Assembly (NCBI GenBank): GCA_013376995.1
Contig: JACAAZ010000004.1
Span: forward strand, 1 to 64,000
DNA length: 64,000 nt
Source: Bacteroidota bacterium
GTDB lineage: Bacteria; Bacteroidota; Bacteroidia; Bacteroidales; UBA4417
Direction: 5' to 3'
Under the pieces are notes generated by a model. That model was given only the letters and a program-made list of their open reading frames with translations, was not told the DNA's origin and made no database searches. Shown piece by piece: positions 1 through 64,000 of this stretch (within the stretch, counting starts at the first letter, position 1; each line of letters begins with the position of its first letter). Made by a program: the position numbers and the translations under genes.

Positions 1-125
1 TCTTTTATCTTTTGTCTTTTGTCTTTTGTCTTTTATCTTTTGTCTTTTATCTTTTATCTTTTGTCTTTTATCTTTTGTCTTTTGTCTTTTATCTTTTATC
101 TTTTGTCTTTTATATTTTGTCTTCT
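1..125. repeat. Heptanucleotide tandem array, TCTTTTG/TCTTTTA units
   Basis: The window opens inside an array of 7-nt units, mainly TCTTTTG and TCTTTTA, so its true left end is not visible. From about 140 to 225 the sequence stays pyrimidine-rich with decayed 7-nt periodicity (CCTTGTCCC-like words). The array lies downstream of the leftward gene that ends at 246, so its transcript copy would be purine-rich. Because 7 is not a multiple of 3 and the units lack stops on the + strand, all three + frames stay open here. Those frames are artefacts, not genes. Confidence 0.9.
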
Positions 126-245
126 CAAGCCTTCCACTATCCTTTATCCCATCCCCTCGTCCCCCGTCCCTTATCTCCTTATCACCCTGTCCTCAATCCC
201 CTTGTCCCTCAACAAACAAATATACATTTTTACATCCATCTCAAC

Positions 246-821
246 TCACTTCAACCCCAGCTTTTCACCCTTTTCAAGTAATGAGAGTGATTCGGCAATT
301 CTCTTAAGTCGCGTTTCCTCCTTTTTTGCGCTTCCAATCCATAAATTGTATAATCGCCTTGCTGAGGCAGGAAGCTCATGGTAGTGGTCATAGGCTTTCT
401 GGTTGGATTGCAGGGCCTCTTCAAATTCAGCTAATACCAGGCTGACAGGTTGTGCTTCTTCTTTTTTGGGACTTGACATTTCTTCCCAGTGTTTCCTGAA
501 TTTTAATCCTGATGTATGCATTTTACCGGCAATCTCCAGTTTTTGAGCTAAACGGATATTCGTTTCTGACCAATTGCTTTTTGCTCTGCGGGGAGTAAAG
601 CGCTGCATGTACCTCTCTTCATCAATAGTCTTTACAATGCCATCTATCCATCCGAAACAGAGGGCTTCTTCAAGGGCTTCGCGGTAAATGATGGTTTGCT
701 TTTTCGTATGTTTCTTAAAATATATTACCCATATTTCTTGTTCTTTATCATAAAATCCGGATAACCATTTTCTCCATGAATCCCGGTCTTCAAAAAAAAC
801 TGCTGGTATTTTTTTTTCCAT
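246..821 (-). CDS. YdeI/OmpD-associated family protein
   Basis: This 191-residue soluble protein has no signal peptide. The N-terminal half, with its WRKWL segment near the start and the ALCFGWIDG motif around residues 52-60, is typical of the YdeI/OmpD-associated (bacteriocin-protection, COG4430) family. The C-terminal part (EEALQSNQKAYDHYHELP and an RRLY segment) matches the family's helical tail. Relatives have been linked to polymyxin or bacteriocin tolerance, but the biochemical role is unknown. The start is 5 bp after the stop of the upstream S37 peptidase, so the two are probably co-transcribed. A heptanucleotide array lies about 120 bp downstream. The family call is firm; the function is not. 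Confidence 0.85.
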   Translation of the reverse strand: MEKKIPAVFFEDRDSWRKWLSGFYDKEQEIWVIYFKKHTKKQTIIYREALEEALCFGWIDGIVKTIDEERYMQRFTPRRAKSNWSETNIRLAQKLEIAGKMHTSGLKFRKHWEEMSSPKKEEAQPVSLVLAEFEEALQSNQKAYDHYHELPASARRLYNLWIGSAKKEETRLKRIAESLSLLEKGEKLGLK

Positions 822-826
822 AGAAA

Positions 827-2128
827 CTAATTGGATTTAAAGTTAGGATGCAGATCCATTCCCAGCCATAGATTTAATGCCTTTACGACTTCTGCCTGCT
901 GGTCAGGGTTCAGTGTGCGGATGGTGGCGCCATGAGTGCCATGGGCCATAACTTCCTTGATCGAACCCATACCCGGCTTGATCTCGGCACCGGTAGCCCC
1001 CCATGGATCTGATTCTCCATAGACAAAGATCATATGCTGAGGATTATTCTTCATAAATCTTTTAAGTTTATGAACATAACTTCCATCCCATTTTACATCG
1101 GCTCCCCTTGGCGCAAAAGCAGAATTCGGATAATCTTTCATTTTGAGATACTTCCGGAAAGGCCATTCATCATATTCATAATAACCCAGCTGGGTGTAAA
1201 ACTGGTAATTGGCTGCATCGAAAGGGTGCGCGGCTTCAGTATACCAAAACGGGGGAACAATCTTAATCAGAAAGGCAACCATCTTTTCGGGACTGGTATT
1301 GTTCAAATCCGGCAGTTTGCTGCAATCTGCGGTATATTGCCAGAAGGAAAAGGGCAATTCCAGGACTGAATAATCAAAAGCAGTTTCAGTATCCAATTCA
1401 GTGAAAGTATAGCCCTGGTAGGTGCAGATCTCTTTGTATAAGGGAAGAGTTGTCTTTTTGTTTTTAAGAAGATAAAACTGGATATCACGGATCTGTTTCC
1501 TGTTAGCGGCTGTTCCTACTTTCCTGAAATGTTTTTCAATTCTTTTATCAATCAGGCTGTAATTCAGTGGTGCAACATAGGGAATTGTAACATCTACATC
1601 ATCAGGGTAAAACACCTTGTACTCAGTAGCTGTCTGCCCACCTTTACTCACTCCTGTCGTTATCCACTTCCCGGTATAAATTTCCCCAAACAACTTGCGG
1701 ATGGTATGATAATCAGCTGCATCCTGCTCAACTGTCAGGTATTTCCACTCCAGTTTTGAAGGAATGGAGGCGCCAAAGTACCGGTGTTCAACGTATAGCT
1801 GGTTTGCATTCAGTATCTCCGCCGGCTCATCCACCAGGTATCCGTTCATCCACTCAGCGCCATAACCCTCGGTTTCCATGACGGTAGGGCGGTCATAACC
1901 CCTGTGGCCAACATAGATCCGCTGTTTGAACCATGCGCCGCCCGGGTTGCTGTGATCGACCGGTTGGGGGAGCATCAAAACATAAAATTCTGCCCATACG
2001 GAAGAATCTACTTTTTTGACTTCCGCACCAGGAATGGATTTCAGGAAGGTTAAAAGCTTTGTTTCCTGTCCAACCGACAGAAACGGTATGAAAAGCAGAA
2101 TGAAAATCAGGGACCTGATGGTTTTCAT
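827..2128 (-). CDS. Secreted S37/S28-type serine peptidase (PS-10 tripeptidyl aminopeptidase family)
   Basis: The 433-residue protein begins with a signal peptide (residues 1-20, ending SVGQ), so it is exported. The alpha/beta-hydrolase nucleophile elbow GVSKGGQ places the catalytic serine at residue 161. The conserved stretch EYKVFYPDDVDVTIPYVAP follows it. A VYGESDPWG segment and a GTHGATI segment near the C-terminus probably carry the Asp and His of the triad. This pattern is that of the Streptomyces PS-10 (Peptidase_S37) family, which removes tripeptides from protein N-termini. The cleavage preference here is inferred only from family. It is first in a two-gene unit with the YdeI-like gene. 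A -7 promoter box lies at 2150-2157. Confidence 0.85.
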   Translation of the reverse strand: MKTIRSLIFILLFIPFLSVGQETKLLTFLKSIPGAEVKKVDSSVWAEFYVLMLPQPVDHSNPGGAWFKQRIYVGHRGYDRPTVMETEGYGAEWMNGYLVDEPAEILNANQLYVEHRYFGASIPSKLEWKYLTVEQDAADYHTIRKLFGEIYTGKWITTGVSKGGQTATEYKVFYPDDVDVTIPYVAPLNYSLIDKRIEKHFRKVGTAANRKQIRDIQFYLLKNKKTTLPLYKEICTYQGYTFTELDTETAFDYSVLELPFSFWQYTADCSKLPDLNNTSPEKMVAFLIKIVPPFWYTEAAHPFDAANYQFYTQLGYYEYDEWPFRKYLKMKDYPNSAFAPRGADVKWDGSYVHKLKRFMKNNPQHMIFVYGESDPWGATGAEIKPGMGSIKEVMAHGTHGATIRTLNPDQQAEVVKALNLWLGMDLHPNFKSN

Positions 2129-2149
2129 GTATTCAGATTAAGGAATAAG

Positions 2150-2157
2150 CAAAAGTA
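2150..2157 (-). promoter_or_regulatory. Bacteroidota -7 box for the S37 peptidase gene
   Basis: On the minus strand this reads TACTTTTG, matching the Bacteroidota TAnnTTTG element, 21 bp upstream of the ATG at 2126-2128. No clear TTG element is seen at the usual distance, so the call rests on the -7 box and its position. Confidence 0.5.
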
Positions 2158-2262
2158 TTTAATTCATGAAAAGTATGAACAGGTAGGCAAAGGATGAAGA
2201 ATATATTCTTGCAAAAAATCTTGTCCTGGATAAGAAATTAACTTATAGTAAAAATCCAGACG

Positions 2263-2286
2263 TACCTGCCAGTCGGCAGACAGGTA
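2263..2286. repeat. Dispersed hairpin repeat, TACCTG...CAGGTA
   Basis: An inverted repeat (TACCTG at 2263-2268, CAGGTA at 2281-2286) encloses GTCGGCAGACAGG at 2272-2284. The reverse complement of that 13-mer recurs around 19512-19524. Both copies are intergenic. It looks like a small REP-like dispersed element. Confidence 0.5.
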
Positions 2287-2443
2287 TTACACTGATTTCC
2301 CACTTGAGCGGATTGGAATGTGCATGGTTTGGAAAATGACAATTTTATGACCTGTAATCTCGCAAAGTCGCCAGGCCGCAAAGATTCTTTCTTAATTATT
2401 CCAGGTTGACTTCATCTCTTCCGCTCAATGAACCAGGCGTTTA

Positions 2444-2478
2444 GCTCTATGCGCTTAGCGCTTCGCTCTGCGCCTTAC
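2444..2478. repeat. Short heptanucleotide array, GCNCTTN units
   Basis: Five in-phase 7-nt units (GCTCTAT, GCGCTTA, GCGCTTC, GCTCTGC, GCCTTAC) sit just left of the 11-nt array. They are nearly identical in style to units of the long array at 46650-46861, which suggests common origin or transfer between sites. Confidence 0.7.
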
Positions 2479-2499
2479 TACTGAATGACTATTGAATGA

Positions 2500-2515
2500 T
2501 CCGCCAGCTGGCGGA
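2500..2515. repeat. 16-bp perfect palindrome TCCGCCAGCTGGCGGA
   Basis: A perfect palindrome interrupts the left edge of the 11-nt array: one degenerate unit (2486-2496) lies to its left and the continuous array starts at 2518. It may be a separate small dispersed element inserted at, or used to seed, the array boundary. Confidence 0.6.
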
Positions 2516-2517
2516 AA

Positions 2518-3034
2518 TGACCATCGATTGACCATCGAATGACCATTGACTGACCATCGATTGACCATTGAATGACCATTGAATGACCATTGAATGACCA
2601 TCGAATGACCATTAACTGACCATCGAATGACCATTGACTGACCATTGAATACCCATTGAATGACCATCGATTGACCATCGAATGACCATTGACTGACCAT
2701 CGAATGACCATTGACTGACCATTGACTGACCATTGAATGACCATTGACTGACCATCGAATGACCATTGACTGACCATCGAATGACCATTGACTGACCATT
2801 GAATGACCATTGAATGACCATCGCATGACCATTGACTGACCATTGACTGACCATTGAATGACCATCGATTGACCATTGACTGACCATTGACTGACCATTG
2901 AATGACCATTGAATGACCATCGCATGACCATTGAATGACCATTGAATGACCATTGAATGACCATTGAATGACCATCGATTGACCATCGATTGACCATTGA
3001 CTGACCATTGACTGACCATTGAATGACCATTGTA
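2518..3034. repeat. 11-nt tandem repeat array, 47 units of TGACCATYGAN
   Basis: The 517 bp divide exactly into 47 units of 11 nt. The last intact unit, starting at 3024, is in phase with the first at 2518, so no net indel has occurred. The core TGACCAT is nearly constant. Variation concentrates at units of type TTGAA, TTGAC, CGAT, CGAA and CGCA; rare variants are TACCCATTGAA near 2650 and TGACCATTAAC near 2611. Degenerate units extend the array to about 2486 and 3045. It fills the space between the divergent S37-peptidase and HD-protein genes. All three minus-strand frames are open and give the same 11-residue pattern, so it is not convincingly coding. It lacks the spacer structure of CRISPR. 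Confidence 0.95.
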
Positions 3035-3100
3035 TAACTATTGTATAGCCACACCTATCCCCATTCCCATCCATTGTTTAAATTTGTCAAAAAAATCACC

Positions 3101-3661
3101 ATGATCCTCCCCCGAGAAGAAGCCCTGGAACTACTTAAGAAATACATTAAGAATGAAAGGATGATTGCTCATTGCCTTGCCTCAGAAGCGGTGATGAGGG
3201 CATTGGCCTTCAAATTGGGCCAGGACCCTGATGCATGGGGACAGGCTGGTTTGCTTCATGACCTCGATGTGGAAGTTACCAATGCTGATGCCATGATCCA
3301 TGGCCCTGAAGGTGCCCGGTGGCTTGCAGAAATGGGAATAGATGCAGATATTGTTGATGCTGTTGCCATGCACAATGAAGTGGCCGCAGGGAAGGAAAGA
3401 AGCACCCTCTTCCAGCATGCCCTTGCAGCCGGCGAAACAATAACCGGTCTAATTACTGCAACAACTTATGTTTATCCTGATAGGAGGGTAGCTTCCGTTA
3501 AGCCAAAGTCAGTAGTAAAACGTATGAAGGAAAAAGCATTTGCAGCTTCTGTAAAACGGGAGAATATCATGGAATGTGAAAAGATTGGGATTCCAATCGA
3601 CGAATTTGCTGAAATTGCGGTTGGCGCCATGGTCATTGTAGCAGAAGAAATTGGATTGTAG
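3101..3661 (+). CDS. HD-domain (HDIG-type) putative phosphohydrolase
   Basis: The 186-residue cytoplasmic protein has HD-superfamily metal ligands in order: H24, the H53-D54 pair in LLHDLD, and H91 in AMHNE. It therefore probably binds a divalent metal and hydrolyses a phosphate ester or nucleotide, but the substrate cannot be read from the sequence. The ATG at 3101 was chosen because upstream codons run into the 11-nt repeat array and are not protein-like. It is followed 46 bp later by the FtsB-like gene. The dense repeat array directly upstream may affect its expression. Confidence 0.85.
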   Translation: MILPREEALELLKKYIKNERMIAHCLASEAVMRALAFKLGQDPDAWGQAGLLHDLDVEVTNADAMIHGPEGARWLAEMGIDADIVDAVAMHNEVAAGKERSTLFQHALAAGETITGLITATTYVYPDRRVASVKPKSVVKRMKEKAFAASVKRENIMECEKIGIPIDEFAEIAVGAMVIVAEEIGL

Positions 3662-3695
3662 GCTATCATCCTGTTTTATTTGAACAGGAAATTTT

Positions 3696-3703
3696 TACCT
3701 TTG
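3696..3703 (+). promoter_or_regulatory. TACCTTTG -7 box just upstream of the FtsB-like gene
   Basis: TACCTTTG ends 4 bp before the ATG at 3708, so a start site at the usual distance would give an almost leaderless mRNA. The nearest TTG is only 13 nt upstream of the box, which is short. The call is tentative. Confidence 0.4.
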
Positions 3704-3707
3704 AAAT

Positions 3708-4025
3708 ATGTTCCGCAAAATATATAATAAGATTCCCCGTTTCATCAAGAACAAGTATTTCATTGTCTTGCTGATCTTTGTGGTTTGGATGTTTTTCCTT
3801 GACCGGAACAATATCCTCTCACAATTGGGACTGAGGGGTGACCTTCACAAATTGAGAAAGGAAAAAGAGTTTTATCTTAAGGAGACTGCAAACGACAGTA
3901 TTGAATTACAGCGACTGATGAATGATTCTATGGAGGCTGAAAAATTAGGCAGGGAAAGGTATATGATGAAGAAGGACAGTGAGGATATTTTTCTGATTGT
4001 CAGGAAGCCCGCAATTAAAAAATAA
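3708..4025 (+). CDS. FtsB/DivIC-family septum formation initiator
   Basis: This 105-residue protein has the bitopic layout of FtsB/DivIC: a short basic cytoplasmic N-terminus, one membrane segment at about residues 17-31, then a periplasmic coiled coil rich in Lys, Glu and Leu (about 40-80). The family links FtsL and FtsQ within the divisome. The C-terminal stretch (GRERYMMKKDSEDIFLIV) matches the usual family ending, where a tyrosine-containing turn follows the coiled coil. It lies between an HD protein and a DUF4468 protein, on the same strand, with 46 and 51 bp gaps. The call is confident at family level. Confidence 0.85.
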   Translation: MFRKIYNKIPRFIKNKYFIVLLIFVVWMFFLDRNNILSQLGLRGDLHKLRKEKEFYLKETANDSIELQRLMNDSMEAEKLGRERYMMKKDSEDIFLIVRKPAIKK

Positions 4026-4076
4026 CTTCAGCCCAGGCATGAATATTGATCATTTAGCCCCTTTAATCTGAAAAAC

Positions 4077-4622
4077 ATGAGAGGAATTGGAACCAGCATA
4101 TTTGCTGCATTTATTTTGTTGTCAACCTTTGTAAGGGCCCAGGAAACCGCGCCCCAGATGCCTGTTGATGAAGAAACCAAACTAATTACCTATAAAGAAG
4201 TTGTTAAAATAGAAGGGACTAAGCCCGAACTATTTAACAGGGCAATTGAGTGGATTGGGAAGAATTATAAGAACGCAGCTGATGTTACCAAGGTCCGTGA
4301 CCCTGAAAGCGGGCTTATAGAACTCATTCACAGGATCGAACTTACCTACGATGAAAAAGGCGTCAATAAGTCGGGAGGGATTGTGGATTATACCCTTCGT
4401 ATTGAGTTAAAAGATGGCCGTTACAGGTATACATTTACCAATTTTAACCTTAAACAGGCTTCCCGGGTTCCCATCGAAAAATGGCTTGATAAAACCGATA
4501 AGGCATATTCTCCATCCTGGGATCATTACCTTTTCCAGGTAGATAAGTCAGTTCATGAAATTATCGACAGCCTCAAAAAAGGAATGCAGCCTCCGGTTAA
4601 GAAGAAACCAGACGAATGGTAG
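4077..4622 (+). CDS. Exported DUF4468 (TBP-like fold) protein
   Basis: The 181-residue protein starts with a signal peptide (residues 1-21, ending VRAQ). The mature part opens with the pattern KLITYKEVVKIEGTKPELFNRAIEWI, characteristic of DUF4468, a Bacteroidota-specific domain predicted to have a TBP-like fold. A second conserved segment, DYTLRIELKDGRYRYTFTNF, follows in the centre. The C-terminal 15 residues are Lys/Pro-rich. The biological role is unknown, but the protein is probably periplasmic. It runs convergent to the PPP phosphatase gene, 23 bp away. Confidence 0.85.
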   Translation: MRGIGTSIFAAFILLSTFVRAQETAPQMPVDEETKLITYKEVVKIEGTKPELFNRAIEWIGKNYKNAADVTKVRDPESGLIELIHRIELTYDEKGVNKSGGIVDYTLRIELKDGRYRYTFTNFNLKQASRVPIEKWLDKTDKAYSPSWDHYLFQVDKSVHEIIDSLKKGMQPPVKKKPDEW

Positions 4623-4645
4623 GCTTATAAACTAAGTGGATTGAG

Positions 4646-5368
4646 CTAAGGTTGCTGATCAAGGTTAGGCTGGATCTTCAAATCCATTGTATTCAACTCT
4701 AAGGCAGTGAGGTTGCCATAACCAGGCCGGTCGGTCATATATACTCCGTTGTCGAGTGCAATGAAATTATAGACATTGTTGATTTTCAGGCAGGAGTAGA
4801 TGAATTCAAGGTCAACCGGTACATGCCCGTGAATAATCCTTCTTCCGGCTAGCTTATCAGGGTCAATTTCATAATCCCTGGTCCAAAGCATCGCATTTTC
4901 ATCTTCAAAGATATTGTCGTTCTTGAAGTTGAACCCGGCGTGAACAATAAGGAATTTGCCGTATTGGGAGTAGAAAGGAAGAGCTTTCAGCCAGTTCACA
5001 TAAATATCCGGGATGTTGCTGATTTTTTTCTCGCCAAAACTTTTCAGTGTAGCTTCGCCTCCAAAACGGAACCACTCTTTGCGCAGCTTACCAGCTCCTC
5101 TGAATCCTTTCCAGAATTTATTATTCTTTTCGGCTTCAATCACCTTCAACATAAAATCCTCATGGTTGCCGCGCAGTGTAAGCACATTGTAATGTTGCGA
5201 TTCCAGTTGCATTATATAATCTATCACACCTTTGCTGTCAGGCCCACGGTCAATAATATCGCCCAGGATAAACAGTTTGTCCCGCTTTTCAAGTTGGATC
5301 ATATCTTCCACCACATACCTGAGTGTCTGCAGGCAGCCGTGTATGTCAGGAATAACCCAGGTCTTCAT
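4646..5368 (-). CDS. PPP-family metallophosphoesterase (serine/threonine phosphatase-like)
   Basis: The 240-residue cytoplasmic enzyme shows the PPP signature in order: DIHG at residues 8-11, GDIIDRG at 36-42 and RGNHED at 66-71. HAGF and GHVPV follow in the C-terminal half and supply the remaining metal-binding histidines. Bacterial relatives hydrolyse phosphoproteins, bis(5'-nucleosyl) polyphosphates or other phosphoesters, so the substrate is uncertain. The gene stands alone; about 300 bp upstream lies gpmA with a heptanucleotide array at its 3' end. That gap also holds two direct copies of CCGCGGATT near 5550-5570, but no gene. Confidence 0.85.
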   Translation of the reverse strand: MKTWVIPDIHGCLQTLRYVVEDMIQLEKRDKLFILGDIIDRGPDSKGVIDYIMQLESQHYNVLTLRGNHEDFMLKVIEAEKNNKFWKGFRGAGKLRKEWFRFGGEATLKSFGEKKISNIPDIYVNWLKALPFYSQYGKFLIVHAGFNFKNDNIFEDENAMLWTRDYEIDPDKLAGRRIIHGHVPVDLEFIYSCLKINNVYNFIALDNGVYMTDRPGYGNLTALELNTMDLKIQPNLDQQP

Positions 5369-5588
5369 AAATGTTTATTAAATCTTTGAATCCTCTAATT
5401 AATAGAGATTCGTTCAAATTGTAATCAAAAAACGGGTCAATGCTCAAGCTGTTTATTTTCATTTCGTCGCTTAAGCAATTCTTCGTGCAGGAATTGCGGC
5501 ATCCATTTTATAATCAGCAATCAAAGCTTGGAAAATGGAACTCTGACTCCGCGGATTATACCGCGGATTTAAAAATACCTCCATTTTT

Positions 5589-5679
5589 CTGCCTCCTGCC
5601 TCCTGCCTCCTACCTCCTGCCTAATGTCTTCTGCCTCTTACTTCCTACTTCCTACTTCCTACTTCCTACTTCCTACTTC
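5589..5679. repeat. Heptanucleotide array (13 units, CTGCCTC to CTACTTC) overlapping the gpmA stop
   Basis: Exactly 13 units of 7 nt are in phase. Units near the left are CTGCCTC or CTACCTC; the right six are mostly CTACTTC. The last unit (5673-5679) contains the complement of the gpmA stop codon (CTA at 5673-5675) and the codon before it. The array therefore reaches into the coding sequence. On the gpmA mRNA strand it reads as GAAGTAG repeats directly after the stop. Confidence 0.95.
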
Positions 5680-6419
5680 TTCGCCTTCCCCTGATTTGCA
5701 ACCTCTTCCATCAGCTTCTTAATCACTTCCGGATCACCCAGGAAATAATCTTTCAGTAGATTTAGCTGGTCATCAAATTCAAAAACATAGGGAATACCGG
5801 TAGGAAGATTCAGGCTAACTATATCTTCATCACTAATCTTCTTCAGGACTTTTATCACAGCCCTCAGGCTGTTTCCATGTGCTGCAACCAAAACCTGGTC
5901 CTCTTTTTTCAAGGATTCACGAATAGTGCTCTCCCAGTAAGGAACCATGCGGCCAACGGTTTCCTTCAGTGATTCGGTAAGTGGTGCATCCGCTCCGATT
6001 GCAATATACCGGGGATCCAGCCTTGGATTTCTTGGGTCATCAGCAGCCAATGGAGCCGGTGGGACATCATAACTCCTGCGCCAGATATGCACTTGCTCAT
6101 CACCATATTGTGCAGCAGTTTCAGCCTTATTCATTCCCTGAAGGTTGCCATAATGCTTCTCATTCAACCGCCAGCTTTTCATTACCGGGATCCACATCTG
6201 GTCCATCTCCTCAAGGATATAATTCAGCGTCTTGATAGCTCTTTTAAGGTAGGAAGTATAGGCTATGGAAAAAGTAAATCCATTTTCTCTCAGAACTTTA
6301 CCTGCTTCATGGGCTTCATTTACTCCTCTTTCAGAGAGGTCAACATCTGTCCATCCGGTAAACCGGTTCTCTTTATTCCAAACACTCTCTCCGTGGCGGA
6401 CAAGTACGAGCTTTTTCAT
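5673..6419 (-). CDS. gpmA: 2,3-bisphosphoglycerate-dependent phosphoglycerate mutase
   Basis: The 248-residue protein interconverts 3- and 2-phosphoglycerate in glycolysis and gluconeogenesis. The phosphohistidine motif [10 protein letters not shown] gives R8 and H9, followed by [15 protein letters not shown]. The central [13 protein letters not shown] segment and the second catalytic histidine in AAHGNSLRA are intact. The length is right for the cofactor-dependent (dPGM) type. The last codons (GKAKK-stop) merge into a heptanucleotide array, so the extreme C-terminus may have been shaped by the repeat. A -7 promoter box lies at 6480-6487. The call is secure. Confidence 0.97.
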
Positions 6420-6479
6420 TTTTATTCTGCGCTTTAAGGTTAATATTTTTTAATTCTTTGGAAGTTTCGAAATTTTGTG

Positions 6480-6487
6480 CAAAAGTA
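6480..6487 (-). promoter_or_regulatory. Bacteroidota -7 box for gpmA
   Basis: The minus strand reads TACTTTTG, a match to TAnnTTTG, 60 bp upstream of the gpmA ATG. No TTG element is obvious at 17-22 nt. The rest of 6420-6690, between divergent gpmA and the deacetylase, is AT-rich with no gene. Confidence 0.5.
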
Positions 6488-6622
6488 AGGCTTTTCTTTT
6501 GAAACGAATTAATTGACATATGTCAAATTTTATTCTGGATTTCGTTTAAAAATGAAAAAAAAGCCTCAATCATTTATCTAGCATGTATCAATAAATTCGC
6601 CCGAAACAGCTAGGACTGAGAC

Positions 6623-6655
6623 TTGCCTTTAAAAGTAATGAAATATGTACCTTTG
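6623..6655 (+). promoter_or_regulatory. Promoter of the polysaccharide deacetylase gene
   Basis: TTG at 6623-6625 and TACCTTTG at 6648-6655 are separated by 22 nt. A GTG that could extend the downstream frame lies on the last base of this box, so it would precede the transcript start. This supports the ATG at 6691. Confidence 0.6.
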
Positions 6656-6690
6656 TGCCTGCAGAGAAAATCTTCCTGCTGGCTGACACT

Positions 6691-7302
6691 ATGTATTTCA
6701 AGACTGTTCCGCCCATTATCCGATCCTTATTACCTTCCAACCTGGAGTGGGAAATTTTAACCGATAGAAAGGAGATCTTCCTGACTTTCGATGATGGGCC
6801 GATCCCGGATGTCACCCACTGGGTGTTGGATCAACTGGACAGGGTAGGAGCTAAGGCCACTTTTTTCTGCGTAGGGGATAACGTTGGCAAGCATCCTGCA
6901 ATATTTGCAGAACTCGAAAAACGTGGACACCGGACGGGGAACCACACGTTTAACCATTTGCAGGCATGGAGAACGGATTATGTTACATACATGGATAACA
7001 CCCGTAAATGCGCTGACCTGGTTCCCGGTAATCTTTTCCGGCCACCGCATGGCCAGATTACTCCCCGACTGGCCAAAGAACTCGGTAAGAATTACAGGTT
7101 GATCATGTGGAGCCTGCTAACCCAGGACTACGACATAAACCTTAACCCGGAAAAAATTCTGAAGATAAGCCTGGAAAAAACAAAACCAGGATCAATCGTA
7201 GTTTTCCACGATAGTGTGAAAGCGTGGAAGAACCTGGAATATACTCTTCCCCGCTTCATCGACCACTTTTCAGGATTGGGATATTCATTCAGGTCTCTAT
7301 AA
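6691..7302 (+). CDS. Polysaccharide deacetylase (NodB-type, CE4) family protein
   Basis: The 203-residue protein carries the NodB motifs: TFDDGP at residues 32-37 (catalytic and metal Asp 34/35), the H85-x3-H89 metal pair in TGNHTFNH, and RPPHG at 117-121. The final HDS motif is in VVFHDS. It should remove N-acetyl groups from a peptidoglycan or exopolysaccharide sugar. No signal peptide is seen from this start. I preferred ATG 6691 over a GTG at 6655 because that GTG overlaps the promoter -7 box. It runs convergent to the M1 peptidase gene, 20 bp away. Confidence 0.9.
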   Translation: MYFKTVPPIIRSLLPSNLEWEILTDRKEIFLTFDDGPIPDVTHWVLDQLDRVGAKATFFCVGDNVGKHPAIFAELEKRGHRTGNHTFNHLQAWRTDYVTYMDNTRKCADLVPGNLFRPPHGQITPRLAKELGKNYRLIMWSLLTQDYDINLNPEKILKISLEKTKPGSIVVFHDSVKAWKNLEYTLPRFIDHFSGLGYSFRSL

Positions 7303-7322
7303 AAAGCTTGGGCCGTCCTGAG

Positions 7323-9278
7323 TTATCTCGAAATAATAAATTTCCGGCGGACACATTTTTGATCAAAGCAAACCTGTAAGAGGTAAGTTCCGGGTATCAT
7401 CCTGTTCACATTAAGTACCAGGCGTTGTTGCTGGTTTTCTTCGATTATTGCCTTCTGTTCCTTTCCTGAGAGGTCAAAAATCTTTACATTCTTCAGTTTG
7501 CCGAGGTTATGTTCCACGGTAAGGATATCATTTGCAGGATTTGGCTGTAAACGGAGGTGCTTGCCCTCTGGCAGGTCATTTTCCCCCAAAATAATCTGGT
7601 TGTGAGCGGATATAAGCCAATAGTCCGGGTCAAATTTCACTGAGTCGACCTTGAACCCGGTATTGATATGAAATTCCTGCCCAGAGAAGGTATTTTGCAG
7701 AACAACCAGGGTATCCTTGTTTTCGCCTTTCAATACAACTGGTAATGGCATGCCAAAGAAACTTACGGAAGGATCAGACTGTGTTTGGCTTACCGTCAGC
7801 ACAATATCAGCAGGATCGTCAGGAGCACATCGTATTGTGTAACTCGGATATCCTTCTTTATAAATCCAGTTATTGAAGTATTCCTCAAGATTTAGTCCTG
7901 ATGATGCTTCCATATGTGCTTTGAAATCAGCTGTTAAGGCATATCCGTAGCTAAGTGCGGGATCGTGAAGGTAATTTCGGAGCCCGGCAAAAAATGCTGA
8001 GTCACCCATCATCCAGCGTAACTGGTTAAGAACCATAGCACCTTTGCTGTAAGAGAGCCTTGAATCAAAAATCCGGTTGACGTTTGTAGTATCATCACAG
8101 TAAACTGATCCGCCCGGGGCATAGGTAATGTAGGAAACATTCTGATATTTCCAGATCGGCCAGAAGTGATCGGGAGATATGAATTCATACATCAGTCCTG
8201 CACAATAGGTTGCAAATCCTTCATTCAGCCATATGTCATGCCATGATCCGCAAGTCACTTTGTCGCCAAACCATTGGTGCGCCAGCTCATGGGAAAGGAT
8301 CTCGATGTGAAAGGAACTGTCGCCAATGAAGGTCATGGTTTGATGCTCCATTCCTCCGCCCCATCCGAATTCACAATGGCCATACTTTTCAAGTGCGAAA
8401 GGGTAGTTGCCAAACAGAAAGGAGAAATGGCCTATGATGGGTTCCAGTTGTATGATAGGAGGGATGTTCCTGGCTGAATCTTCCGGGTAGAGGTAATTCC
8501 TTACTGGAAATGTATTCCCCGGCCCACCTATGAAATCTTTGCTATAGACGATATAGTTAGTTACTGCAATGGCAATCAGGTAACTGGCAATGGGATACTT
8601 GTGCTTCCAGTGACTTACTGTAAGGTTTGGCCCGTAAGCTTCCTCTCCCTGGAATACCCCGTTAGAAGCAACCTTGTTTCCGTTCGGCGCTGCAACAAAA
8701 ACATCGATAGAATCGATCTTGTCTTCCAGGTCATTCTTTGAAGGCCACCAGTCGCTGGCTCCGTATGGTTCGGAGAGCGTCCAGAGAACCGGGACACTCC
8801 CGTGTTTTCCATTACTGAAAGATCCAAATCCATTGTCCTGCGGAGGATTTCCATGGTAATAAACTGTGATGGAATCCAGGCTTCCCTGCGGGATAATTTC
8901 TCCAAGCCCGATAGTAATCAGGTTCCCGGTATGGATAACCCCTACCTTGAAATTGTGGTGGTAAGCTGAATCAGCCGACAACACTGAAGCCAGTTCAAAT
9001 TGTATGGAACTCATATCAGGAGCCGTTGAAACAAAGTAAGAAGTCACAGATCCACGGATGGAGGGTTGTGCCGGATCGACCAGCCATCGGAAACGATGGT
9101 ATTTCAGGTCGTAATTATTGACCAGGTTAGTAGTATGGCTGGCTTTGAGCAATGATGCATTCTGCTTCTCTGAAGCACAAACTTTTCCAAGAGTATTTGG
9201 AAGTGCCGGACCCTGCGAAAATCCATGAGTTGCGGAAAGCAGTATTGCCAATATGAGGAGGGTAAAGCAAATTTTCAT
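7323..9278 (-). CDS. Secreted M1-family metallopeptidase with T9SS sorting domain
   Basis: The 651-residue protein starts with a signal peptide (to about residue 21) and contains an M1 aminopeptidase core. The GGGME exopeptidase motif is at about 307-311, the zinc site HELAH at 330-334 and the third zinc ligand E353 in WLNEGF. The last roughly 80 residues form a type A T9SS C-terminal domain: LQPNPANDILTVE, then KIFDLSG and an ending rich in basic residues (CVRRKFIISR). The enzyme is therefore predicted to cross the outer membrane by T9SS and act as a surface or released aminopeptidase, probably in peptide scavenging. No partner genes are adjacent. Confidence 0.93.
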   Translation of the reverse strand: MKICFTLLILAILLSATHGFSQGPALPNTLGKVCASEKQNASLLKASHTTNLVNNYDLKYHRFRWLVDPAQPSIRGSVTSYFVSTAPDMSSIQFELASVLSADSAYHHNFKVGVIHTGNLITIGLGEIIPQGSLDSITVYYHGNPPQDNGFGSFSNGKHGSVPVLWTLSEPYGASDWWPSKNDLEDKIDSIDVFVAAPNGNKVASNGVFQGEEAYGPNLTVSHWKHKYPIASYLIAIAVTNYIVYSKDFIGGPGNTFPVRNYLYPEDSARNIPPIIQLEPIIGHFSFLFGNYPFALEKYGHCEFGWGGGMEHQTMTFIGDSSFHIEILSHELAHQWFGDKVTCGSWHDIWLNEGFATYCAGLMYEFISPDHFWPIWKYQNVSYITYAPGGSVYCDDTTNVNRIFDSRLSYSKGAMVLNQLRWMMGDSAFFAGLRNYLHDPALSYGYALTADFKAHMEASSGLNLEEYFNNWIYKEGYPSYTIRCAPDDPADIVLTVSQTQSDPSVSFFGMPLPVVLKGENKDTLVVLQNTFSGQEFHINTGFKVDSVKFDPDYWLISAHNQIILGENDLPEGKHLRLQPNPANDILTVEHNLGKLKNVKIFDLSGKEQKAIIEENQQQRLVLNVNRMIPGTYLLQVCFDQKCVRRKFIISR

Positions 9279-9440
9279 TTCGGTAGTTTTAGAAGGTAAA
9301 ATTACTCACGAATTCTGATTGCTTGACAGATCAAGTATAGAATTGTTTATTCATGAGACTCAAATTTATGAATGCTATGAAATATCCCGCACTTGCGGAA
9401 TGTTAGTAGGACAATACCGTCTCATCTATGATGAGAACGA

Positions 9441-9504
9441 AGGTATGATACCCCGGGGCTTGTCCCGGAATAAGGGTCCAGGGCTTGCCCTGAGGTTCAT
9501 ACCT
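9441..9504. other. Structured intergenic element with nested inverted repeats
   Basis: AGGTATGA (9441-9448) pairs with TCATACCT (9497-9504), and the stem continues as ACC/GGT (9450-9452 with 9494-9496) around a one-base bulge. Inside are two hairpins, CCGGG...CCCGG near 9453-9468 and AGGGC-TT-GCCCT near 9480-9491. The 64-nt whole could form a three-way junction. It lies in a 340-bp gap upstream of both flanking genes. It could be a REP-like mobile repeat or a small structured RNA. Confidence 0.5.
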
Positions 9505-9569
9505 GTAATTCATTCACGCTGGATTCAATGCCGGGAACGAATTGGATTTTTTTGTAAAATGCCATTGCA

Positions 9570-9599
9570 TTGAGTTGTTGAGCAATTAAAGTACCTTTG
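9570..9599 (+). promoter_or_regulatory. Promoter of the zinc-ribbon gene
   Basis: TTG (9570-9572), a 19-nt spacer and TACCTTTG (9592-9599) form a near-ideal Bacteroidota promoter, 19 bp before the ATG at 9619. Confidence 0.75.
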
Positions 9600-9618
9600 T
9601 TTAATTAATAAACTTGCA

Positions 9619-9891
9619 ATGGAAAAATCCAATAAATTCTGTCAATCCTGTGGAATGCCGCTGAAAAAGGATGAAAAGGGTGGAGGGACAAATGCTGATG
9701 GGAGTATAAGCCTTATGTATTGTTCGCGTTGCTATGAAAGGGGAGAATTTACCCGGCCAGACCTGTCAGCCAAAGGAATGCAGGTACTGGTAAGAGGTAA
9801 AATGAAAGAAATGGGATTTCCGGGAATCATGGCCTGGTTCTTCACTGCGAATATTCCCAGGTTGGAAAGATGGAAAAATGCTTCCAGGTAG
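9619..9891 (+). CDS. Small zinc-ribbon domain protein
   Basis: The 90-residue protein has two CxxC knuckles, C8/C11 (FCQSCGMPL) and C35/C38 (YCSRCYERG), the pattern of the putative zinc-ribbon family PF12674. The rest is basic and helical with a MGFPGIMAWF segment. The family function is unknown; members are widespread in Bacteroidota and Firmicutes. It has its own strong promoter and is separated from the NAD synthetase-like gene by 144 bp containing another promoter, so it is probably monocistronic. Confidence 0.85.
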   Translation: MEKSNKFCQSCGMPLKKDEKGGGTNADGSISLMYCSRCYERGEFTRPDLSAKGMQVLVRGKMKEMGFPGIMAWFFTANIPRLERWKNASR

Positions 9892-9935
9892 TTTATAAGT
9901 GTTTTTCTTATTCTTGATGCTTCTGCCGGCTAGAA

Positions 9936-9966
9936 TTGGGTAAGTTCTGAATTATCAATACTTTTG
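9936..9966 (+). promoter_or_regulatory. Promoter of the NAD synthetase-like gene
   Basis: TTG (9936-9938), a 20-nt spacer and TACTTTTG (9959-9966) match the Bacteroidota consensus, 69 bp upstream of the ATG at 10036. Confidence 0.7.
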
Positions 9967-10035
9967 TGGGAATTAACTGGTTTTTCAATTTCATTTTCGT
10001 AAATTGAAAGAATATTTCATGTCCGACTACAATTA

Positions 10036-11031
10036 ATGGAGAACAAAGTGAAGAAGAAGTTTTCAAAAGATATCCTGGTTATAGAAGACCTGGAATCAGT
10101 GATCAATAAGCTGGTCCATAAGATGAAACAGGATATTACCATACATATGAAGCGTCAGGGTGCTGTTTTGGGGATTAGCGGGGGAGTTGACTCATCTGTT
10201 ACACTAGCTTTGGCAGTAAAAGCCCTTGGGCCGGAACGTGTTCTTGGCTTGATGATGCCTGAAAAGGAATCCAATTCTGATAGCCTCAGGCTGGGAAAAG
10301 AACTTGCAGCCCAGTTTGGTATTCAATCACTTGTTGAAACTGTTTCCGGCAGCTTGGAAGGATTCGGGAGTTACCAGCGCCGGGATGAAGCCATCAAGCG
10401 GGTTTTTCCTTTTTTTGACCCTGTAACATACAAGTCTAAGATTGGCATAAACCAATCCGGGCTTAATTCGAGCCTGCCTCCTGTTTTTTACCTTACAATC
10501 GTAGCACCCGATGGAACTGAATCCAGGAAAATGATCCCGGTGAGAGAATACCTCCAGATCGTGGCTGCTTCCAATTTTAAGCAGAGGAGCAGGATGTGTA
10601 TGTTATACTACCATGCTGAAGTCAATAATTATGCAGTAATCGGAACAGCCAATAAGCATGAAATTGAACAGGGCTTTTTTGTAAAGCATGGCGATGGAGG
10701 AGTTGATTCCCTGCCTATCGGCAATCTTTATAAAACCCAGGTTTACCAATTTGCTGAATACCTGGGAATACCACGCGAAATCATTGAACGTACACCTACA
10801 TCTGATACCTATTCCGCTGAGCAAACGCAGGAAGAGTTCTTTTTCCAGTTGCCATTTTACGAAATGGACCTTGCATGGTATGGCTTCGAACATGACTATG
10901 ATGCAGCCGAGGTTGCCGAAGTTATGGGAAAGACTGAATTAGAAATAAAATACATCTTTCATAATTTCAAGCGTAAACAAAGAACCACTGAATACCTGCG
11001 GATGGCGCCAATAAGGTATGAGGAGATATAA
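10036..11031 (+). CDS. nadE: Stand-alone NAD(+) synthetase-like (NadE) protein with an internal insertion
   Basis: The 331-residue protein has the ATP-pyrophosphatase loop GISGGVDSS (46-54). It also has the synthetase stretch GTANKHEIEQGFFVKHGDGG followed by NLYKTQVYQ, which in NadE handles deamido-NAD and adenylate. The N-terminal nitrilase (glutaminase) domain of glutamine-dependent enzymes is absent. The protein is about 55 residues longer than usual ammonia-dependent NadE. The extra sequence lies between about residues 115 and 190 (FFDPVTYKSKIG, then YLTIVAPDGTE). It heads a same-strand run of acyl ligase, ACP and AsnB. It may be the cell's NAD synthetase or a dedicated amide-forming paralogue of that cassette. 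Confidence 0.8.
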   Translation: MENKVKKKFSKDILVIEDLESVINKLVHKMKQDITIHMKRQGAVLGISGGVDSSVTLALAVKALGPERVLGLMMPEKESNSDSLRLGKELAAQFGIQSLVETVSGSLEGFGSYQRRDEAIKRVFPFFDPVTYKSKIGINQSGLNSSLPPVFYLTIVAPDGTESRKMIPVREYLQIVAASNFKQRSRMCMLYYHAEVNNYAVIGTANKHEIEQGFFVKHGDGGVDSLPIGNLYKTQVYQFAEYLGIPREIIERTPTSDTYSAEQTQEEFFFQLPFYEMDLAWYGFEHDYDAAEVAEVMGKTELEIKYIFHNFKRKQRTTEYLRMAPIRYEEI

Positions 11032-11052
11032 CAGGAGGTATAATTGACTATT

Positions 11053-11122
11053 GCAAGTAGCAAGTTTCAAATTTCAAATTTGCACTTTAATATTTGCAAT
11101 TTAACATTTGCGATTTGCCAAT
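11053..11122. repeat. Degenerate heptanucleotide array between nadE-like and acyl-ligase genes
   Basis: Ten 7-nt blocks in phase (for example GCAAGTA, GCAAGTT, TCAAATT, TGCAATT, TGCGATT) fill 70 bp, starting 22 bp after the stop of the NAD synthetase-like gene. The units are more diverged than in the other arrays but keep the period with no indels. Confidence 0.7.
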
Positions 11123-11183
11123 AGTACTTCACCGAAATCCCTGCGCCCCTAACATGAAATAGTTTAATCAACCTGGCCAGAAC

Positions 11184-12773
11184 ATGATCATCCCTGCCCC
11201 CCTTATTCCCCAGCGACTATTCGGTGAAGCCCTGCTTCGTTCAGCTGGGAAGAACCCCGGCAAAACGGCCATTATTGTTAAAGGGAATAAATACAGCTAT
11301 GCCGTTCTTGAACAGTCAGCAACCCGGTTGGCAGGTTGTTTGCAAAATACCGGCGTACAAAAGGGAGACAGGGTGGCCATTTATATGCACAACTCATTTC
11401 AGTGTGCAGTATCTATTTACGCTGCCAGCTTTGCCGGTGCTGTATTCCTGGTGGTTCATCCACAAACAAAGGCGCAAAAACTCCAGTTCATACTCAACGA
11501 TTGCAAGGCAGTTGTTCTGATAGGCGAAGCATTACACCAGGAAGAAATATCGGAAGCCATATCAGCAGCTGATTCTGTGCAGACACTAATCCTGACCGGA
11601 ACTGCCGCTGCCGGCCAGGTACAGGAACGAAACGTTATTAGTTTTGAAGAGGTCGTCGATAACCCACTCTTCTCATTATATCCAACTACGGTAATTCCCA
11701 ATGATCTGTCAGCTTTGATCTATACCTCTGGAAGCACAGGCTTTCCAAAAGGTGTGATGATGACGCACCAGGCTATGGTTTTTACTTCATGGAGCCTTAT
11801 TGAATACCTCAGGCTGACAGAAGAGGAACGGATCATGCTGATGCTTCCCATGTCATTTGATTACGGACTCTATCAATTAATCATGGCCATTACAGTAGGC
11901 GCAACACTGATCATTGAACAGTCATTTACTTTCCCTGCTTCCATATATAAATCAATTGAAACCAATAATCCTACTGTATTTCCTGGTGTGCCAACCATCT
12001 ATGCAATGATGATTGCCTCCGGCAAGGAACATGGATTGCAATTCCCCGGGGTCCAAAAAGTAACCAATACTGCAGCTGCATTGCCAGCTGATTTTATCCC
12101 TGAACTGAAGAAGATTTTTCCCAATGCGTTGATATTCTCTATGTATGGCCTCACAGAATGTAAGAGGGTTTGCTACCTGGAACCGGAATTGGTGGACCTG
12201 AAGCCAAATTCTGTGGGGAAAGCAATTCCAGGGACAGAAACTTTCCTCCTTACTCCTGATGGGAATCCTGTTAAGGCAGGTGAAAATGGGATTCTTCATA
12301 TTCGCGGGCCACATATTATGGCGGGATACTGGAACCGCCCTGATCTCACTTCAGAAATGATTAAGCCTGCCTATATACCAGGGGAAAGGATGCTGTGCTC
12401 GAATGACTGGTTCAGGATGGATGAAGAGGGTTTCCTGTATTTCCAGGGCAGAAATGATGATATTATCAAATCCAGGGGCGAGAAAGTAAGCCCTATTGAG
12501 ATTGAAAAAGTTATTTATAAATTGAATGGAATCAGGGAAGTGGCAGTATTCGGTATTCCGGATCCGATATTAGGTGAAGCCATAATTGCATGTGCAACAG
12601 TGCATGCAGGTGCGAATCTTATTGACAAGGACATTATGAAGGAATGCTCTAGACAACTGGAACTGTTTATGATCCCTCAAAAAGTTCTTATCCTTGAATC
12701 TATGCCGAAAAGTACAAATGGGAAAATTGATAAAAAGGAGCTTAAGAATTCATTTCTAAGCATTAAGGGGTGA
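11184..12773 (+). CDS. AMP-forming acyl-CoA/acyl-ACP synthetase (ANL superfamily ligase)
   Basis: The 529-residue enzyme adenylates a carboxylic acid and should transfer it to a thiol, either CoA or the phosphopantetheine of the ACP encoded next. Motif A3 is YTSGSTGFPKG (180-190), A5 is YGLTE (321-325), the hinge/A8 region is GRNDDIIKSRGEKVSP, and the adenylation lysine is K514 in NGKIDKK. No membrane segments are present. The acid cannot be read directly; the family includes fatty and aryl acid ligases and the exosortase-associated ligases. The gene follows the nadE-like gene by 152 bp holding a repeat array. The ACP downstream has its own promoter. Confidence 0.9.
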   Translation: MIIPAPLIPQRLFGEALLRSAGKNPGKTAIIVKGNKYSYAVLEQSATRLAGCLQNTGVQKGDRVAIYMHNSFQCAVSIYAASFAGAVFLVVHPQTKAQKLQFILNDCKAVVLIGEALHQEEISEAISAADSVQTLILTGTAAAGQVQERNVISFEEVVDNPLFSLYPTTVIPNDLSALIYTSGSTGFPKGVMMTHQAMVFTSWSLIEYLRLTEEERIMLMLPMSFDYGLYQLIMAITVGATLIIEQSFTFPASIYKSIETNNPTVFPGVPTIYAMMIASGKEHGLQFPGVQKVTNTAAALPADFIPELKKIFPNALIFSMYGLTECKRVCYLEPELVDLKPNSVGKAIPGTETFLLTPDGNPVKAGENGILHIRGPHIMAGYWNRPDLTSEMIKPAYIPGERMLCSNDWFRMDEEGFLYFQGRNDDIIKSRGEKVSPIEIEKVIYKLNGIREVAVFGIPDPILGEAIIACATVHAGANLIDKDIMKECSRQLELFMIPQKVLILESMPKSTNGKIDKKELKNSFLSIKG

Positions 12774-12881
12774 AATCCTTTAATACCTAGTATTACAAAC
12801 ATGCTGGAATTTTATTGGACTGTATTACCTATCGGGTCTAAAGCTATAAACTTTTCTAGTTAACAGATTTTTCCTGAACTC

Positions 12882-12912
12882 TTTGGCTGCTATCAGGCAA
12901 TTTGTATTTTTG
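12882..12912 (+). promoter_or_regulatory. Promoter of the ACP-asnB unit
   Basis: TTTG (12882-12885), a 19-nt spacer and TATTTTTG (12905-12912) form a strong Bacteroidota promoter. The predicted transcript has a leader of about 100 nt before the ACP start at 13017. Confidence 0.75.
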
Positions 12913-12929
12913 CAGTCAAATACTTACCC

Positions 12930-12990
12930 GCTAGGTAAATTATTAAGAAGTAAAGAGTTAAAAGGATTATACATTCGAATGCTAGGTAAA
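12930..12990 (+). promoter_or_regulatory. Duplicated GCTAGGTAAA in the ACP leader (possible operator or RNA element)
   Basis: GCTAGGTAAA occurs at 12930-12939 and again at 12981-12990, 51 bp apart, with a further CTAGGAT just after the second copy. An inverted TACCTAG sits upstream at 12784-12790, inside TAATAC-CTA-GTATTA. All lie between the ligase stop and the ACP start. The arrangement resembles paired regulator sites, but no regulator is assigned. Confidence 0.35.
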
Positions 12991-13016
12991 CTAGGATACT
13001 AACAAAACTTTAGGAT

Positions 13017-13283
13017 ATGGATTCCGTTATCATGGAAAATGCAACCGAAATAGATGTTATCATTAAGCAATTTGTTGTAGAAACTACCTATACACCCGCT
13101 GATAAACTCAATTGTGAAACACTGATTTTTGTACAGGGGATTTTTGATTCGATGGGTTTTATTTCCTTGATTAACTTCATAGAAGAACGCTTTGGGATTC
13201 GTGCTGATGATTCTGAACTATTGGAAGAAAACTTTGAATCCATAAATGCAATTTCAAATTTTGTCAGGCGTAAGCTTCAATAA
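13017..13283 (+). CDS. Acyl carrier protein-like protein
   Basis: The 88-residue acidic, helical protein has the phosphopantetheine attachment site at S45 in FDSMGF, followed by the usual helix ISLINFIEERFGI. It is divergent from housekeeping fatty-acid ACP, where the site reads DSLD, and resembles the stand-alone carriers of natural-product or exosortase-type cassettes. It lies 243 bp after the acyl ligase and 9 bp before asnB, with its own promoter. It probably carries the acyl group activated by the ligase. An alternative start at 13032 would remove five residues. Confidence 0.85.
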   Translation: MDSVIMENATEIDVIIKQFVVETTYTPADKLNCETLIFVQGIFDSMGFISLINFIEERFGIRADDSELLEENFESINAISNFVRRKLQ

Positions 13284-13292
13284 CCGGTCGCT

Positions 13293-15269
13293 ATGTGCGG
13301 AATAGCCGGTATCTTCAATTTTCCCGGGACCGATGCAAATTCGCTGGAGCATTCTATCCGGCAAATGCTTGCCATTACTCGTCACAGGGGGCCTGATGAA
13401 ACAGGTGTTTACCTTTCGGATCGCTTTGCCATGGGTAGCGTCAGGCTTAGCATCATCGATCTTTCCACAGGCCAGCAACCTATCTGTGATCAATCCGGTA
13501 ACTTCTGGATAGTATTCAATGGCGAGATATTCAATTATGTCGAACTAAGGGACGAATTGATCAGTAAGGGTATTGTCCTTCATACCCATAGTGATACTGA
13601 AGTGGTTGTTCAGATGTATGCACTCTACGGGCCTGCCTGCCTGTCAAGATTCAACGGACAGTTCGCCATCAGCATCTGGGATAAACAGAAGCGAGAATTA
13701 TTCATTGCCCGCGACAGGGTTGGTATCCGTCCGGTTTTCTATTGGAGGCGCGACGGGGGCTTTGCCTACTGTTCTGAGATCAAGGGGCTCTTTACCCTGC
13801 CCAATGTCGAAAGAGCGATCAGGCCCAAGAGCCTTGCACAGGCTTTCACTTTATGGACGACTCTTACCCCTAATACACCTTTTGAAGGCGTTCTGGAACT
13901 TCCGCCTGCTCATTACATGAAAGTGAATGAAAAGGGAGTGCGGATAGAACGGTATTGGAGCCTGGGTTTCCCTAACGAATCCAATATTGTGGCCAGGAAT
14001 TTATCAGATACCGTTGAAGAATTCCGGGAGCTATTCAGTGATGCAGTCAGGATAAGGCTAAGGGCCGATGTGCCTGTAGGCGCTTACCTGAGCGGCGGAC
14101 TCGATTCAAGCGTAACTACTGCATTTATTCACGAATTGGAACCAGGAATACTCAATACCTATTCTATCGGTTTCAAGGATTCCGAATTTGACGAAACTCC
14201 ATACCAGCAGGAAGCATCACGCTATTTTAACACAAATCATACTTCATACCTCTGCTCTTCAGAGGAAATAGCTGAGAATTTCCCCCAGACGGTATGGCAT
14301 GCGGAGTTCCCTTTACTCCGGACATCACCTACGCCTATGTACCTCCTGTCAAAAAAGGTACATGAAAGCAATATCAAGGTAGTGGTTACCGGTGAAGGTG
14401 CCGATGAATTCATGGGTGGATATAATATATTCAAGGAAGCCATGATCCGCCGGTTCTGGGCCAGGGAACCTCAATCTAAACTAAGACCTTTATTGCTTCA
14501 GCGCCTCTATCCATATCTTCAGTCGATGAAAGGCATGAACAGCCAGGCCCTGAAACTTTTCTTCGGCTACAGGCTTGCTGATACGAATGATCCATTATAT
14601 TCCCACCTGCTTCGCTGGCACAATACATCAAGAATTACCTCTTTCTTTTCAGGTGACCTGAAGTCATCAGTTCAGGATTACAATCCTGTACAGGATGTTT
14701 ATCAAATGCTTCCGGAAGGTTTCGAAGAATGGAGCGGCTTATCAAAGTCGCAGTTCCTTGAAATATCCATTTTCATGTCGTCCTACCTGCTTTCATCCCA
14801 GGGCGATCGCATGGCTATGGGAAATTCTGTTGAGGGAAGATATCCCTTCCTGGATTACCGGGTAATGGAATTCTGCAATGCTTTGCCTGACAAGCTCAAG
14901 ATCAACGGCTTGGATGAAAAGTACCTGCTAAAGAAAATGATTGCCGGCAAAATCCCGGATTCCATCCTGAACCGGCCAAAACAAGCCTATAGGGCACCTA
15001 TCGCCAGGAGTTTCTTTGGTGCCGGATCACCTGACTACGTTGCAGAAATCCTCTCCGAAGCTTCCATTCATGCTACCGGTCTTTTTGACCCGGGCAGGGT
15101 GGAACAGCTGGTTGGAAAAATGCGTGAAGGAAAGAATATTTCCGAAGTCGACCAGATGGCAATTGCAGGAATCCTGTCGACGCAGCTGCTGCATGAACAA
15201 TTCATCAAAAAACCCGTTATCCCTGATTCAGACGAAATATTAAACTGCAGGGTAGTCCGTGAAAATTAA
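13293..15269 (+). CDS. asnB: Glutamine-hydrolysing asparagine synthase-type amidotransferase
   Basis: The 658-residue protein has an N-terminal class II glutaminase domain with nucleophile Cys2 (MCGIAG) and RHRGPDE. This is followed by a synthetase domain with the ATP loop SGGLDSS at 267-273 and the motif GDRMAMGNSVEGRYPFLD. It releases ammonia from glutamine and transfers it to an adenylated carboxylate. It could make asparagine, but the ACP 9 bp upstream and the acyl ligase point to amidation of another carboxyl group, as in exosortase-associated or lasso/antibiotic AsnB paralogues. The catalytic residues are intact. The gene symbol marks family membership, not a proven asparagine product. 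Confidence 0.88.
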   Translation: MCGIAGIFNFPGTDANSLEHSIRQMLAITRHRGPDETGVYLSDRFAMGSVRLSIIDLSTGQQPICDQSGNFWIVFNGEIFNYVELRDELISKGIVLHTHSDTEVVVQMYALYGPACLSRFNGQFAISIWDKQKRELFIARDRVGIRPVFYWRRDGGFAYCSEIKGLFTLPNVERAIRPKSLAQAFTLWTTLTPNTPFEGVLELPPAHYMKVNEKGVRIERYWSLGFPNESNIVARNLSDTVEEFRELFSDAVRIRLRADVPVGAYLSGGLDSSVTTAFIHELEPGILNTYSIGFKDSEFDETPYQQEASRYFNTNHTSYLCSSEEIAENFPQTVWHAEFPLLRTSPTPMYLLSKKVHESNIKVVVTGEGADEFMGGYNIFKEAMIRRFWAREPQSKLRPLLLQRLYPYLQSMKGMNSQALKLFFGYRLADTNDPLYSHLLRWHNTSRITSFFSGDLKSSVQDYNPVQDVYQMLPEGFEEWSGLSKSQFLEISIFMSSYLLSSQGDRMAMGNSVEGRYPFLDYRVMEFCNALPDKLKINGLDEKYLLKKMIAGKIPDSILNRPKQAYRAPIARSFFGAGSPDYVAEILSEASIHATGLFDPGRVEQLVGKMREGKNISEVDQMAIAGILSTQLLHEQFIKKPVIPDSDEILNCRVVREN

Positions 15270-15496
15270 TGAATCCTGGAATTCACTTTCACTGAAATCT
15301 CCGGGGCCGGATTTTCATTTCCTTTTGTTAAATTCTATTATTATTAAAGGTTTCATGGCTGGCCGGACAATCTACTATTAGGCTATTCAGAGTATTCACC
15401 ATTCAATTGTTAGGGCTTCATCTGTGTATTAAGGCGCTCATTTTTCAGCAGGTCAAGAGAAAAATTGCCATCTTTGCAGCCGGAAACAACTGCTGA

Positions 15497-17173
15497 ATGA
15501 GATTCTCCCGATTCCTGAACTTTATATTGCCGGTCATCACCTTCCTGGTGCTTGCCGCCTGTGCCACCATTGTTACGCCTTCAGGGGGTGAAAAGGATGT
15601 TACACCACCCAGGTTATTAAGTTCAGATCCTAAAAATCAATCTACAGCCTTTACCGGAAAGAGGTTGGTTATGAATTTCGATGAATATATCCAGCTGAAG
15701 GATATGGACAAGAATCTGTTGATCTCACCTCCCCTAAACAAGGATCCAGATATAAAGATTAAGGGACGCTCGCTTATTGTTAAGCTGAACGATACTTTAA
15801 GAAGCAATACCACCTACTCTTTCTATTTCGGCCAGGGAGTTACAGATCTTACTGAAGGAAATCCGATGAGTAATTTCTCACTCGCTTTTTCTACAGGTAA
15901 CGTGATAGATTCGCTTGGAATGAGCGGCTATGTGACGGATGCATATACACGCCTGCCGATAAAAAATGCTTTGGTAGAGTTGTATACAGATATGGCCGAT
16001 TCAGCGCCAATGCTCACAAGGCCTGTTTATGTTTCCCGTACTAACGAAACCGGGAAATTCATCCTGAGAAACCTGGCTGCCGGCAAGTACAGGATGATTG
16101 CCTTAAGTGACGGCGACAACAATTATATGTACAACCTGCCCACAGAGCAGGTAGCCTTTGAAGACAGCCTTGTTGAACCTTATTATATTACTCCGCCAAA
16201 GAATGATACCATTGCAATTGTTGTTGATTCTACCAGGCAATTTGCCCTGAATATGTTCACTGAGCCTGATTCCATTCAGAGGGTAAAGTGTTCAATGATT
16301 GCACCTCACCAGATGCTGTTTACTTATCGTTATCCAACCACTCATTCAGGAATTATGCCTTTGAATATCGATAGCACAGCCAACTGGTCGATAAAGGAAT
16401 TTTCGAGGAACAATGATTCGGTTACCTGCTGGCTATTGGGTTCCCTGCCTGACTCTCTTCATTTCAGGATGTCAGATAAAGGAAAGATACTTGATACATT
16501 GATTGCATCCACCACTTACAAGCCTAAGTTCAGCGCTAAGAAGAACCAGGTAATTGACAGCACACTCAAGATACAGCAACTCTCATCCAGGGCCGGTTTT
16601 CTGGATTGGGGATCAGATTACTACATAACCCTTGCCAATCCTCTTTCGCAGCTAAATACCGGGGCTGTCCGGCTCATTTTGACCGCAACCCATGATACCT
16701 TGATACCACCAATTCAGTTCACCGACAGTATTCACAGGCGCGCAGTGATCCATTACGCCTGGAAGACCGAGGAAGATTATGCCCTACTCTTTCCCAAAGG
16801 TATGTTCAGGGATATTTATAACCATATCAATGATTCAGCGCGGGTTGGATTCAAACTAAGATCAAAGGATGAATACGGTCAATTCCGGTTGATGGTAAAA
16901 ATGAAGGAAGGATCACCTCCAAAGATCATTCAGCTATTGGATGAAAAAGGTGGGGTCTTGCAACAGCATATAGTGTATAAATCCCAAAAGGTTGACTTTG
17001 GATTCCTCTCTCCTGCCAAATTTGGACTGAAGGTGATCTATGATGATAATGGAAACGGACGATGGGATACAGGTATCTTCCTCAAAAGGAAACAGCCTGA
17101 AAAAGTCTCCGTTCATCCGAAAGTATTCGAAGTCAGGGGAAACTGGGAGTTGGAAGAAGAATGGGAATTATAA
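15497..17173 (+). CDS. Lipoprotein with N-terminal Ig-like (Big_5) domain
   Basis: The 558-residue protein has a lipoprotein signal (VLAAC, lipidated Cys at about residue 22). The mature N-terminus GGEKDVTPPRLLSSDPKNQS continues into a Big_5 Ig-like domain (about 35-130, with FDEYIQLKD and YSFYFGQGVTD). A carboxypeptidase-regulatory-like or SpaA-like segment follows (YVTDAYTRLPIKNALVELY ... GKFILRNLAAGKYR, about 140-200). The remainder is beta-rich. Such proteins are common in Bacteroidota and are thought to sit on the outer membrane; their role is unknown. It is convergent to the ArsR gene. The 227-bp gap upstream holds no gene. Confidence 0.85.
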   Translation: MRFSRFLNFILPVITFLVLAACATIVTPSGGEKDVTPPRLLSSDPKNQSTAFTGKRLVMNFDEYIQLKDMDKNLLISPPLNKDPDIKIKGRSLIVKLNDTLRSNTTYSFYFGQGVTDLTEGNPMSNFSLAFSTGNVIDSLGMSGYVTDAYTRLPIKNALVELYTDMADSAPMLTRPVYVSRTNETGKFILRNLAAGKYRMIALSDGDNNYMYNLPTEQVAFEDSLVEPYYITPPKNDTIAIVVDSTRQFALNMFTEPDSIQRVKCSMIAPHQMLFTYRYPTTHSGIMPLNIDSTANWSIKEFSRNNDSVTCWLLGSLPDSLHFRMSDKGKILDTLIASTTYKPKFSAKKNQVIDSTLKIQQLSSRAGFLDWGSDYYITLANPLSQLNTGAVRLILTATHDTLIPPIQFTDSIHRRAVIHYAWKTEEDYALLFPKGMFRDIYNHINDSARVGFKLRSKDEYGQFRLMVKMKEGSPPKIIQLLDEKGGVLQQHIVYKSQKVDFGFLSPAKFGLKVIYDDNGNGRWDTGIFLKRKQPEKVSVHPKVFEVRGNWELEEEWEL

Positions 17174-17183
17174 ACTAGCTTAC

Positions 17184-17197
17184 TGAACCTGGGTTCA
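17184..17197. terminator. Short inverted repeat between convergent genes
   Basis: TGAACC-TG-GGTTCA lies between the lipoprotein stop and the ArsR stop, without a clear T-run. It may act as a weak bidirectional terminator. Confidence 0.3.
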
Positions 17198-17216
17198 AAC
17201 TGCTGTAAATGTAGCT

Positions 17217-17522
17217 TTAGGAAGCTTCGTTACAGCGGTTGATACAGGTGATGATCTCCAGTAAAGTATTGTTCTTTAATGAATAATGGATCTGCTTCCC
17301 ATCCCTGCGGGATGAAAGGATCCCTTTACTCTTGAGAATATTCAAATGGTGAGATGCTGCAGCCTGTTCGATCCTTAAGGATTCATAGATTTCGGTGACA
17401 GAGAGTTTTTTGCTGTTGCTCAGTAGCTCAATTATGGCAATACGCATTGGATGAGCCATAGCACGCAGTTTACTAGCTGCTGCTTCAAGTTTTACGATAT
17501 CAAGTTTCAACTGATCGGACAT
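17217..17522 (-). CDS. ArsR-family winged-helix transcriptional regulator
   Basis: The 101-residue regulator has the ArsR core: KLRAMAHPMRIAIIELL, then the recognition helix in AAASHHLNILKSKGIL and the wing RRDGKQIHYSL. The usual metal-binding cysteine motif (ELCVCDL) is absent at its normal position. A CxxxC pair sits near the C-terminus (CINRC), so metal sensing is possible but unproven. I chose the ATG at 17520-17522 because a longer frame would begin at a TTG that is part of the promoter -7 box. The predicted leader is about 10 nt. It may regulate itself; targets are unknown. Confidence 0.88.
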   Translation of the reverse strand: MSDQLKLDIVKLEAAASKLRAMAHPMRIAIIELLSNSKKLSVTEIYESLRIEQAAASHHLNILKSKGILSSRRDGKQIHYSLKNNTLLEIITCINRCNEAS

Positions 17523-17537
17523 AGTAAGATGTTTTTG

Positions 17538-17565
17538 CAAATATAAAAAAATATATAATACACAA
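17538..17565 (-). promoter_or_regulatory. Promoter of the ArsR gene
   Basis: On the minus strand TTG (17563-17565), a 17-nt spacer and TATATTTG (17538-17545) match the Bacteroidota consensus. Its position fixes the ATG at 17522 as the likely start. Confidence 0.7.
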
Positions 17566-17586
17566 GTAAATATGTATATTTATATA

Positions 17587-19221
17587 TTAAATTTGGAAAA
17601 GGCTGGTAAAACTGAAAAGTTTGCCATCAAATAATCCGCGGTCACTCAGTTTTAATTCCGGAATTACGAGAAGAGCCATGAAAGAAAGGGTCATAAACGG
17701 AGCCCTGAGTGAACTTCCAAGTTCGTGGGAAAATCGATTGATGGATTCGTAACTGACAGCCACATCTTTACCATCTGCATCAGTCATAATTCCTGCAATA
17801 GGTAACGGAAGCAATTGCTTCTTGTCTCCATTGGAAACAGCAATTCCACCTTTCGATTCTACCAGCAAATTTATGGCTTTGCACATTTCTTCATCTGTAG
17901 TGCCAACACATATCAGGTTGTGGCTATCATGAGCAACAGTAGATGCAAGGGCACCACGCTTTAATCCGAACCCATGGATGAACCCGATAGCAGGGCTCGA
18001 TGGCTTGTATCGGTTGATTACAACAATTTTCAGAATATCGTTCTCAACATTGCTTTCAACTTTTCCGTTTATAATTCTTGGCTCAACCAGCAAAGTCCCG
18101 GTTACCAGTTCCCCATCAAAGGCTTCAATCACTTTAAGTTTACCTGGAAGCACATGGACAGTAATGTCTTCCGGCAAAATGCTTCCGGCAGTAAAATGAT
18201 TGGGTCTTTCAGATTCCACAAGTTTGAGGAAAGACTTGCCATCAGCGGCATATTCTACTCCATCAATGTAAGTAGAGAGCACATTGAAATCATTAAGGTT
18301 GTCGACGGTAATGAAATCAGCGGGATCTTTTACCTGTAGCAGCCCACCATCCAACTTATAATGATTTACCGGGTTAAGGGTACATGCCCTTATTGCGTCC
18401 ATAGCCGGGTAACCCGCAGCCATGGCCCTTTTGATCAATAGGTTCATATGTCCGGTTACCAGGTCATCAGGATGCTTGTCGTCACTGCAGAACATAACCA
18501 TTTCGGGATGCGTTCCCAGGATCGGCAGCAGGTTGTCAAAATTCCTGGCTGCACTTCCCTCGCGGATCAGAATGTGCATCCCCAATTTTATCTTATCGAG
18601 TGCTTCTTCAACGGTTGTACATTCATGATCTGTACTGATACCGGCCATGGCATATTTTTCAAGCCATTCGCCCGTTAATCCCGGGGCATGCCCGTCAACC
18701 GGCTTGTCATATTTTTTGGCAAGTTCCAGCTTGGCATGAACCTCTGGATCTCCGAATACGACACCCGGAAAATTCATCATTTCCGAAAGATATCGTATGT
18801 CCTTTTCCTGCAATAGTTCTTCAATTTCATCAGGACCGAGAGAGGTGCCGGCTGTTTCAAAACCTGTAGCTGGTACACAGGAAGGTGCTCCGAAGTTAAA
18901 CTTGAAAGGAGTCTGCTTCCCATTCCTGATCATGAATCTAACACCTTCCAGTCCCAGTACATTGGCTATTTCGTGCGGATCGGATACCGTACCAACAGTT
19001 CCGTGCACAACTGCCATCCTTGCAAAGGCTGAAGGTGTAAGCATTGAGCTTTCTATGTGTATATGGGCATCAATCAGGCCGGGCATGATATATGGACCGG
19101 TTACTGAAGCGTCTTCTTTAACAGATTCAATTCTGCCATCAGAAACTATGAGGGTTCCACGGAAAATTCTCCCGGCTACCACGTCAACAATCTGTCCTTT
19201 GAAAACCCCGGAAGTTGCCAT
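17587..19221 (-). CDS. ade: Adenine deaminase
   Basis: The 544-residue amidohydrolase-fold enzyme converts adenine to hypoxanthine plus ammonia in purine salvage. The metal motif HIHIESS in GLIDAHIHIESSM is followed by the family signature VSDPHEIANVLG. Later come FCSDDKHP and the C-terminal Ade-specific region GFIHGFGLKRGALASTVAHD. I moved the start to the ATG at 19219-19221, because an ATG nine codons upstream lies inside the promoter -7 box. The downstream 5'-nucleotidase and amidohydrolase region (24-27 kb) suggests an interest in purines, though it is not adjacent. The call is secure. Confidence 0.95.
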   Translation of the reverse strand: MATSGVFKGQIVDVVAGRIFRGTLIVSDGRIESVKEDASVTGPYIMPGLIDAHIHIESSMLTPSAFARMAVVHGTVGTVSDPHEIANVLGLEGVRFMIRNGKQTPFKFNFGAPSCVPATGFETAGTSLGPDEIEELLQEKDIRYLSEMMNFPGVVFGDPEVHAKLELAKKYDKPVDGHAPGLTGEWLEKYAMAGISTDHECTTVEEALDKIKLGMHILIREGSAARNFDNLLPILGTHPEMVMFCSDDKHPDDLVTGHMNLLIKRAMAAGYPAMDAIRACTLNPVNHYKLDGGLLQVKDPADFITVDNLNDFNVLSTYIDGVEYAADGKSFLKLVESERPNHFTAGSILPEDITVHVLPGKLKVIEAFDGELVTGTLLVEPRIINGKVESNVENDILKIVVINRYKPSSPAIGFIHGFGLKRGALASTVAHDSHNLICVGTTDEEMCKAINLLVESKGGIAVSNGDKKQLLPLPIAGIMTDADGKDVAVSYESINRFSHELGSSLRAPFMTLSFMALLVIPELKLSDRGLFDGKLFSFTSLFQI

Positions 19222-19245
19222 ATCACTTGAGTTGGAAAAACATAA

Positions 19246-19278
19246 CAAATGTACTTTTTACAGATTATAATTCCACAA
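19246..19278 (-). promoter_or_regulatory. Promoter of ade
   Basis: On the minus strand TTG (19276-19278), a 22-nt spacer and TACATTTG (19246-19253) precede the start by 24 bp. An upstream ATG falls inside the -7 box and is therefore unlikely to be used. Confidence 0.6.
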
Positions 19279-19511
19279 TTAAATCAACGATGCTGCGGAT
19301 TAATTACTTACCTACTCAATTTTAAAGCTGTGAAATTCTGTGGTTTTCGGTGTTATCAACGTTCCAATTTTTTATTGAACGCGGATGACACTGAAAATAC
19401 TGATTTACACAGAAAAAGTCTGGCGATAACTTTAATTCAAGTCAATTTTAGAAAACTGCAACAAGTTAAATCCGCGAAATTCCGTCTGTCAACTGACGGG
19501 TCTGCGTTATC

Positions 19512-19527
19512 CCTGTCTGCCGACAGG
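19512..19527. repeat. Second copy of the GTCGGCAGACAGG-type hairpin repeat
   Basis: CCTGTC-TGCC-GACAGG forms a hairpin, and its 13 nt CCTGTCTGCCGAC are the reverse complement of bases 2272-2284. The surrounding gap (19279-19628) contains no supported gene. Confidence 0.5.
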
Positions 19528-19628
19528 CGTGCGCGTTCCAGTTTTTTGATGGAATCAAGATAAAACAGTAAATACAGATTTACTCAAAAAAGAATATGAA
19601 AAGAACTAATAGTCAGCAGGAACAAGGA

Positions 19629-20597
19629 TTACTGGGCTGATTTGTATACAGGGATAACTTCATGCTGAAGTTCAGCGAAGTATTTCCTGGCAGCGGGATA
19701 ATTTGTTGTGAAGCCCAGCAGGAATCCCCCGCCACCTGATCCGCAAAGCTTGAGCTGGAACTTCCCGGAATCAAGTCCCCAACGCCAGGCCTCCATAAAA
19801 TTGTGAGGGATCATATTGGTAAAATGCTGCAACTGGAACCGGGAAACTACCTCCAATGATTCAAAAAAGGATTTCATATTGCCATTAAGAATATCTGAAA
19901 TGCACTGATTCACGTAGGGGATGTAATCGGTCTTGAACAGGTTCTCATATTCCTTGAATCGCATCTGTTCAAGGAAATGATTCACCAGTGGCCCGGTTTT
20001 GCCTATTTTACCTGTATCGACAAGGAAAATAACTCCTTCGTTCTCAAATTTGCTCCTGGGTATGCCGGTAATGGTGATCTCTTCGCGTGAATGGATTAGC
20101 AGCGGATGCTGAAGGTAACAATTAAGGGGGTCAATCCCACTGCTCTTGCCGTGAAATAGGGATTCGAGTGAAGCGAAAATAAGTCTGAGCTTATTGATAT
20201 CTTCCCCGCTGATCTTTTCACTGGCTTCTATCCTGTTTATTGCAAAGCGGTCGTATATTGAGGCTACCAGTGCCCCGGAACTGCCTATTCCATATCCCTG
20301 TGGTATGCTGGATTCAAAGTACATGCCTTCCTCCAGGTTCTTTTCCATCATCGGGAAATCAATTTCGCAGGGCAATTCTTCCCTTGAATCCAAATCCCTG
20401 AGGTATTCAAGGAATTCACGCAATTGATGGTTCGACTGAACAGCAAATTCATAGTCAGTGTACTTATCATCATTGATAAAACTCAACTGACCAGTAAAAT
20501 GGGTATAAGGAATTGTTAGCCCCTTAGAATTGAATAAAATACTATACTCTCCAAATAATAAGACCTTGCCGTAAAATATCGATGCTTGTCTGTTCAT
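19629..20597 (-). CDS. mvk: Mevalonate kinase-type GHMP kinase
   Basis: The 322-residue enzyme has the GHMP phosphate loop PQGYGIGSSGAL (99-110), an N-terminal GKVLLFGEYSI (10-20) and the C-terminal CGSGGGGF motif. Those features and its place at the end of the mevalonate operon support phosphorylation of mevalonate. The short SSGIDP motif around 172 is typical of mevalonate kinases. It lies 42 bp after the diphosphomevalonate decarboxylase gene in the same direction. The family is certain; the assignment as mevalonate kinase is strong by elimination within the operon. Confidence 0.88.
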   Translation of the reverse strand: MNRQASIFYGKVLLFGEYSILFNSKGLTIPYTHFTGQLSFINDDKYTDYEFAVQSNHQLREFLEYLRDLDSREELPCEIDFPMMEKNLEEGMYFESSIPQGYGIGSSGALVASIYDRFAINRIEASEKISGEDINKLRLIFASLESLFHGKSSGIDPLNCYLQHPLLIHSREEITITGIPRSKFENEGVIFLVDTGKIGKTGPLVNHFLEQMRFKEYENLFKTDYIPYVNQCISDILNGNMKSFFESLEVVSRFQLQHFTNMIPHNFMEAWRWGLDSGKFQLKLCGSGGGGFLLGFTTNYPAARKYFAELQHEVIPVYKSAQ

Positions 20598-20639
20598 CTG
20601 TTCTTTATTAAAAGGATGTCTGACGATTCTGACTGCAAA

Positions 20640-21686
20640 TTAAACAATCTTTTTCGGACCAGTTCCAATCTTATCGTCTATCCAGTTATTTTGTTTATTG
20701 TTTTGTAATAAATCTTCAACAATAAATTTGCGAACTTGTTCATGGTCTTTCTCAAAATAAATTAAATGGATGTTGGGTCCTGCATCCAGTGTAAAGCAAA
20801 TCGGGAGCTTGTCGGTTTCACGTTTATGCTTAATAAGATTGATCATCCTCACTGTTTCCGGTTCCATAAGGATAAACCCCGGATCAGAGGTCATCATGAG
20901 AGCATGCAAGGACATGGCTTCATTCTCTATTATTGAGATGAACCTGGGGATATCTCCTTCAGCCAAAGCGGTCATCAATATTGAAATATTATCAAATGCC
21001 TGCATTATTCTTGCCTGTCCGAATGGATGTAAATCCATACGTTCATGTCCTTTTGAACTCGAAACTTTTTTTTCTCCGGTATCTACAAGAAGAATTGCAT
21101 CTCTTAACCCGGAGAATACTGGATGTAAGTTCTTTAATGGTATTGCGAATTCATTTGTGGACCCTTCCACGGAAGGATGGCTTCCCCAGATGGTTATTCC
21201 CGGATAAAGTGAGCGGCATGCACTGCCGGAGCCAAGCCTGGCAATAAAGGATGCTTTTTGATAGAAATCAGGATTAATATTCCCGCTGATAATTTCTTCA
21301 ATCGAACAAAGGCAGAGAGCCAATGCGCTGAATCCCGAAGCAGAAGAAGCAATTCCTGATGAATGCGGGAATGTATTGGTAGTATCAATACGAAGATCCA
21401 CCTGGCTAAGAAATGGGAAATGTGGCAGCAGGACAGGCAGTAATTTGATTATTCGTTCAGAGAAGGCGGTATTTAATTTTCCATCCAGGAAAAGTTCTAT
21501 GTTACCTGCTACTGAATTTCCGCGGGGTGACGCAGTCAACCTTGTTTCAGTATAAGCCTCATTAAGAGTCATACTGATAGATGGGTTTTTGGGATATTGC
21601 CCTTTTATTTTACCCCAATATTTTATGAAAGCGATGTTTGATGGTGATCGCCAGCAGGTTGAAATCGTTGAGTTAAGTTGGTTCAT
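20640..21686 (-). CDS. mvaD: Diphosphomevalonate decarboxylase
   Basis: The 348-residue GHMP-family enzyme makes isopentenyl diphosphate from mevalonate diphosphate with ATP and loss of CO2. The N-terminal signature SPSNIAFIKYWGK (14-26) and the ATP-binding HSSGIASSASGFSAL segment are diagnostic. The VDTGEKKVSSSKGH segment follows, and the DAGPN motif near the C-terminus is present. It sits third in the operon after HMG-CoA reductase and the GYDIA kinase. The call is secure. Confidence 0.93.
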   Translation of the reverse strand: MNQLNSTISTCWRSPSNIAFIKYWGKIKGQYPKNPSISMTLNEAYTETRLTASPRGNSVAGNIELFLDGKLNTAFSERIIKLLPVLLPHFPFLSQVDLRIDTTNTFPHSSGIASSASGFSALALCLCSIEEIISGNINPDFYQKASFIARLGSGSACRSLYPGITIWGSHPSVEGSTNEFAIPLKNLHPVFSGLRDAILLVDTGEKKVSSSKGHERMDLHPFGQARIMQAFDNISILMTALAEGDIPRFISIIENEAMSLHALMMTSDPGFILMEPETVRMINLIKHKRETDKLPICFTLDAGPNIHLIYFEKDHEQVRKFIVEDLLQNNKQNNWIDDKIGTGPKKIV

Positions 21687-21739
21687 CTTCTCTCAGGCTT
21701 AAGTTTGGCGAAAACTAAATCGAATTCTACCGTTGAAAG

Positions 21740-22651
21740 TTACAAGAGTTCTTCGAATCTGAAACAAATATTAAAACCTGAAGCATTGAGCATCTTTTTT
21801 AATTCTGATTCTTGTATATCAGTGGCGAGCATTGCGAAGTCACCTCCCCATGCTCCCAGCGATTTGGCGGAACAGGATATATCCTTGAACACAGTGTTGC
21901 TCAACTTAGGAGCATTCAGTATGTGGCTTATGATATCTTCATGTTCCTGCATTACTTGCTGAAATTCTTCAAGCGATCGGGAAGAGACCAGGATTCCGGT
22001 TAGATCACTGATTTTCAATATGTCGGATTCTGTGACTTTGGTTTTTCTGTAATCAGAAATTCCGGATTCTGAGTTTTGTTTTTTGCCCAGGTAAACAAAG
22101 TAAAGTGAATCTGAAAATGAAGGATTAAAATTTACAGAGGTAATACTTGGTTTGTGGTCAATTAGCTGGTAGAGAAATGGTTTTGGATTAAGTGCAGCAG
22201 CTATATCATATCCGGAGCCTTTTGAAACGGCGAAATGCAGATCAAAAGCATCAATTTCAGCCCATGCTGCAATATTGGCAGTAAGTGTAGAACTGCTACC
22301 CAGGCCCCATTCGCGGCTAAATTCCATATGTGTGCTTACCTGGTAACCAGCTATATCATTCAGGAAGTTCTTATTTAGTTTTCTGGCTTCCAATAAGTAG
22401 GTTCTTAACTTGCCTGCGATTTCAGGAATAGTTGCACTCTTCACTGATAATGTTGGCAGGTCGAATTCGGCCCGGAACCAACACCCTTCAGGGTGATAAG
22501 CATTCCACCGGAGTCCGCTATTCGGGCTTTCTTCGCATAACAGGCTCTGGCCCAATTTCAAAGGCATCACTAAGGCCAATGCTCCGTCAAGTACCAGGTA
22601 TTCACCTGAGATCAACAGTTTGCCGTGGGAATAATAATTGTGTGATTTCAA
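21740..22651 (-). CDS. GYDIA-family GHMP kinase, probable phosphomevalonate kinase
   Basis: The 303-residue kinase has GKLLISGEYLVLDG at the N-terminus, the phosphate loop WGLGSSST (115-122) and the sequence GSGYDIAAA (145-153), which names the GYDIA family seen in Bacteroidota mevalonate clusters. Classical phosphomevalonate kinase is otherwise missing from the operon, so the likely role is phosphorylation of 5-phosphomevalonate. That is inference from context; it could instead be a second mevalonate kinase. It starts 10 bp after the HMG-CoA reductase stop, so the two genes are tightly coupled. Confidence 0.85.
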   Translation of the reverse strand: MKSHNYYSHGKLLISGEYLVLDGALALVMPLKLGQSLLCEESPNSGLRWNAYHPEGCWFRAEFDLPTLSVKSATIPEIAGKLRTYLLEARKLNKNFLNDIAGYQVSTHMEFSREWGLGSSSTLTANIAAWAEIDAFDLHFAVSKGSGYDIAAALNPKPFLYQLIDHKPSITSVNFNPSFSDSLYFVYLGKKQNSESGISDYRKTKVTESDILKISDLTGILVSSRSLEEFQQVMQEHEDIISHILNAPKLSNTVFKDISCSAKSLGAWGGDFAMLATDIQESELKKMLNASGFNICFRFEELL

Positions 22652-22661
22652 TAGTGCCTGA

Positions 22662-23975
22662 TTAACGAATACTTTCTATGAATTTGCTTACTGTGCTATA
22701 TGCAACTTTTTCGTGTTTGAAAAATTCAATAGCTTGTTTCTTCTCTGCTTCAGTAGCTTGAAATACATTGAGTATGTTAAGCAGGTGCATTTTCATGTGG
22801 CCTTTCTGAATGCCCTTGGTAACCAATGATTTTACAGCTGCATAATTATTAGCAAGGCCTGCTGCTGAAGCTATCATCATTAGCTCATCAGCACCCGGAT
22901 TCCCCAGGAGTTCCAGGGAGTATTTTGCCAGAGGATGCAGGTTAGTTAGCCCTCCAACTGTGCCTATTGCCAGCGGAATATCAAGAGAGAACCTGAACTT
23001 GCCATCTTTCACGCTTATTTCACTGAGGCTTTTGTATTTCCCGTCCCTTGAGGCCCAGGTATGCCCGCAGGCTTCCATAGCACGAAAATCATTACCGGTT
23101 GCCAATGCAACAGCATCAATCCCGTTAAATATACCTTTATTATGTGTTGTTGCCCTGTTAACGTCAACCTGTGCAATTGCAATACCGGTCTGGAACCGTC
23201 TTACAAAATCCTCATCTGAATAGCTGTCATCAAACCCCTGACGGGTGCTTAGGTCGCATTCCACCCATGTATTCACCCTGCACTCTGGTGTATAATTTGA
23301 CAGGATGGACATGATGATCTCAAGGTTATTTTCATCCAGCCTTTCATCCTCGGTAACATACTCCTTCAGCTGATCTGCAAACTCCTCAAGACAGCTGTTT
23401 ATGAAGTTGGCCCCCATCGAATCGCGTGTGTCAAACCAACCTTTGATCTGGTAATAATCGGGAATTGAATCAGTCATATCAACCAATTCAATATCTGAAA
23501 TCCCGCCACCGCGGAGTTTCATGTTTTCAGTAATAGGATGGGTGCGTTCCAACAACCGTTGTTTGATAATGGGGAAATCATCCTTTAAAGGCTGAATGTC
23601 TCCTTTCCAGAGGAAATGTACCTGCCCTATTTTCTTCATGGAGATGACTTCCGAATGGAAACCGCCACGTTCAGCCCAGAATTTGGCAGCACCTGATGCC
23701 GCAGCTACCACTGAGCTCTCTTCAATCACTAGTGGAACAATATAGAGCTTTCCGTTAATCAAAAAATTTGGGGCAACACCATAAGGGAAATAATAGTTTG
23801 AAAGCGTATTCTCACTGAATTCATCATAAAGCTTCTGGACGAGTGGATCGCGATGCCAGGAGGAGCGGAGGGTTTCAGCAAATTGCAGAGGATGCTTAAC
23901 TTGGCCTGCAACGAGGTCCACTTTCTCATCTTTTGATAACCGTGAGAAACCGGTTATTATTCTCGGGTCTTTCAT
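22662..23975 (-). CDS. Class II hydroxymethylglutaryl-CoA reductase
   Basis: The 437-residue soluble enzyme has class II features: GFSRLSKDEKVD at the start, ENTLSNYYFPYGVAPNF (55-71), the catalytic Glu in EESSVVAAAS (about 85), the lysine in HNKGIFNGIDAV (280) and LAIGTVGGLT (336-345). It heads the mevalonate operon, so it most likely works in the biosynthetic direction, reducing HMG-CoA to mevalonate. Some class II enzymes work in degradation, and cofactor choice (NADH or NADPH) cannot be read with confidence. The promoter lies directly upstream. HMG-CoA synthase and IPP isomerase are not in this window. Confidence 0.93.
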   Translation of the reverse strand: MKDPRIITGFSRLSKDEKVDLVAGQVKHPLQFAETLRSSWHRDPLVQKLYDEFSENTLSNYYFPYGVAPNFLINGKLYIVPLVIEESSVVAAASGAAKFWAERGGFHSEVISMKKIGQVHFLWKGDIQPLKDDFPIIKQRLLERTHPITENMKLRGGGISDIELVDMTDSIPDYYQIKGWFDTRDSMGANFINSCLEEFADQLKEYVTEDERLDENNLEIIMSILSNYTPECRVNTWVECDLSTRQGFDDSYSDEDFVRRFQTGIAIAQVDVNRATTHNKGIFNGIDAVALATGNDFRAMEACGHTWASRDGKYKSLSEISVKDGKFRFSLDIPLAIGTVGGLTNLHPLAKYSLELLGNPGADELMMIASAAGLANNYAAVKSLVTKGIQKGHMKMHLLNILNVFQATEAEKKQAIEFFKHEKVAYSTVSKFIESIR

Positions 23976-23993
23976 TAATTTCCTTTAGCACTG

Positions 23994-24027
23994 CAAAAAT
24001 AGCTATTAAGGCTGAATGAGAACCAAA
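23994..24027 (-). promoter_or_regulatory. Promoter of the mevalonate operon
   Basis: On the minus strand TTTG (24024-24027), a 22-nt spacer and TATTTTTG (23994-24001) lie 18 bp before the HMG-CoA reductase start. Confidence 0.6.
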
Positions 24028-24178
24028 TAAAACTGAAAGATAGGCATTATGCAAACTGTGCTTGTTTGAAATCGACTGTGACAGCCTTCTCTATGCCGCA
24101 AAATTTTGTTGCTTGAATAACAATAAAATTGAATCTTCAGCATCATGGAAGCATCCGGAATTAATTGTCGATAATCCA

Positions 24179-24186
24179 TAACTTTG
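24179..24186 (+). promoter_or_regulatory. TAACTTTG -7 box for the amidohydrolase unit
   Basis: TAACTTTG matches TAnnTTTG and lies 18 bp before the ATG at 24205. No TTG is found at the right spacing, so confidence is moderate. Confidence 0.45.
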
Positions 24187-24204
24187 TAAATCATCATAAC
24201 TTTC

Positions 24205-25407
24205 ATGCGCTTCCTTACTGCTGATTTGATTTTTCCTGTTTATACTTCACCTCTGAGAGGTGGTATAATCGTATTGTCAGATGATGGGGAGATCCTGGAT
24301 GTGCTCGATCAGGGTAAATTGGATTATGAAATTAGCAGCATGGAATATTTTCCCGGCTTATTATGCCCGGGATTCATAAATTCACATTGCCATCTGGAAT
24401 TATCCTGGTGCAAGGGACTTGTTCCCGAAGGGAATGGACTGGATAATTTTCTCAGGAGCATCGATTCAATCCGGAAACCGGTTAATGAAGAGCAGGAACT
24501 CTCTGCAATTCTGGAATGGGGAAAGTCGATGTATGAAAATGGAATTGTTGCAGTCGGGGATATTTCCAACAGATTGGTCTCAGCAGTTTTCAAACAGCAG
24601 TCACCAATCCTGTTTCATAACTTTATCGAGGTCTTCAGCTCGGATCCGCTGAGGGCTGAGAAAGCCTTTGAAAGAGTATCTGTGGTCTGTGATGCCTTCC
24701 GGAAATTATCCCGGAATAACCGAGCAAGCATTACCCCACATGCTACCTATTCCCTTTCGAAAGAGCTTTTCCGGTTAGTAGCTGACAACTCGGCAGGAAA
24801 GGTATTTCCACTTTCCATCCATCACCAGGAAAGTGATGAAGAGAACAGGTTTTTCATGGATGGAAGTAGCACTTTATCCGAAAGGCGTAAGCTTTTCAAT
24901 CCTGATATTGCCCCTTTCAGCCCGACCGGGAAACGCCCCATTGAAAGTATAGCAGGATATTTCAGGCGAGATCAGTCCATGATACTGGTTCATAACACCT
25001 ATAGCAAGGTAGAGGATATAAAATTTGCTGAAAACTTCTTTTCTAACCTTTCCTGGTGTTTGTGTCCTAATGCCAATCTTTATATTGAAAGTCGGTTACC
25101 TGAAATAGACCTTCTCAGAAAATATGGCAGCCGCATTATTTTAGGAACTGATAGCCTTGCTTCGAATCATTCATTGTCCATACTTGATGAGATTCATACC
25201 ATACAGCAGAATTTTCCTGGAATTCCATTCTGCGAAATCCTTGGCTGGGCTACTCTTAATGGAGCTGAAGCATTGGGGTTTGAGCAACTGGGTTCTTTAG
25301 AAGCTGGGAAAAAACCAGGCATAGTCCATATTGATGGAATTGATCAGGAAAATCCAAAGATCTTGCCATCATCCAAACCAACATTAATTGCAAAAGCCGG
25401 GCAGTGA
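24205..25407 (+). CDS. Amidohydrolase/deaminase (cytosine-deaminase-like, COG0402)
   Basis: The 400-residue protein has the amidohydrolase metal motif in GFINSHCHLELSW, a TPHATYS motif, the HHQES segment and the catalytic Asp in LGTDSLASNHSLS. This order fits the SAH/MTA/guanine deaminase (COG0402) branch, which includes aminofutalosine deaminases. The exact substrate is not evident. Its stop overlaps the start of the next small gene (GTGA), indicating translational coupling, and a 5'-nucleotidase follows. A nucleoside or nucleobase deaminase role is thus reasonable. Confidence 0.85.
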   Translation: MRFLTADLIFPVYTSPLRGGIIVLSDDGEILDVLDQGKLDYEISSMEYFPGLLCPGFINSHCHLELSWCKGLVPEGNGLDNFLRSIDSIRKPVNEEQELSAILEWGKSMYENGIVAVGDISNRLVSAVFKQQSPILFHNFIEVFSSDPLRAEKAFERVSVVCDAFRKLSRNNRASITPHATYSLSKELFRLVADNSAGKVFPLSIHHQESDEENRFFMDGSSTLSERRKLFNPDIAPFSPTGKRPIESIAGYFRRDQSMILVHNTYSKVEDIKFAENFFSNLSWCLCPNANLYIESRLPEIDLLRKYGSRIILGTDSLASNHSLSILDEIHTIQQNFPGIPFCEILGWATLNGAEALGFEQLGSLEAGKKPGIVHIDGIDQENPKILPSSKPTLIAKAGQ

Positions 25408-25601
25408 AAGTTTATATTAATGAGCAGGAGATCGTTATTTTTGCCGGTGCATGCATCAAAGATGCAGTGATCGCCTACTCGGTTGAATCCTGGAAGAGGC
25501 TTAAGTCAACTAAAATGGTAGTACTGGATAGATTCGGCAATATGACTGATCCGGATGGCCCCATGATGGATGGACAGAAATTCACTTTAATCGAAATTTA
25601 G
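25404..25601 (+). CDS. Uncharacterised 65-residue protein, beta-grasp-like
   Basis: The GTG start overlaps the amidohydrolase stop by 4 nt, and the gene ends 4 bp before the 5'-nucleotidase, so it is clearly part of the operon. The sequence begins MKVYINEQEIVIFAGACIKD and ends with a GQKFTLIEI strand. That beta-beta-helix then beta layout recalls ThiS/MoaD or the ferredoxin N-terminal beta-grasp fold. It has only one cysteine and lacks the C-terminal Gly-Gly of sulfur carriers. I do not recognise a named family. It may be a subunit or stability factor for the coupled deaminase. Confidence 0.7.
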   Translation: MKVYINEQEIVIFAGACIKDAVIAYSVESWKRLKSTKMVVLDRFGNMTDPDGPMMDGQKFTLIEI

Positions 25602-25605
25602 CAAC

Positions 25606-27051
25606 ATGAAAAATTACAATTCAATCCTTATAATCCTGTCAGTCCTGCTGGCTGTTTATATTAAACCTGTAAACGCTCAAAGGAAACCTGTCGAGATATT
25701 GATCTTGCATACCAATGATATGCATGCCAAAATAGATAACCTGGGTAAGCTTGCATATTTTGCTGATAGCCTCCGGAAGACGCATAAATTCGTATATCTG
25801 GTTTCTGCCGGTGACAACTTTACCGGGAATCCTGTTGTCGATATGATTGAGGATAAGGGATATCCTATGATAGACCTGATGAATCGCTGCGGATATGATG
25901 TCTCAGCTATGGGTAACCACGAATTTGACCTGGGCCAGGACAAGCTGAATGCGCGTATGCTCCAGGCTACCTTTCCATTCATCAGTTGCAACATAGATGC
26001 CAGCCAGGCAGAGGTCAAACAGATGAAGCCATACATTATCCTGAAAGCAGGTAGAAGAAGTATACCCATGCTGGGGATTATTGAACTGGGCCCCAATGGG
26101 CTGCCAGATTCACACCCTTCAAAAATGAAAGGATTGACATTTACGGATGGGCTTAAAAAAGCAGAAGAGTACAGCTGGTTAAAAAAGAAATATGGAATGC
26201 TGATCGGGCTAACTCACCTTGGGGTTGAAACTGACTCCGTCCTTGCTCAAAAGATGCCTGAGTTTGATGTTCTGATTGGGGGTCATTCGCATACAACCCT
26301 TAGCCATCCTATGATGGTAAATAATGTTATGATTGTGCAGACAGGTTCAAGCCTTAAATATGTTGGAGTCCTTACCCTTCATATCCAGCATGGAAAAATT
26401 ATTGACCGCAAGGATGTTCTTGTTCCACTTTCTTCCATTGCTAAAAGTGACCCGGTTATCCAGGCACTAATCGATAAATACAATGATAATCCTGAACTCA
26501 ACAAAGTTGTAGCTGAAGCGGAGGAAGATATAACCGGTAAGAGTGAATTAGGTAGTATGATGACTGATGCTATCACTCAGCAGATGAAAGTTGATTTTGC
26601 ATTTCAAAATACCGGTGGAATAAGGGTTCCATTACTGCCCAAGGGCGATATCAAACTGAAGGACCTATATCGCCTTGACCCTTTTGCAAACCTGATAGTC
26701 ATCTACAAAATGAACCTGCAGGAGATAAAATCCCTGATCTGCACATCCTTTAATCGCTCTAAAGAGATTGATATGGAGGTGTCAGGGTTGAAATACACTG
26801 TAAGGACCAATGCAGCAGGACAATGTGCAGATGTTGACCTGGTTGATTTATCAGGCGCTAAACTTGATCCTTTAAAAGAATACTCTGTCGGGATTAACAG
26901 TTATATAGCCGCCGCATATAAGTGGGATCACCGTGATGAAGGTAATACTACTTATACAACCTGTGCCCAGGCACTGATTGAGTATCTAAAAGTGAAGAAG
27001 AAAGTGAATTACAAAGGAGTGAAACGCTCCAATGTTAGGCCAGTGGAGTAA
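25606..27051 (+). CDS. Exported 5'-nucleotidase/UshA-type metallophosphatase
   Basis: The 481-residue protein has a signal peptide (residues 1-24). An N-terminal metallophosphoesterase domain shows LHTNDMHAKIDN, GDNFTGNP, AMGNHEFD and GGHSHT. A C-terminal 5'-nucleotidase domain follows, with the substrate-binding FQNTGGIR and the YRLDPFANLIV segment. In many Bacteroidales relatives these two domains are split into separate genes; here they are fused. It probably dephosphorylates extracytoplasmic nucleotides to nucleosides. The gene is the last of a three-gene unit and convergent to the small membrane protein at 27078. Confidence 0.92.
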   Translation: MKNYNSILIILSVLLAVYIKPVNAQRKPVEILILHTNDMHAKIDNLGKLAYFADSLRKTHKFVYLVSAGDNFTGNPVVDMIEDKGYPMIDLMNRCGYDVSAMGNHEFDLGQDKLNARMLQATFPFISCNIDASQAEVKQMKPYIILKAGRRSIPMLGIIELGPNGLPDSHPSKMKGLTFTDGLKKAEEYSWLKKKYGMLIGLTHLGVETDSVLAQKMPEFDVLIGGHSHTTLSHPMMVNNVMIVQTGSSLKYVGVLTLHIQHGKIIDRKDVLVPLSSIAKSDPVIQALIDKYNDNPELNKVVAEAEEDITGKSELGSMMTDAITQQMKVDFAFQNTGGIRVPLLPKGDIKLKDLYRLDPFANLIVIYKMNLQEIKSLICTSFNRSKEIDMEVSGLKYTVRTNAAGQCADVDLVDLSGAKLDPLKEYSVGINSYIAAAYKWDHRDEGNTTYTTCAQALIEYLKVKKKVNYKGVKRSNVRPVE

Positions 27052-27077
27052 TTAATATCTTAAAGTTAATTATTCAG

Positions 27078-27380
27078 TCAGTAGAAGATACTGATTATCA
27101 GGAATACAGTTACGACACCTCCCATGATTAGCAATGCTTTCCGTTTACGTTGAACGCGGAATTTGTCATAATTATGCCTGTTGACGTAATATTTCCCTTG
27201 CGATGATTCTTTAAAAACACCATTTCTTAATAAGCGGTTAAACAGCAATCCTTCATGCAATCCTAGTGATTGAAGCGTTTTGGAGGTTTCAGGGCTGGTA
27301 GCTCCTGCATTTTCAAAGCGGCTGAAATACTTATGTATTTTGGCAGCAATTACCATTGGGGCTATGACTGGATTTACCAT
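27078..27380 (-). CDS. Hypothetical 100-residue C-terminal-anchored membrane protein
   Basis: The N-terminal part looks like a small winged-helix-type segment (TSKTLQSLGLHEGLLFNRLLRNGVFKESSQGKYYV). A basic stretch RVQRKRK then leads into one hydrophobic helix at about residues 82-99 that ends the protein. It would be a cytoplasmic domain with a C-terminal anchor. The codon pattern and the hydrophobic design support a real gene. I do not recognise a named family. Confidence 0.7.
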   Translation of the reverse strand: MVNPVIAPMVIAAKIHKYFSRFENAGATSPETSKTLQSLGLHEGLLFNRLLRNGVFKESSQGKYYVNRHNYDKFRVQRKRKALLIMGGVVTVFLIISIFY

Positions 27381-27534
27381 GGCAAGTGGTTTTATTCAAA
27401 AATAGGTAATATTAATGTTTGAACATATATTAATAAATAAATTTTTTAAAGGTAATATCCGGCTCCCATCCCAGGATGCTTGCCTGGCAATGATTCTATT
27501 GCATTTCATGATTAAGGTCATAATAATGTTATAA

Positions 27535-27555
27535 ACAGGGGAATTGACCCCCTGT
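27535..27555. repeat. Inverted repeat ACAGGGG...CCCCTGT
   Basis: A 7-bp stem with a 7-nt loop lies in the 567-bp gap between the small membrane protein and the Omp85-like gene. There is no T-run, so it is noted as a hairpin of unknown role. The rest of the gap up to 27787 shows no gene. Confidence 0.4.
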
Positions 27556-27786
27556 CGGGTATTATGAAAATGTATCATTTGGAGAGATGCAGAAGCCCCT
27601 TACTTGTTTAATAATTAATCAAGAAGCTATTGAAAAAGATTGAACCATCAGCCAACTTCAGGTCATGCTGCTGAGATGTTTAAATATACCCTTTTCACCC
27701 AAAGAAGATCTGTCATTTTAGCCAATGGCTTCCATTCCGGACAGCTTATCTTCTTTCCGCCTGTGGCAGAGTATCTTTTGATGTTT

Positions 27787-27947
27787 TACTTTTATCTTCT
27801 TACCTGACTTTTATCTTTTGACTTTTATCTTTTATCTTTTATCTTTTGACTTTTATCTTTAATCTTTTGACTTTTATCTTTTATCTTTTGACTTTTATCT
27901 TTTATCTTTTATCTTTTGACTTTTGACTTTTATCTTTTGCCTTTTGT
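27787..27947. repeat. Heptanucleotide array, CTTTTAT/CTTTTGA units, abutting a stop codon
   Basis: From 27808 to 27947 there are exactly 20 in-phase 7-nt units, mainly CTTTTAT and CTTTTGA. Three degenerate units extend it left to 27787. The final unit (CTTTTGT, 27941-27947) is immediately followed by the stop codon complement CTA at 27948-27950 of the leftward Omp85-like gene. The 3'-UTR of that gene thus begins directly with ACAAAAG/ATAAAAG repeats. Confidence 0.95.
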
Positions 27948-29282
27948 CTAAAACAAATTCCCAATATTTATATACAAACCTTTCAATCCATCATTTTTAT
28001 TCATGGCAAAGCCGTAATCTACAGCAAGGATGAAATTCTCATTGAGCGCTATACGCAAGCCTGCTCCAAGACTTGAATGCAGCTTGTCCTTATCATAGGA
28101 AAAATCAAAATATTTAGCCTGGTCCTCTGTACTGATTTTGCTCTTGTCAATTTTAACCTCCTGAACAACCATGCCAAAATCCGAGAACCCGTTCAAGGCA
28201 AAATAAAGGTTCTGTTTCCCGACATGCGTTTTCAGGAATTTCCATCTCAATTCCAGGTTGCCGAATGCAACTCCATCACCGACAACCCTGTCGCGCATGA
28301 TACCACGCAGTGTTTTCGCTCCGCCAAGACCATCTGTCTTTGTGATGGAAGAATAGGAACTCAGCATATATGGCTGCATGAAGAAAGGTGCCTTTCCGCC
28401 AATGGTTCCCTGGTAATCCAACCTGTAAACGAAAGATAGCTTATCCTTCAGAATTGTGAAATATTGACGTTGTATCAATACAAGCTTCGAATAAGAAAAT
28501 TCGGGATTGAAAAAGAACCCCGGTGCTATTGTCAGCATGGCTTCCGACCACATACCATGCATGGCATTGGCTTCATTGTCGCGGGTATCGTAAACAAGTC
28601 CCAACTTGATAAAATTGGCATTTCCACCATCTTTTTCCTTGTCGCTAATAATCCCCCAGCCTATATATTCTTTATAGAGAGTTGGTGCATAACTAAGTTT
28701 GTCTTCTTCCTTTTTCCCTTTATTAATGGAATTCAAGTCTACTGTATCCATTTTCATATTCATTATGCCAATACCGGCCAGCCATTTGACCTTTTTCCCC
28801 ACTAAATTTCCCTGCAGGTCAGCAGTGAAGCGGAACATTTTACGCTGGTTCCTGTAAAAGACCCTGGTTATGTAATCATTTGCTTCCTTGTCGGCTAGAT
28901 CAGCATTGTATCGGCTTTGATACCCGTTAAAGCCATAAAAATCGAGGGATTTTTCAGTAAGGTAACTAAGGTCGGCAGTGAGCCTTAAATGATAGGGGAG
29001 AAGATTACGGGCATCATAAAAAAGCTGGTTTGTACCAGACCCTTTGGTATACCTCGATATTTCCATCTTTACCATCTGTTTGTAAGATGGGTATAGGTCG
29101 CCCTTCCCATAGTCGTAAACACTTACAAGTCCTCCGTACTGAAAGCCCATATCCTGGTCGAAGGAGATCGTTGGCAAAAGCCCAAGGCTAAAACCTTTCT
29201 TTTCATTTACTTTTTTATCTGTCTGTGCAGATAAATTCATAGCCACCATGGCAGTTAAAAGAATAAGTAACAGTCTCTGCAT
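27948..29282 (-). CDS. Omp85/BamA-TamA-like outer-membrane beta-barrel protein
   Basis: The 444-residue protein has a signal peptide (start MQRLLLILLTAMVAMNLSAQ). It continues as alternating aromatic beta-strands with long loops, ending in an aromatic F residue (LYINIGNLF), as for a barrel recognised by Bam. The RDN-EAN and GGAKTLRG segments resemble the barrel of the surface-antigen (PF01103) family. POTRA domains are missing. I used the ATG at 29280-29282 because longer starts overlap the acyltransferase gene, which ends 10 bp upstream. It may serve as an outer-membrane conduit; the substrate is unknown. Confidence 0.8.
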   Translation of the reverse strand: MQRLLLILLTAMVAMNLSAQTDKKVNEKKGFSLGLLPTISFDQDMGFQYGGLVSVYDYGKGDLYPSYKQMVKMEISRYTKGSGTNQLFYDARNLLPYHLRLTADLSYLTEKSLDFYGFNGYQSRYNADLADKEANDYITRVFYRNQRKMFRFTADLQGNLVGKKVKWLAGIGIMNMKMDTVDLNSINKGKKEEDKLSYAPTLYKEYIGWGIISDKEKDGGNANFIKLGLVYDTRDNEANAMHGMWSEAMLTIAPGFFFNPEFSYSKLVLIQRQYFTILKDKLSFVYRLDYQGTIGGKAPFFMQPYMLSSYSSITKTDGLGGAKTLRGIMRDRVVGDGVAFGNLELRWKFLKTHVGKQNLYFALNGFSDFGMVVQEVKIDKSKISTEDQAKYFDFSYDKDKLHSSLGAGLRIALNENFILAVDYGFAMNKNDGLKGLYINIGNLF

Positions 29283-29292
29283 AATGAAGGGA

Positions 29293-30645
29293 TTAATTAG
29301 AATAAATAATTTCATTAATTCTGTTGACCAGGTTTTGCCTGGCTTCAATAATTCGGTGATACTGAGGCTTATTGGTTAGGCGTAAAATTAAAAAACGCAA
29401 CTTTCCTCTAAGTTTCAGTAGATGAATATAGAAATGAAATGTAAAGTATCCTGAAAGCGGCAGGCTCAGCCCGAAAAGGAACTTAATCAGCAAACCCTTG
29501 GTGAACAGGCAGAATATTGCCAAGACAAGCAGGTAATAGATCGGGAAAAGCAACAACCCGATACCAAAATGCAGGGAACTAAGGAAAACATGATCTTCTA
29601 CATTCCGGGTCAGCCGGGTTGGCAATTTATAAGGTAGGTAGTTTAGAAGTAATCCGTATAAATGGACGGGAAGAAGGATCAATGATGCCAGCAGGTTTAG
29701 AAATAACAGGACAGGCATTACCTTGTTCTTTTGGACCAGCCAGTCTCTTAGTCCGTGTTTTTCCAGTAATTCCTGGTAAACCTTATTCTCACCCCTGAAG
29801 GCTTCAAATACGGGTGCTGATGAATTCAGTTTTTTGTCTAAACTTGAAATGATGTCCTGGTCAGCCTTTAACCTGTTGGGGTGTGTATTTGCCTCTCCCT
29901 TCTTTTTAAGATAGGATTGCCTGCATAAATTACAGATAGCAAGATATTCAGGGTAGTATTCCTCGTTAGCAATATGAACGATTAGGGGACTCATCGATTT
30001 TGACAGGCTGTCCCTTAAGGCCGAAAGGGCTTTCTGCGGATTTTCCCTGTAAAGGGGAACAAAATCAGCCACCTTTATAGGTTTGCCGTATTGTACCATC
30101 AACCTGGCACCGGGGTCAGAATAATTACTGTAGTCAATCCCAGCCGGAACGATATGGATATCAAGCGAAAAATCTGCTGATTCTTCGGCCATGAAAGCAA
30201 TTCGGCAGATTCCTTTCTTCAGCGTGCGAAGTCTTTTGGTATCCGAATGATTTCCTTCAGGAAACAATGCCAGGGGAGTGCCGTTCTTCAGTACTTCGGC
30301 AGCCATCTTGAAAGAAGCTTCATTTTGACCCATTGTACTGATACCATCACGAATCCTGTAGATAGGGAGTATACGAAAGAAGAAAAGTATTGCGGCAATG
30401 GGTTTTTTCTTGAACATATCAGCACGCGCGAGGAATGCAACCCTTCCATTCGCAGCAAAAAGAATAGAAAGAGCATCCATCAAGGCATTCTGGTGATTCC
30501 CCGCATAGATAACAGGCTTGTCCCTGGGTATATTTTCCCTGCCAATTATGGTAAAGGACCTGTAATAAAGCCTGTAGTAAAGAGAAACAGACCGGTAAAC
30601 CAGGGTATAGAAAAAGGAAGGTTTACCGACGTTAGGCAGAAGCAT
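29293..30645 (-). CDS. PlsC-type acyltransferase with C-terminal membrane domain
   Basis: The 450-residue protein carries an N-terminal acyltransferase domain with the catalytic histidine motif NHQNALMD (about 51-58) and FPEGNHS (about 132-138). This is the lysophospholipid or glycerol-phosphate acyltransferase pattern with a longer HX5D spacing. About 300-425 contains several hydrophobic segments, unusual for short PlsC and matching the GPAT/GAT1-like type in Bacteroidota. It acts at the inner membrane and probably acylates a phospholipid precursor. It is followed 10 bp later by the Omp85-like gene. Confidence 0.88.
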   Translation of the reverse strand: MLLPNVGKPSFFYTLVYRSVSLYYRLYYRSFTIIGRENIPRDKPVIYAGNHQNALMDALSILFAANGRVAFLARADMFKKKPIAAILFFFRILPIYRIRDGISTMGQNEASFKMAAEVLKNGTPLALFPEGNHSDTKRLRTLKKGICRIAFMAEESADFSLDIHIVPAGIDYSNYSDPGARLMVQYGKPIKVADFVPLYRENPQKALSALRDSLSKSMSPLIVHIANEEYYPEYLAICNLCRQSYLKKKGEANTHPNRLKADQDIISSLDKKLNSSAPVFEAFRGENKVYQELLEKHGLRDWLVQKNKVMPVLLFLNLLASLILLPVHLYGLLLNYLPYKLPTRLTRNVEDHVFLSSLHFGIGLLLFPIYYLLVLAIFCLFTKGLLIKFLFGLSLPLSGYFTFHFYIHLLKLRGKLRFLILRLTNKPQYHRIIEARQNLVNRINEIIYSN

Positions 30646-30705
30646 ATCTATCTTGATTTCATTAGTAAAGTGAATGCAAGATATAAAAGAAATAGAATAA
30701 AGTGT

Positions 30706-30978
30706 CTATGGAGTTTGATCTTCTGGGTCAAATTCAGCACTCTGCTTCATGTTTTCTGTAAATTCCTTAACCAGTTTCAGTGCTTTTTCGAAGTCTTTTT
30801 GGGCAACAAATACTTTGATAGTAGAAGATCCTACGGGGAACATATTCCAGGGAAGCTGGGCTCTGTCGTTCTGAATATTCTCTATTTCATTGTCATCCAG
30901 GATGCTGCGTAGCAATCCTGCTTCCCATGCAGTGCCTTCAAACACTTCGTATGGGGCCAGTTCATCATTTTCAGCCAT
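30706..30978 (-). CDS. DUF2007-family protein
   Basis: The 90-residue protein, starting MAENDELAPYEVFEGTAWEAG, has the DUF2007 layout: an EAGLLRSILDDNEIE helix, then a VGSSTIKVFVAQKDFEKALKLV segment. The family is annotated as putative signal-transducing and has a ferredoxin-like fold. Its acidic tail (FDPEDQTP) is typical. I used the ATG at 30976-30978 because a longer frame overlaps the upstream gene at 31004. It sits in an envelope operon 60 bp before the acyltransferase. Confidence 0.82.
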   Translation of the reverse strand: MAENDELAPYEVFEGTAWEAGLLRSILDDNEIENIQNDRAQLPWNMFPVGSSTIKVFVAQKDFEKALKLVKEFTENMKQSAEFDPEDQTP

Positions 30979-31003
30979 AATAAGTATCTGCTTATGATTA
31001 AAT

Positions 31004-31900
31004 TCAGTGCGAAGTTGGCGATTTCTTTCCAAACGGCACAGTAAAACCAAACCAGGGGATTGCAATGAATGTTTTAATATTGCCCGATCGCGGGAGTACC
31101 AGGCCAAAATCAAGCCCGACAACCTTGATAAATACTCTTCCTCCGAAGGATAGTAATGCCAGGCTATAGTTGTTGCCGGTAAACAGATAGTTTTCAGATA
31201 CCAGGTAGCCCTTCATTCCAACCCTGTACATAAAACTCAGATTCCACATTGGCAGTTTGGCAAGCGATCCGTCAATGTATCCATAACCCATTCCGAGACT
31301 GATATTCCGGTCGCGATTTCCCAGGGTGCCGGTTCCATATACAATTCCAAGCCCTGTATTTTGCCCAACCAGCCTGGCAGCGAGTATCCCAACTCCAACA
31401 TTGAATTTGTCACGTACAACCGGGATTGAAAATTTGGGGATGATCCAAATGGGTGTGACATCAGAACTAAAAAAGAACAATGGTAAAACCCCGGCACCTA
31501 TCGAAAAGTTATCTGTGATGCCATAACTGAATTGGTTATACAGCACCCATATATTCTGGTAATATCCTTCTCCCTTATGCAATCCATATCCATTAGGCGC
31601 CCATAAATAACGTGATGATTGGGGATTCTCAAACCATACTTTCCCATTGATCAGTCTTTTAGGCTCAATTTTGACTAAACTTTTAATCTCGGATCGCGGG
31701 AAAAAGAGTAAACCTAGTTTGGCTGTTTTTATTGATACCCCGCTAGAATCTTCTACCTGCAAAATTCCCAGGTATTCGTTTCCATCCATGGCTTTCAACT
31801 GGTAAAGCTTAGTAGAGTCTTCTGCTTGCTGGCAGGTTCCTTTCTCCTGGAGCAGGCTCAAGAGAAAGAAAAGAAACATGATTCGATACACGGTATTCAT
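31004..31900 (-). CDS. Exported outer-membrane beta-barrel-like protein, unknown function
   Basis: The 298-residue protein has a signal peptide (start MNTVYRIMFLFFLLSLLQ). A small N-terminal beta domain (YQLKAMDGNEYLGILQVEDSS) looks like a Sm/LSM-like or PRC-barrel-type strand pattern. It is followed by glycine- and aromatic-rich amphipathic strands (YGITDNFSIGAGVLPL, LGMGYGYIDGSL), as in a small outer-membrane barrel. Alternative start at 31906 adds two residues. It leads the operon with DUF2007, the acyltransferase and the Omp85-like gene. I do not recognise a named family. Confidence 0.75.
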   Translation of the reverse strand: MNTVYRIMFLFFLLSLLQEKGTCQQAEDSTKLYQLKAMDGNEYLGILQVEDSSGVSIKTAKLGLLFFPRSEIKSLVKIEPKRLINGKVWFENPQSSRYLWAPNGYGLHKGEGYYQNIWVLYNQFSYGITDNFSIGAGVLPLFFFSSDVTPIWIIPKFSIPVVRDKFNVGVGILAARLVGQNTGLGIVYGTGTLGNRDRNISLGMGYGYIDGSLAKLPMWNLSFMYRVGMKGYLVSENYLFTGNNYSLALLSFGGRVFIKVVGLDFGLVLPRSGNIKTFIAIPWFGFTVPFGKKSPTSH

Positions 31901-32183
31901 AAGCATCCTTTTTTGAAAATGGTAGCATCCGGGCAACCTAAGCGGGATGCGTGTGAACATGCAGAACAACTGTAAAATGCACTTTGTTGGCTAGTTGAGA
32001 ACCAAATCAGCCTTAGTGGAAGTAGAGTGCATATTTTATATATTGCTCTTATATAAAGGTAAGGATTTTTTTAAAAAAATGGAAATCTTTTCACTTGAGC
32101 CCTTTGCTGCTTTTTCTGGTAATATTGAGGTATTTCGTAAGGATACCACCGAACCCAGGTGAACGATAAAGCTTTGAAAACAC

Positions 32184-32191
32184 TACTTTTG
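32184..32191 (+). promoter_or_regulatory. TACTTTTG -7 box for the ArnT-like gene
   Basis: TACTTTTG matches TAnnTTTG and precedes the GTG start at 32212 by 20 bp. No TTG is seen at normal spacing. The gap 31901-32183 holds no gene. Confidence 0.5.
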
Positions 32192-32211
32192 CATAAAACA
32201 GCATTCAAAAA

Positions 32212-33894
32212 GTGAAGAAGGAGGAGAACAGCTTCATTATTCCACTGCTCATTGCAACATCTGCAGCGTTGTTGTTTATTCCCTTTATCGGCAGGATGCA
32301 CCTTTTCGATTGGGATGAGATCAATTTTGCAGAATGCGCCCGTGAAATGATCGTGAGCAAGAACTTCCTTTCAGTGCAAATCGACTTTAAGCCATTCTGG
32401 GAAAAACCGCCTCTTTTTATCTGGTTACAGGTTTTATCGATGAAAGCCTTTGGGATCAACGAGTTTGCTTCCCGTTTCCCCAATGCTGTTTGCGGAATCG
32501 TTTCACTTGTTTTAATAAGCAGGTTGGGCAAAAGGCTTCACAGTGTCAAGTTTGGTGCCTGGTGGGCTTTCATTTATACAGCTTCCATTCTTCCCCAGCT
32601 TTATTTTCATTCAGGCATTATAGATCCCTGGTTTAATTTATTCATTTTTACAGCCGTTTGGTTCTTTTCATCCTATTCGGATCCCTTTGCCAGTAGCAGC
32701 CGGAAGTGGTATTATGCTATGATGTCCGGTTTTTTCATCGGTTTGGCGGTCCTTACAAAGGGCCCAACCGCCCTGCTTATCCTGGGATTGCTAATAGGAA
32801 TATTCTATCTGCCTTTTCTCTTTAGGATGATCTTTAGAAAGCGCCAGGAAGTTATTGTAAGTGTGAGGTTTTCGGATTTCTTGCTCTTTAGCCTTGTTGC
32901 AATTGTAACAGGAGGTTTTTGGTTCCTGCTGCAGGTTATGGATGGGCACAAGGATATGGTGATGAAATTTATTCTTTACCAGGTTCGTTTATTTGTCATA
33001 CCGGATGCTGGCCATGGCGGGCATTGGAGCTACCATTTCTGGGTATTGCTGGCAGGTGTTTTCCCTGCTTCATTGTTTGCCTTCAAAGCTTTCAGGATCA
33101 ATAAAAATGACCCCGGTTTTTTCAGGCACTTCCATCGCATCATGCTGATTTTGTTTTGGGTTGTCCTCATCCTTTTCAGCATTGTGACCACCAAAATTGT
33201 CCATTATAGTTCTCTTTGCTATTTCCCGCTCACATTCTTGGCTACCAGGGTCGTTTTCGGATTGATAGACGGCTCGATGAAATGGAAGAAAGGCTTTACT
33301 GCGTTGCTATTATTTTTAACAGGTATAATTTCCCTGGTTGTTATTGGACTTCCCATTGCCATGCAATACAAACAACAGATCATTGATTCCGGGATGATAA
33401 GGGATGCATTTGCAGTGAAAAACCTTCAGGCTGAAGTGCATTGGAGTGGTTTGGAAAGCCTGCCGGGTATCTTTCTTCTCATTGGAGTGCTGATAGCCTT
33501 GCTAATCCGTAAAAAGAACATGAAGAAGGCTTTGGTGTTGCTTTTTGCAACCAGCCTGATATTTACCCATCTCACGATCCTGATATTCCCATATAAAATT
33601 GAAAAGTATTCACAACGCGCTGCCATTGAGTTTTTCCAGGAAAAGTCAAAAGAAAACTGCTACGTTCTGAATGCCGGTTATTTCAGCTATGCTCCACTGT
33701 TTTACGGTAACAAACTGCCAGGTGATGTCAAACGCCCCATGTGGCTGCTTACCGGCAATATCGATCGACCATTCTACCTCGTCCTCAAAGAAACTGAATA
33801 CGAAAAGTGGAAACAGGAAATACCTGCCATGAAGGTGTTGTACAAAAAGAATGGCTTTGTGTTTTTGAAAAGAATAGATGCGCCAATTAATTAA
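32212..33894 (+). CDS. ArnT-like/GT83-family integral-membrane glycosyltransferase
   Basis: The 560-residue protein has about a dozen hydrophobic segments and the acidic first-loop motif FDWDEINFAECAREM (about 32-46), typical of the PMT/ArnT superfamily (GT39/GT83). KPPLFIWLQ follows at about 65. These enzymes use a polyprenyl-phosphate sugar to modify lipid A or protein on the periplasmic side. The C-terminal 90 residues form a soluble domain (KYSQRAAIEFFQEKSKENC). GTG is the start, preceded by a -7 box. The donor and acceptor are not known. Confidence 0.88.
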   Translation: MKKEENSFIIPLLIATSAALLFIPFIGRMHLFDWDEINFAECAREMIVSKNFLSVQIDFKPFWEKPPLFIWLQVLSMKAFGINEFASRFPNAVCGIVSLVLISRLGKRLHSVKFGAWWAFIYTASILPQLYFHSGIIDPWFNLFIFTAVWFFSSYSDPFASSSRKWYYAMMSGFFIGLAVLTKGPTALLILGLLIGIFYLPFLFRMIFRKRQEVIVSVRFSDFLLFSLVAIVTGGFWFLLQVMDGHKDMVMKFILYQVRLFVIPDAGHGGHWSYHFWVLLAGVFPASLFAFKAFRINKNDPGFFRHFHRIMLILFWVVLILFSIVTTKIVHYSSLCYFPLTFLATRVVFGLIDGSMKWKKGFTALLLFLTGIISLVVIGLPIAMQYKQQIIDSGMIRDAFAVKNLQAEVHWSGLESLPGIFLLIGVLIALLIRKKNMKKALVLLFATSLIFTHLTILIFPYKIEKYSQRAAIEFFQEKSKENCYVLNAGYFSYAPLFYGNKLPGDVKRPMWLLTGNIDRPFYLVLKETEYEKWKQEIPAMKVLYKKNGFVFLKRIDAPIN

Positions 33895-33941
33895 TACTAG
33901 AAGCACTTAGAGGCAGATATTTAGTTAGTTACCTGGCCTTT

Positions 33942-34301
33942 TTAGCATGGTATTGCTAACAAATAGCCCTTTATAATATCCAATACCCTATCTATATCCT
34001 TCTCTACTTCCTCATTTGTAAAACTCAATATACTCAGATTTAGCTGTTTTATAACTTCTTCACGGTTTTGGTCATACTCTTTCCTATTCAAATGTATCTT
34101 TCCATCGACTTCAATTACAAGTCTGGCCTTATGGCAATAGAAATCAGCAATAAAGACAAAAAGAGGATGTTGTGGCTTAAACCGGAATCCAAGTAACTGG
34201 TTTTTCCGAAGTTTCTCCCACAACAAGGACTCAACGTTTGTCATTGAGTTTCGGAGGCTTCTTGCCCTTACAAATGTTGTCGGCAAAGCGCCATAAAACA
34301 T
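33942..34301 (-). CDS. DUF559 endonuclease-like protein
   Basis: The 119-residue protein (start chosen at MFYGALPTTFVRARSLRNSMT) carries the DUF559 pattern: RRNMTxxE-like NSMTNVESLLWEKLR, then FRFKPQHPLFVFIADFYCHKARLVIEVDG and a DQNREEVIKQL helix. The acidic FIADFYC and IEVDG residues fit the PD-(D/E)XK/Vsr-type nuclease fold. The biological role is unknown; many such genes are solitary, as here. A longer in-frame start at 34388 adds 29 residues. The lone context gives no clue to a defence or repair system. Confidence 0.8.
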   Translation of the reverse strand: MFYGALPTTFVRARSLRNSMTNVESLLWEKLRKNQLLGFRFKPQHPLFVFIADFYCHKARLVIEVDGKIHLNRKEYDQNREEVIKQLNLSILSFTNEEVEKDIDRVLDIIKGYLLAIPC

Positions 34302-34470
34302 TGTGGTTTCTTTATAGACTGACATTGAAACAGAATATTGAATATTATGAATAATATAAATCTTGCGAGTAGCAAATGCTAACATCAAATTTAATATCTA
34401 GCATTGAATTGTAATTGGTTGTCAGTAACTTTTAATGTCAATTGTATTTGTTTTCCCGCCCACCACTAAC

Positions 34471-34668
34471 CCCTGAAGGGTCCTCCCGCAGTAACTTTTG
34501 GTTAAATGAATTGAAATGTTGAATTGTCTCAGGCCCCCTTTAGGGGCAATGGGGAGGGTTGAACTTGTTTTAGAATAGAGTGCCTTCCTCCAGGAACGAT
34601 AATAACAGGTATTTCTGTATGAGAAAGTACCCAGGCACCTCTTAGGGGTCAGGGAGCGGGGAGGACTT
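34471..34668. repeat. Decayed GC-rich repeat copies in a 550-bp gap
   Basis: Three related motifs occur: CCCCTGAAGGGTCCTCCC near 34471, a GCCCC-CTTTA-GGGGC hairpin at 34533-34547 followed by a G-rich tail, and CACCTCTTAGGGGTCAGGG near 34637. They look like eroded copies of one small hairpin element. No gene is supported between 34302 and 34852. Confidence 0.4.
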
Positions 34669-34852
34669 TTCTTCCTTATTTGTTAATATTCTGAATTTGC
34701 ACTGAACAATAAGACATTAGAAGAAAGGTCAGAACTTATGACAAACTTGTATTTTCCCATATAGCCGATGGGGTTGATAATAATTGATACTTATATTAAG
34801 TATAACCTTTCTCCAATCCCTGGATTAATTCACATCAAAAAATCCTGTATTT

Positions 34853-37390
34853 ATGAAATCCAAACTACTCTGTATTTGCCTCCTGTTAATTAGTATTTCT
34901 TGTTTAGCTCAAACTCCTGCATTCTGGGAAAGTCATGGAATAGGTGGGGGAGGAGCATTATTTTCTCCGTCTGTTAATCCATCTAATCCTGATGAGATAT
35001 ATGTATCCTGCGATATGGGTGAAGTCTTTCACTCAACCAATGGAGGAACTGACTGGAATATGATTGATTACATGCAGGTCCAGGGGGGACATGAATCACA
35101 GGTCCAGTTCACCAACAATCCCCTGATAAAATACGTAGTCGATTATACCTCCATCCAGGGAATGGACTTTATACGTCCCCTGAAAAGCATAGATGGAGGG
35201 TCAACCTGGCAACTGATAAGCGGGAATCCCTACCCGTCAGCTCCTGATGCAGGCGTGCTGAGATTACTTGCTGATTATATTAACCCGGACAATATCATCC
35301 TGGCAGGATATGGTACAATCTATTTTTCAAGTGATGGAGGATCAAATTTCCACCTGGTTCATACCTGTATCTCAAATGGTGCCGGAAACCATATTGCAGG
35401 TGCTTTCTTTGACAGCTCATCAATATACATTGGAACAAATGACGGACTGCTAGTCTCGGCTGACAACGGTCAGACATTCAATACCATGAGCGTTTCAGGT
35501 ATTCCTTCCGGAGAATATATTCTTTCATTTGCCGGGGCAAAGCAGGATGGACATCTTAAGTTCTATTGCCTCACAACTACATCGGTATGGGCCGGATTTA
35601 CCTATGGTGATAATTATTGGGGAGAAATGAGCGGCGTTTATAATATGGATAATGCTGATGGCAGCTGGCATCAGGCGATGGGCGGAATAGCGTCAGGATC
35701 TGACTTTCCTGTTTTTGTAGGAATGTCAGCCAATAATACAGGTATTGCCTACCTTGCTGGTGGGAGTTCAGTTAACTACCCCATCGTAATGAAGTCTGTC
35801 GCCGGAGCTGCCTGGACGCATGTTTTCCTGACTGCTTCCAACCAAAATATATACACCGGATGGAGCGGATTTGGAGGTGACCATGGCTGGAGTTACCCCG
35901 AAGCTCCATTTGGTTTTACTGTGGACAGGAATGATGCTAATACACTTATGTTCTCTGATTATGGTGGAGTTCATATTACAAAAGATGCCGGTTTGACCTG
36001 GCATCAGAAATACCTTGATCCTGACTTTGAGAATCCCATGGGTCAATCCACTCCGATTGGGAAGAGCTATCATGGAAACGGGCTTGAGAATACCTCATGC
36101 TGGCAATTGTTGTGGGCTGACAGCCTTTCAATGTATGGAGGCTATTCCGATATCACTGGAATCTATAGCGTTGATAAAGGATATGAATGGAAGTTTATCC
36201 CCGGCTTAACACAGAATACGATTTACAGGCTGGTAAAAAATACGGATGGTAAAATTTATGCCGCTACTTCTTCAATTCATGATATGTACCAATCGACAAG
36301 AATTTATGACGCTCAGATCAACAGCGGGACGGGCGCCGTTTATTTTGCCCCGTCGAATGGAGGGAATTTTAGCTTGCTCCATAACTTCGGCCACCCTGTA
36401 ACCTGGATTGCCATCGATCCTGCCAATCCAGGCAGGATGTATGCCTCAGTTGCCCACAGCAACAAGGCAACCATTGGAGGTATTTATGTTACCAACAACC
36501 TCGAAGCCGGTAGTTCGTCCACCTGGACAAAAATGCCAAATCCTCCAGAAGCTAACGGGCATCCGTTCAATATCACTGTGCTAAATAATGGCGATCTAGT
36601 TGTTTCTTATTCTGCACGAAAGCCCAGTTCAAGCAAAGCTTTTACAGATAGTTCAGGTGTGTTTTATTATAATAATCTTGCTTCAACCTGGTCGAAGCGC
36701 TCCGATCCGAATATGCGATTCTGGACTCAGGATGTAGTTGTTGACCCGAATGATCCAACCCAGTCAACATGGTATTCTTGTGTTTTCAATGGATGGGGTA
36801 CTACCGGGATCAATGGTACAGGCGGTTTATTCAGAACGTATGATAAAGGTCTTACCTGGAACCGGATTAGTGATGAATACCGGGTTAATTCATGCACCAT
36901 CGATCCTTTAAATCCCAACCGAATTTACATGACGACCGAAACTAACGGCTTGTGGTTTAGTAATGATGCTTCATCAGCTCAGCCAGGCTTTAACAGGGTG
37001 CCGGAATATCCTTTCCGCCACCCCGTAAGGGTGTTTTACAATCCTTTCAAGCAGGATGAAATATGGGTGACTGGATTCGGCGCAGGAGTTATGAAAGGGG
37101 TTGATGGTGATCCAAACAGCATAAGCCCTTCTATCCAATCCAAGGCACCCGCTGCAAATGTTTACCCGAATCCGGCTAAAAACCTTTTAAATGTTGATAT
37201 GCTCACTCCGCACGATAGGAACCTGGTTTTTGAATTGTTTGATCTACCTGGTAAAAAGTTGTTCGAGAGATCATTGGAACAAGAAAATCAAATTGACTTA
37301 AGTGTGTTCAACCTGGCTGCAGGGATTTACCTGTATTCAATTCTTGAATCCGGCAAAGTTGTTCAGCATGGAAAACTCCTGATCCATTGA
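34853..37390 (+). CDS. Secreted beta-propeller (BNR/sialidase-like, GH74-like) protein with T9SS sorting domain
   Basis: The 845-residue protein has a signal peptide (residues 1-19), then repeats of the VPS10/BNR type: FHSTNGGTDWNM, SIDGGSTWQL, FSSDGGSNFHL, ITKDAGLTWHQK and TYDKGLTWNRI. This propeller resembles GH74 xyloglucanase-type and sialidase-like proteins. The last roughly 75 residues are a T9SS type A domain (VYPNPAKNLLNVDM, FELFDLPGKKLFERSL, LAAGIYLYSI). It is therefore secreted to or beyond the cell surface. I could not confirm glycosidase catalytic residues by eye, so substrate binding or hydrolysis is uncertain. Confidence 0.85.
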   Translation: MKSKLLCICLLLISISCLAQTPAFWESHGIGGGGALFSPSVNPSNPDEIYVSCDMGEVFHSTNGGTDWNMIDYMQVQGGHESQVQFTNNPLIKYVVDYTSIQGMDFIRPLKSIDGGSTWQLISGNPYPSAPDAGVLRLLADYINPDNIILAGYGTIYFSSDGGSNFHLVHTCISNGAGNHIAGAFFDSSSIYIGTNDGLLVSADNGQTFNTMSVSGIPSGEYILSFAGAKQDGHLKFYCLTTTSVWAGFTYGDNYWGEMSGVYNMDNADGSWHQAMGGIASGSDFPVFVGMSANNTGIAYLAGGSSVNYPIVMKSVAGAAWTHVFLTASNQNIYTGWSGFGGDHGWSYPEAPFGFTVDRNDANTLMFSDYGGVHITKDAGLTWHQKYLDPDFENPMGQSTPIGKSYHGNGLENTSCWQLLWADSLSMYGGYSDITGIYSVDKGYEWKFIPGLTQNTIYRLVKNTDGKIYAATSSIHDMYQSTRIYDAQINSGTGAVYFAPSNGGNFSLLHNFGHPVTWIAIDPANPGRMYASVAHSNKATIGGIYVTNNLEAGSSSTWTKMPNPPEANGHPFNITVLNNGDLVVSYSARKPSSSKAFTDSSGVFYYNNLASTWSKRSDPNMRFWTQDVVVDPNDPTQSTWYSCVFNGWGTTGINGTGGLFRTYDKGLTWNRISDEYRVNSCTIDPLNPNRIYMTTETNGLWFSNDASSAQPGFNRVPEYPFRHPVRVFYNPFKQDEIWVTGFGAGVMKGVDGDPNSISPSIQSKAPAANVYPNPAKNLLNVDMLTPHDRNLVFELFDLPGKKLFERSLEQENQIDLSVFNLAAGIYLYSILESGKVVQHGKLLIH

Positions 37391-37393
37391 CCG

Positions 37394-37417
37394 ACGGGGT
37401 GACTATAGTCACCCCGT
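37394..37417. terminator. Perfect 24-bp palindrome between convergent genes
   Basis: ACGGGGTGACTA meets its exact reverse complement, giving a 24-bp perfect palindrome with no loop. It fits in the 29-bp gap between the T9SS propeller gene and rlmD. It could form a hairpin ending transcription from both sides; no long T-run is present. Confidence 0.5.
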
Positions 37418-37419
37418 GA

Positions 37420-38817
37420 CTATGTCTGTCCCTCCAGCATCACCAGGGTTTCCAGGTGATGGGTATGGGGGAATTGGTCAAAGGCTTGAATGTAAGTTAT
37501 TTCATAACCCTGTGTAAGCATTTTCAGGTCAAACGCCAGGGAAAGCGGGTTGCAGCTAAGGTAGATTATCTTTTGAGGGGAAGCAGCAAGAATAGTTTTC
37601 TTGATTTCAATGAGGGTTCCTGAACGTGGCGGATCTAGAATTACAAGGTCGGGCTTTCCATGCTTTTCAATGAACTCGCTCGTGAAAGTTCCCAGGACAT
37701 CGCCGTTAACAAAGTAGCAATTGGAAAATCCATTGAGTTTGGCATTCATTTCTGCATCTTTCACAGCTGAATGTGACCCTTCGATTCCTATTACCTGCTT
37801 TGCTTTTCCGGCTACCGATAATCCCAGGGTGCCAATTCCTGAATAGAGGTCATACACTGTTTCATTCCCCTTCAAGTCAGCTAATTTCCTCACTGATGAG
37901 AAAATGTTTTCAGCCTGTGCAGGGTTTGGTTGGTAAAAAGATCCCGGGCTCATACGGAAGCTAAGCCCATTAGCGAGTTCTTCCAGGTAAGGCTGGGACT
38001 CAGTGTAAGGAATCAACTCTTGATCCTGCCAGGATTGCTGAATATCAGGAAGGATTGTATACCACAAGCTCACAATCTCAGGAACTGAAACTTTGATGAA
38101 TTCCAGCAGCTTTTTGATTTTCAATGGATTGTCTTCACAAAATACTATAATGACCATTGCTTCACCCTTCCGGTTCACCCGAATGATCAGGTTTTGCAGG
38201 AACCCGGTTTTTTCCTTGGGATCAAAATAGGAATATCCTTCGCGGAATGAGATTTCTTTTACTGCCTCATAGATTTTCCTTCCGGGTTCAGGTTGAAGAT
38301 AACATTCTTCAATATCCAGGACCTTGTAAGGGTTATTTATGAGGTGAAAACCCAATGCCTGCCTTCTGACTGGGTCTTCAATCCTGCCTTCCCCTTCATG
38401 GTACCAGCGACGGGCTGAAAAGGAATATTCAAGCTTTTGACGATAATTAATGAATTCAGGGGAGGGTAAAGGAAGGGGTATTTCAGTTGCAGGAATTGCG
38501 TATTTCGACAAAGCATTTATTAACAGTTGGCGCTTCCATCGGAGTTGCTCCCCGTATTCCATATGTTGCCATTCACAGCCCCCGCAAAGGCCATAATGCT
38601 TGCAAAAAGGCGATTGCCTGCCTTCAACAGGGGAGGTGACTTCACAAACTGAACCTCTCAGGTAATCACCTTCCCGTCGTACCTCATTTGCACTTATTCT
38701 TTCGCCGGGAATCCCGAAATCCAGGTAAATTCTTTTGGGCCCGATATACCCGAAGCTTCTACCAGCAGAATGCAGGCCAATCAGTTCTATGTCTGTATAG
38801 ATGCGGTTTCGGCGCAT
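37420..38817 (-). CDS. rlmD: 23S rRNA (uracil-5-)-methyltransferase, RlmD type
   Basis: The 465-residue enzyme has an N-terminal TRAM-like domain (about 1-58), a [4Fe-4S] cysteine set (C58, C72, C78, C81, and later a CYLQPE cysteine), and a SAM-dependent domain. SPGSFYQPNPAQAE and YDLYSGIGTLGLS form the SAM-binding region, LDPPRSG lies at the substrate site and SCNPLSLAFDL carries the catalytic cysteine. It methylates a specific uracil of 23S rRNA with SAM. Family members RumA/RlmD and TrmA-like share this core. The RlmD label is by similarity; the exact uridine is not shown. Confidence 0.9.
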   Translation of the reverse strand: MRRNRIYTDIELIGLHSAGRSFGYIGPKRIYLDFGIPGERISANEVRREGDYLRGSVCEVTSPVEGRQSPFCKHYGLCGGCEWQHMEYGEQLRWKRQLLINALSKYAIPATEIPLPLPSPEFINYRQKLEYSFSARRWYHEGEGRIEDPVRRQALGFHLINNPYKVLDIEECYLQPEPGRKIYEAVKEISFREGYSYFDPKEKTGFLQNLIIRVNRKGEAMVIIVFCEDNPLKIKKLLEFIKVSVPEIVSLWYTILPDIQQSWQDQELIPYTESQPYLEELANGLSFRMSPGSFYQPNPAQAENIFSSVRKLADLKGNETVYDLYSGIGTLGLSVAGKAKQVIGIEGSHSAVKDAEMNAKLNGFSNCYFVNGDVLGTFTSEFIEKHGKPDLVILDPPRSGTLIEIKKTILAASPQKIIYLSCNPLSLAFDLKMLTQGYEITYIQAFDQFPHTHHLETLVMLEGQT

Positions 38818-38895
38818 AACAGAATTTCTCTCAATAATGGTTGATCAAAATGAATTCAAAGCAATTTATACCGCAATTTTTCAATCTAAATTGAA

Positions 38896-38939
38896 AAATT
38901 AAGGTCAGACTGAGCGAAGCCGAAGTCTGACCTTAATTT
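38896..38939. terminator. 16-bp stem hairpin downstream of mutB (dispersed GTCAGACTGAGC type)
   Basis: Arms at 38896-38911 and 38924-38939 are exact reverse complements (core AAGGTCAGACT), with a 12-nt loop, GAGCGAAGCCGA. It is 25 bp past the mutB stop and can terminate the mutA-mutB transcript. A similar sequence motif recurs in many Bacteroidota genomes, which suggests a dispersed element used as a terminator. Confidence 0.7.
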
Positions 38940-38964
38940 GAGTTTAGCTTAAGATTAAAATGTT

Positions 38965-41127
38965 TTACTTCCTGCTATCAATCAGGATTTCCAATATGCT
39001 GATAGCAGCTTCAGGAATCCTGGTCCCGGGACCAAAAATTGCAATGGCGCCTGCATCATAGAGGAATTGATAATCCTGGGCCGGAATAACGCCTCCAACT
39101 ATTACCATGATGTCTTCACGTCCAAGGTTTTTCAGTTCTTCTATTACTTGGGGGACAAGCGTTTTATGACCTGCTGCAAGGCTGGAAACTCCAAGAATGT
39201 GGACATCGTTTTCCACTGCCTGTTTTGCAGCTTCAGCAGGAGTTTGGAACAAAGGTCCGATGTCTACATCGAAACCTATATCTGCGTAGCCGGTTGCAAC
39301 AACCTTGGCTCCACGGTCATGTCCATCCTGCCCCATCTTGGCGATCATGATACGGGGGCGGCGGCCTTCGAGTTCTGAAAATTTATCGGCCAATTCACAG
39401 GCCTTGCGATAACTTTTGTCATCCTGGCTTTCGGATGAATATACTCCTGAAATAGAACGGATCACAGCTTTATACCTCCCATAAACTTTTTCAAGTGCAT
39501 AACTGATTTCTCCCAGCGAAGCCCTCTTACGAGCAGCATCAATACTTAATGCCAGCAAATTCCCTTCACCTGTTTCTGCAGCATGGGTAAGAGCTTCCAG
39601 CGCTGCCTGCACTTCATCATTGTTTCTTTCATCACGCAGTTTCTTCAAACGAAGGAGCTGGGAATCACGTACAGCAGAATTATCAACTTCAAGGATCTCG
39701 ATTGGGTCCTCTTTTTCAAGCCTGAATTTATTAACCCCAACAATTGTATCCTTTCCTGCATCAATCTTGGCTTGCCTGCGTGCTGACGCCTCTTCGATAC
39801 GCATTTTTGGTATTCCTGTCTCTATGGCTTTGGCCATCCCGCCCAATTCTTCTACTTCCTCAATTAGTTTCCAGGCTTTGTTTGCAAGTTCATGGGTTAA
39901 AGATTCAACATAGTAGGAACCTGCCCATGGATCAACAACTTTACAGATGTTAGTTTCTTCCTGAAGGTAAATCTGGGTATTCCTTGCAATACGTGCAGAA
40001 AAATCAGTAGGTAGCGCAATGGCTTCATCCAGTGCATTCGTATGGAGTGACTGTGTGTGTCCAAGAGCAGCTGCCAGTGCTTCAACACATGTACGGGTGA
40101 TATTGTTGTATGGATCCTGTTCGGTAAGGCTCCAGCCCGAGGTCTGGGAGTGGGTCCTCAATGCCAGTGATTTAGGATCTTTTGGATTGAACTGCTTGAC
40201 GATCTTGGCCCACAGCATCCTGGCAGCACGCATCTTTGCAATTTCCATGAAATGATTCATCCCTACGGCCCAGAAAAATGAGAGCCGTGGGGCAAATGCA
40301 TCTACGGGGATTCCAGCCTGGATACCCGTTCTGAGATACTCAAGCCCGTCAGCAAGGGTATAGGCTAGTTCGAGGTCAGCAGTTGCTCCAGCTTCCTGCA
40401 TGTGGTATCCGCTGATACTGATGGAATTGAACTTCTTCATGTTCTTTGAAGTGAATTCAAAAATATCAGCAATGATCCGCATCGAGGGAATTGGGGGATA
40501 AATGTAAGTGTTGCGGACCATGAATTCCTTAAGGATATCATTCTGAATCGTTCCGCTTAGCTTTTCCATCGGGACACCCTGCTCTTCCGCAGCTACAATG
40601 TAGAAAGCCATAACGGGCAATACAGCGCCATTCATGGTCATGGAAACAGACATCTTGTCCAGGGGAATCTGGTCGAAGAGTATCTTCATATCCAGGATGG
40701 AATCGATTGCAACACCAGCTTTCCCGACATCGCCGACTACTCTTTCATGGTCACTGTCATAACCCCTGTGTGTGGCAAGATCGAAAGCAACAGATAGCCC
40801 CATCTGTCCTGCGGCCAGGTTACGGCGGTAAAAGGCATTTGATTCTTCAGCAGTCGAAAAGCCGGCATACTGGCGAATCGTCCAGGGTTTCATTACATAC
40901 ATTGTGCTGTATGGACCGCGAAGGAAAGGTGCAACACCGGCTGCATACTGCAGGTGTTCCATACCTGCCAGGTCTTTGGCTGTGTAAACCGACTTAACAG
41001 CAATTTGCTCGTTGGTCATCCAATCGTCGGATGTCACAACTTCGCTTGATGCTGTTGCCTCTTTAACAGGTTTATAGTCAATGTTTTTAAAATCAGGTCT
41101 CATGGATCTATATTGAAGATTGATCAC
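38965..41127 (-). CDS. mutB: Methylmalonyl-CoA mutase, large (catalytic) subunit
   Basis: The 720-residue subunit holds the catalytic TIM barrel ([15 protein letters not shown], then [13 protein letters not shown]). At the C-terminus it has the cobalamin-binding domain with [11 protein letters not shown], which provides the lower-axial histidine. With the small subunit encoded 11 bp upstream, it interconverts succinyl-CoA and R-methylmalonyl-CoA using adenosylcobalamin. That serves propionate production or propionate use. No epimerase, decarboxylase or MeaB chaperone is in the window. A hairpin follows the gene. The call is secure. Confidence 0.97.
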
Positions 41128-41138
41128 AATTCTGTCTG

Positions 41139-43037
41139 CTATTCGTAAATTCCAAGTTGTTTGCTGGTTTTCTGAAGGAATTCCAACACATTGGTCCTGA
41201 CATGTATAAAGTCATCAATGCCGGCATTTTTCAAGTCTTCAACAATTTCTTTCGGGTAACCTGCAAGGATTACCAGTAAGTCTTTGTTTCCAGATTTAAG
41301 TTGCTTAGCTATCGATGGTGCTAATTCCGGATACTCTTCATCCGAACTGCATATAACAATTACTTCTGCTTTTGATTTTAAGGCAGCCTGAACTCCTTCC
41401 TCAACGGTTGCAAATCCGGAGTTGTCAATTACAGCATAACCGGCACAGCCAAAGAAATTAGTGCTGAACATTGCCCTGGCCTTACGCATGGCAAGATTAC
41501 CCATGGTCAGCAGGAATGCAGCAGGCCTTCTGTTTCCATCTTCAACATATAATTCCGTTGCCAGTCGCAGATCATCAAAGTCATCGGTTAACCTGCTGAT
41601 CTCCATTTTGGGGTAACGAGTGGGCTTTTCCTCCTGTTCTTCAATATCCAGGCTTTCCTCCTCCATCTGGATCTTCTCCAGCATCCGTTCATTAAGATTA
41701 GGATATTGATTAGTTCCCAGAAGAACCATCTTTCTGGTTGCAACATCTAACTTGCGTTGCTCTTCCTGTTTTTTAATGTCTGCCTGGATGAAACCTTCTT
41801 TGATAGCTGCGATCATTCCTCCCATTCCTTCAACTTTTTGGAATAGTTCCCATGATGTTCTTGCCATCTGATCTGTAAGATTCTCAATATAATATGAACC
41901 GGCGGCAGGATCAATGACTCTTTCAAGGTAGGATTCTTCCTTAAGGATGATCTGCTGGTTTCGGGCTATCCTTGTTGATTGCAGGTCGGGATCTTTATAG
42001 AAGGCATCAAATGGTGTGATATTCAGCGAATTGGTTCCCCCCAGGATGGCGGACATTGCTTCTGTAGTAGTTCTCAGAACATTGACATGAGGATCGTACA
42101 ATGTTTTGTTAAAATGAGAAGTACTGCAGTGAATATTCATGAGCATTGAGGCTTCGTTAGAAGGATTGTACTGTTCAACAATCCTTGCCCATAGCATACG
42201 GGCAGCCCTTAACTTTGCTATTTCAGGGAAATAATTGGAGCCAACGGCAAACGAAAAGACTATCCTTGGAGCTACATCATCAACCTTAAATCCGCTGCTG
42301 ACGGCATTTGCAAGATATTCATTACCGGAAGCAAGGCTAAAAGCAAGTTCCTGGATCAATGTTGAACCTGAGTTATGAAAGTATTGGCCGTTTACAGTTA
42401 TCATTTTGAAGGCCGGCAGGTCCTTTTTGCCAATAGAAATCATCTCGGCAACCTGGGCCATATCACTTTCCTCAGACTTGAAGAAATCGCCTTCAAGTAA
42501 AAGGTAGCTGATTGGATCAAAGTCAAAAGAGCCCTTGATAACTACTTTATTCAGATGGTGTTTCCGGATGTGCTCAGCCATCAGGTTAACAAGGTCAGGA
42601 TAAGATTTTGCTCCTCCGAAATGCACAGAACAATCTCCGAAACAGATCCCCTTGAGCAGTGTTTCAATATGCTTCAAGGTTTTAATACCTGAAGCACCGA
42701 AGCCTATTCCAGTTGCACCCTTTTTGATGGAGGCAAGTGCCTCGAAGTTTGCATCTTTCGGGTCAGCTGTGCTCATTTCCTGCCTGATCTCCCAATGATT
42801 GTACCTGATCTCATTTCCCCGTACAAATGGGTACTCACCGGGCTGGGCATCAAGGTGGCTTAATTCATTAAGATCTTCACTACGATAATACGGCTTGATA
42901 TCAAACCCTTCTTGAGTCTTCCAGATCAGTTTCTTGTTATAATCTGCCCCTTTAAGATCCTCTGTGATCTTTGCTTCCCATTCTTCGGTGGTTACCGGAG
43001 GGAATTCCGGGAAAAGTTTGTCGGTTTTATGATCCAT
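41139..43037 (-). CDS. mutA: Methylmalonyl-CoA mutase, small (structural) subunit
   Basis: The 632-residue protein aligns in layout to MutB ([13 protein letters not shown], then [38 protein letters not shown]) but lacks the DxHxxG cobalamin motif in its C-terminal domain. That is characteristic of the inactive MutA partner. It pairs with MutB, 11 bp downstream, as the heterodimer. It has its own promoter at 43093-43120. No cobalamin riboswitch is evident: the leader is only about 50 nt. The call is secure. Confidence 0.95.
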
Positions 43038-43092
43038 CTCAGGATAATTTTATCAAATTCAGTACTCAGGTTCCGTCGGCCGGAATAGGGTG

Positions 43093-43120
43093 CAAAGGTA
43101 TAAATATTTGATAATTCAAA
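43093..43120 (-). promoter_or_regulatory. Promoter of mutA-mutB
   Basis: On the minus strand TTTG (43117-43120), a 16-nt spacer and TACCTTTG (43093-43100) fit the Bacteroidota pattern with a slightly short spacer. The start is 56 bp downstream. The rest of the gap to 43462 shows no supported gene. Confidence 0.6.
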
Positions 43121-43462
43121 GGGTTCGTATTGTTATTGAATTAACAGGAAAATTAATTTTCAGTCAAGATTTTTTTGCTGAATCATTGATTGCTGATTTC
43201 AATACATGCATTAATCTGGTCGATAGGGGATGGGAAAGACTATTTCAGAAAAATGAACCATTAAGCAGCATAATGTGTTATATTTACAATAATTAAATTT
43301 TGAAAAGTTATTTAAAAACTGGCATTTTAGGATATATATTAAGTCGCCTGGGAGAATTTTTTAAATACTTCCTCCATAGGTGGTTCCTCCCTTTTAAAGG
43401 TACCTGCAAAGCTAGCATTGAAACTTATTAATTTCAGGCATTGAACTTATAAATTATTACGA

Positions 43463-44332
43463 ATGAAAATTGTTATTATAGGGTCTAATGGATTTATCGG
43501 CACAGCATTGAAGACCCATCTCAGAGCCAATAATCATATTGTTATTTCACTATCAAGAAGATTGATGGCACTCCCTGTTTTTCAGCTGGCAAACATGCTT
43601 GAAGGGGTTAATGTCTTTATCAACCTTGCCGGTGCTCCCATAATAGGTAAGTGGAGCAAGGAATATAAAAGGACAATTTTTAACAGCCGTATTTACACCA
43701 CCCGTAAAATCGTTGAAGTAATCAATCAGCTGGAATCTCCTCCGGGGCTGTTCTTTTCATCTTCAGCTGTTGGAATATATAAGGATACCGGTGCACACGA
43801 TGAATTCAGTGCAGATCTGGCTGATGATTTCCTTGGAAGTCTTTGTCGTGACTGGGAAACGGAGGCGCTCAGAGCTGTGAAAGCTACTCGCGTAATAATA
43901 ATGCGCACAGGCCTGGTTCTTGGTTCAGAAGGAGGTATGCTTCAAAAGATGTTACCAGTCTTCAAATGGGGACTGGGAGGGAAGATAGCTTCCGGAACAC
44001 AGGCCATGTCATGGATTCACATTAATGATGTTGTCGCTGCATATGATTTCATGATATTTCATGAGGAGGTTAAGGGAATAATTAATCTGACAGCTCCTCA
44101 ACCCACTGATAACGAGCGGTTCACAAAACTCCTGGCAAAGATTCTGAAAAGGCCAGGCTTGTTTCCGGTTCCTGCTTTTGTACTTAATTTGATGTACGGT
44201 GAGGGTTCAGTAGTATTGACCAAAGGTCAGCTTGCAATTCCCCGAAAACTGCTTGAAGCAGGATTCAGATTTCAGTTCAGCGATTTGGAACCTGCTTTGC
44301 AAGACCTACTCATAAAGAAGTCATCGTATTAA
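43463..44332 (+). CDS. TIGR01777-family NAD-dependent epimerase-like protein
   Basis: The 289-residue protein begins with a Rossmann nucleotide-binding pattern (MKIVIIGSNGFIGTALKTHL). It carries the TIGR01777/SDR39U1 signatures: VFINLAGAPI, KRTIFNSRIYTT, FFSSSAVGIY and QAMSWIHINDVV. The extended SDR family member binds NAD(P) but has no settled substrate; it may act on a sugar nucleotide. A strong terminator follows directly and is shared with amt. It stands alone, so operon context gives no help. Confidence 0.88.
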   Translation: MKIVIIGSNGFIGTALKTHLRANNHIVISLSRRLMALPVFQLANMLEGVNVFINLAGAPIIGKWSKEYKRTIFNSRIYTTRKIVEVINQLESPPGLFFSSSAVGIYKDTGAHDEFSADLADDFLGSLCRDWETEALRAVKATRVIIMRTGLVLGSEGGMLQKMLPVFKWGLGGKIASGTQAMSWIHINDVVAAYDFMIFHEEVKGIINLTAPQPTDNERFTKLLAKILKRPGLFPVPAFVLNLMYGEGSVVLTKGQLAIPRKLLEAGFRFQFSDLEPALQDLLIKKSSY

Positions 44333-44333
44333 T

Positions 44334-44365
44334 AAAAAACCCCGGTTTTACCCGGGGCTTTTTTA
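44334..44365. terminator. Bidirectional intrinsic terminator between TIGR01777 gene and amt
   Basis: A-rich sequence, CCCCGG (44340-44345), a 6-nt loop, CCGGGG (44352-44357) and then a T-run give a classical terminator on both strands. Confidence 0.85.
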
Positions 44366-44383
44366 TTCCATTACTTCAAATTA

Positions 44384-45601
44384 TTAAATAGCTCCTTCGT
44401 CATAAGCTTTCTCACCATGGATTGCAATGTCCAGTCCTAATGCTTCTTCTTCTTCGGAAACACGAACTCTCGTGATCATATTAATCAATGAAAGCATAAT
44501 GTAAGTGAAAACAAATGCATATGCTGAAGCTGCAACAACAGCAACAAATTGCTTGAAGAAGAAATTTCCGTTTCCAAACCATAAACCATCAGCACCACTG
44601 GCATTAACTGCTTTGCTTGCAAATACTCCCAAAAGAATAGTTCCCAAAACACCTCCAATTCCGTGGACACCCCATACATCCAATGCATCATCCCATTTCA
44701 TGCGGTTCTTGAGCATAACAGCAAAATAACAAACTAAGCCTGCTATGCTACCAATTATAGGCGCTGCCCAGAGTGGTACATACCCAGCACATGGTGTAAT
44801 AGTAGCAAGCCCTGCAATGGAACCAGTGAGTAGTCCAACAAATTTTGGTCTTCGTTCACGGATCCATTCAACGACAACCCAGGCAACTGTAGCAAAAGAA
44901 GCAGCAACATCCGTATTCAAAAATGCAGTGGAAGTAACAAAATCAACATTTAACTCACTCCCGGCATTAAAACCATACCATCCGAACCAAAGCAAGCCAC
45001 TTCCAATAGCAACAAGTGGAATACTATTGGGAGTTGAATTTTTGTTTGCCCTGGCTCCAATATAAAAAACAGAAGCTAGAGCTGCAAAACCGGCAGTTGC
45101 ATGAACAACAATACCACCTGCAAAATCAAGAACACCCCATTCAGCTAATAAACCACCACCCCAAATCATATGCACGAATGGATAGTAGACAAAGATTTGC
45201 CAAACAGTTAAGAAAATAAGATAGGATTTGAAGGTGACCCTGTTCACGAAAGCTCCGGTAATAAGAGCAGGAGTGATAATAGCGAACATCATTTGATAGG
45301 CAATGAATACAATTTCAGGTATCTTCCCGTTAGAATACATTGAATTGATGCCAACTCCATTGAGAAATGCCTTGTCAAAGTTTCCCAGGATACCACCGGC
45401 TCCCCCGCTAAAACATAGTGAGTAGCCAAAAATGAACCACAGAACTGTTGTCCATCCAAGGGAGGCAAAACTCTGGATCATAATGGCCAGGATGTTACGT
45501 TTGGTGGCTAATCCACCATAAAAGAAAGCAAGTCCGGGGGTCATAAGCATGACGAGGCTGCAAGCTAGCAGCATAAACCCGGTTGAACCCGTGTCGAGCA
45601 T
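44384..45601 (-). CDS. amt: Ammonium transporter (Amt/Rh family)
   Basis: The 405-residue integral membrane protein has about 11 hydrophobic helices and Amt motifs: MTPGLAFFYGGL (about 20-31), then the pore histidine in VHATAGFAALASV and a second histidine in DVWGVHGIGGVLGT. It conducts ammonium or ammonia across the inner membrane. The upstream TorF porin gene ends 24 bp before it, so both belong to one operon. No P-II (GlnK) gene is adjacent. The start at 45601 agrees with family length. The call is secure. Confidence 0.95.
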   Translation of the reverse strand: MLDTGSTGFMLLACSLVMLMTPGLAFFYGGLATKRNILAIMIQSFASLGWTTVLWFIFGYSLCFSGGAGGILGNFDKAFLNGVGINSMYSNGKIPEIVFIAYQMMFAIITPALITGAFVNRVTFKSYLIFLTVWQIFVYYPFVHMIWGGGLLAEWGVLDFAGGIVVHATAGFAALASVFYIGARANKNSTPNSIPLVAIGSGLLWFGWYGFNAGSELNVDFVTSTAFLNTDVAASFATVAWVVVEWIRERRPKFVGLLTGSIAGLATITPCAGYVPLWAAPIIGSIAGLVCYFAVMLKNRMKWDDALDVWGVHGIGGVLGTILLGVFASKAVNASGADGLWFGNGNFFFKQFVAVVAASAYAFVFTYIMLSLINMITRVRVSEEEEALGLDIAIHGEKAYDEGAI

Positions 45602-45625
45602 AAGATTGAAATTAAAAGGTTTGAA

Positions 45626-46402
45626 TTATTGTAAGGTGATCCCGAAAACAAGAAAAATGTTCTCGGCTTGAGGATTGGTTATGAGAGATGTGCTGACTGG
45701 AAGTGAAAAGGAGTCAGAGATCTTGATGTTCTTTGTGGCAGTGATGCCAAGGTTTACAACACCCGGACTTTCACCATAAAACCCGGTTTCACCCTTGTCC
45801 TTGTCTGGCCTGTCAGGTGTGAACCCAAGAAATGCATTGCAACTTGTTTCGCTGATATTAAAATTGTAGCCTAACTCCACATAGGTGGAATACATGTTAT
45901 CCCCGTTGCTTTTTTTAGCATCGGCTCCATAAACATTTGTTGCTACCATAAGGCTTATGGGAATATCCTTATTGCCCAGGAACTTGGCGGCAACTTCAAA
46001 TAAATGGCCGGTTTGATCTTTTTTATAGCTGAAATAATGATTCTTTATTGTATCTTCAAATGGAAGGAAATAATCAGTTACAGTAATATTAAACGACTTG
46101 CCAAGGTTGACAGAAGCATAAAGATCCGCTTCCTGCCGCTTAATAGTGTGGCTCAATGAGTAAGCGCCCCATGCACCCAGCGTGAAATTGCCATAAGTAT
46201 ACTCAAGGCAAGGTTGAATGCTGGGAGCAGATCCGCCAAGATTCATTCCCCGCCATATGTAACGGCTCACGATATCAGCAGAAGCATCCAGTTTACCCTT
46301 TGTTTTTTCTTCCTGGGCTGATAAATGCATGAAACAGCCACTTAATAAGGCAGTTAGCAATAGAAATAGCAAAATGTTTCTGTGCTTTGTCATACTATTC
46401 AT
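45626..46402 (-). CDS. TorF-family putative porin
   Basis: The 258-residue outer-membrane protein has a signal peptide (to about residue 30). It matches the TorF (toluene/putative porin) signature at the start of the barrel (GKLDASADIVSRYIWRGMNLGG), then SIQPCLEYTYGNFTLGAWGAYS. Amphipathic strands follow through the C-terminus. It precedes the ammonium transporter by 24 bp. The pairing suggests that it lets ammonium or another small solute through the outer membrane when nitrogen is limiting; that role is inference. An alternative start three codons in is possible. Confidence 0.85.
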   Translation of the reverse strand: MNSMTKHRNILLFLLLTALLSGCFMHLSAQEEKTKGKLDASADIVSRYIWRGMNLGGSAPSIQPCLEYTYGNFTLGAWGAYSLSHTIKRQEADLYASVNLGKSFNITVTDYFLPFEDTIKNHYFSYKKDQTGHLFEVAAKFLGNKDIPISLMVATNVYGADAKKSNGDNMYSTYVELGYNFNISETSCNAFLGFTPDRPDKDKGETGFYGESPGVVNLGITATKNIKISDSFSLPVSTSLITNPQAENIFLVFGITLQ

Positions 46403-46649
46403 TGTGTTTGATTTGCGGCAAAATTTGCTCTACAAAACAGTTCACACAATAGAGGTAACTTGATTTTTATCTGCACAAATTACGTAAAAAAATTGCTTAT
46501 AAAGCGTAGCTGGGATCGACTTGGATTTTTTCAGCATTACAAGGGGGATCAGTTGCAGAGTTCCGGGTTCCATATTCCGAGTGCAATAGCCCTAATAACT
46601 CAATGCTTTGTATTTTGATTTTTGCATTTCTATCTTTTTGCCCTCCTCA

Positions 46650-46861
46650 ACGCCCTTCGCCCTTTACCCTTTGCGCTTCGCCATCAGCCCTATGCCCTTT
46701 GCGCTAAGCCCTACGCCCTTCGCCCTTCGCCCTTTGCCCTTTGCCTTATGCCCTTTGCGCTTAGCCCTTAGCCCTACGCCCTTCGCTCTTCGCCCTACGC
46801 TCTTCGCCCTACGCTCTTCGCCCTACGCTCTTCGCCCTACGCGCTTCGCCCTACGCGCTTC
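46650..46861. repeat. Heptanucleotide array (30 units, GCCCTWC/GCTCTTC type) overlapping a stop codon
   Basis: From 46650 there are exactly 30 in-phase 7-nt units, such as GCCCTTC, GCCCTAC, GCTCTTC and GCGCTTC. Toward the right they alternate regularly between GCCCTAC and GCTCTTC or GCGCTTC, giving a 14-nt higher-order repeat. The right end includes bases 46860-46861 of the response-regulator stop codon. The whole 457-bp gap between the TorF gene and the response regulator holds no other gene. Confidence 0.95.
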
Positions 46862-47525
46862 AGATCTCAATCAGCTTTTTCCTTATTGCAAACTTCACCA
46901 GTTCGGCAGTTGTGTGCATTTCAAGCTTTTGCATAATATGGCTCTTATGTGATTCCACCGTTCGGATGCTGATAAATAGCTTCTCTGCAATTTCATAATT
47001 GGGTATACCTTCTGCCAGCATCCTGAGTACTTCCAATTCTCGTTTGGATAGTTCTTCAAGGCCTTTGTCATTGTCTTTCTTTGATTTCGCCTTCTTGATA
47101 TAGCTCTTAAGCATGATCTCTGATATCTGCTGACTGTAATATTCCTTACCATCCGCGATACTTTGAATAGCTTCCAGCAATTCATCTCGGGTAGTGTTCT
47201 TGGGTAAATATCCCTTAGCACCTTCAGAGAGTGCTTTGAAAATGAAATCTTCACCTGTATACATTGACAGGATAAGAATCCTGATTTCAGGATAGGCGGT
47301 TGAAATCCTACCGCAAATCTCAAGCCCCGAGATATCAGGTAGTTCAATGTCAAGGATCAAAACATCGGCAGGATGATTCTGAAGGACCTCAAACAACTCC
47401 TTTCCTGTAGCTGCCTGTGCCACAATTGCAATTTCTGCAGCTCCATTAAGCATCGATTTCAAACCATCTCTAACAACCTGATGATCATCTACAAGGATTA
47501 TTTTTATGGGTTCTTGTTTCATCAT
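46860..47525 (-). CDS. NarL/LuxR-family response regulator
   Basis: The 221-residue regulator has a receiver domain (IIILVDDHQVVRDGLKSML, phosphorylated Asp in LILDIELPD, about residue 57) and a LuxR-type helix-turn-helix (LSKRELEVLRMLAEGIPNYEIAEKLFISIRTVESH, about 155-190). Its start overlaps the upstream histidine kinase stop (ATGA), so the two are translationally coupled and probably form one system. Its own stop codon lies in a heptanucleotide array. Target genes are unknown. Confidence 0.93.
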   Translation of the reverse strand: MMKQEPIKIILVDDHQVVRDGLKSMLNGAAEIAIVAQAATGKELFEVLQNHPADVLILDIELPDISGLEICGRISTAYPEIRILILSMYTGEDFIFKALSEGAKGYLPKNTTRDELLEAIQSIADGKEYYSQQISEIMLKSYIKKAKSKKDNDKGLEELSKRELEVLRMLAEGIPNYEIAEKLFISIRTVESHKSHIMQKLEMHTTAELVKFAIRKKLIEI

Positions 47526-49282
47526 TTCAAAGGTATTTGAATTTCTATAGTGGCTCCGGATCCGGGTTGTGATTGGATCGAAAAAGTTCCATTCAGAAGA
47601 CTGGTCCTTTCCCGCATATTGTTAAGTCCGTTTCCTAAGCTGACTTCCTCAATGTTAAATCCTTTGCCATTGTCAGAAATACTAAGGAATATATTCTCCT
47701 TGGTCTGGGTAATTTCAACTTTGGCAGCTGTTGCAGATGAATGCTTTACAATGTTGTTTAATGCTTCCTGAACAATACGGAAAAGATAGGTTTTTGTTTT
47801 TTTGTTGATGAATTCAAAATCGCCGACGGGATCGAACGTTACTTCTACATTGCTATAGGTTGATACTTCATCACAATGATTGCTCAGCGCAGCCTTGAGG
47901 CCGAATTGGGTTAACTGGGCCGGCATGAGTGCATTGGAAATTCTCCTGACCTCCTCAACCAATTGATCGGAACCTGTTTTTAGCTCTTCTAGTGAATATT
48001 TAATCTTACCGGGCTCTTCGGGAGAAATAGATTCAAGCCTGAGTTTCTGGGCAATAAGAGACTGCCCTAGCCCGTCATGCAGCTCCCTTGACAAACGCTG
48101 TCTCTCCATATCCTGACCATCGAAAGCGGCGCGCATTCTCATCGCCCTTTCATCCTGCAATTCTTTTTCCTTTTGTTTCAACTGCTCACTCATGAGGTTG
48201 AATGACTGGGCTAATTCACCAATTTCATCATTGGTTTTCACATTTACCTGGGTTCCTAATTTGCCCTTGCCTAATTCCTGTGCTGCTTTCTGAAGCAGGA
48301 TGACAGGTTTGGAAATTTTCCTCGAAAGCCACCAGGTGGCAAAAAATACAATTACAGCTATAAAAACGGTTATGAATATAACATTGTTCCTGATAGAATA
48401 AATCGGAACCATGGCTTCTTTCATATCGATTTCAGCTATAACAGCCCAGTCAGGACAAGGAGGCCTTAATTGTGCAAAAGAGCCGAGGACTTTAATACCT
48501 CTGTAGTCATTCATCAGGTAGGTTCCGTCACTCCCGGTAAAAGCAAGCCTTGATGTGGAAGTGTCAATCTGGATGTGAAACAATGCTTTTTGAATGAACC
48601 TTGAACTGCTTCTCAATAACCTGTCTTTCCCTACCAGGTAAGCTTCCCCTGAATTTCCAAGGCCATTCATCGGGCTCCTGTCTGCCATCAGGCTGTCAAC
48701 GGCTGTTGACCTTAGTTCTGCAGCAATTGAAAAGTATCCAGGTCCATTATTCTTTTTTACGTCTACAATAATATATTGCACCCACCTATTGTCCGTTGTT
48801 TTCTGTATAAGATCCGAAATAAATATGCCTTTCCTTGCATCCGGAAGGTGCATGATTGAATCCAGGCTCAGTTGGTCCTCAGTTTCAGGATGATTCGACC
48901 ATTGCTTATCTTTTGCCTGGAAGGCAATTACTTCCTTGTTGCAGAGTATAAAAATGTTATTATAAATCGCATTGAACTGTTGGATTGTAGAGATAGTGGT
49001 TAAAAGGGATTTATGATCTTCAAGAGTTGCTACGCTGCAATTTTTAAGCCCGGTGGGAAAAGCTTCTGATGCAATCACCTGTACTTCGCGGACCCTGTCC
49101 CGGTAAAAGGCTTCAACCTCTTTTCTTTTCAGGTATCTGACACTGGCAAGCTGATCGTAGGTCCTGGTCATTTGCGCCTTACTGGCCGAAATATAGGAAT
49201 ACATGCCAACAATGCCGATTGCACCCATACTAAGGAGCATAAAACTGATAATAAGCTTTTCCGACAAGGTTATTCTAGCCAT
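47522..49282 (-). CDS. Membrane histidine kinase of the NarL type (HisKA_3)
   Basis: The 586-residue kinase has membrane helices at about 10-31 and about 298-318. Between them lies a roughly 260-residue extracytoplasmic sensor region of Cache-like character. HAMP follows (LSRKISKPVILLQKAAQELGKG), then a coiled coil. The HisKA_3 box has the phosphorylated His in RQRLSRELHDGLGQS (about 400), and a HATPase_c domain has DNGKGFN and GNGLNNM. It phosphorylates the coupled response regulator. The ligand cannot be identified. It is 93 bp upstream from the S46 peptidase stop, on the same strand. Confidence 0.92.
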   Translation of the reverse strand: MARITLSEKLIISFMLLSMGAIGIVGMYSYISASKAQMTRTYDQLASVRYLKRKEVEAFYRDRVREVQVIASEAFPTGLKNCSVATLEDHKSLLTTISTIQQFNAIYNNIFILCNKEVIAFQAKDKQWSNHPETEDQLSLDSIMHLPDARKGIFISDLIQKTTDNRWVQYIIVDVKKNNGPGYFSIAAELRSTAVDSLMADRSPMNGLGNSGEAYLVGKDRLLRSSSRFIQKALFHIQIDTSTSRLAFTGSDGTYLMNDYRGIKVLGSFAQLRPPCPDWAVIAEIDMKEAMVPIYSIRNNVIFITVFIAVIVFFATWWLSRKISKPVILLQKAAQELGKGKLGTQVNVKTNDEIGELAQSFNLMSEQLKQKEKELQDERAMRMRAAFDGQDMERQRLSRELHDGLGQSLIAQKLRLESISPEEPGKIKYSLEELKTGSDQLVEEVRRISNALMPAQLTQFGLKAALSNHCDEVSTYSNVEVTFDPVGDFEFINKKTKTYLFRIVQEALNNIVKHSSATAAKVEITQTKENIFLSISDNGKGFNIEEVSLGNGLNNMRERTSLLNGTFSIQSQPGSGATIEIQIPLK

Positions 49283-49375
49283 CCCGTATTGATTCCTATT
49301 ATTTCAAGAATTCTAGTTAATTTCTGTATTATTTAGCCGCAAGAATACCCGGAACAAACGGCCAATATTCATAAG

Positions 49376-51538
49376 CTATTTGCCAACAATGCTCATCTCA
49401 TCAATCAACCTGGATGCTCCTGCAAATTTGTCAATAATAAAAAGGCAGTACCTGATATCCAGTGATATATTACGACATTGATCCTTATCGTACAGCAAAT
49501 CACTCATGGTTCCTTCCCAGCAACGGTCAAAATTGATCCCAATCAGGTGGCCGTCGGCATCTAAAACCGGAGAGCCGGAATTTCCGCCGGTGGTATGGTT
49601 CGATGCAATGAAAGCAACGTGCATTTCTCCATCAGCATCAGCATATTTGCCATAATCTTTCTTCTGATACAACTCCTTGAGTTTTGGTTTTACTGAATAA
49701 TCGTAAATGTCAGGATTCTCTTTTTCCATAATTCCACTGAGAGTTGTATACCATTTATAATCAATAGCATCAGCAGGGGAATATCCCTTTATGTTTCCGT
49801 ATGAAACCCGTAAGGTTAAATTGGCATCCGGATAAAACCGTTTGAAGGGTTGCATTTCCATCTGTGAGGCCATGTAAATTCGCTGCAGGCTGTCCGTTCT
49901 GGAGTAGAATTCAGTGAGCCTGGGAGAAAGTTGGTTCTGGAGATATGAATATACAGAAGTAGCAACCTTAAATGCTGGATCTTTCTCAATCTTCCTGTAA
50001 TCCTTGCGTTTGAAATTTTTCATGAGCCTGATCACCCTATCCAACTGGCTGAAGAAGCTCTTTTCATAAACATCACTTGCCCACAGTTTATAATCATTGT
50101 TATATTCGGATCTGAATGTTGTAAAAATATCAGGTAATAGGTCCTGCCTGCATTTGCTTCCATAAATACTCATCAGGGAAACAAAGTTCCGGGCGTCTAT
50201 TGTAGAATTATAATTCTTGAAATACCCTTCAGCTCCTGACAGAAGCTTTTGGGCTGTTTTGCTGATTTCTTCATCTGTAACTGCCTTATCCCTGCACTGC
50301 ATTACAAGAGCGTTAAACCCATAGGAATAGCGTATAAGTTCAATGCCGAGGGCTCCTTCGGTAAGGTACGTATACGCTTCATAATAGGGTTGAAATAACC
50401 TGCATGCATTTGCATATACAGGCAAAAGGCTTCCATACAGGGTTTTACGGACAGGATCAGAGTTAATCCATTTGGTGAACTGTTGTTCAAACAATTTCTT
50501 TTTCTCAATCCCATCTAATGTCCTGATCCCCCTGGTTTCACCAATCATCTTTTTCCAATAGTTTGCAATTGTTGCAGCCTTGGCAGAATACTGAAGCCTG
50601 GTAAGCTTATCCTCATTCATCCCTTTGTTAATAATATCAAGCCTTTTCTGCCGGAGTTCTATGGCAATTGGATTGTGGATATTAGCATTCAGATTGACTG
50701 ATACCGATGGCAAATACTCCTGGGTTGTGCCCGGGAACCCATAAACAAAGGTGAAGTCACCTTCCTGAACACCTTTCAGGGAAATGGTGAATTTCATTTT
50801 TGGATGAAACGGAACATTTTCTGTTGAATAGTCGGCAGGTTGATTATCCTTACCAGCGTAAATCCTGAAAACAGAGAAATCACCTGTATGCCTTGGCCAC
50901 ATCCAGTTATCCGTGTCGCCTCCGAATTTTCCAATATCGGATGGAGGTGCTCCAACAAGACGAATGTCAGTAAATGTTTCAGTTACAAAAAGATAATACT
51001 GGTTGCCGCCATAAAATGGTTTAACGCTAGCTTTATAATGGGTTCCATTGATAGCAGCGGAGATTAGCGTTTCAGAATTTTTCTTAATGATTGATTCCCT
51101 TTGGCTTTCAGTTAATTGAGCTGTTATTCCCGTCAAAGCCTGGTTGGTCACATCCTGCATGCTGATCAAAAAAGTGACACTTAGCCCGGGATTAGGGAGC
51201 TCTTCTGAAAAGGACTGCGCCCAGAAACCTTCGCCCAGGTAGTCATTTTGCAGGGAGCTATGGCGTTGAATGTTACTGTAACCACAATGATGATTAGTGA
51301 GAAGCAAGCCTTGCTCAGAGACAATCTCAGCGGTACACCCGCCCCCAAAAAGGACCACCGCGTCTTTCAGGCTTGAATGATTGACACTGTATATATCATC
51401 AGCGGAGATTCGCATCCCCATATCATGCATTTCTTTTTCATTTAACTGGCTTAGGAGAAGAGGCAGCCACATGCCTTCTCCCGCTATGATCAAACCATTT
51501 ATTAATAGAAATATGGCCAATAACATTATCCTTCGCAT
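49376..51538 (-). CDS. S46-family dipeptidyl-peptidase, DPP11-like
   Basis: The 720-residue enzyme starts with a signal peptide (to about residue 20). It has the S46 triad: H84 in TNHHCGY, the Asp in HTGDFS (about 220) and S654 in GGNSGSP. R672 in INFDRCWEG matches the arginine (R673 in Porphyromonas gingivalis DPP11) that makes the enzyme prefer Asp or Glu at P1, whereas DPP7 has Gly there. It is therefore predicted to release Asp/Glu dipeptides from peptides in the periplasm, for amino-acid-based growth. The lone RidA gene lies upstream. Confidence 0.92.
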   Translation of the reverse strand: MRRIMLLAIFLLINGLIIAGEGMWLPLLLSQLNEKEMHDMGMRISADDIYSVNHSSLKDAVVLFGGGCTAEIVSEQGLLLTNHHCGYSNIQRHSSLQNDYLGEGFWAQSFSEELPNPGLSVTFLISMQDVTNQALTGITAQLTESQRESIIKKNSETLISAAINGTHYKASVKPFYGGNQYYLFVTETFTDIRLVGAPPSDIGKFGGDTDNWMWPRHTGDFSVFRIYAGKDNQPADYSTENVPFHPKMKFTISLKGVQEGDFTFVYGFPGTTQEYLPSVSVNLNANIHNPIAIELRQKRLDIINKGMNEDKLTRLQYSAKAATIANYWKKMIGETRGIRTLDGIEKKKLFEQQFTKWINSDPVRKTLYGSLLPVYANACRLFQPYYEAYTYLTEGALGIELIRYSYGFNALVMQCRDKAVTDEEISKTAQKLLSGAEGYFKNYNSTIDARNFVSLMSIYGSKCRQDLLPDIFTTFRSEYNNDYKLWASDVYEKSFFSQLDRVIRLMKNFKRKDYRKIEKDPAFKVATSVYSYLQNQLSPRLTEFYSRTDSLQRIYMASQMEMQPFKRFYPDANLTLRVSYGNIKGYSPADAIDYKWYTTLSGIMEKENPDIYDYSVKPKLKELYQKKDYGKYADADGEMHVAFIASNHTTGGNSGSPVLDADGHLIGINFDRCWEGTMSDLLYDKDQCRNISLDIRYCLFIIDKFAGASRLIDEMSIVGK

Positions 51539-51585
51539 ATGGGCAGGGAATATGATTAAGAAATGTGAATCTTATGGAATCCAAC

Positions 51586-51966
51586 TTACTGGCGGGCAGC
51601 AATGGTTTCGATTTCCACCAATGCTCCGAGGGGAAGTTTTACTACGCCATAGGCAGCCCTGGCCGGGCTGTTTTCCTTGTAGTAATTCCCGTATATTTCA
51701 TTCATGGCGGCAAAATTATTCATGTCGCTTAAGAGACATGTAGATTTCACAACATCATCAAATGTATATCCTGCTTCCTCAAGAATGGCGCCTATATTCT
51801 TCATTACCTGTTCTGTCTGTTCTTTTATCCCGCCCTCAACAATGGTTGCTGTTGATGGGTCAATAGGCACCTGCCCGGAAATAAATAACATGCCATTGAT
51901 TTCAACGGCCTGACAGTATGGCCCAATAGCTTTAGGGGCCCTTTCGGTGTAAATGATTTTCTTCAT
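51586..51966 (-). CDS. ridA: RidA-family reactive intermediate deaminase
   Basis: The 126-residue protein has the RidA pattern: AIGPYCQAVEINGMLFISGQVPIDP, then DVVKSTCLLSDMNNFAAMNEIYG, and SPARAAYGVVKLPLGALVEIE, which carries the substrate-binding arginine and the C-terminal glutamate. It hydrolyses reactive enamines/imines from PLP enzymes. I chose the ATG at 51964-51966 because a TTG seven codons upstream falls inside the promoter -7 box. It lies 47 bp before the S46 peptidase, so co-transcription is possible. The call is secure. Confidence 0.95.
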   Translation of the reverse strand: MKKIIYTERAPKAIGPYCQAVEINGMLFISGQVPIDPSTATIVEGGIKEQTEQVMKNIGAILEEAGYTFDDVVKSTCLLSDMNNFAAMNEIYGNYYKENSPARAAYGVVKLPLGALVEIETIAARQ

Positions 51967-51984
51967 CTTTATTGGTTTATTGGT

Positions 51985-52012
51985 CAAAAGTATTAAAAAT
52001 CGGTTGAGTCAA
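51985..52012 (-). promoter_or_regulatory. Promoter of ridA
   Basis: On the minus strand TTG (52010-52012), a 17-nt spacer and TACTTTTG (51985-51992) precede the start by 18 bp. The rest of the gap to 52285 is AT-rich with no gene. Confidence 0.7.
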
Positions 52013-52285
52013 CCTGAAATTCCGCCGTTCGAATAAAGCCAGCGTATAGAGATGGTTAAAAGTTCAATTTTGACAACTATTTTGAGCCGATATTTATTGG
52101 TGAGACTAAACCATTTCCAAGCAAATTTCGTAAATTTACGTCCTGATTGTAAGTCCCTGGTAATGGGTTGCATTTTAGTAGTTCGTTCTACCGGTATAAA
52201 ATGTTGCCCACATTGAATTGTTTTAGCTAAAATCCTATTTTTAGATTGTCATTTTAGAACATACTCACAAGATTAATATTGAATT

Positions 52286-54934
52286 ATGAAGCAGGAGAGT
52301 GATTTGTTTACAGGAATGAATGGCAAGAATCATGAGGATGGATATTATTGCAATCTTCCACAAACCTCTTTTATTTATTTCGACAGTAATGGAACTATTC
52401 TCGATTGTTGTGAACGCCTATGCAAGAATTCAGGTGTAAGCAGGTTGGATTTGCTGGGGCATAATTTGTTCGAGATCAAGGATAATCAGAATCTTCTTAA
52501 GACCATTCAGGGGAAAGACCTGGCTAAACCATTTCTTTTTGAAGGTATGTTAAGATTGCCAGGAGCCAATTCCGGCATTCAGGCTTTAATTTGTTTATAC
52601 AGGTTCGAAAACCAGGGAACAAATGCAGATCAGATTGTAGGCTTTATTGATCTGACTTCCTCTCAAAATGAATTTATCAGGGCAATGATGACTTCTGACC
52701 ATTTCAGGATCATTGCCGAAAACTCTGCAGATGCCATTTCCTTGCACGAACTCAATGGGAAACTAATATACATGTCTCCATCGATTGTAAAATTGAATGG
52801 TTATTCAAGTAAAGAGATTGGGCAGATGGAAACCTTTGATACTGTCTTTCCCGATGATATTGATCTGGTTAAGGATGCGCTCCATGAAATTGGGAATGGT
52901 CATGATATGACAAAGGTGAAGTACAGGCTGGTTCATAAGAGTGGAAACCTGATCTGGGTGGAAAGTACTTGTCAAAGTGTGAATGATAAGTCCGGCAAGC
53001 CGTATGCTGTTTCTGTTGTTACCCGAAATATTAACATTCCCAAACTGATTGAGGATTCCTTGAAATTGAGCGAGGAGAAATACCGTACACTTGTAAAATA
53101 TCTGCCCACCGGTATCCTTTTGCTCAATACCAGCGGAGAAATACTGGAGGTCAATCAGGCATTACTGGATATATTGGGCTCGCCCGGAGAAGAGCCAACA
53201 AGAAGCATAAACCTGTTTAAGTTCGAGAACCTGGTTAATGCCGGTATCAGTGCTGACCTGATGAAATGTATCCAGGACAGGAAGGTGATCAATGGACAGG
53301 CTGAATACATAAGCAAGTGGGGTAAGAAAAGCTACCTGCTCTATAGTGCTGTCCCTGTTTATGACAGTACAGGAGAGATTACCCAGGTAATCGGCAATGT
53401 AAGGGATGTTACCCGTATCAAAAGAGCAGAAGAAAAGAGCCAGCAACAGATAGATTTCCTCAATATCGTTATAAACACAATCCAGGAGCCATTTTTTGTC
53501 AAGGATGAGCATCACCGCTGGATCATGTTGAATGATGCTGCTATCCAGATGATGGGCCATCCCAGGGAGGAACTCATCGGTAAATCGGATTATGAGTTAT
53601 ATCCGAAGAAACAGGCTGATATCTTCTGGGAAAAGGACTCCTGCGTATTTGAAAATGGTTCCGATGTAAATGAAGAAACAATAACCTGGAGTGATGGTTC
53701 AGAAAGAACTATAATCACTAACAAACAACTTTATACCGAAAGTAATACAGGCAAGAAATATATAGTTGGAACCATTCACGATATTTCAGAAATCAAGGAT
53801 ACCCTGGTCAAACTGGGGGAAAGTGAAAGAAAGTACCATGATCTGTTCGATAACGCTAATGATTTCATTTTTACTACTGATCTTAATGGTGTATTTACCA
53901 ATGCTAACAAGGCGTTATTGAGCAGGTTGAATATCAAACAGGAAGAACTTGGCGACTTTAGTATATACAGTTTCTGCAAGCCTGATACGATTGAATATGC
54001 CCGTGCTGTAACAGCCAAACTAATGGAGGATGGCACAATCGATCCATTTGAAATCCAGACTCCCGAAGTCGATGGAAAGTCAGTAACGCTTGAAATCCGG
54101 GCCAGGATGATCTATGAAAAAGAAATTGCAGTTGGAATCCAGGGTATAGCAAGAGACGTAAGTGAGAAGAAACTGGCAAGCGAGAAATTGGAGAAAGTAA
54201 ACAAGGAATTACATGAATTAAATGCCAGCAAGGATAAGTTCTATTCAATAATAGCACATGATCTCAAAAATCCTTTTAACAGCCTGATTGGTTTTTCGGA
54301 ATTGTTACTCGAAGATTTCGATGAACTCAGTAAAGATGAGATGCGCGATTATGTGGGTATCATCAGGAATACTGCCCGTAATTCACTTATCCTGCTTGAA
54401 AACTTGCTGGCCTGGTCAAGGTTGCAAACCGGAAGAATGGTTTATAACCCTGCAAACCTGGTTTTGGCCAATGAGGTTGATGCCACCACCACTGTTTTGT
54501 ATAGCCTGGCATACCGCAAGAAAATTGAAGTGGATAATATGGTAGATAAGAGCATCCAGGTAAAAGCCGATCAGAACATGCTCCTCTCCATTCTCCATAA
54601 CTTGCTCATGAATGCTATAAAGTTTACTCCTCAAAGCGGGAAGATAACTATTCAATGTAACCTGGTTAGTATTGACATTGAAGGTTCCAGGGTGGAAAAA
54701 GCAGAAATTTCCGTTACTGATACAGGAATCGGAATGAGTGCTGAAGACCAGGCAAAACTATTTTCGCTTACAAAACCTTTTACAATGCCAGGAACTGAAA
54801 AAGAAACCGGGACAGGTTTAGGCCTCCTCCTGACAAAAGAAATGGTTGAGAAGCATGGTGGCATTATTAAAATAAAAAGCCAGCCCGGTAAAGGGTCTAC
54901 GTTTTCTTTCCAGGTTCCCGTGTTTGTCCCATAA
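52286..54934 (+). CDS. Soluble multi-PAS sensor histidine kinase (1 of 3 in tandem)
   Basis: The 882-residue protein has no membrane segment. About four to five PAS domains come first (HRFRIIAENSADAIS, RTLVKYLPTGILLLN, then FVKDEHHRWIMLNDA and KYHDLFDNANDFIF). HisKA follows with the phosphorylated histidine in SIIAHDLKNPF, and HATPase_c with DTGIGM and GTGLGLLLTKEM. It senses a cytoplasmic signal, not identified, and has no receiver domain. Two related kinases follow in the same direction. No response regulator is adjacent, so the phosphate acceptor is elsewhere. Confidence 0.9.
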   Translation: MKQESDLFTGMNGKNHEDGYYCNLPQTSFIYFDSNGTILDCCERLCKNSGVSRLDLLGHNLFEIKDNQNLLKTIQGKDLAKPFLFEGMLRLPGANSGIQALICLYRFENQGTNADQIVGFIDLTSSQNEFIRAMMTSDHFRIIAENSADAISLHELNGKLIYMSPSIVKLNGYSSKEIGQMETFDTVFPDDIDLVKDALHEIGNGHDMTKVKYRLVHKSGNLIWVESTCQSVNDKSGKPYAVSVVTRNINIPKLIEDSLKLSEEKYRTLVKYLPTGILLLNTSGEILEVNQALLDILGSPGEEPTRSINLFKFENLVNAGISADLMKCIQDRKVINGQAEYISKWGKKSYLLYSAVPVYDSTGEITQVIGNVRDVTRIKRAEEKSQQQIDFLNIVINTIQEPFFVKDEHHRWIMLNDAAIQMMGHPREELIGKSDYELYPKKQADIFWEKDSCVFENGSDVNEETITWSDGSERTIITNKQLYTESNTGKKYIVGTIHDISEIKDTLVKLGESERKYHDLFDNANDFIFTTDLNGVFTNANKALLSRLNIKQEELGDFSIYSFCKPDTIEYARAVTAKLMEDGTIDPFEIQTPEVDGKSVTLEIRARMIYEKEIAVGIQGIARDVSEKKLASEKLEKVNKELHELNASKDKFYSIIAHDLKNPFNSLIGFSELLLEDFDELSKDEMRDYVGIIRNTARNSLILLENLLAWSRLQTGRMVYNPANLVLANEVDATTTVLYSLAYRKKIEVDNMVDKSIQVKADQNMLLSILHNLLMNAIKFTPQSGKITIQCNLVSIDIEGSRVEKAEISVTDTGIGMSAEDQAKLFSLTKPFTMPGTEKETGTGLGLLLTKEMVEKHGGIIKIKSQPGKGSTFSFQVPVFVP

Positions 54935-55254
54935 GCGGAATTTATTTTTTATAATTGAATAAAGCTGGCAAAAAAATTAGCATATTTGAATGTTAGAAAG
55001 TGGCAATATTAATTGAATATTGATAATTTATTTATCAAATTATAATTTGGGCCATTACCTTTGCTTTGCAAGTGTATTAAGTGCTATGGGCATACTTTAC
55101 AACTCATTGTTTATAATGATTATGGATAGTCGAAATTCATAATCAGGTTGTTGGCATATTATTTGTTTACTCATGGACACAAATAAAAAAAACACCTTAA
55201 ATAGGTTTTACAGGTACAGAGCAAATTTGTATCTTTATCAATCCAGTTGGGATT

Positions 55255-57717
55255 ATGCAAAATCAGAGTGAGGAGAGGAATTCTGAAAGCATGCCCTTCC
55301 CCAGTTCTGCTGATAATATCGGCCAGGGAAAGGTACTTTCAAACGATACCTGGAAGCATCTAGTAGATGCATCATCAGGTTTCGTATTATTCCTTGCTCC
55401 TGATAAGCGTATCCTTAATATCAATAAACCCCTTGCTAACTTTCTTGGCGGCAAACCTGGCGATTTCATCGGGAAATTGTGCTATGATGTAATTCACAAT
55501 ACAACAGAACCTCTTTTTGATTGCCCGCTAACGAAATTATCTTCATCCAGCCAGGTTGAGTCCTCGCTAATCGATGATGTTACTTTCGGAAAAGCGATTT
55601 TTAAGGCAGTTCCGGTGAAGGATGATAGTGGCAATACCAGGGGATGTCTACACTTTATAGAACCAGTTGAAAACTCAGGGGTTGCAGATATTCAATCAGT
55701 TGCGTCAGAGAGAGCAATGTATTCCCTGGTTAACGCAATGCCAAATCCTACACTTGTTTGCGATTCAAATGGGAAAATAACAATTGCATCAAAAAGTTTT
55801 ATTGACATTACAGGAATTGGTGATGCAAACGCAATAACTAGTAGTAATTTCATCACTTTCCTTGTGCCTGATGATATTGAGAAAGCCTTGCTCAATTTTA
55901 ACCAGGTTGTCAATGGTTCAGCCACTGCCGCTATTGATCAATTTAGCCTGCGCCGCGCAAACAGGGAATCGCTCCATTCGGAAGTTTCCATGACACCGGT
56001 GCTGAATCCCAATCAAAAAGTTGGGAATATTCTGCTGTCATTCAGAGATATTTCAGGACAAAGAGACCTGAGGGAATCAGCGTCCAAAAATCATATTCGT
56101 CTCAGTAGGTTTAACCAGACTTTCCTTGGTTTTTCACCTGCTCCGGATCTTAACATAAGTCGGTTGATCACGCTGCTGGGCGAAATGCTCGGAGCCTCGA
56201 GTTGCAATTATGTCAAATTCCAGGGAGATCAATCCCTGCCACTAGTTTCATGGCAATCTCCTTTCCTGTTTGATTTCACACCAGATGTCATTACAGATAT
56301 ATTGACAGATCTGCTTGGGAATAACACTTCTGATTTTTCAGTTCTGTTAAAACCTCAACTTTCTCCCTATATTCAGGCAAATCCTGCCTTGCAGGATAAA
56401 TATGGTATTAAGTCCATTTTGGGAATTGCCGTCAGGTCAGGTGCAATACTTGTTGGATATGTTACCCTGGTATTTACCTTCAATATTCAGCTGAAGGATG
56501 ATGACCGGGAATTCTGTGCTATGATAGCATCTGCATTGGCTTTGGAAAGTTCAAGGATGTCAGCTTCAAAGACTTCGGAAGTTACTGACTTCAATTACAG
56601 GGAACTTTTTGACTTCTTTACTGATTCCATCTATATCCTCAATCCGGAAGGTGTCTTCCTGGATGTAAACTCCGGAGCTACAAGCATGTATGGCTATTCC
56701 AGGGAAGAAATGATAGGTAAAAACCCGGAAATGCTATCCGCACCGGATAAGAATGACCTTGAAGCAACCAATGAAGCTATCAGGAAAGCATTTAATGGAG
56801 AATCACAAATCCTGGAGTGGTGGGGTAAACGAAAGAATGGAGAGATATTTCCGAAAGATATTGTCCTCAACCGGGGGAAATATTTTGGAAGAGATGTAGT
56901 AATCGCGATAGGAAGAGATATTTCTGAACGTAAACAGGTTGAAGAGAAATTATTAGCCTATAATCTCGAGTTGAGGGAGTCAAATCAGAGCAAGGATAAA
57001 TTCTTCAGTATCCTGGCTCATGACCTTAAGAATCCTTTCGGAGGTCTGCTTGGTTTTATCGATCTGCTTTACGAAGACATTGATGAACTTTCAACTGAGC
57101 AGGTAAAGGAATATTTGCAGAATATCCGGACGGCCTCCTATCATACTTACTCATTATTGGAGAATCTCCTGGAATGGTCCAGGATTCAAACCGGGAAAGT
57201 ACAGTTCAGGCCCACCTTATTTGATCTTAAAGATGAGATTGAATCAGTTCTTCTTGTTTTGGAAGCAAACTCAATACGGAAGAATATCAAGCTAATTAGC
57301 AAAGTATCGCCAGGAATACAGGCAGAAGCGGATCGTAACATGATCCATTCTGTTATTCAGAACCTTATCACAAATGCAATAAAATTCTCCAATTCCAACA
57401 GCCAGGTTATCATTGAAGGTCGATTCCTTCCTCCTGACAAAACCCAGGAATCAAATGATGCCGCACCTGACACAGTAAAAAAATGGTATCAGCTTGATAT
57501 TACTGATACGGGGATTGGAATACCCGAAGATATAATGCCAAAGTTATTCAAGCTTGATGGCCAATTCTCCATGGCAGGAACTGCTAATGAACCTGGTACA
57601 GGATTAGGATTAATTCTATGCAAGGAAATGGTCGAGAAAAATGGTGGAAGAATTTGGGTAAAAAGCCATCAAAACCAGGGATCTACCTTTTCCTTCACTC
57701 TCCCATTAGCAGATTAG
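55255..57717 (+). CDS. Soluble PAS-GAF sensor histidine kinase (2 of 3 in tandem)
   Basis: The 820-residue kinase starts with PAS-like domains (about 25-120, with a CDCP-like LFDCPLTK; then AMPNPTLVCDSNGKI at about 165). A GAF-like region follows (about 300-440), then a PAS domain (YRELFDFFTDSIYILN). HisKA has SILAHDLKNPFGGLLGF and HATPase_c has DTGIGIPED and GTGLGLILCKEM. No receiver or membrane segment is present. The kinase core closely resembles those of the flanking genes, so tandem duplication is likely. The 320-bp gap upstream is AT-rich with no gene. Confidence 0.9.
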   Translation: MQNQSEERNSESMPFPSSADNIGQGKVLSNDTWKHLVDASSGFVLFLAPDKRILNINKPLANFLGGKPGDFIGKLCYDVIHNTTEPLFDCPLTKLSSSSQVESSLIDDVTFGKAIFKAVPVKDDSGNTRGCLHFIEPVENSGVADIQSVASERAMYSLVNAMPNPTLVCDSNGKITIASKSFIDITGIGDANAITSSNFITFLVPDDIEKALLNFNQVVNGSATAAIDQFSLRRANRESLHSEVSMTPVLNPNQKVGNILLSFRDISGQRDLRESASKNHIRLSRFNQTFLGFSPAPDLNISRLITLLGEMLGASSCNYVKFQGDQSLPLVSWQSPFLFDFTPDVITDILTDLLGNNTSDFSVLLKPQLSPYIQANPALQDKYGIKSILGIAVRSGAILVGYVTLVFTFNIQLKDDDREFCAMIASALALESSRMSASKTSEVTDFNYRELFDFFTDSIYILNPEGVFLDVNSGATSMYGYSREEMIGKNPEMLSAPDKNDLEATNEAIRKAFNGESQILEWWGKRKNGEIFPKDIVLNRGKYFGRDVVIAIGRDISERKQVEEKLLAYNLELRESNQSKDKFFSILAHDLKNPFGGLLGFIDLLYEDIDELSTEQVKEYLQNIRTASYHTYSLLENLLEWSRIQTGKVQFRPTLFDLKDEIESVLLVLEANSIRKNIKLISKVSPGIQAEADRNMIHSVIQNLITNAIKFSNSNSQVIIEGRFLPPDKTQESNDAAPDTVKKWYQLDITDTGIGIPEDIMPKLFKLDGQFSMAGTANEPGTGLGLILCKEMVEKNGGRIWVKSHQNQGSTFSFTLPLAD

Positions 57718-58005
57718 ATTTCTATTTATTGAGGTATGCATAAGTCTTTTTTATGCTATTTCGGCTTGTGATCCAAAGTTTATCCTTCTATCTAAAAGGA
57801 AAAGCTCAGAACAAAATTTCCGTATTTTTGTTTTCAATTTACTGGTACCACTATAGTGATTTGTTGAATAAAGCAGATGATTCAGACTTAATTTTTCAGG
57901 TTATAGTTAGCCTGGATATTGAAAGTCAATCTGTTTTTGAGCCTTGAATTATTAGTATCTGTTAGCATTATTCTGTGTATCAGAATAAGTAAAGCGAAGT
58001 TTACT

Positions 58006-59205
58006 ATGCAGAAAGAACCCCTCAACGAATCTTCAAGTATTCCCGATAACAAAGATCATGAACTTGTTATTTCCAAAGTAAAATCACTTCCTGAAAATGT
58101 TTGGGAAGCTATTTTTGATTCCATTCCCGATCTGATCACTGTTATTGATAAAAATTGCAGGGTTGTCAGGGCTAACAAGGCGATGACTGAGAGATTAGGC
58201 ATTACCGAAGAAAGTATGGTTGGGTCATACTGTTATGAATCCATACATGGTTTGTTTTCTCCAATGGGGGGATGCCCGCATGTTCAACTTCTTGAAGATG
58301 GGCAAGGGCATATTTCAGAAGTTTTTGAGCCATTACTGAATGGAGTATTCCTGGTATCAACCACACCGGTTTTTGATAAGGAAGGAACAGTAGTGGGGAG
58401 TGTTCATATTGCCAGGGATATTACGCTTCGAAAGCAGGCTGAAGATAAACTTCAGACATACACGGTAGAATTGGAAGACCTTAATGCCAACAAGGATAAG
58501 TTTTTTAGTGTAATAGCTCATGACCTGAAAAGCCCTTTCCAGGGATTATTGGGATTCACGGACCTGTTGCTGGAGGATTTTGATATGCTTCAGAAAGACG
58601 AGATCAAGAATTACTTAATCAACATCAGGAATGCTTCACACAATACCTATTCCTTACTTGAAAATTTGCTGGACTGGTCGAGAATTCAATCGGGACGGAT
58701 GAATTTTACACCATCTCGCATCAATCTTGCACATGAAGTGGGGCAAGTACTTGATATTTTGAATAGCAATGCAATCAGGAAAGGGATAAGTCTGACTAGC
58801 CTTGTGGAGCACGAGATCGAGGTGTTTGCAGATCAGAACATGGTCCATTCAGTCATTCAAAACCTGGTTTCCAATGCCATTAAGTTTTCCAACAGCAGGG
58901 GGCAGGTTGTTGTCACAGCAGAAAAGGGACAAATTTCTAATAACGATGAATCACCTGATAATGCCATCAAAAATTATATCAAGGTTAACGTAAGGGATCA
59001 CGGAATCGGCATACCTCAGGAGGCGATAGCAAGGATATTCAGCCTTACTGATCATTTCAGCCTGAATGGTACTGCAAACGAACCCGGAACCGGATTGGGC
59101 CTGATTCTTTCAAAGGAAATGATTGAACGTCACGGCGGAGAGCTTACTGTAAACAGTAAGCCAGGTGAAGGGTCAACGTTTTCATTTACATTGCCTGTTG
59201 AATAA
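58006..59205 (+). CDS. Soluble single-PAS sensor histidine kinase (3 of 3 in tandem)
   Basis: The 400-residue kinase has one PAS domain (about 35-145, AIFDSIPDLITVIDKN, with a GGCPHVQLL loop), then HisKA with SVIAHDLKSPFQGLLGF and HATPase_c with DHGIGIPQEA and GTGLGLILSKEM. The start is the ATG at 58006. A longer frame begins with TTG at 57919 and encodes a hydrophobic leader, so a membrane-anchored form is possible but less likely. Its stop is 3 bp from the convergent lptD stop. The DLKSPF box differs by one residue from its paralogues (DLKNPF). Confidence 0.88.
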   Translation: MQKEPLNESSSIPDNKDHELVISKVKSLPENVWEAIFDSIPDLITVIDKNCRVVRANKAMTERLGITEESMVGSYCYESIHGLFSPMGGCPHVQLLEDGQGHISEVFEPLLNGVFLVSTTPVFDKEGTVVGSVHIARDITLRKQAEDKLQTYTVELEDLNANKDKFFSVIAHDLKSPFQGLLGFTDLLLEDFDMLQKDEIKNYLINIRNASHNTYSLLENLLDWSRIQSGRMNFTPSRINLAHEVGQVLDILNSNAIRKGISLTSLVEHEIEVFADQNMVHSVIQNLVSNAIKFSNSRGQVVVTAEKGQISNNDESPDNAIKNYIKVNVRDHGIGIPQEAIARIFSLTDHFSLNGTANEPGTGLGLILSKEMIERHGGELTVNSKPGEGSTFSFTLPVE

Positions 59206-59208
59206 ACT

Positions 59209-61827
59209 CTATAGATTATCCCGGAAATCTTTTTTCTTGGTCAGTTTCAAATCCTGCAATACAGAAGATTTGACATTGATCTGGAAATTCCAGCTTTTCT
59301 GGAATCCATAAGGGATCCAGTTAAACCGCATTTCCCAGCAGTGCAGGTTTCGGTATACACTGAATGATGTGTAGGAAAAATCCTTGTTTTTGAAATCGTA
59401 ACCTGTCCGGGCAGTAATTTTCCACTTATCTGTCACACTAAGGTCACCACTAACATTAAGCGTTTGAACTATTGTCTTCTGCCTCTTACCGGTAGTAAGT
59501 GATAAACAATTATAATTGAATGTATAATCCAGGTGCACATTCCAGGGATTATCCCAGTCAATAAATTCATCCGGATTGTTCTTTATTTCACTCATTTCAG
59601 CTTCAGTGGCTGACGCAGGAGTTGGTTTGTCTGCCTTTTTCTGTTTAGGTTTGATATCATAGCCAACACTAAGGTTCCATGCCGAGTTCATGAAATTCAG
59701 GAGCTTCTTGTTAACATCCCATTGATACTTATTGTAATAGATGCCTTTGCTATTGGTGGCGTAGGGGGAGAACGATCCGGAATAAGTAATATTGATTTTT
59801 TTGAAGAGTGTAGTCCTGGCACTGACCGAAACCGGAGATAATCTCATGGAATCCTTAACCAGGTCATAGGAGGAAGAAATAAGCATGTTGTCGATCAACA
59901 TTATTTTCTGTTCACCGGTTACTGTATCTGACTTTGATTTTACCTTCATTTCAAGGTTATTGTTGAGCGAAAACCCTATCGTTCCCGATCTTCCCCTGCC
60001 CGGCGGAGACGTAAAGGCATTCAGGTAGGTGCCATCCTGGAAAATGGAATAGGTTTGAGTGTTTCCCAGGGTATCTGTTTGAACAGTCTTGTAATAGCCT
60101 AATTGTGCCCTCCCGAAATCCGGCCTGTATCCGAAGTTGACTGAAGGCTTCACAACATGTCTGATAGCTCTTACAGGGCCATGTTTAAAATGTAGCATTC
60201 CATAAACGGTTGTTCCGATTGAGGAAGAATAGTTGTATTCACGGGCTGCCCTTATTCCTCTTATGGTGTCAACCTGGACATGTGGTGCAAGTGTGTCTCC
60301 GTTCACAATAGTTTGTTCATTAATCCACGTTTTCCTGATGGTCCGGGGAAACCAGTTTTCGGTGTAATTGATAGAATGTGACCAGGTAAAATATTTGAAA
60401 AGCTTGAATGATCCACTAAGCGGGATTGTATGTTTGACACCACTGATGAACTTGTGCATGGATTCAGGCTTGAAGAGGAGCGAGTCCTTTTCGGTGATCT
60501 GGTTCTTCAGGTTCATGCTGTACGTAATGCTTATAGATTCGTACCAGGCAGGGTTTCCGCTTTGTATCTTTCGTTTGAATGGATAATACCTGTTAAAGCC
60601 AACTTCAACAGTTGGCAGGGTAATCGTTACATCGCCGGTAGAGGTGTTTTGGCTGTGGGATGCACTAGTTGATAAATTGGCGAAATCTCCCAAACGCATG
60701 TTATAGCTGATGCTGGATGAAAAAGTGTTTGTAAGATAGTCGTTGACGGAATTCGGGCTGTTGTACTTGTTGAATTTTCTGCTTCCTGCTTGCACCATAG
60801 CAGAGAATATACCGTTAGGCCGGGCTTTCGGGTCCTGCCTGTGAGACCAGGTGATGAAGAAATCCTTGCTTTTGCTGTAACTCGGCGTTCCTTGCACACC
60901 AAGGACATTATTGGCATATTTCAGGCTAAAATTACCGGAATACTTATACCGTTTCTTGTAGTTGACAGAAGGCTTTAATGCCCAACTTCCCCTTGAATAA
61001 ATGTCTCCAACCATCAAAAGGTCAAAATGATCACTTAATCCAAAGTAATATCCACCATCCATGAGGTAGAAACCCTGGTTAGTCATTTCTCCCCAGGTGG
61101 GCATCTTGATACCTGAACTCCGGCCTTTCTTATTCGGAAAGAGACCAAAAGGCAGGACCAGAGGAAGTGGTACATCCTCAATGCTTAGGTAGGCAGGCCC
61201 GGTCACGATCTTATCTCCAGGAATTACCTTAGCACGCGAATACTTTATTGCAAAGTGCGGATGGTCAAGGTCGCATGTGGTGAACATACCGGGGCCGGTT
61301 TCACTCACATTGTCATTCAGCTTCTTGATAACTGTGGCATGCAGGTAACCTCCTCCTTCCTGTGTTACCACGTTTTTGATCAATCCTTTTTTAGTATTGA
61401 AATTATAGGATAGAGAATTGGATTTGAAATTTAGTGTGCCTTGTGTGAAGTCAGGTATCCCTATTGTTTTACCAGCTGAATCTGTTGCAGCATTGGCATA
61501 AACAATACTCTTGTTGAAATCAATGATAATTTCAGCGGCATTGAGCTTGATATCCTGGTATTTTATCATGGCATTGCCATACATGTAGGCCATCTTCTTT
61601 CGGATATCAAAACTGAGGGAATCGGCAGAAGCATAGTCTATCTTTCCATCCAGCATGACTTTGCCTTTGGCGGTTTTCGAAAGAGAAAGAGAGTCAACGG
61701 ATACTGAAACAGTATCTTTTGCGTTTAGGGCAAGAGTATCTTTAGTCACAACCTGTGAAATGGCTTGCACACAGAAAGCCAATACCACTGCTGCGGTTAG
61801 TAAACATTGCCTTGTTTGTAACTTCAA
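59209..61827 (-). CDS. lptD: LPS-assembly outer-membrane protein LptD
   Basis: The 872-residue protein has a signal peptide (to about residue 24) and an N-terminal OstA/LptA-like jellyroll (about 45-200; DFNKSIVYANAATD, GTLNFKSNSLSYNF). A large C-terminal barrel follows, ending in aromatic-rich strands. It inserts lipopolysaccharide into the outer leaflet. The predicted start is TTG (61825-61827); no in-frame ATG precedes the signal peptide closely. Its position next to a cell-wall amidase and an MlaD-type gene on the opposite strand is common in Bacteroidota. Confidence 0.9.
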   Translation of the reverse strand: MKLQTRQCLLTAAVVLAFCVQAISQVVTKDTLALNAKDTVSVSVDSLSLSKTAKGKVMLDGKIDYASADSLSFDIRKKMAYMYGNAMIKYQDIKLNAAEIIIDFNKSIVYANAATDSAGKTIGIPDFTQGTLNFKSNSLSYNFNTKKGLIKNVVTQEGGGYLHATVIKKLNDNVSETGPGMFTTCDLDHPHFAIKYSRAKVIPGDKIVTGPAYLSIEDVPLPLVLPFGLFPNKKGRSSGIKMPTWGEMTNQGFYLMDGGYYFGLSDHFDLLMVGDIYSRGSWALKPSVNYKKRYKYSGNFSLKYANNVLGVQGTPSYSKSKDFFITWSHRQDPKARPNGIFSAMVQAGSRKFNKYNSPNSVNDYLTNTFSSSISYNMRLGDFANLSTSASHSQNTSTGDVTITLPTVEVGFNRYYPFKRKIQSGNPAWYESISITYSMNLKNQITEKDSLLFKPESMHKFISGVKHTIPLSGSFKLFKYFTWSHSINYTENWFPRTIRKTWINEQTIVNGDTLAPHVQVDTIRGIRAAREYNYSSSIGTTVYGMLHFKHGPVRAIRHVVKPSVNFGYRPDFGRAQLGYYKTVQTDTLGNTQTYSIFQDGTYLNAFTSPPGRGRSGTIGFSLNNNLEMKVKSKSDTVTGEQKIMLIDNMLISSSYDLVKDSMRLSPVSVSARTTLFKKINITYSGSFSPYATNSKGIYYNKYQWDVNKKLLNFMNSAWNLSVGYDIKPKQKKADKPTPASATEAEMSEIKNNPDEFIDWDNPWNVHLDYTFNYNCLSLTTGKRQKTIVQTLNVSGDLSVTDKWKITARTGYDFKNKDFSYTSFSVYRNLHCWEMRFNWIPYGFQKSWNFQINVKSSVLQDLKLTKKKDFRDNL

Positions 61828-62009
61828 AATGAGAATTGTGATAAAAAACGTTAACTCGCTATATTTGTCTTACAGGTAAAAAATATTGAATTGAAGTTGT
61901 ATTTTCAATATTTTTCAGGGTGTTTCATAGCTAAGTGCTTGTTCATCAATGTGTGACCAGTAATGGCTGCACTTAGCTTACCGGTTGCAAAGCTAATTAA
62001 AATCGTCGG

Positions 62010-63242
62010 ATGTCAGGAAAACGAAAATTGCGGGTATTTGGTATCCTTTTTATCCTGCTTTTAACAGGATTTATGGTTTCAGCTCAGAAAGTAAATACAG
62101 TGGTCCTGGATGCCGGCCATGGTGGTCATGATACAGGTGCCCTGGGCAAGCACTCCCGTGAAAAGGACATCACTCTTGCCATTGTGCTGAAGCTTCGAAA
62201 TTATATCAATGAGAACCTTAAGGATGTTAAGGTCATCTTAACCCGCGACAATGACGAGTTTATTGAATTATACAGGAGGGCCAGGATAGCCAATGAAAAC
62301 AAGGCCGATATTTTCATTTCCATTCACTGCAATTCGAACCCATCCTCCGTCCCTTACGGAACAGAAACCTATGTAATGGGCCTTCATAAAAGCGGAGCCA
62401 ACCTGGCCGTTGCAAAAGCCGAAAATGCTGCTATCCTGCTTGAAGACGATTATGTTGAGCAATATGATGGTTTTGATCCTAACTCAGCTGAAGGAAATAT
62501 TTTTTTTAGCATGATGCAAAATGCTTTTCTTGATAAGAGCCTTGATTTTGCAGGACGAGTTGAAAAGCAGTTTAAGGAGAAACTGAATTTCCTGGACAGG
62601 GGAGTAAAACAGGCCGGGTTCCTGGTGCTCTACAAAACAGCAATGCCAGGTGTTTTGATTGAAACAGGGTTTCTGAGCAATGCCAAGGATGAGAAGTTCC
62701 TTCTATCCGATAGAGGGCAGGAACAAATGGCCTATGCTATTTTCAAAGCATTCAGGGAATATAAAGGCACAATTGAAAAATGGAATCCATCTCTCCTGAA
62801 TAAAGAGGATACGTTATTATCCAATCCAAAACCATCAAAAGCAGTTACTGAAAACTTGAAAGCGAAAGCATCAAAGCAGAAAGAAAGTGTTACTTCAAAT
62901 ATAGAACCTTCTGATTCTGAAGTGCCTCAAGCTAGTAAAACTACACCAAATTCTCCTCCGGCTATTGAGGGAACTGAAGAGGTTATTTACAGGGTTCAAT
63001 TTATGTCATCTCCAAAGGATAAGCAAATTGATTCACCCGAATTCAGCAAGGTCAAGGATGTGTGGAAATACTTCCAGAACGGACTATATAAATTCACTGC
63101 AGGTAAGTTTGATTCAATAAAGCTTGCTTCTGCCTATCGACTCGATCTTGTTGGCAAAGGTTATGCTGATGCATTTGTTGTCCCTTTTTACCAGGAAAAG
63201 AGAATCACCCTGGAAGAGGCGCGACGGCTGGCGGGAAAATAA
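62010..63242 (+). CDS. N-acetylmuramoyl-L-alanine amidase (Amidase_3) with C-terminal SPOR-like domain
   Basis: The 410-residue exported protein (signal peptide about 1-25) has a zinc amidase domain: VVLDAGHGGHDTG (H37), the zinc glutamate in REKD (E51), SIHCNS and the catalytic glutamate in IETGFLSN. It cleaves the bond between the glycan and the stem peptide of peptidoglycan, usually at division. Residues about 330-410 (YRVQFMSSPKDKQID, then FTAGKFDSIKLASAYRLDL) resemble a SPOR domain that binds denuded glycans at the septum. A low-complexity linker lies between. The MlaD-type gene follows 33 bp later. Confidence 0.92.
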   Translation: MSGKRKLRVFGILFILLLTGFMVSAQKVNTVVLDAGHGGHDTGALGKHSREKDITLAIVLKLRNYINENLKDVKVILTRDNDEFIELYRRARIANENKADIFISIHCNSNPSSVPYGTETYVMGLHKSGANLAVAKAENAAILLEDDYVEQYDGFDPNSAEGNIFFSMMQNAFLDKSLDFAGRVEKQFKEKLNFLDRGVKQAGFLVLYKTAMPGVLIETGFLSNAKDEKFLLSDRGQEQMAYAIFKAFREYKGTIEKWNPSLLNKEDTLLSNPKPSKAVTENLKAKASKQKESVTSNIEPSDSEVPQASKTTPNSPPAIEGTEEVIYRVQFMSSPKDKQIDSPEFSKVKDVWKYFQNGLYKFTAGKFDSIKLASAYRLDLVGKGYADAFVVPFYQEKRITLEEARRLAGK

Positions 63243-63245
63243 TCG

Positions 63246-63253
63246 TAACTTTG
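63246..63253 (+). promoter_or_regulatory. TAACTTTG -7 box upstream of the MlaD-type gene
   Basis: TAACTTTG fits TAnnTTTG and lies 22 bp before the ATG at 63276. No TTG is found at the proper distance. Read-through from the amidase gene is equally possible. Confidence 0.4.
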
Positions 63254-63275
63254 CAGGCAAGTTATTTTTTAGCAA

Positions 63276-64000
63276 ATGAAAATTCGCCGCGAAATCAAGA
63301 TTGGTGTTTACCTGGTTGTTGTTCTTTTATTGTTTGTAACAGGTATTAATTATATCAAGGGTAAGGATTTCTTCAGGAAACACCGTGTATTCTATGCAAA
63401 GTATGACCAGATTTCCGGGTTGGTTGAAGCAGCACCTGTATCGATCAATGGTTTTAATATCGGGAATGTTAGCAAGATCAGTTTCGAAAGTCCAAAATCC
63501 AGTAAGATCATTGTCGAGATTACGGTATACAGCACCCTCGATATTCCTAAAAATTCCATTGCCCGAATTTTCAGCCCCGATCTCTTAGGTACTAAGAATA
63601 TTGATATCCGGCTTGGGGATTCTCCAATAGCTGCCCAGAGTGGTGATACCCTTATGAGTGGAATTACCGCTACTTTATCAGAGGAGGTGAGTCAGCAGGT
63701 GGCCCCGCTGAAGCAAAAGGCAGAAGGCCTGATGCTTTCTCTTGATACAATGGTAACAGTTGTTAAGACTGTCTTTAATTCACAAACCAGGGCAAACCTC
63801 CAGGCTTCATTCGAACATATCAGGCAAACCCTCAATAATCTCGAACACACAACATACAACCTTGATACACTGGTATATGGTCAGCGCGGCAGGATGGAGC
63901 GTATCCTTTTCAATATTGAATCTATTACTGGCAACCTGAGGGAGAATGATCAGAATATCTCCAATATCCTCAACAACTTTTCAGCTATATCTGATACGTT
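63276..64000 (+). CDS. MlaD-family (MCE-domain) lipid transport protein, partial
   Basis: The frame opens with ATG at 63276 and runs off the right end. The visible 241 residues start with one membrane helix (about 10-24, GVYLVVVLLLFVTGINY). An MCE/MlaD domain follows (FYAKYDQISGLVEAAPVSINGFNIGNVSKI, about 38-120), then a helical region (about 140-240). It belongs to the periplasmic substrate-binding parts of MCE systems that carry phospholipids between the membranes. The permease and ATPase would be expected outside this window. The gene is truncated only by the window edge. Confidence 0.88.
   Translation, partial: MKIRREIKIGVYLVVVLLLFVTGINYIKGKDFFRKHRVFYAKYDQISGLVEAAPVSINGFNIGNVSKISFESPKSSKIIVEITVYSTLDIPKNSIARIFSPDLLGTKNIDIRLGDSPIAAQSGDTLMSGITATLSEEVSQQVAPLKQKAEGLMLSLDTMVTVVKTVFNSQTRANLQASFEHIRQTLNNLEHTTYNLDTLVYGQRGRMERILFNIESITGNLRENDQNISNILNNFSAISDT

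Follow-up and report, generated by a model that had tools for sequence, protein, structure and literature searches.

Short tandem heptamers lying between genes, known as STRRs, occur in heterocystous cyanobacteria, and the arrays described here resemble them at the level of that general description. In a 2007 survey by Mrazek, as cited in PMC4679880 and PMC4692102, heptanucleotides were the most abundant long simple sequence repeats in most genomes and slippage was proposed; the period-7 excess and the slippage proposal are both points of likeness to the present arrays, and neither stop anchoring nor unit turnover is mentioned in those citations. Coding-strand heptamers adjacent to stop codons, with the units GGGAATC and GGGGA(C/T)T, have been described in Xanthomonas and Nostoc (Rehm 2015; PMC4692102). 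These repeats share with ours a seven-nucleotide step, an intergenic location, scarcity between divergent genes, and the lack of any one gene class. A further likeness is that downstream of genes they occupy the coding strand and lie close to the stop or overlap it, whereas upstream of genes they occupy the non-coding strand, and at sites shared by two Xanthomonas both the length and the sequence of the pattern vary. They differ in having one unit, G-tracts capable of forming quadruplexes, and a preference for four copies. In contrast, the arrays analysed here fall into many unit families, reach up to 462 bp after merging, and have common units without GGG, and sister species each carry a different unit at one site. 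The TAACTGA heptamers of Beggiatoaceae, cyanobacteria, and five Bacteroidetes (MacGregor 2015; PMC4679880) are likewise intergenic, with some long mixed arrays in Bacteroidetes and some lying over stop codons, but they consist of one unit and in the main genome are mostly found just upstream of starts. Searches of open-licence papers listed no description of mixed heptamers anchored at stops in Bacteroidota, nor of units being replaced at stops that species share. Stop-adjacent heptamers are already known from Xanthomonas and Nostoc, and the arrays here can be regarded as a variant with many units and apparent turnover at shared stops.

The window, meaning the whole 64-kb stretch of DNA analysed, carries four strong heptamer arrays, all read on the minus strand. 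The array at 46651 to 46861 (mRNA-strand units AAGGGCG, TAGGGCG, and AAGCGCG) was called by TRF at period 7 with 30 copies and lies 0 nt from the stop of a response regulator gene (46860 to 47525, minus strand) encoding a receiver domain and a LuxR-type HTH (PF00072 and PF00196). TRF and a lag-7 scan also identified an array at 27808 to 27949 (AAAAGAT, AAAAGTC, and AAAAGGC) that adjoins the stop of a minus-strand gene ending at 27948. This gene, located 5′ of the array at 27948 to 29348, is an ORF without a known family; its start is uncertain (29282 according to the codon-usage caller), and 27948 to 29282 had no Pfam match. A third array, detected by both methods at 5589 to 5679 (GAAGTAG and AGGCAGG), contains in its first unit, in register (P = 0.021), the TAG stop of a minus-strand gene at 5673 to 6419 encoding a histidine-phosphatase-family protein (PF00300), referred to below as the mutase and which we take to be the phosphoglycerate mutase GpmA. 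The fourth, at 1 to 123 (AAAAGAT and AAAAGAC; TRF and lag-7 scan), lies 122 nt from the nearest stop and begins at base 1 of contig C34, so it is cut by the assembly. A second contig, C26, ends within a heptamer array at positions 2564 to 2686 of excised locus L059. Arrays thus seem to break assembly, and their number and length are underestimated.

The first-pass annotation had listed six sites with an exact 7-nt period. A common period of seven holds for the four strong ones, with lag-7 identities of 0.88 (1-125), 0.85 (5589-5679), 0.75 (27787-27947), and 0.75 (46650-46861) and local scores of 87, 55, 79, and 92, respectively. The remaining two, both on the plus strand, are weak: 11053-11122 (identity, 0.67; score, 17), a period-7/14 array spanning 11051 to 11122 that starts 19 nt after the stop of a gene with an NAD-synthase domain, and 2444-2478 (identity, 0.68; score, 10), a short run seen in the lag-7 identity test. 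Neither appeared at lag 7 in a window scan with a minimum score of 25, and TRF, which called the four strong arrays at period 7, reported 11070-11116 at period 14 only. All six exceeded 1000 shuffles of their own letters, although these sites were picked by eye and their P values are flattering. "Exact" was too strong a word, as the units vary. The same scan over periods 2 to 60 found only period 7 with its multiples and one period-11 array with its multiples. That three arrays overlap or abut the stop of the leftward gene was confirmed, the stops at 5673, 27948, and 46860 lying −7, −2, and 0 nt from the array edge. The plus strand of these three is 16, 19, and 24% purine, so their mRNA strand is purine-rich, as had also been proposed.

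To go beyond the window, 51 stretches of the same genome, the window among them, were analysed (this genome is labeled G000; other G numbers are relatives, and L numbers denote excised loci), comprising 1,021,056 bases of 5.05 Mb (∼20%). Period 7 dominates the tandem arrays of this sample, with 43 arrays covering 6,180 bp, compared with nine of period 11, four each of periods 14 and 21, two of period 8, and one each of periods 9, 15, 18, 31, 32, and 37. In the 777 kb of stretches not chosen for matches there were 24 period-7 and 7 period-11 arrays. Simulated copies of the first 621 kb under an order-3 Markov model contained just four runs, all of period 1, and period 7 is therefore far above chance. 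The seven-nucleotide step is already visible in short duplications below the array threshold: runs of at least 9 numbered 12 at lag 7 (1.2 expected from five simulated copies) and 15 at lag 14 (0.2 expected). The corresponding counts were 5 at lag 8 (1.4 expected), 8 at lag 16 (1.0), 7 at lag 17 (0.8), and 6 at lag 21 (1.2), and 1, 2, 3, and 0 at lags 5, 6, 9, and 10 (2.2, 1.0, 1.2, and 0.6 expected). By array count, the commonest units were AAAAGAC (9), AAGCCGG, AAGTAGG, and AAAAGAT (8 each), and AACCAAT (5), and several units were often mixed within one array. The claim that different units converge on one period was thereby borne out. In their period-7 excess between genes the arrays belong with the intergenic heptameric simple sequence repeats of the Mrazek and Rehm kind, and they have neither the fixed GGG unit nor the roughly four copies of the GGGAATC-type quadruplex repeats.

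To place the arrays relative to genes, 47 merged arrays in G000 were considered, of which 40 were usable; seven lay inside a called gene or lacked a gene on one side. Genes came from our own, non-standard codon-usage caller with approximate starts, and the thresholds and the 80-nt joining rule were set by us. Chance expectations came from 5000 permutations in which every array was moved randomly within the intergenic region that contains it, after subtraction of the array's length. The arrays are anchored at stop codons: 14/40 lay within 10 nt of the upstream stop, compared with 2.6 expected and with none of the 5000 permutations giving as many, and 12 lay within 5 nt (1.4 expected). They are nearly absent between divergent genes, where one of the 40 was found although 23% of intergenic bases lie there (P = 0.0004). 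Near starts there were none within 5 nt (1.3 expected) and four of 40 within 10 nt (2.4 expected; P = 0.19), which, together with the absence of TAACTGA from the 30 of 38 units listed, separates them from the TAACTGA heptamers. Their coding-strand position near or over stops and their rarity between divergent genes agree with repeats of the Mrazek and Rehm kind. Relative to the closest upstream stop, 16 of the 44 array edges fell at −15 to +8 and 28 at +19 to +1708, with none among the 44 from +9 to +18.

With the window excluded, 11/36 arrays lay within 10 nt of a stop (2.4 expected), and in the stretches not chosen for matches the effect was smaller, at 6/22 (1.7 expected; P = 0.0016). TRF as a second caller placed 10 of 58 arrays within 5 nt of a stop (1.5 expected); in unchosen stretches it placed 3/31 within 5 nt (0.9 expected; P = 0.049) and the same number within 10 nt (1.5 expected; P = 0.19). 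TRF arrays of other periods also leaned to stops, with 3/23 within 5 nt (0.68 expected; P = 0.025), and the pull of stops is thus not strictly specific to seven. The stop was in register with the array in six of the 16 anchored arrays and out of register in the other 10. Arrays occupy few stops, as 26/358 of those in G000 with at least 70 nt of room scored at least 9 at lag 7, and the 13 of 16 anchored genes that were scanned belonged to mixed families with no single functional class.

Near stops, the mRNA strand is the G-rich one. The purine strand coincided with the mRNA strand in 13/14 of the arrays lying no more than 20 nt from a stop, and in 8/17 of those farther away (8:9), which is no bias; eight balanced arrays and one between divergent genes were left out of this count. 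When segments within 40 nt of a stop were scored for G versus C, omitting those with a skew under 0.15, the G-rich strand was the mRNA strand by 13:1 in G000, 15:1 in G002, G013, G011, and G005 together, and 4:0 in G014. On the start side, segments within 40 nt had the G-rich strand leading away from the gene by 10:2, 5:1, and 0:0 in the same three sets. Array-free flanks of G000 gave 64:77 at stops and 164:46 at starts. The start-side skew is therefore ordinary leader composition and was rejected as an array property, whereas the stop-side skew is not of this kind (arrays versus array-free flanks, P = 0.0006). Where a G-rich array is followed by a C-rich array in one intergenic region, the two were not complementary copies (8 pairs in G000 and 5 in relatives). 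Hairpins between such opposite arrays were also rejected, as the fraction of shared 6-mers was 0.08 within and 0.14 between regions in the 8 pairs of G000 and 0.07 and 0.15 in the 5 pairs of relatives.

At the mutase locus, an array probably arose within an existing gene arrangement. Of 40 Bacteroidota loci examined, 13 have a phosphatase gene behind the mutase gene, separated from it by −1 to 87 nt. The window retains this pair, the downstream neighbor being a metallophosphoesterase gene (4646 to 5368, minus strand; PF00149), but the gap is 304 nt, of which the first ∼84 nt is array. Most likely, the array grew at the mutase stop within an old gene pair. Among named genomes, Bacteroidetes and Bacteroidales MAGs gave the mutase's best matches, which, together with the family composition, places the genome in Bacteroidota. 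The end of the mutase is unaltered, with 12 of 13 congeners matching through residue 248, its last. Truncation of proteins by arrays was rejected on this basis and because the YceG-like protein and the queuine transferase end in agreement with their relatives, 11 excised loci having been compared for each.

The period extends to relatives with other letters. G000 has 176 AAAAGAY pairs and the 15 congeners between 0 and 9 each, while YAGAAAA, used as a control pattern, gave 88 pairs in G002, 53 in G013, 21 in G007, 15 in G010, and 10 in G011. A gene was called upstream of 28 of the 31 YAGAAAA arrays in the sampled stretches, and 23 of those 28 arrays were in the sense orientation relative to that gene. 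Congener contigs were taken in some cases for AAAAGAY matches, in four for holding an orthologue, and in some for YAGAAAA arrays. In this partly chosen genus sample, 7/28 usable arrays lay within 5 nt of a stop (2.2 expected; P = 0.0008) and eight within 20 nt (5.3 expected; P = 0.09). Around the mutase in the wider Bacteroidota, 5/14 usable arrays were at stops (1.7 expected; P = 0.0065), in a set covering periods 7 and 8 and their multiples that is biased by one locus, L143, added by hand for its array. In that wider set 5/14 also lay within 10 nt of starts (1.4 expected; P = 0.007), which counts against a stop-only rule. No period-7 array was present across the 347 kb sampled from 14 genomes that belong to other families of this order; the trait is thus patchy, and a wide spread within the order was rejected. 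Period-8 arrays at or over a called stop (within 10 nt) were seen at L086 19820-19876, L105 11570-11629, L110 3983-4165, L116 13847-13930, and L219 4977-5053, and further period-8 arrays were present in the Bacteroidota loci L204, L217, L277, L282, and L283. The step may be 7 or 8 depending on the lineage.

Five stop-anchored genes were traced through the genus, an array being scored when lag-7 reached at least 9 between −7 and +70 around the stop. A YceG-like match was present in 13 congeners and a queuine transferase match in 14, and loci were excised from 11 congeners in either case. Arrays were present at 17 of 62 orthologous stops in other species: 6/11 for an acyl-CoA dehydrogenase, 6/11 for an AlaDH-like protein, 2/11 for the YceG-like protein, 1/11 for the queuine transferase, and 2/18 for response regulators, paralogues included, so that 12 of the 17 came from two of the five genes. 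The count leaves out G000's own genes, a contig-end orthologue (L300), and two homologues of the acyl-CoA dehydrogenase that are distant, with identities of 48 and 47%, and scored 3 and 4. Among the G000 genes left out is a second response regulator, with 53% identity to that at 46860-47525 and a period-7 array behind its stop (L081; C34, 102190-102843).

Different letters occur at some of these orthologous stops. The acyl-CoA dehydrogenase array is of the GGAAGCC type in G000, GGATTTC in G009 (91% identical protein), GGATGTT in G011 (90%), the GGGGTTA type in G001 (89%), the GGATTGG type in G008 (87%), and GAATAGT in G002 (86%); G014 (94%) instead carries a period-8 array, GGGGACAA, which falls outside the count. 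That orthologous stops of sister species can carry arrays with different units appears to be new here. In G000 the joined array at this gene is 407 nt long and enters a C-rich part, so that overall C exceeds G.

How far this recurrence exceeds expectation depends on the base rate. Among stops with at least 70 nt of room, arrays were found at 13/68 in G014, 8/81 in G002, G013, G011, and G005, and 2/109 in other families; the congener samples were partly chosen, and two orthologue-chosen stops count in G014's 13/68. Against base rates of 8.4, 15, and 20%, the 17/62 recurrence has a P of 1e−5, 0.008, and 0.10, respectively, and is thus not significant at the highest of these, which corresponds to G014 alone. 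For the two best genes by themselves (12/22), P is 0.0003 at the 20% rate too, although both were singled out from five as the best, and recurrence is strong for these two only. The first-pass annotation had proposed that the arrays are anchored at stops and had counted an origin private to one strain as evidence against its reading. The former was upheld by the G000 counts, with the TRF control and relatives in agreement, and the latter set aside, as stop-anchored period-7 arrays are present in genus relatives and at orthologous stops.

Several other readings were not supported. No terminators were predicted in 45600-47000, covering the 46650 site only, and the RNA of 46400-46880 was less structured than shuffles (fold z, +2.2). 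An intrinsic terminator or REP-like hairpin at 46650 was rejected on these results and on the lack of complementarity between opposite arrays in 13 intergenic regions. No Rfam model matched the window at gathering score, and a described RNA family was rejected. Provision of spare stops in all frames was considered, as the 16 anchored arrays have 6.1 stops per 100 nt in sense and 2.5 in antisense (P = 0.011), but shuffled letters gave a similar 5.3 (P = 0.23), so the sense excess reflects composition. Polar growth from the stop end was not supported, with lag-7 identity of 0.79 in the third nearest the stop and 0.80 in the farthest third (P = 0.91). Loss of mismatch repair was rejected, since full-length MutS and MutL matches were present in G000 and no mutator was visible. 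Phase-variation repeats lie inside or at the 5′ end of surface-structure genes; here array edges cluster at the 3′ ends of genes, and the 13 of 16 anchored genes scanned are of mixed families, which sets the arrays apart from that kind.

The explanation favored here, to which we give about an even chance, is repeated slippage, seven nucleotides at a time, where the ribosome-free 3′ UTR begins, with the units turning over. Tandem arrays would grow and shrink in seven-nucleotide steps, mostly directly 3′ of the stop codon, where the transcript would first become free of ribosomes. Slippage would produce the arrays, and those behind stops would survive because insertion before the next functional element probably does little harm. 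An old array could persist while point mutation and slippage swapped its units, so that site and period would outlive the letters; repeated independent birth at one site would look the same. That the mutase and its partner are still neighbors at 304 nt fits tolerated insertion, and a tolerated slot also predicts the lean of other-period arrays to stops. The empty interval from +9 to +18, however, argues against plain tolerance, under which arrays should be scattered through the first tens of nucleotides 3′ of the stop, and the sharp start at the stop together with the sense G excess calls for something more. Also weighing against the favored reading are the lack of purine bias in arrays farther than 20 nt from a stop, the complete MutS and MutL, the register seen in only 6/16 anchored arrays, the smaller effect in unchosen stretches, and the recurrence that loses significance at a 20% base rate. 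Candidates are R-loops or selection against C-rich RNA behind the stop. In an R-loop, a possible driver of both the strand and the sharp start, naked G-rich nascent RNA would pair with the template behind RNA polymerase and leave the other strand exposed. Such a driver would favor strongly expressed genes, and the codon bias of anchored genes was no different (P = 0.81), which argues against it and against high expression in general. The seven-nucleotide step itself is not explained by any result here; the standing proposal, as cited in PMC4679880 and PMC4692102, is Mrazek's polymerase contact length.

Selection could instead keep a G-rich, C-poor heptad tract behind the stop as a sequence-independent 3′-UTR element, for which period and base skew alone would count while its letters drift, a reading that we consider unlikely. 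A role as 3′-UTR elements had been among the suggestions of the first-pass annotation. C-rich RNA loads the terminator protein Rho, and the tract might be kept because C-rich RNA in that position would do so or because it slows 3′ exonucleases. The strand bias and the recurrence at some orthologous stops are expected of such an element, as sister species share stop and period with different letters, the sense G excess at stops is absent from array-free flanks, and the RNA of 46400-46880 is less structured than shuffles. For the two best genes, G exceeded C across the 40 nt that follow the stop in 10/12 orthologues with an array, yet also in 7/10 without one. Against this reading, few stops carry an array, and the anchored genes scanned form no one functional class. 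Xanthomonas and Nostoc follow the same strand rule, and transcripts there start or stop more at quadruplex-forming than at control repeats, although the study could not assign them a role in gene regulation (PMC4692102). An extended version of this reading, which strikes us as rather unlikely, is that period, strand skew, and stop contact, and not letters, would define a post-stop element that selection keeps at the same genes across the genus while its sequence is replaced by species; such a tract with interchangeable letters would serve these genomes and also, spelled in other units, Xanthomonas and Nostoc.

Two further readings concern where the letters come from. Seeding from the gene end, in which a heptamer with the last codon and stop is duplicated and grows outward, is decidedly doubtful: it would account for the 6/16 anchored arrays with the stop in register, such as GAAGTAG at the mutase, but the other 10 show no register, the array units of the relatives' acyl-CoA dehydrogenases are unlike that gene's conserved end, and one genome carries the same units at many loci. 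In its favor, GGCTGTAG is found at the queuine tRNA-ribosyltransferase, and two array-free congeners (L266 and L267) have the same gene end. TAG stops were also over-represented near arrays at some cut-offs: in G000, at 8/16 within 10 nt compared with 138/599 (P = 0.03), 8/20 within 40 nt (P = 0.11), and 11/27 within 100 nt (P = 0.06), and in relatives the values at these distances were 3/8 (P = 0.42), 7/12 (P = 0.013), and 10/22 (P = 0.035). A mobile process, raised by the first-pass annotation, was weakened by the comparison of array letters and is now improbable. An enzyme or recombination would copy a species-specific heptamer family to many loci, consistent with the 176 AAAAGAY pairs of G000 against 0 to 9 in each of the 15 congeners, the 88 YAGAAAA pairs of G002, and a longest stretch common to two loci of 63 nt. 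However, the mean longest shared stretch only slightly exceeded that of unit-shuffled copies (21.7 versus 17.1 nt for the AAAAG family and 14.4 versus 12.9 nt for the GGAAG family), each genome has several unit families, and two opposite arrays within an intergenic region are no more alike in letters than unrelated ones.

The bacterial preference for a step of seven has been a puzzle since the 2007 survey. A single genus with many arrays of different letters, some at shared stops, allows period, strand, and stop contact to be studied apart from sequence. A mutational cause would point to slippage linked to RNA that is free of ribosomes at the ends of genes, and a selective one to a 3′-UTR element with no conserved letters, invisible to motif searches. 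The same placement rule in Xanthomonas and Nostoc (PMC4692102) argues for a general cause.

At the AlaDH-like gene, the distance to the next same-strand ORF varied from 64 to 380 nt between species (L303 to L314). In several of these species the last codons and stop look array-like, and some protein ends of this family may have been written by the array. A second period was present in the window as a 530-nt array with an 11-nt unit of the AATGACCATTG type, located at 2516-3047 between divergent genes, and seven more merged arrays of similar 11-mers were identified in the sampled part of the genome.
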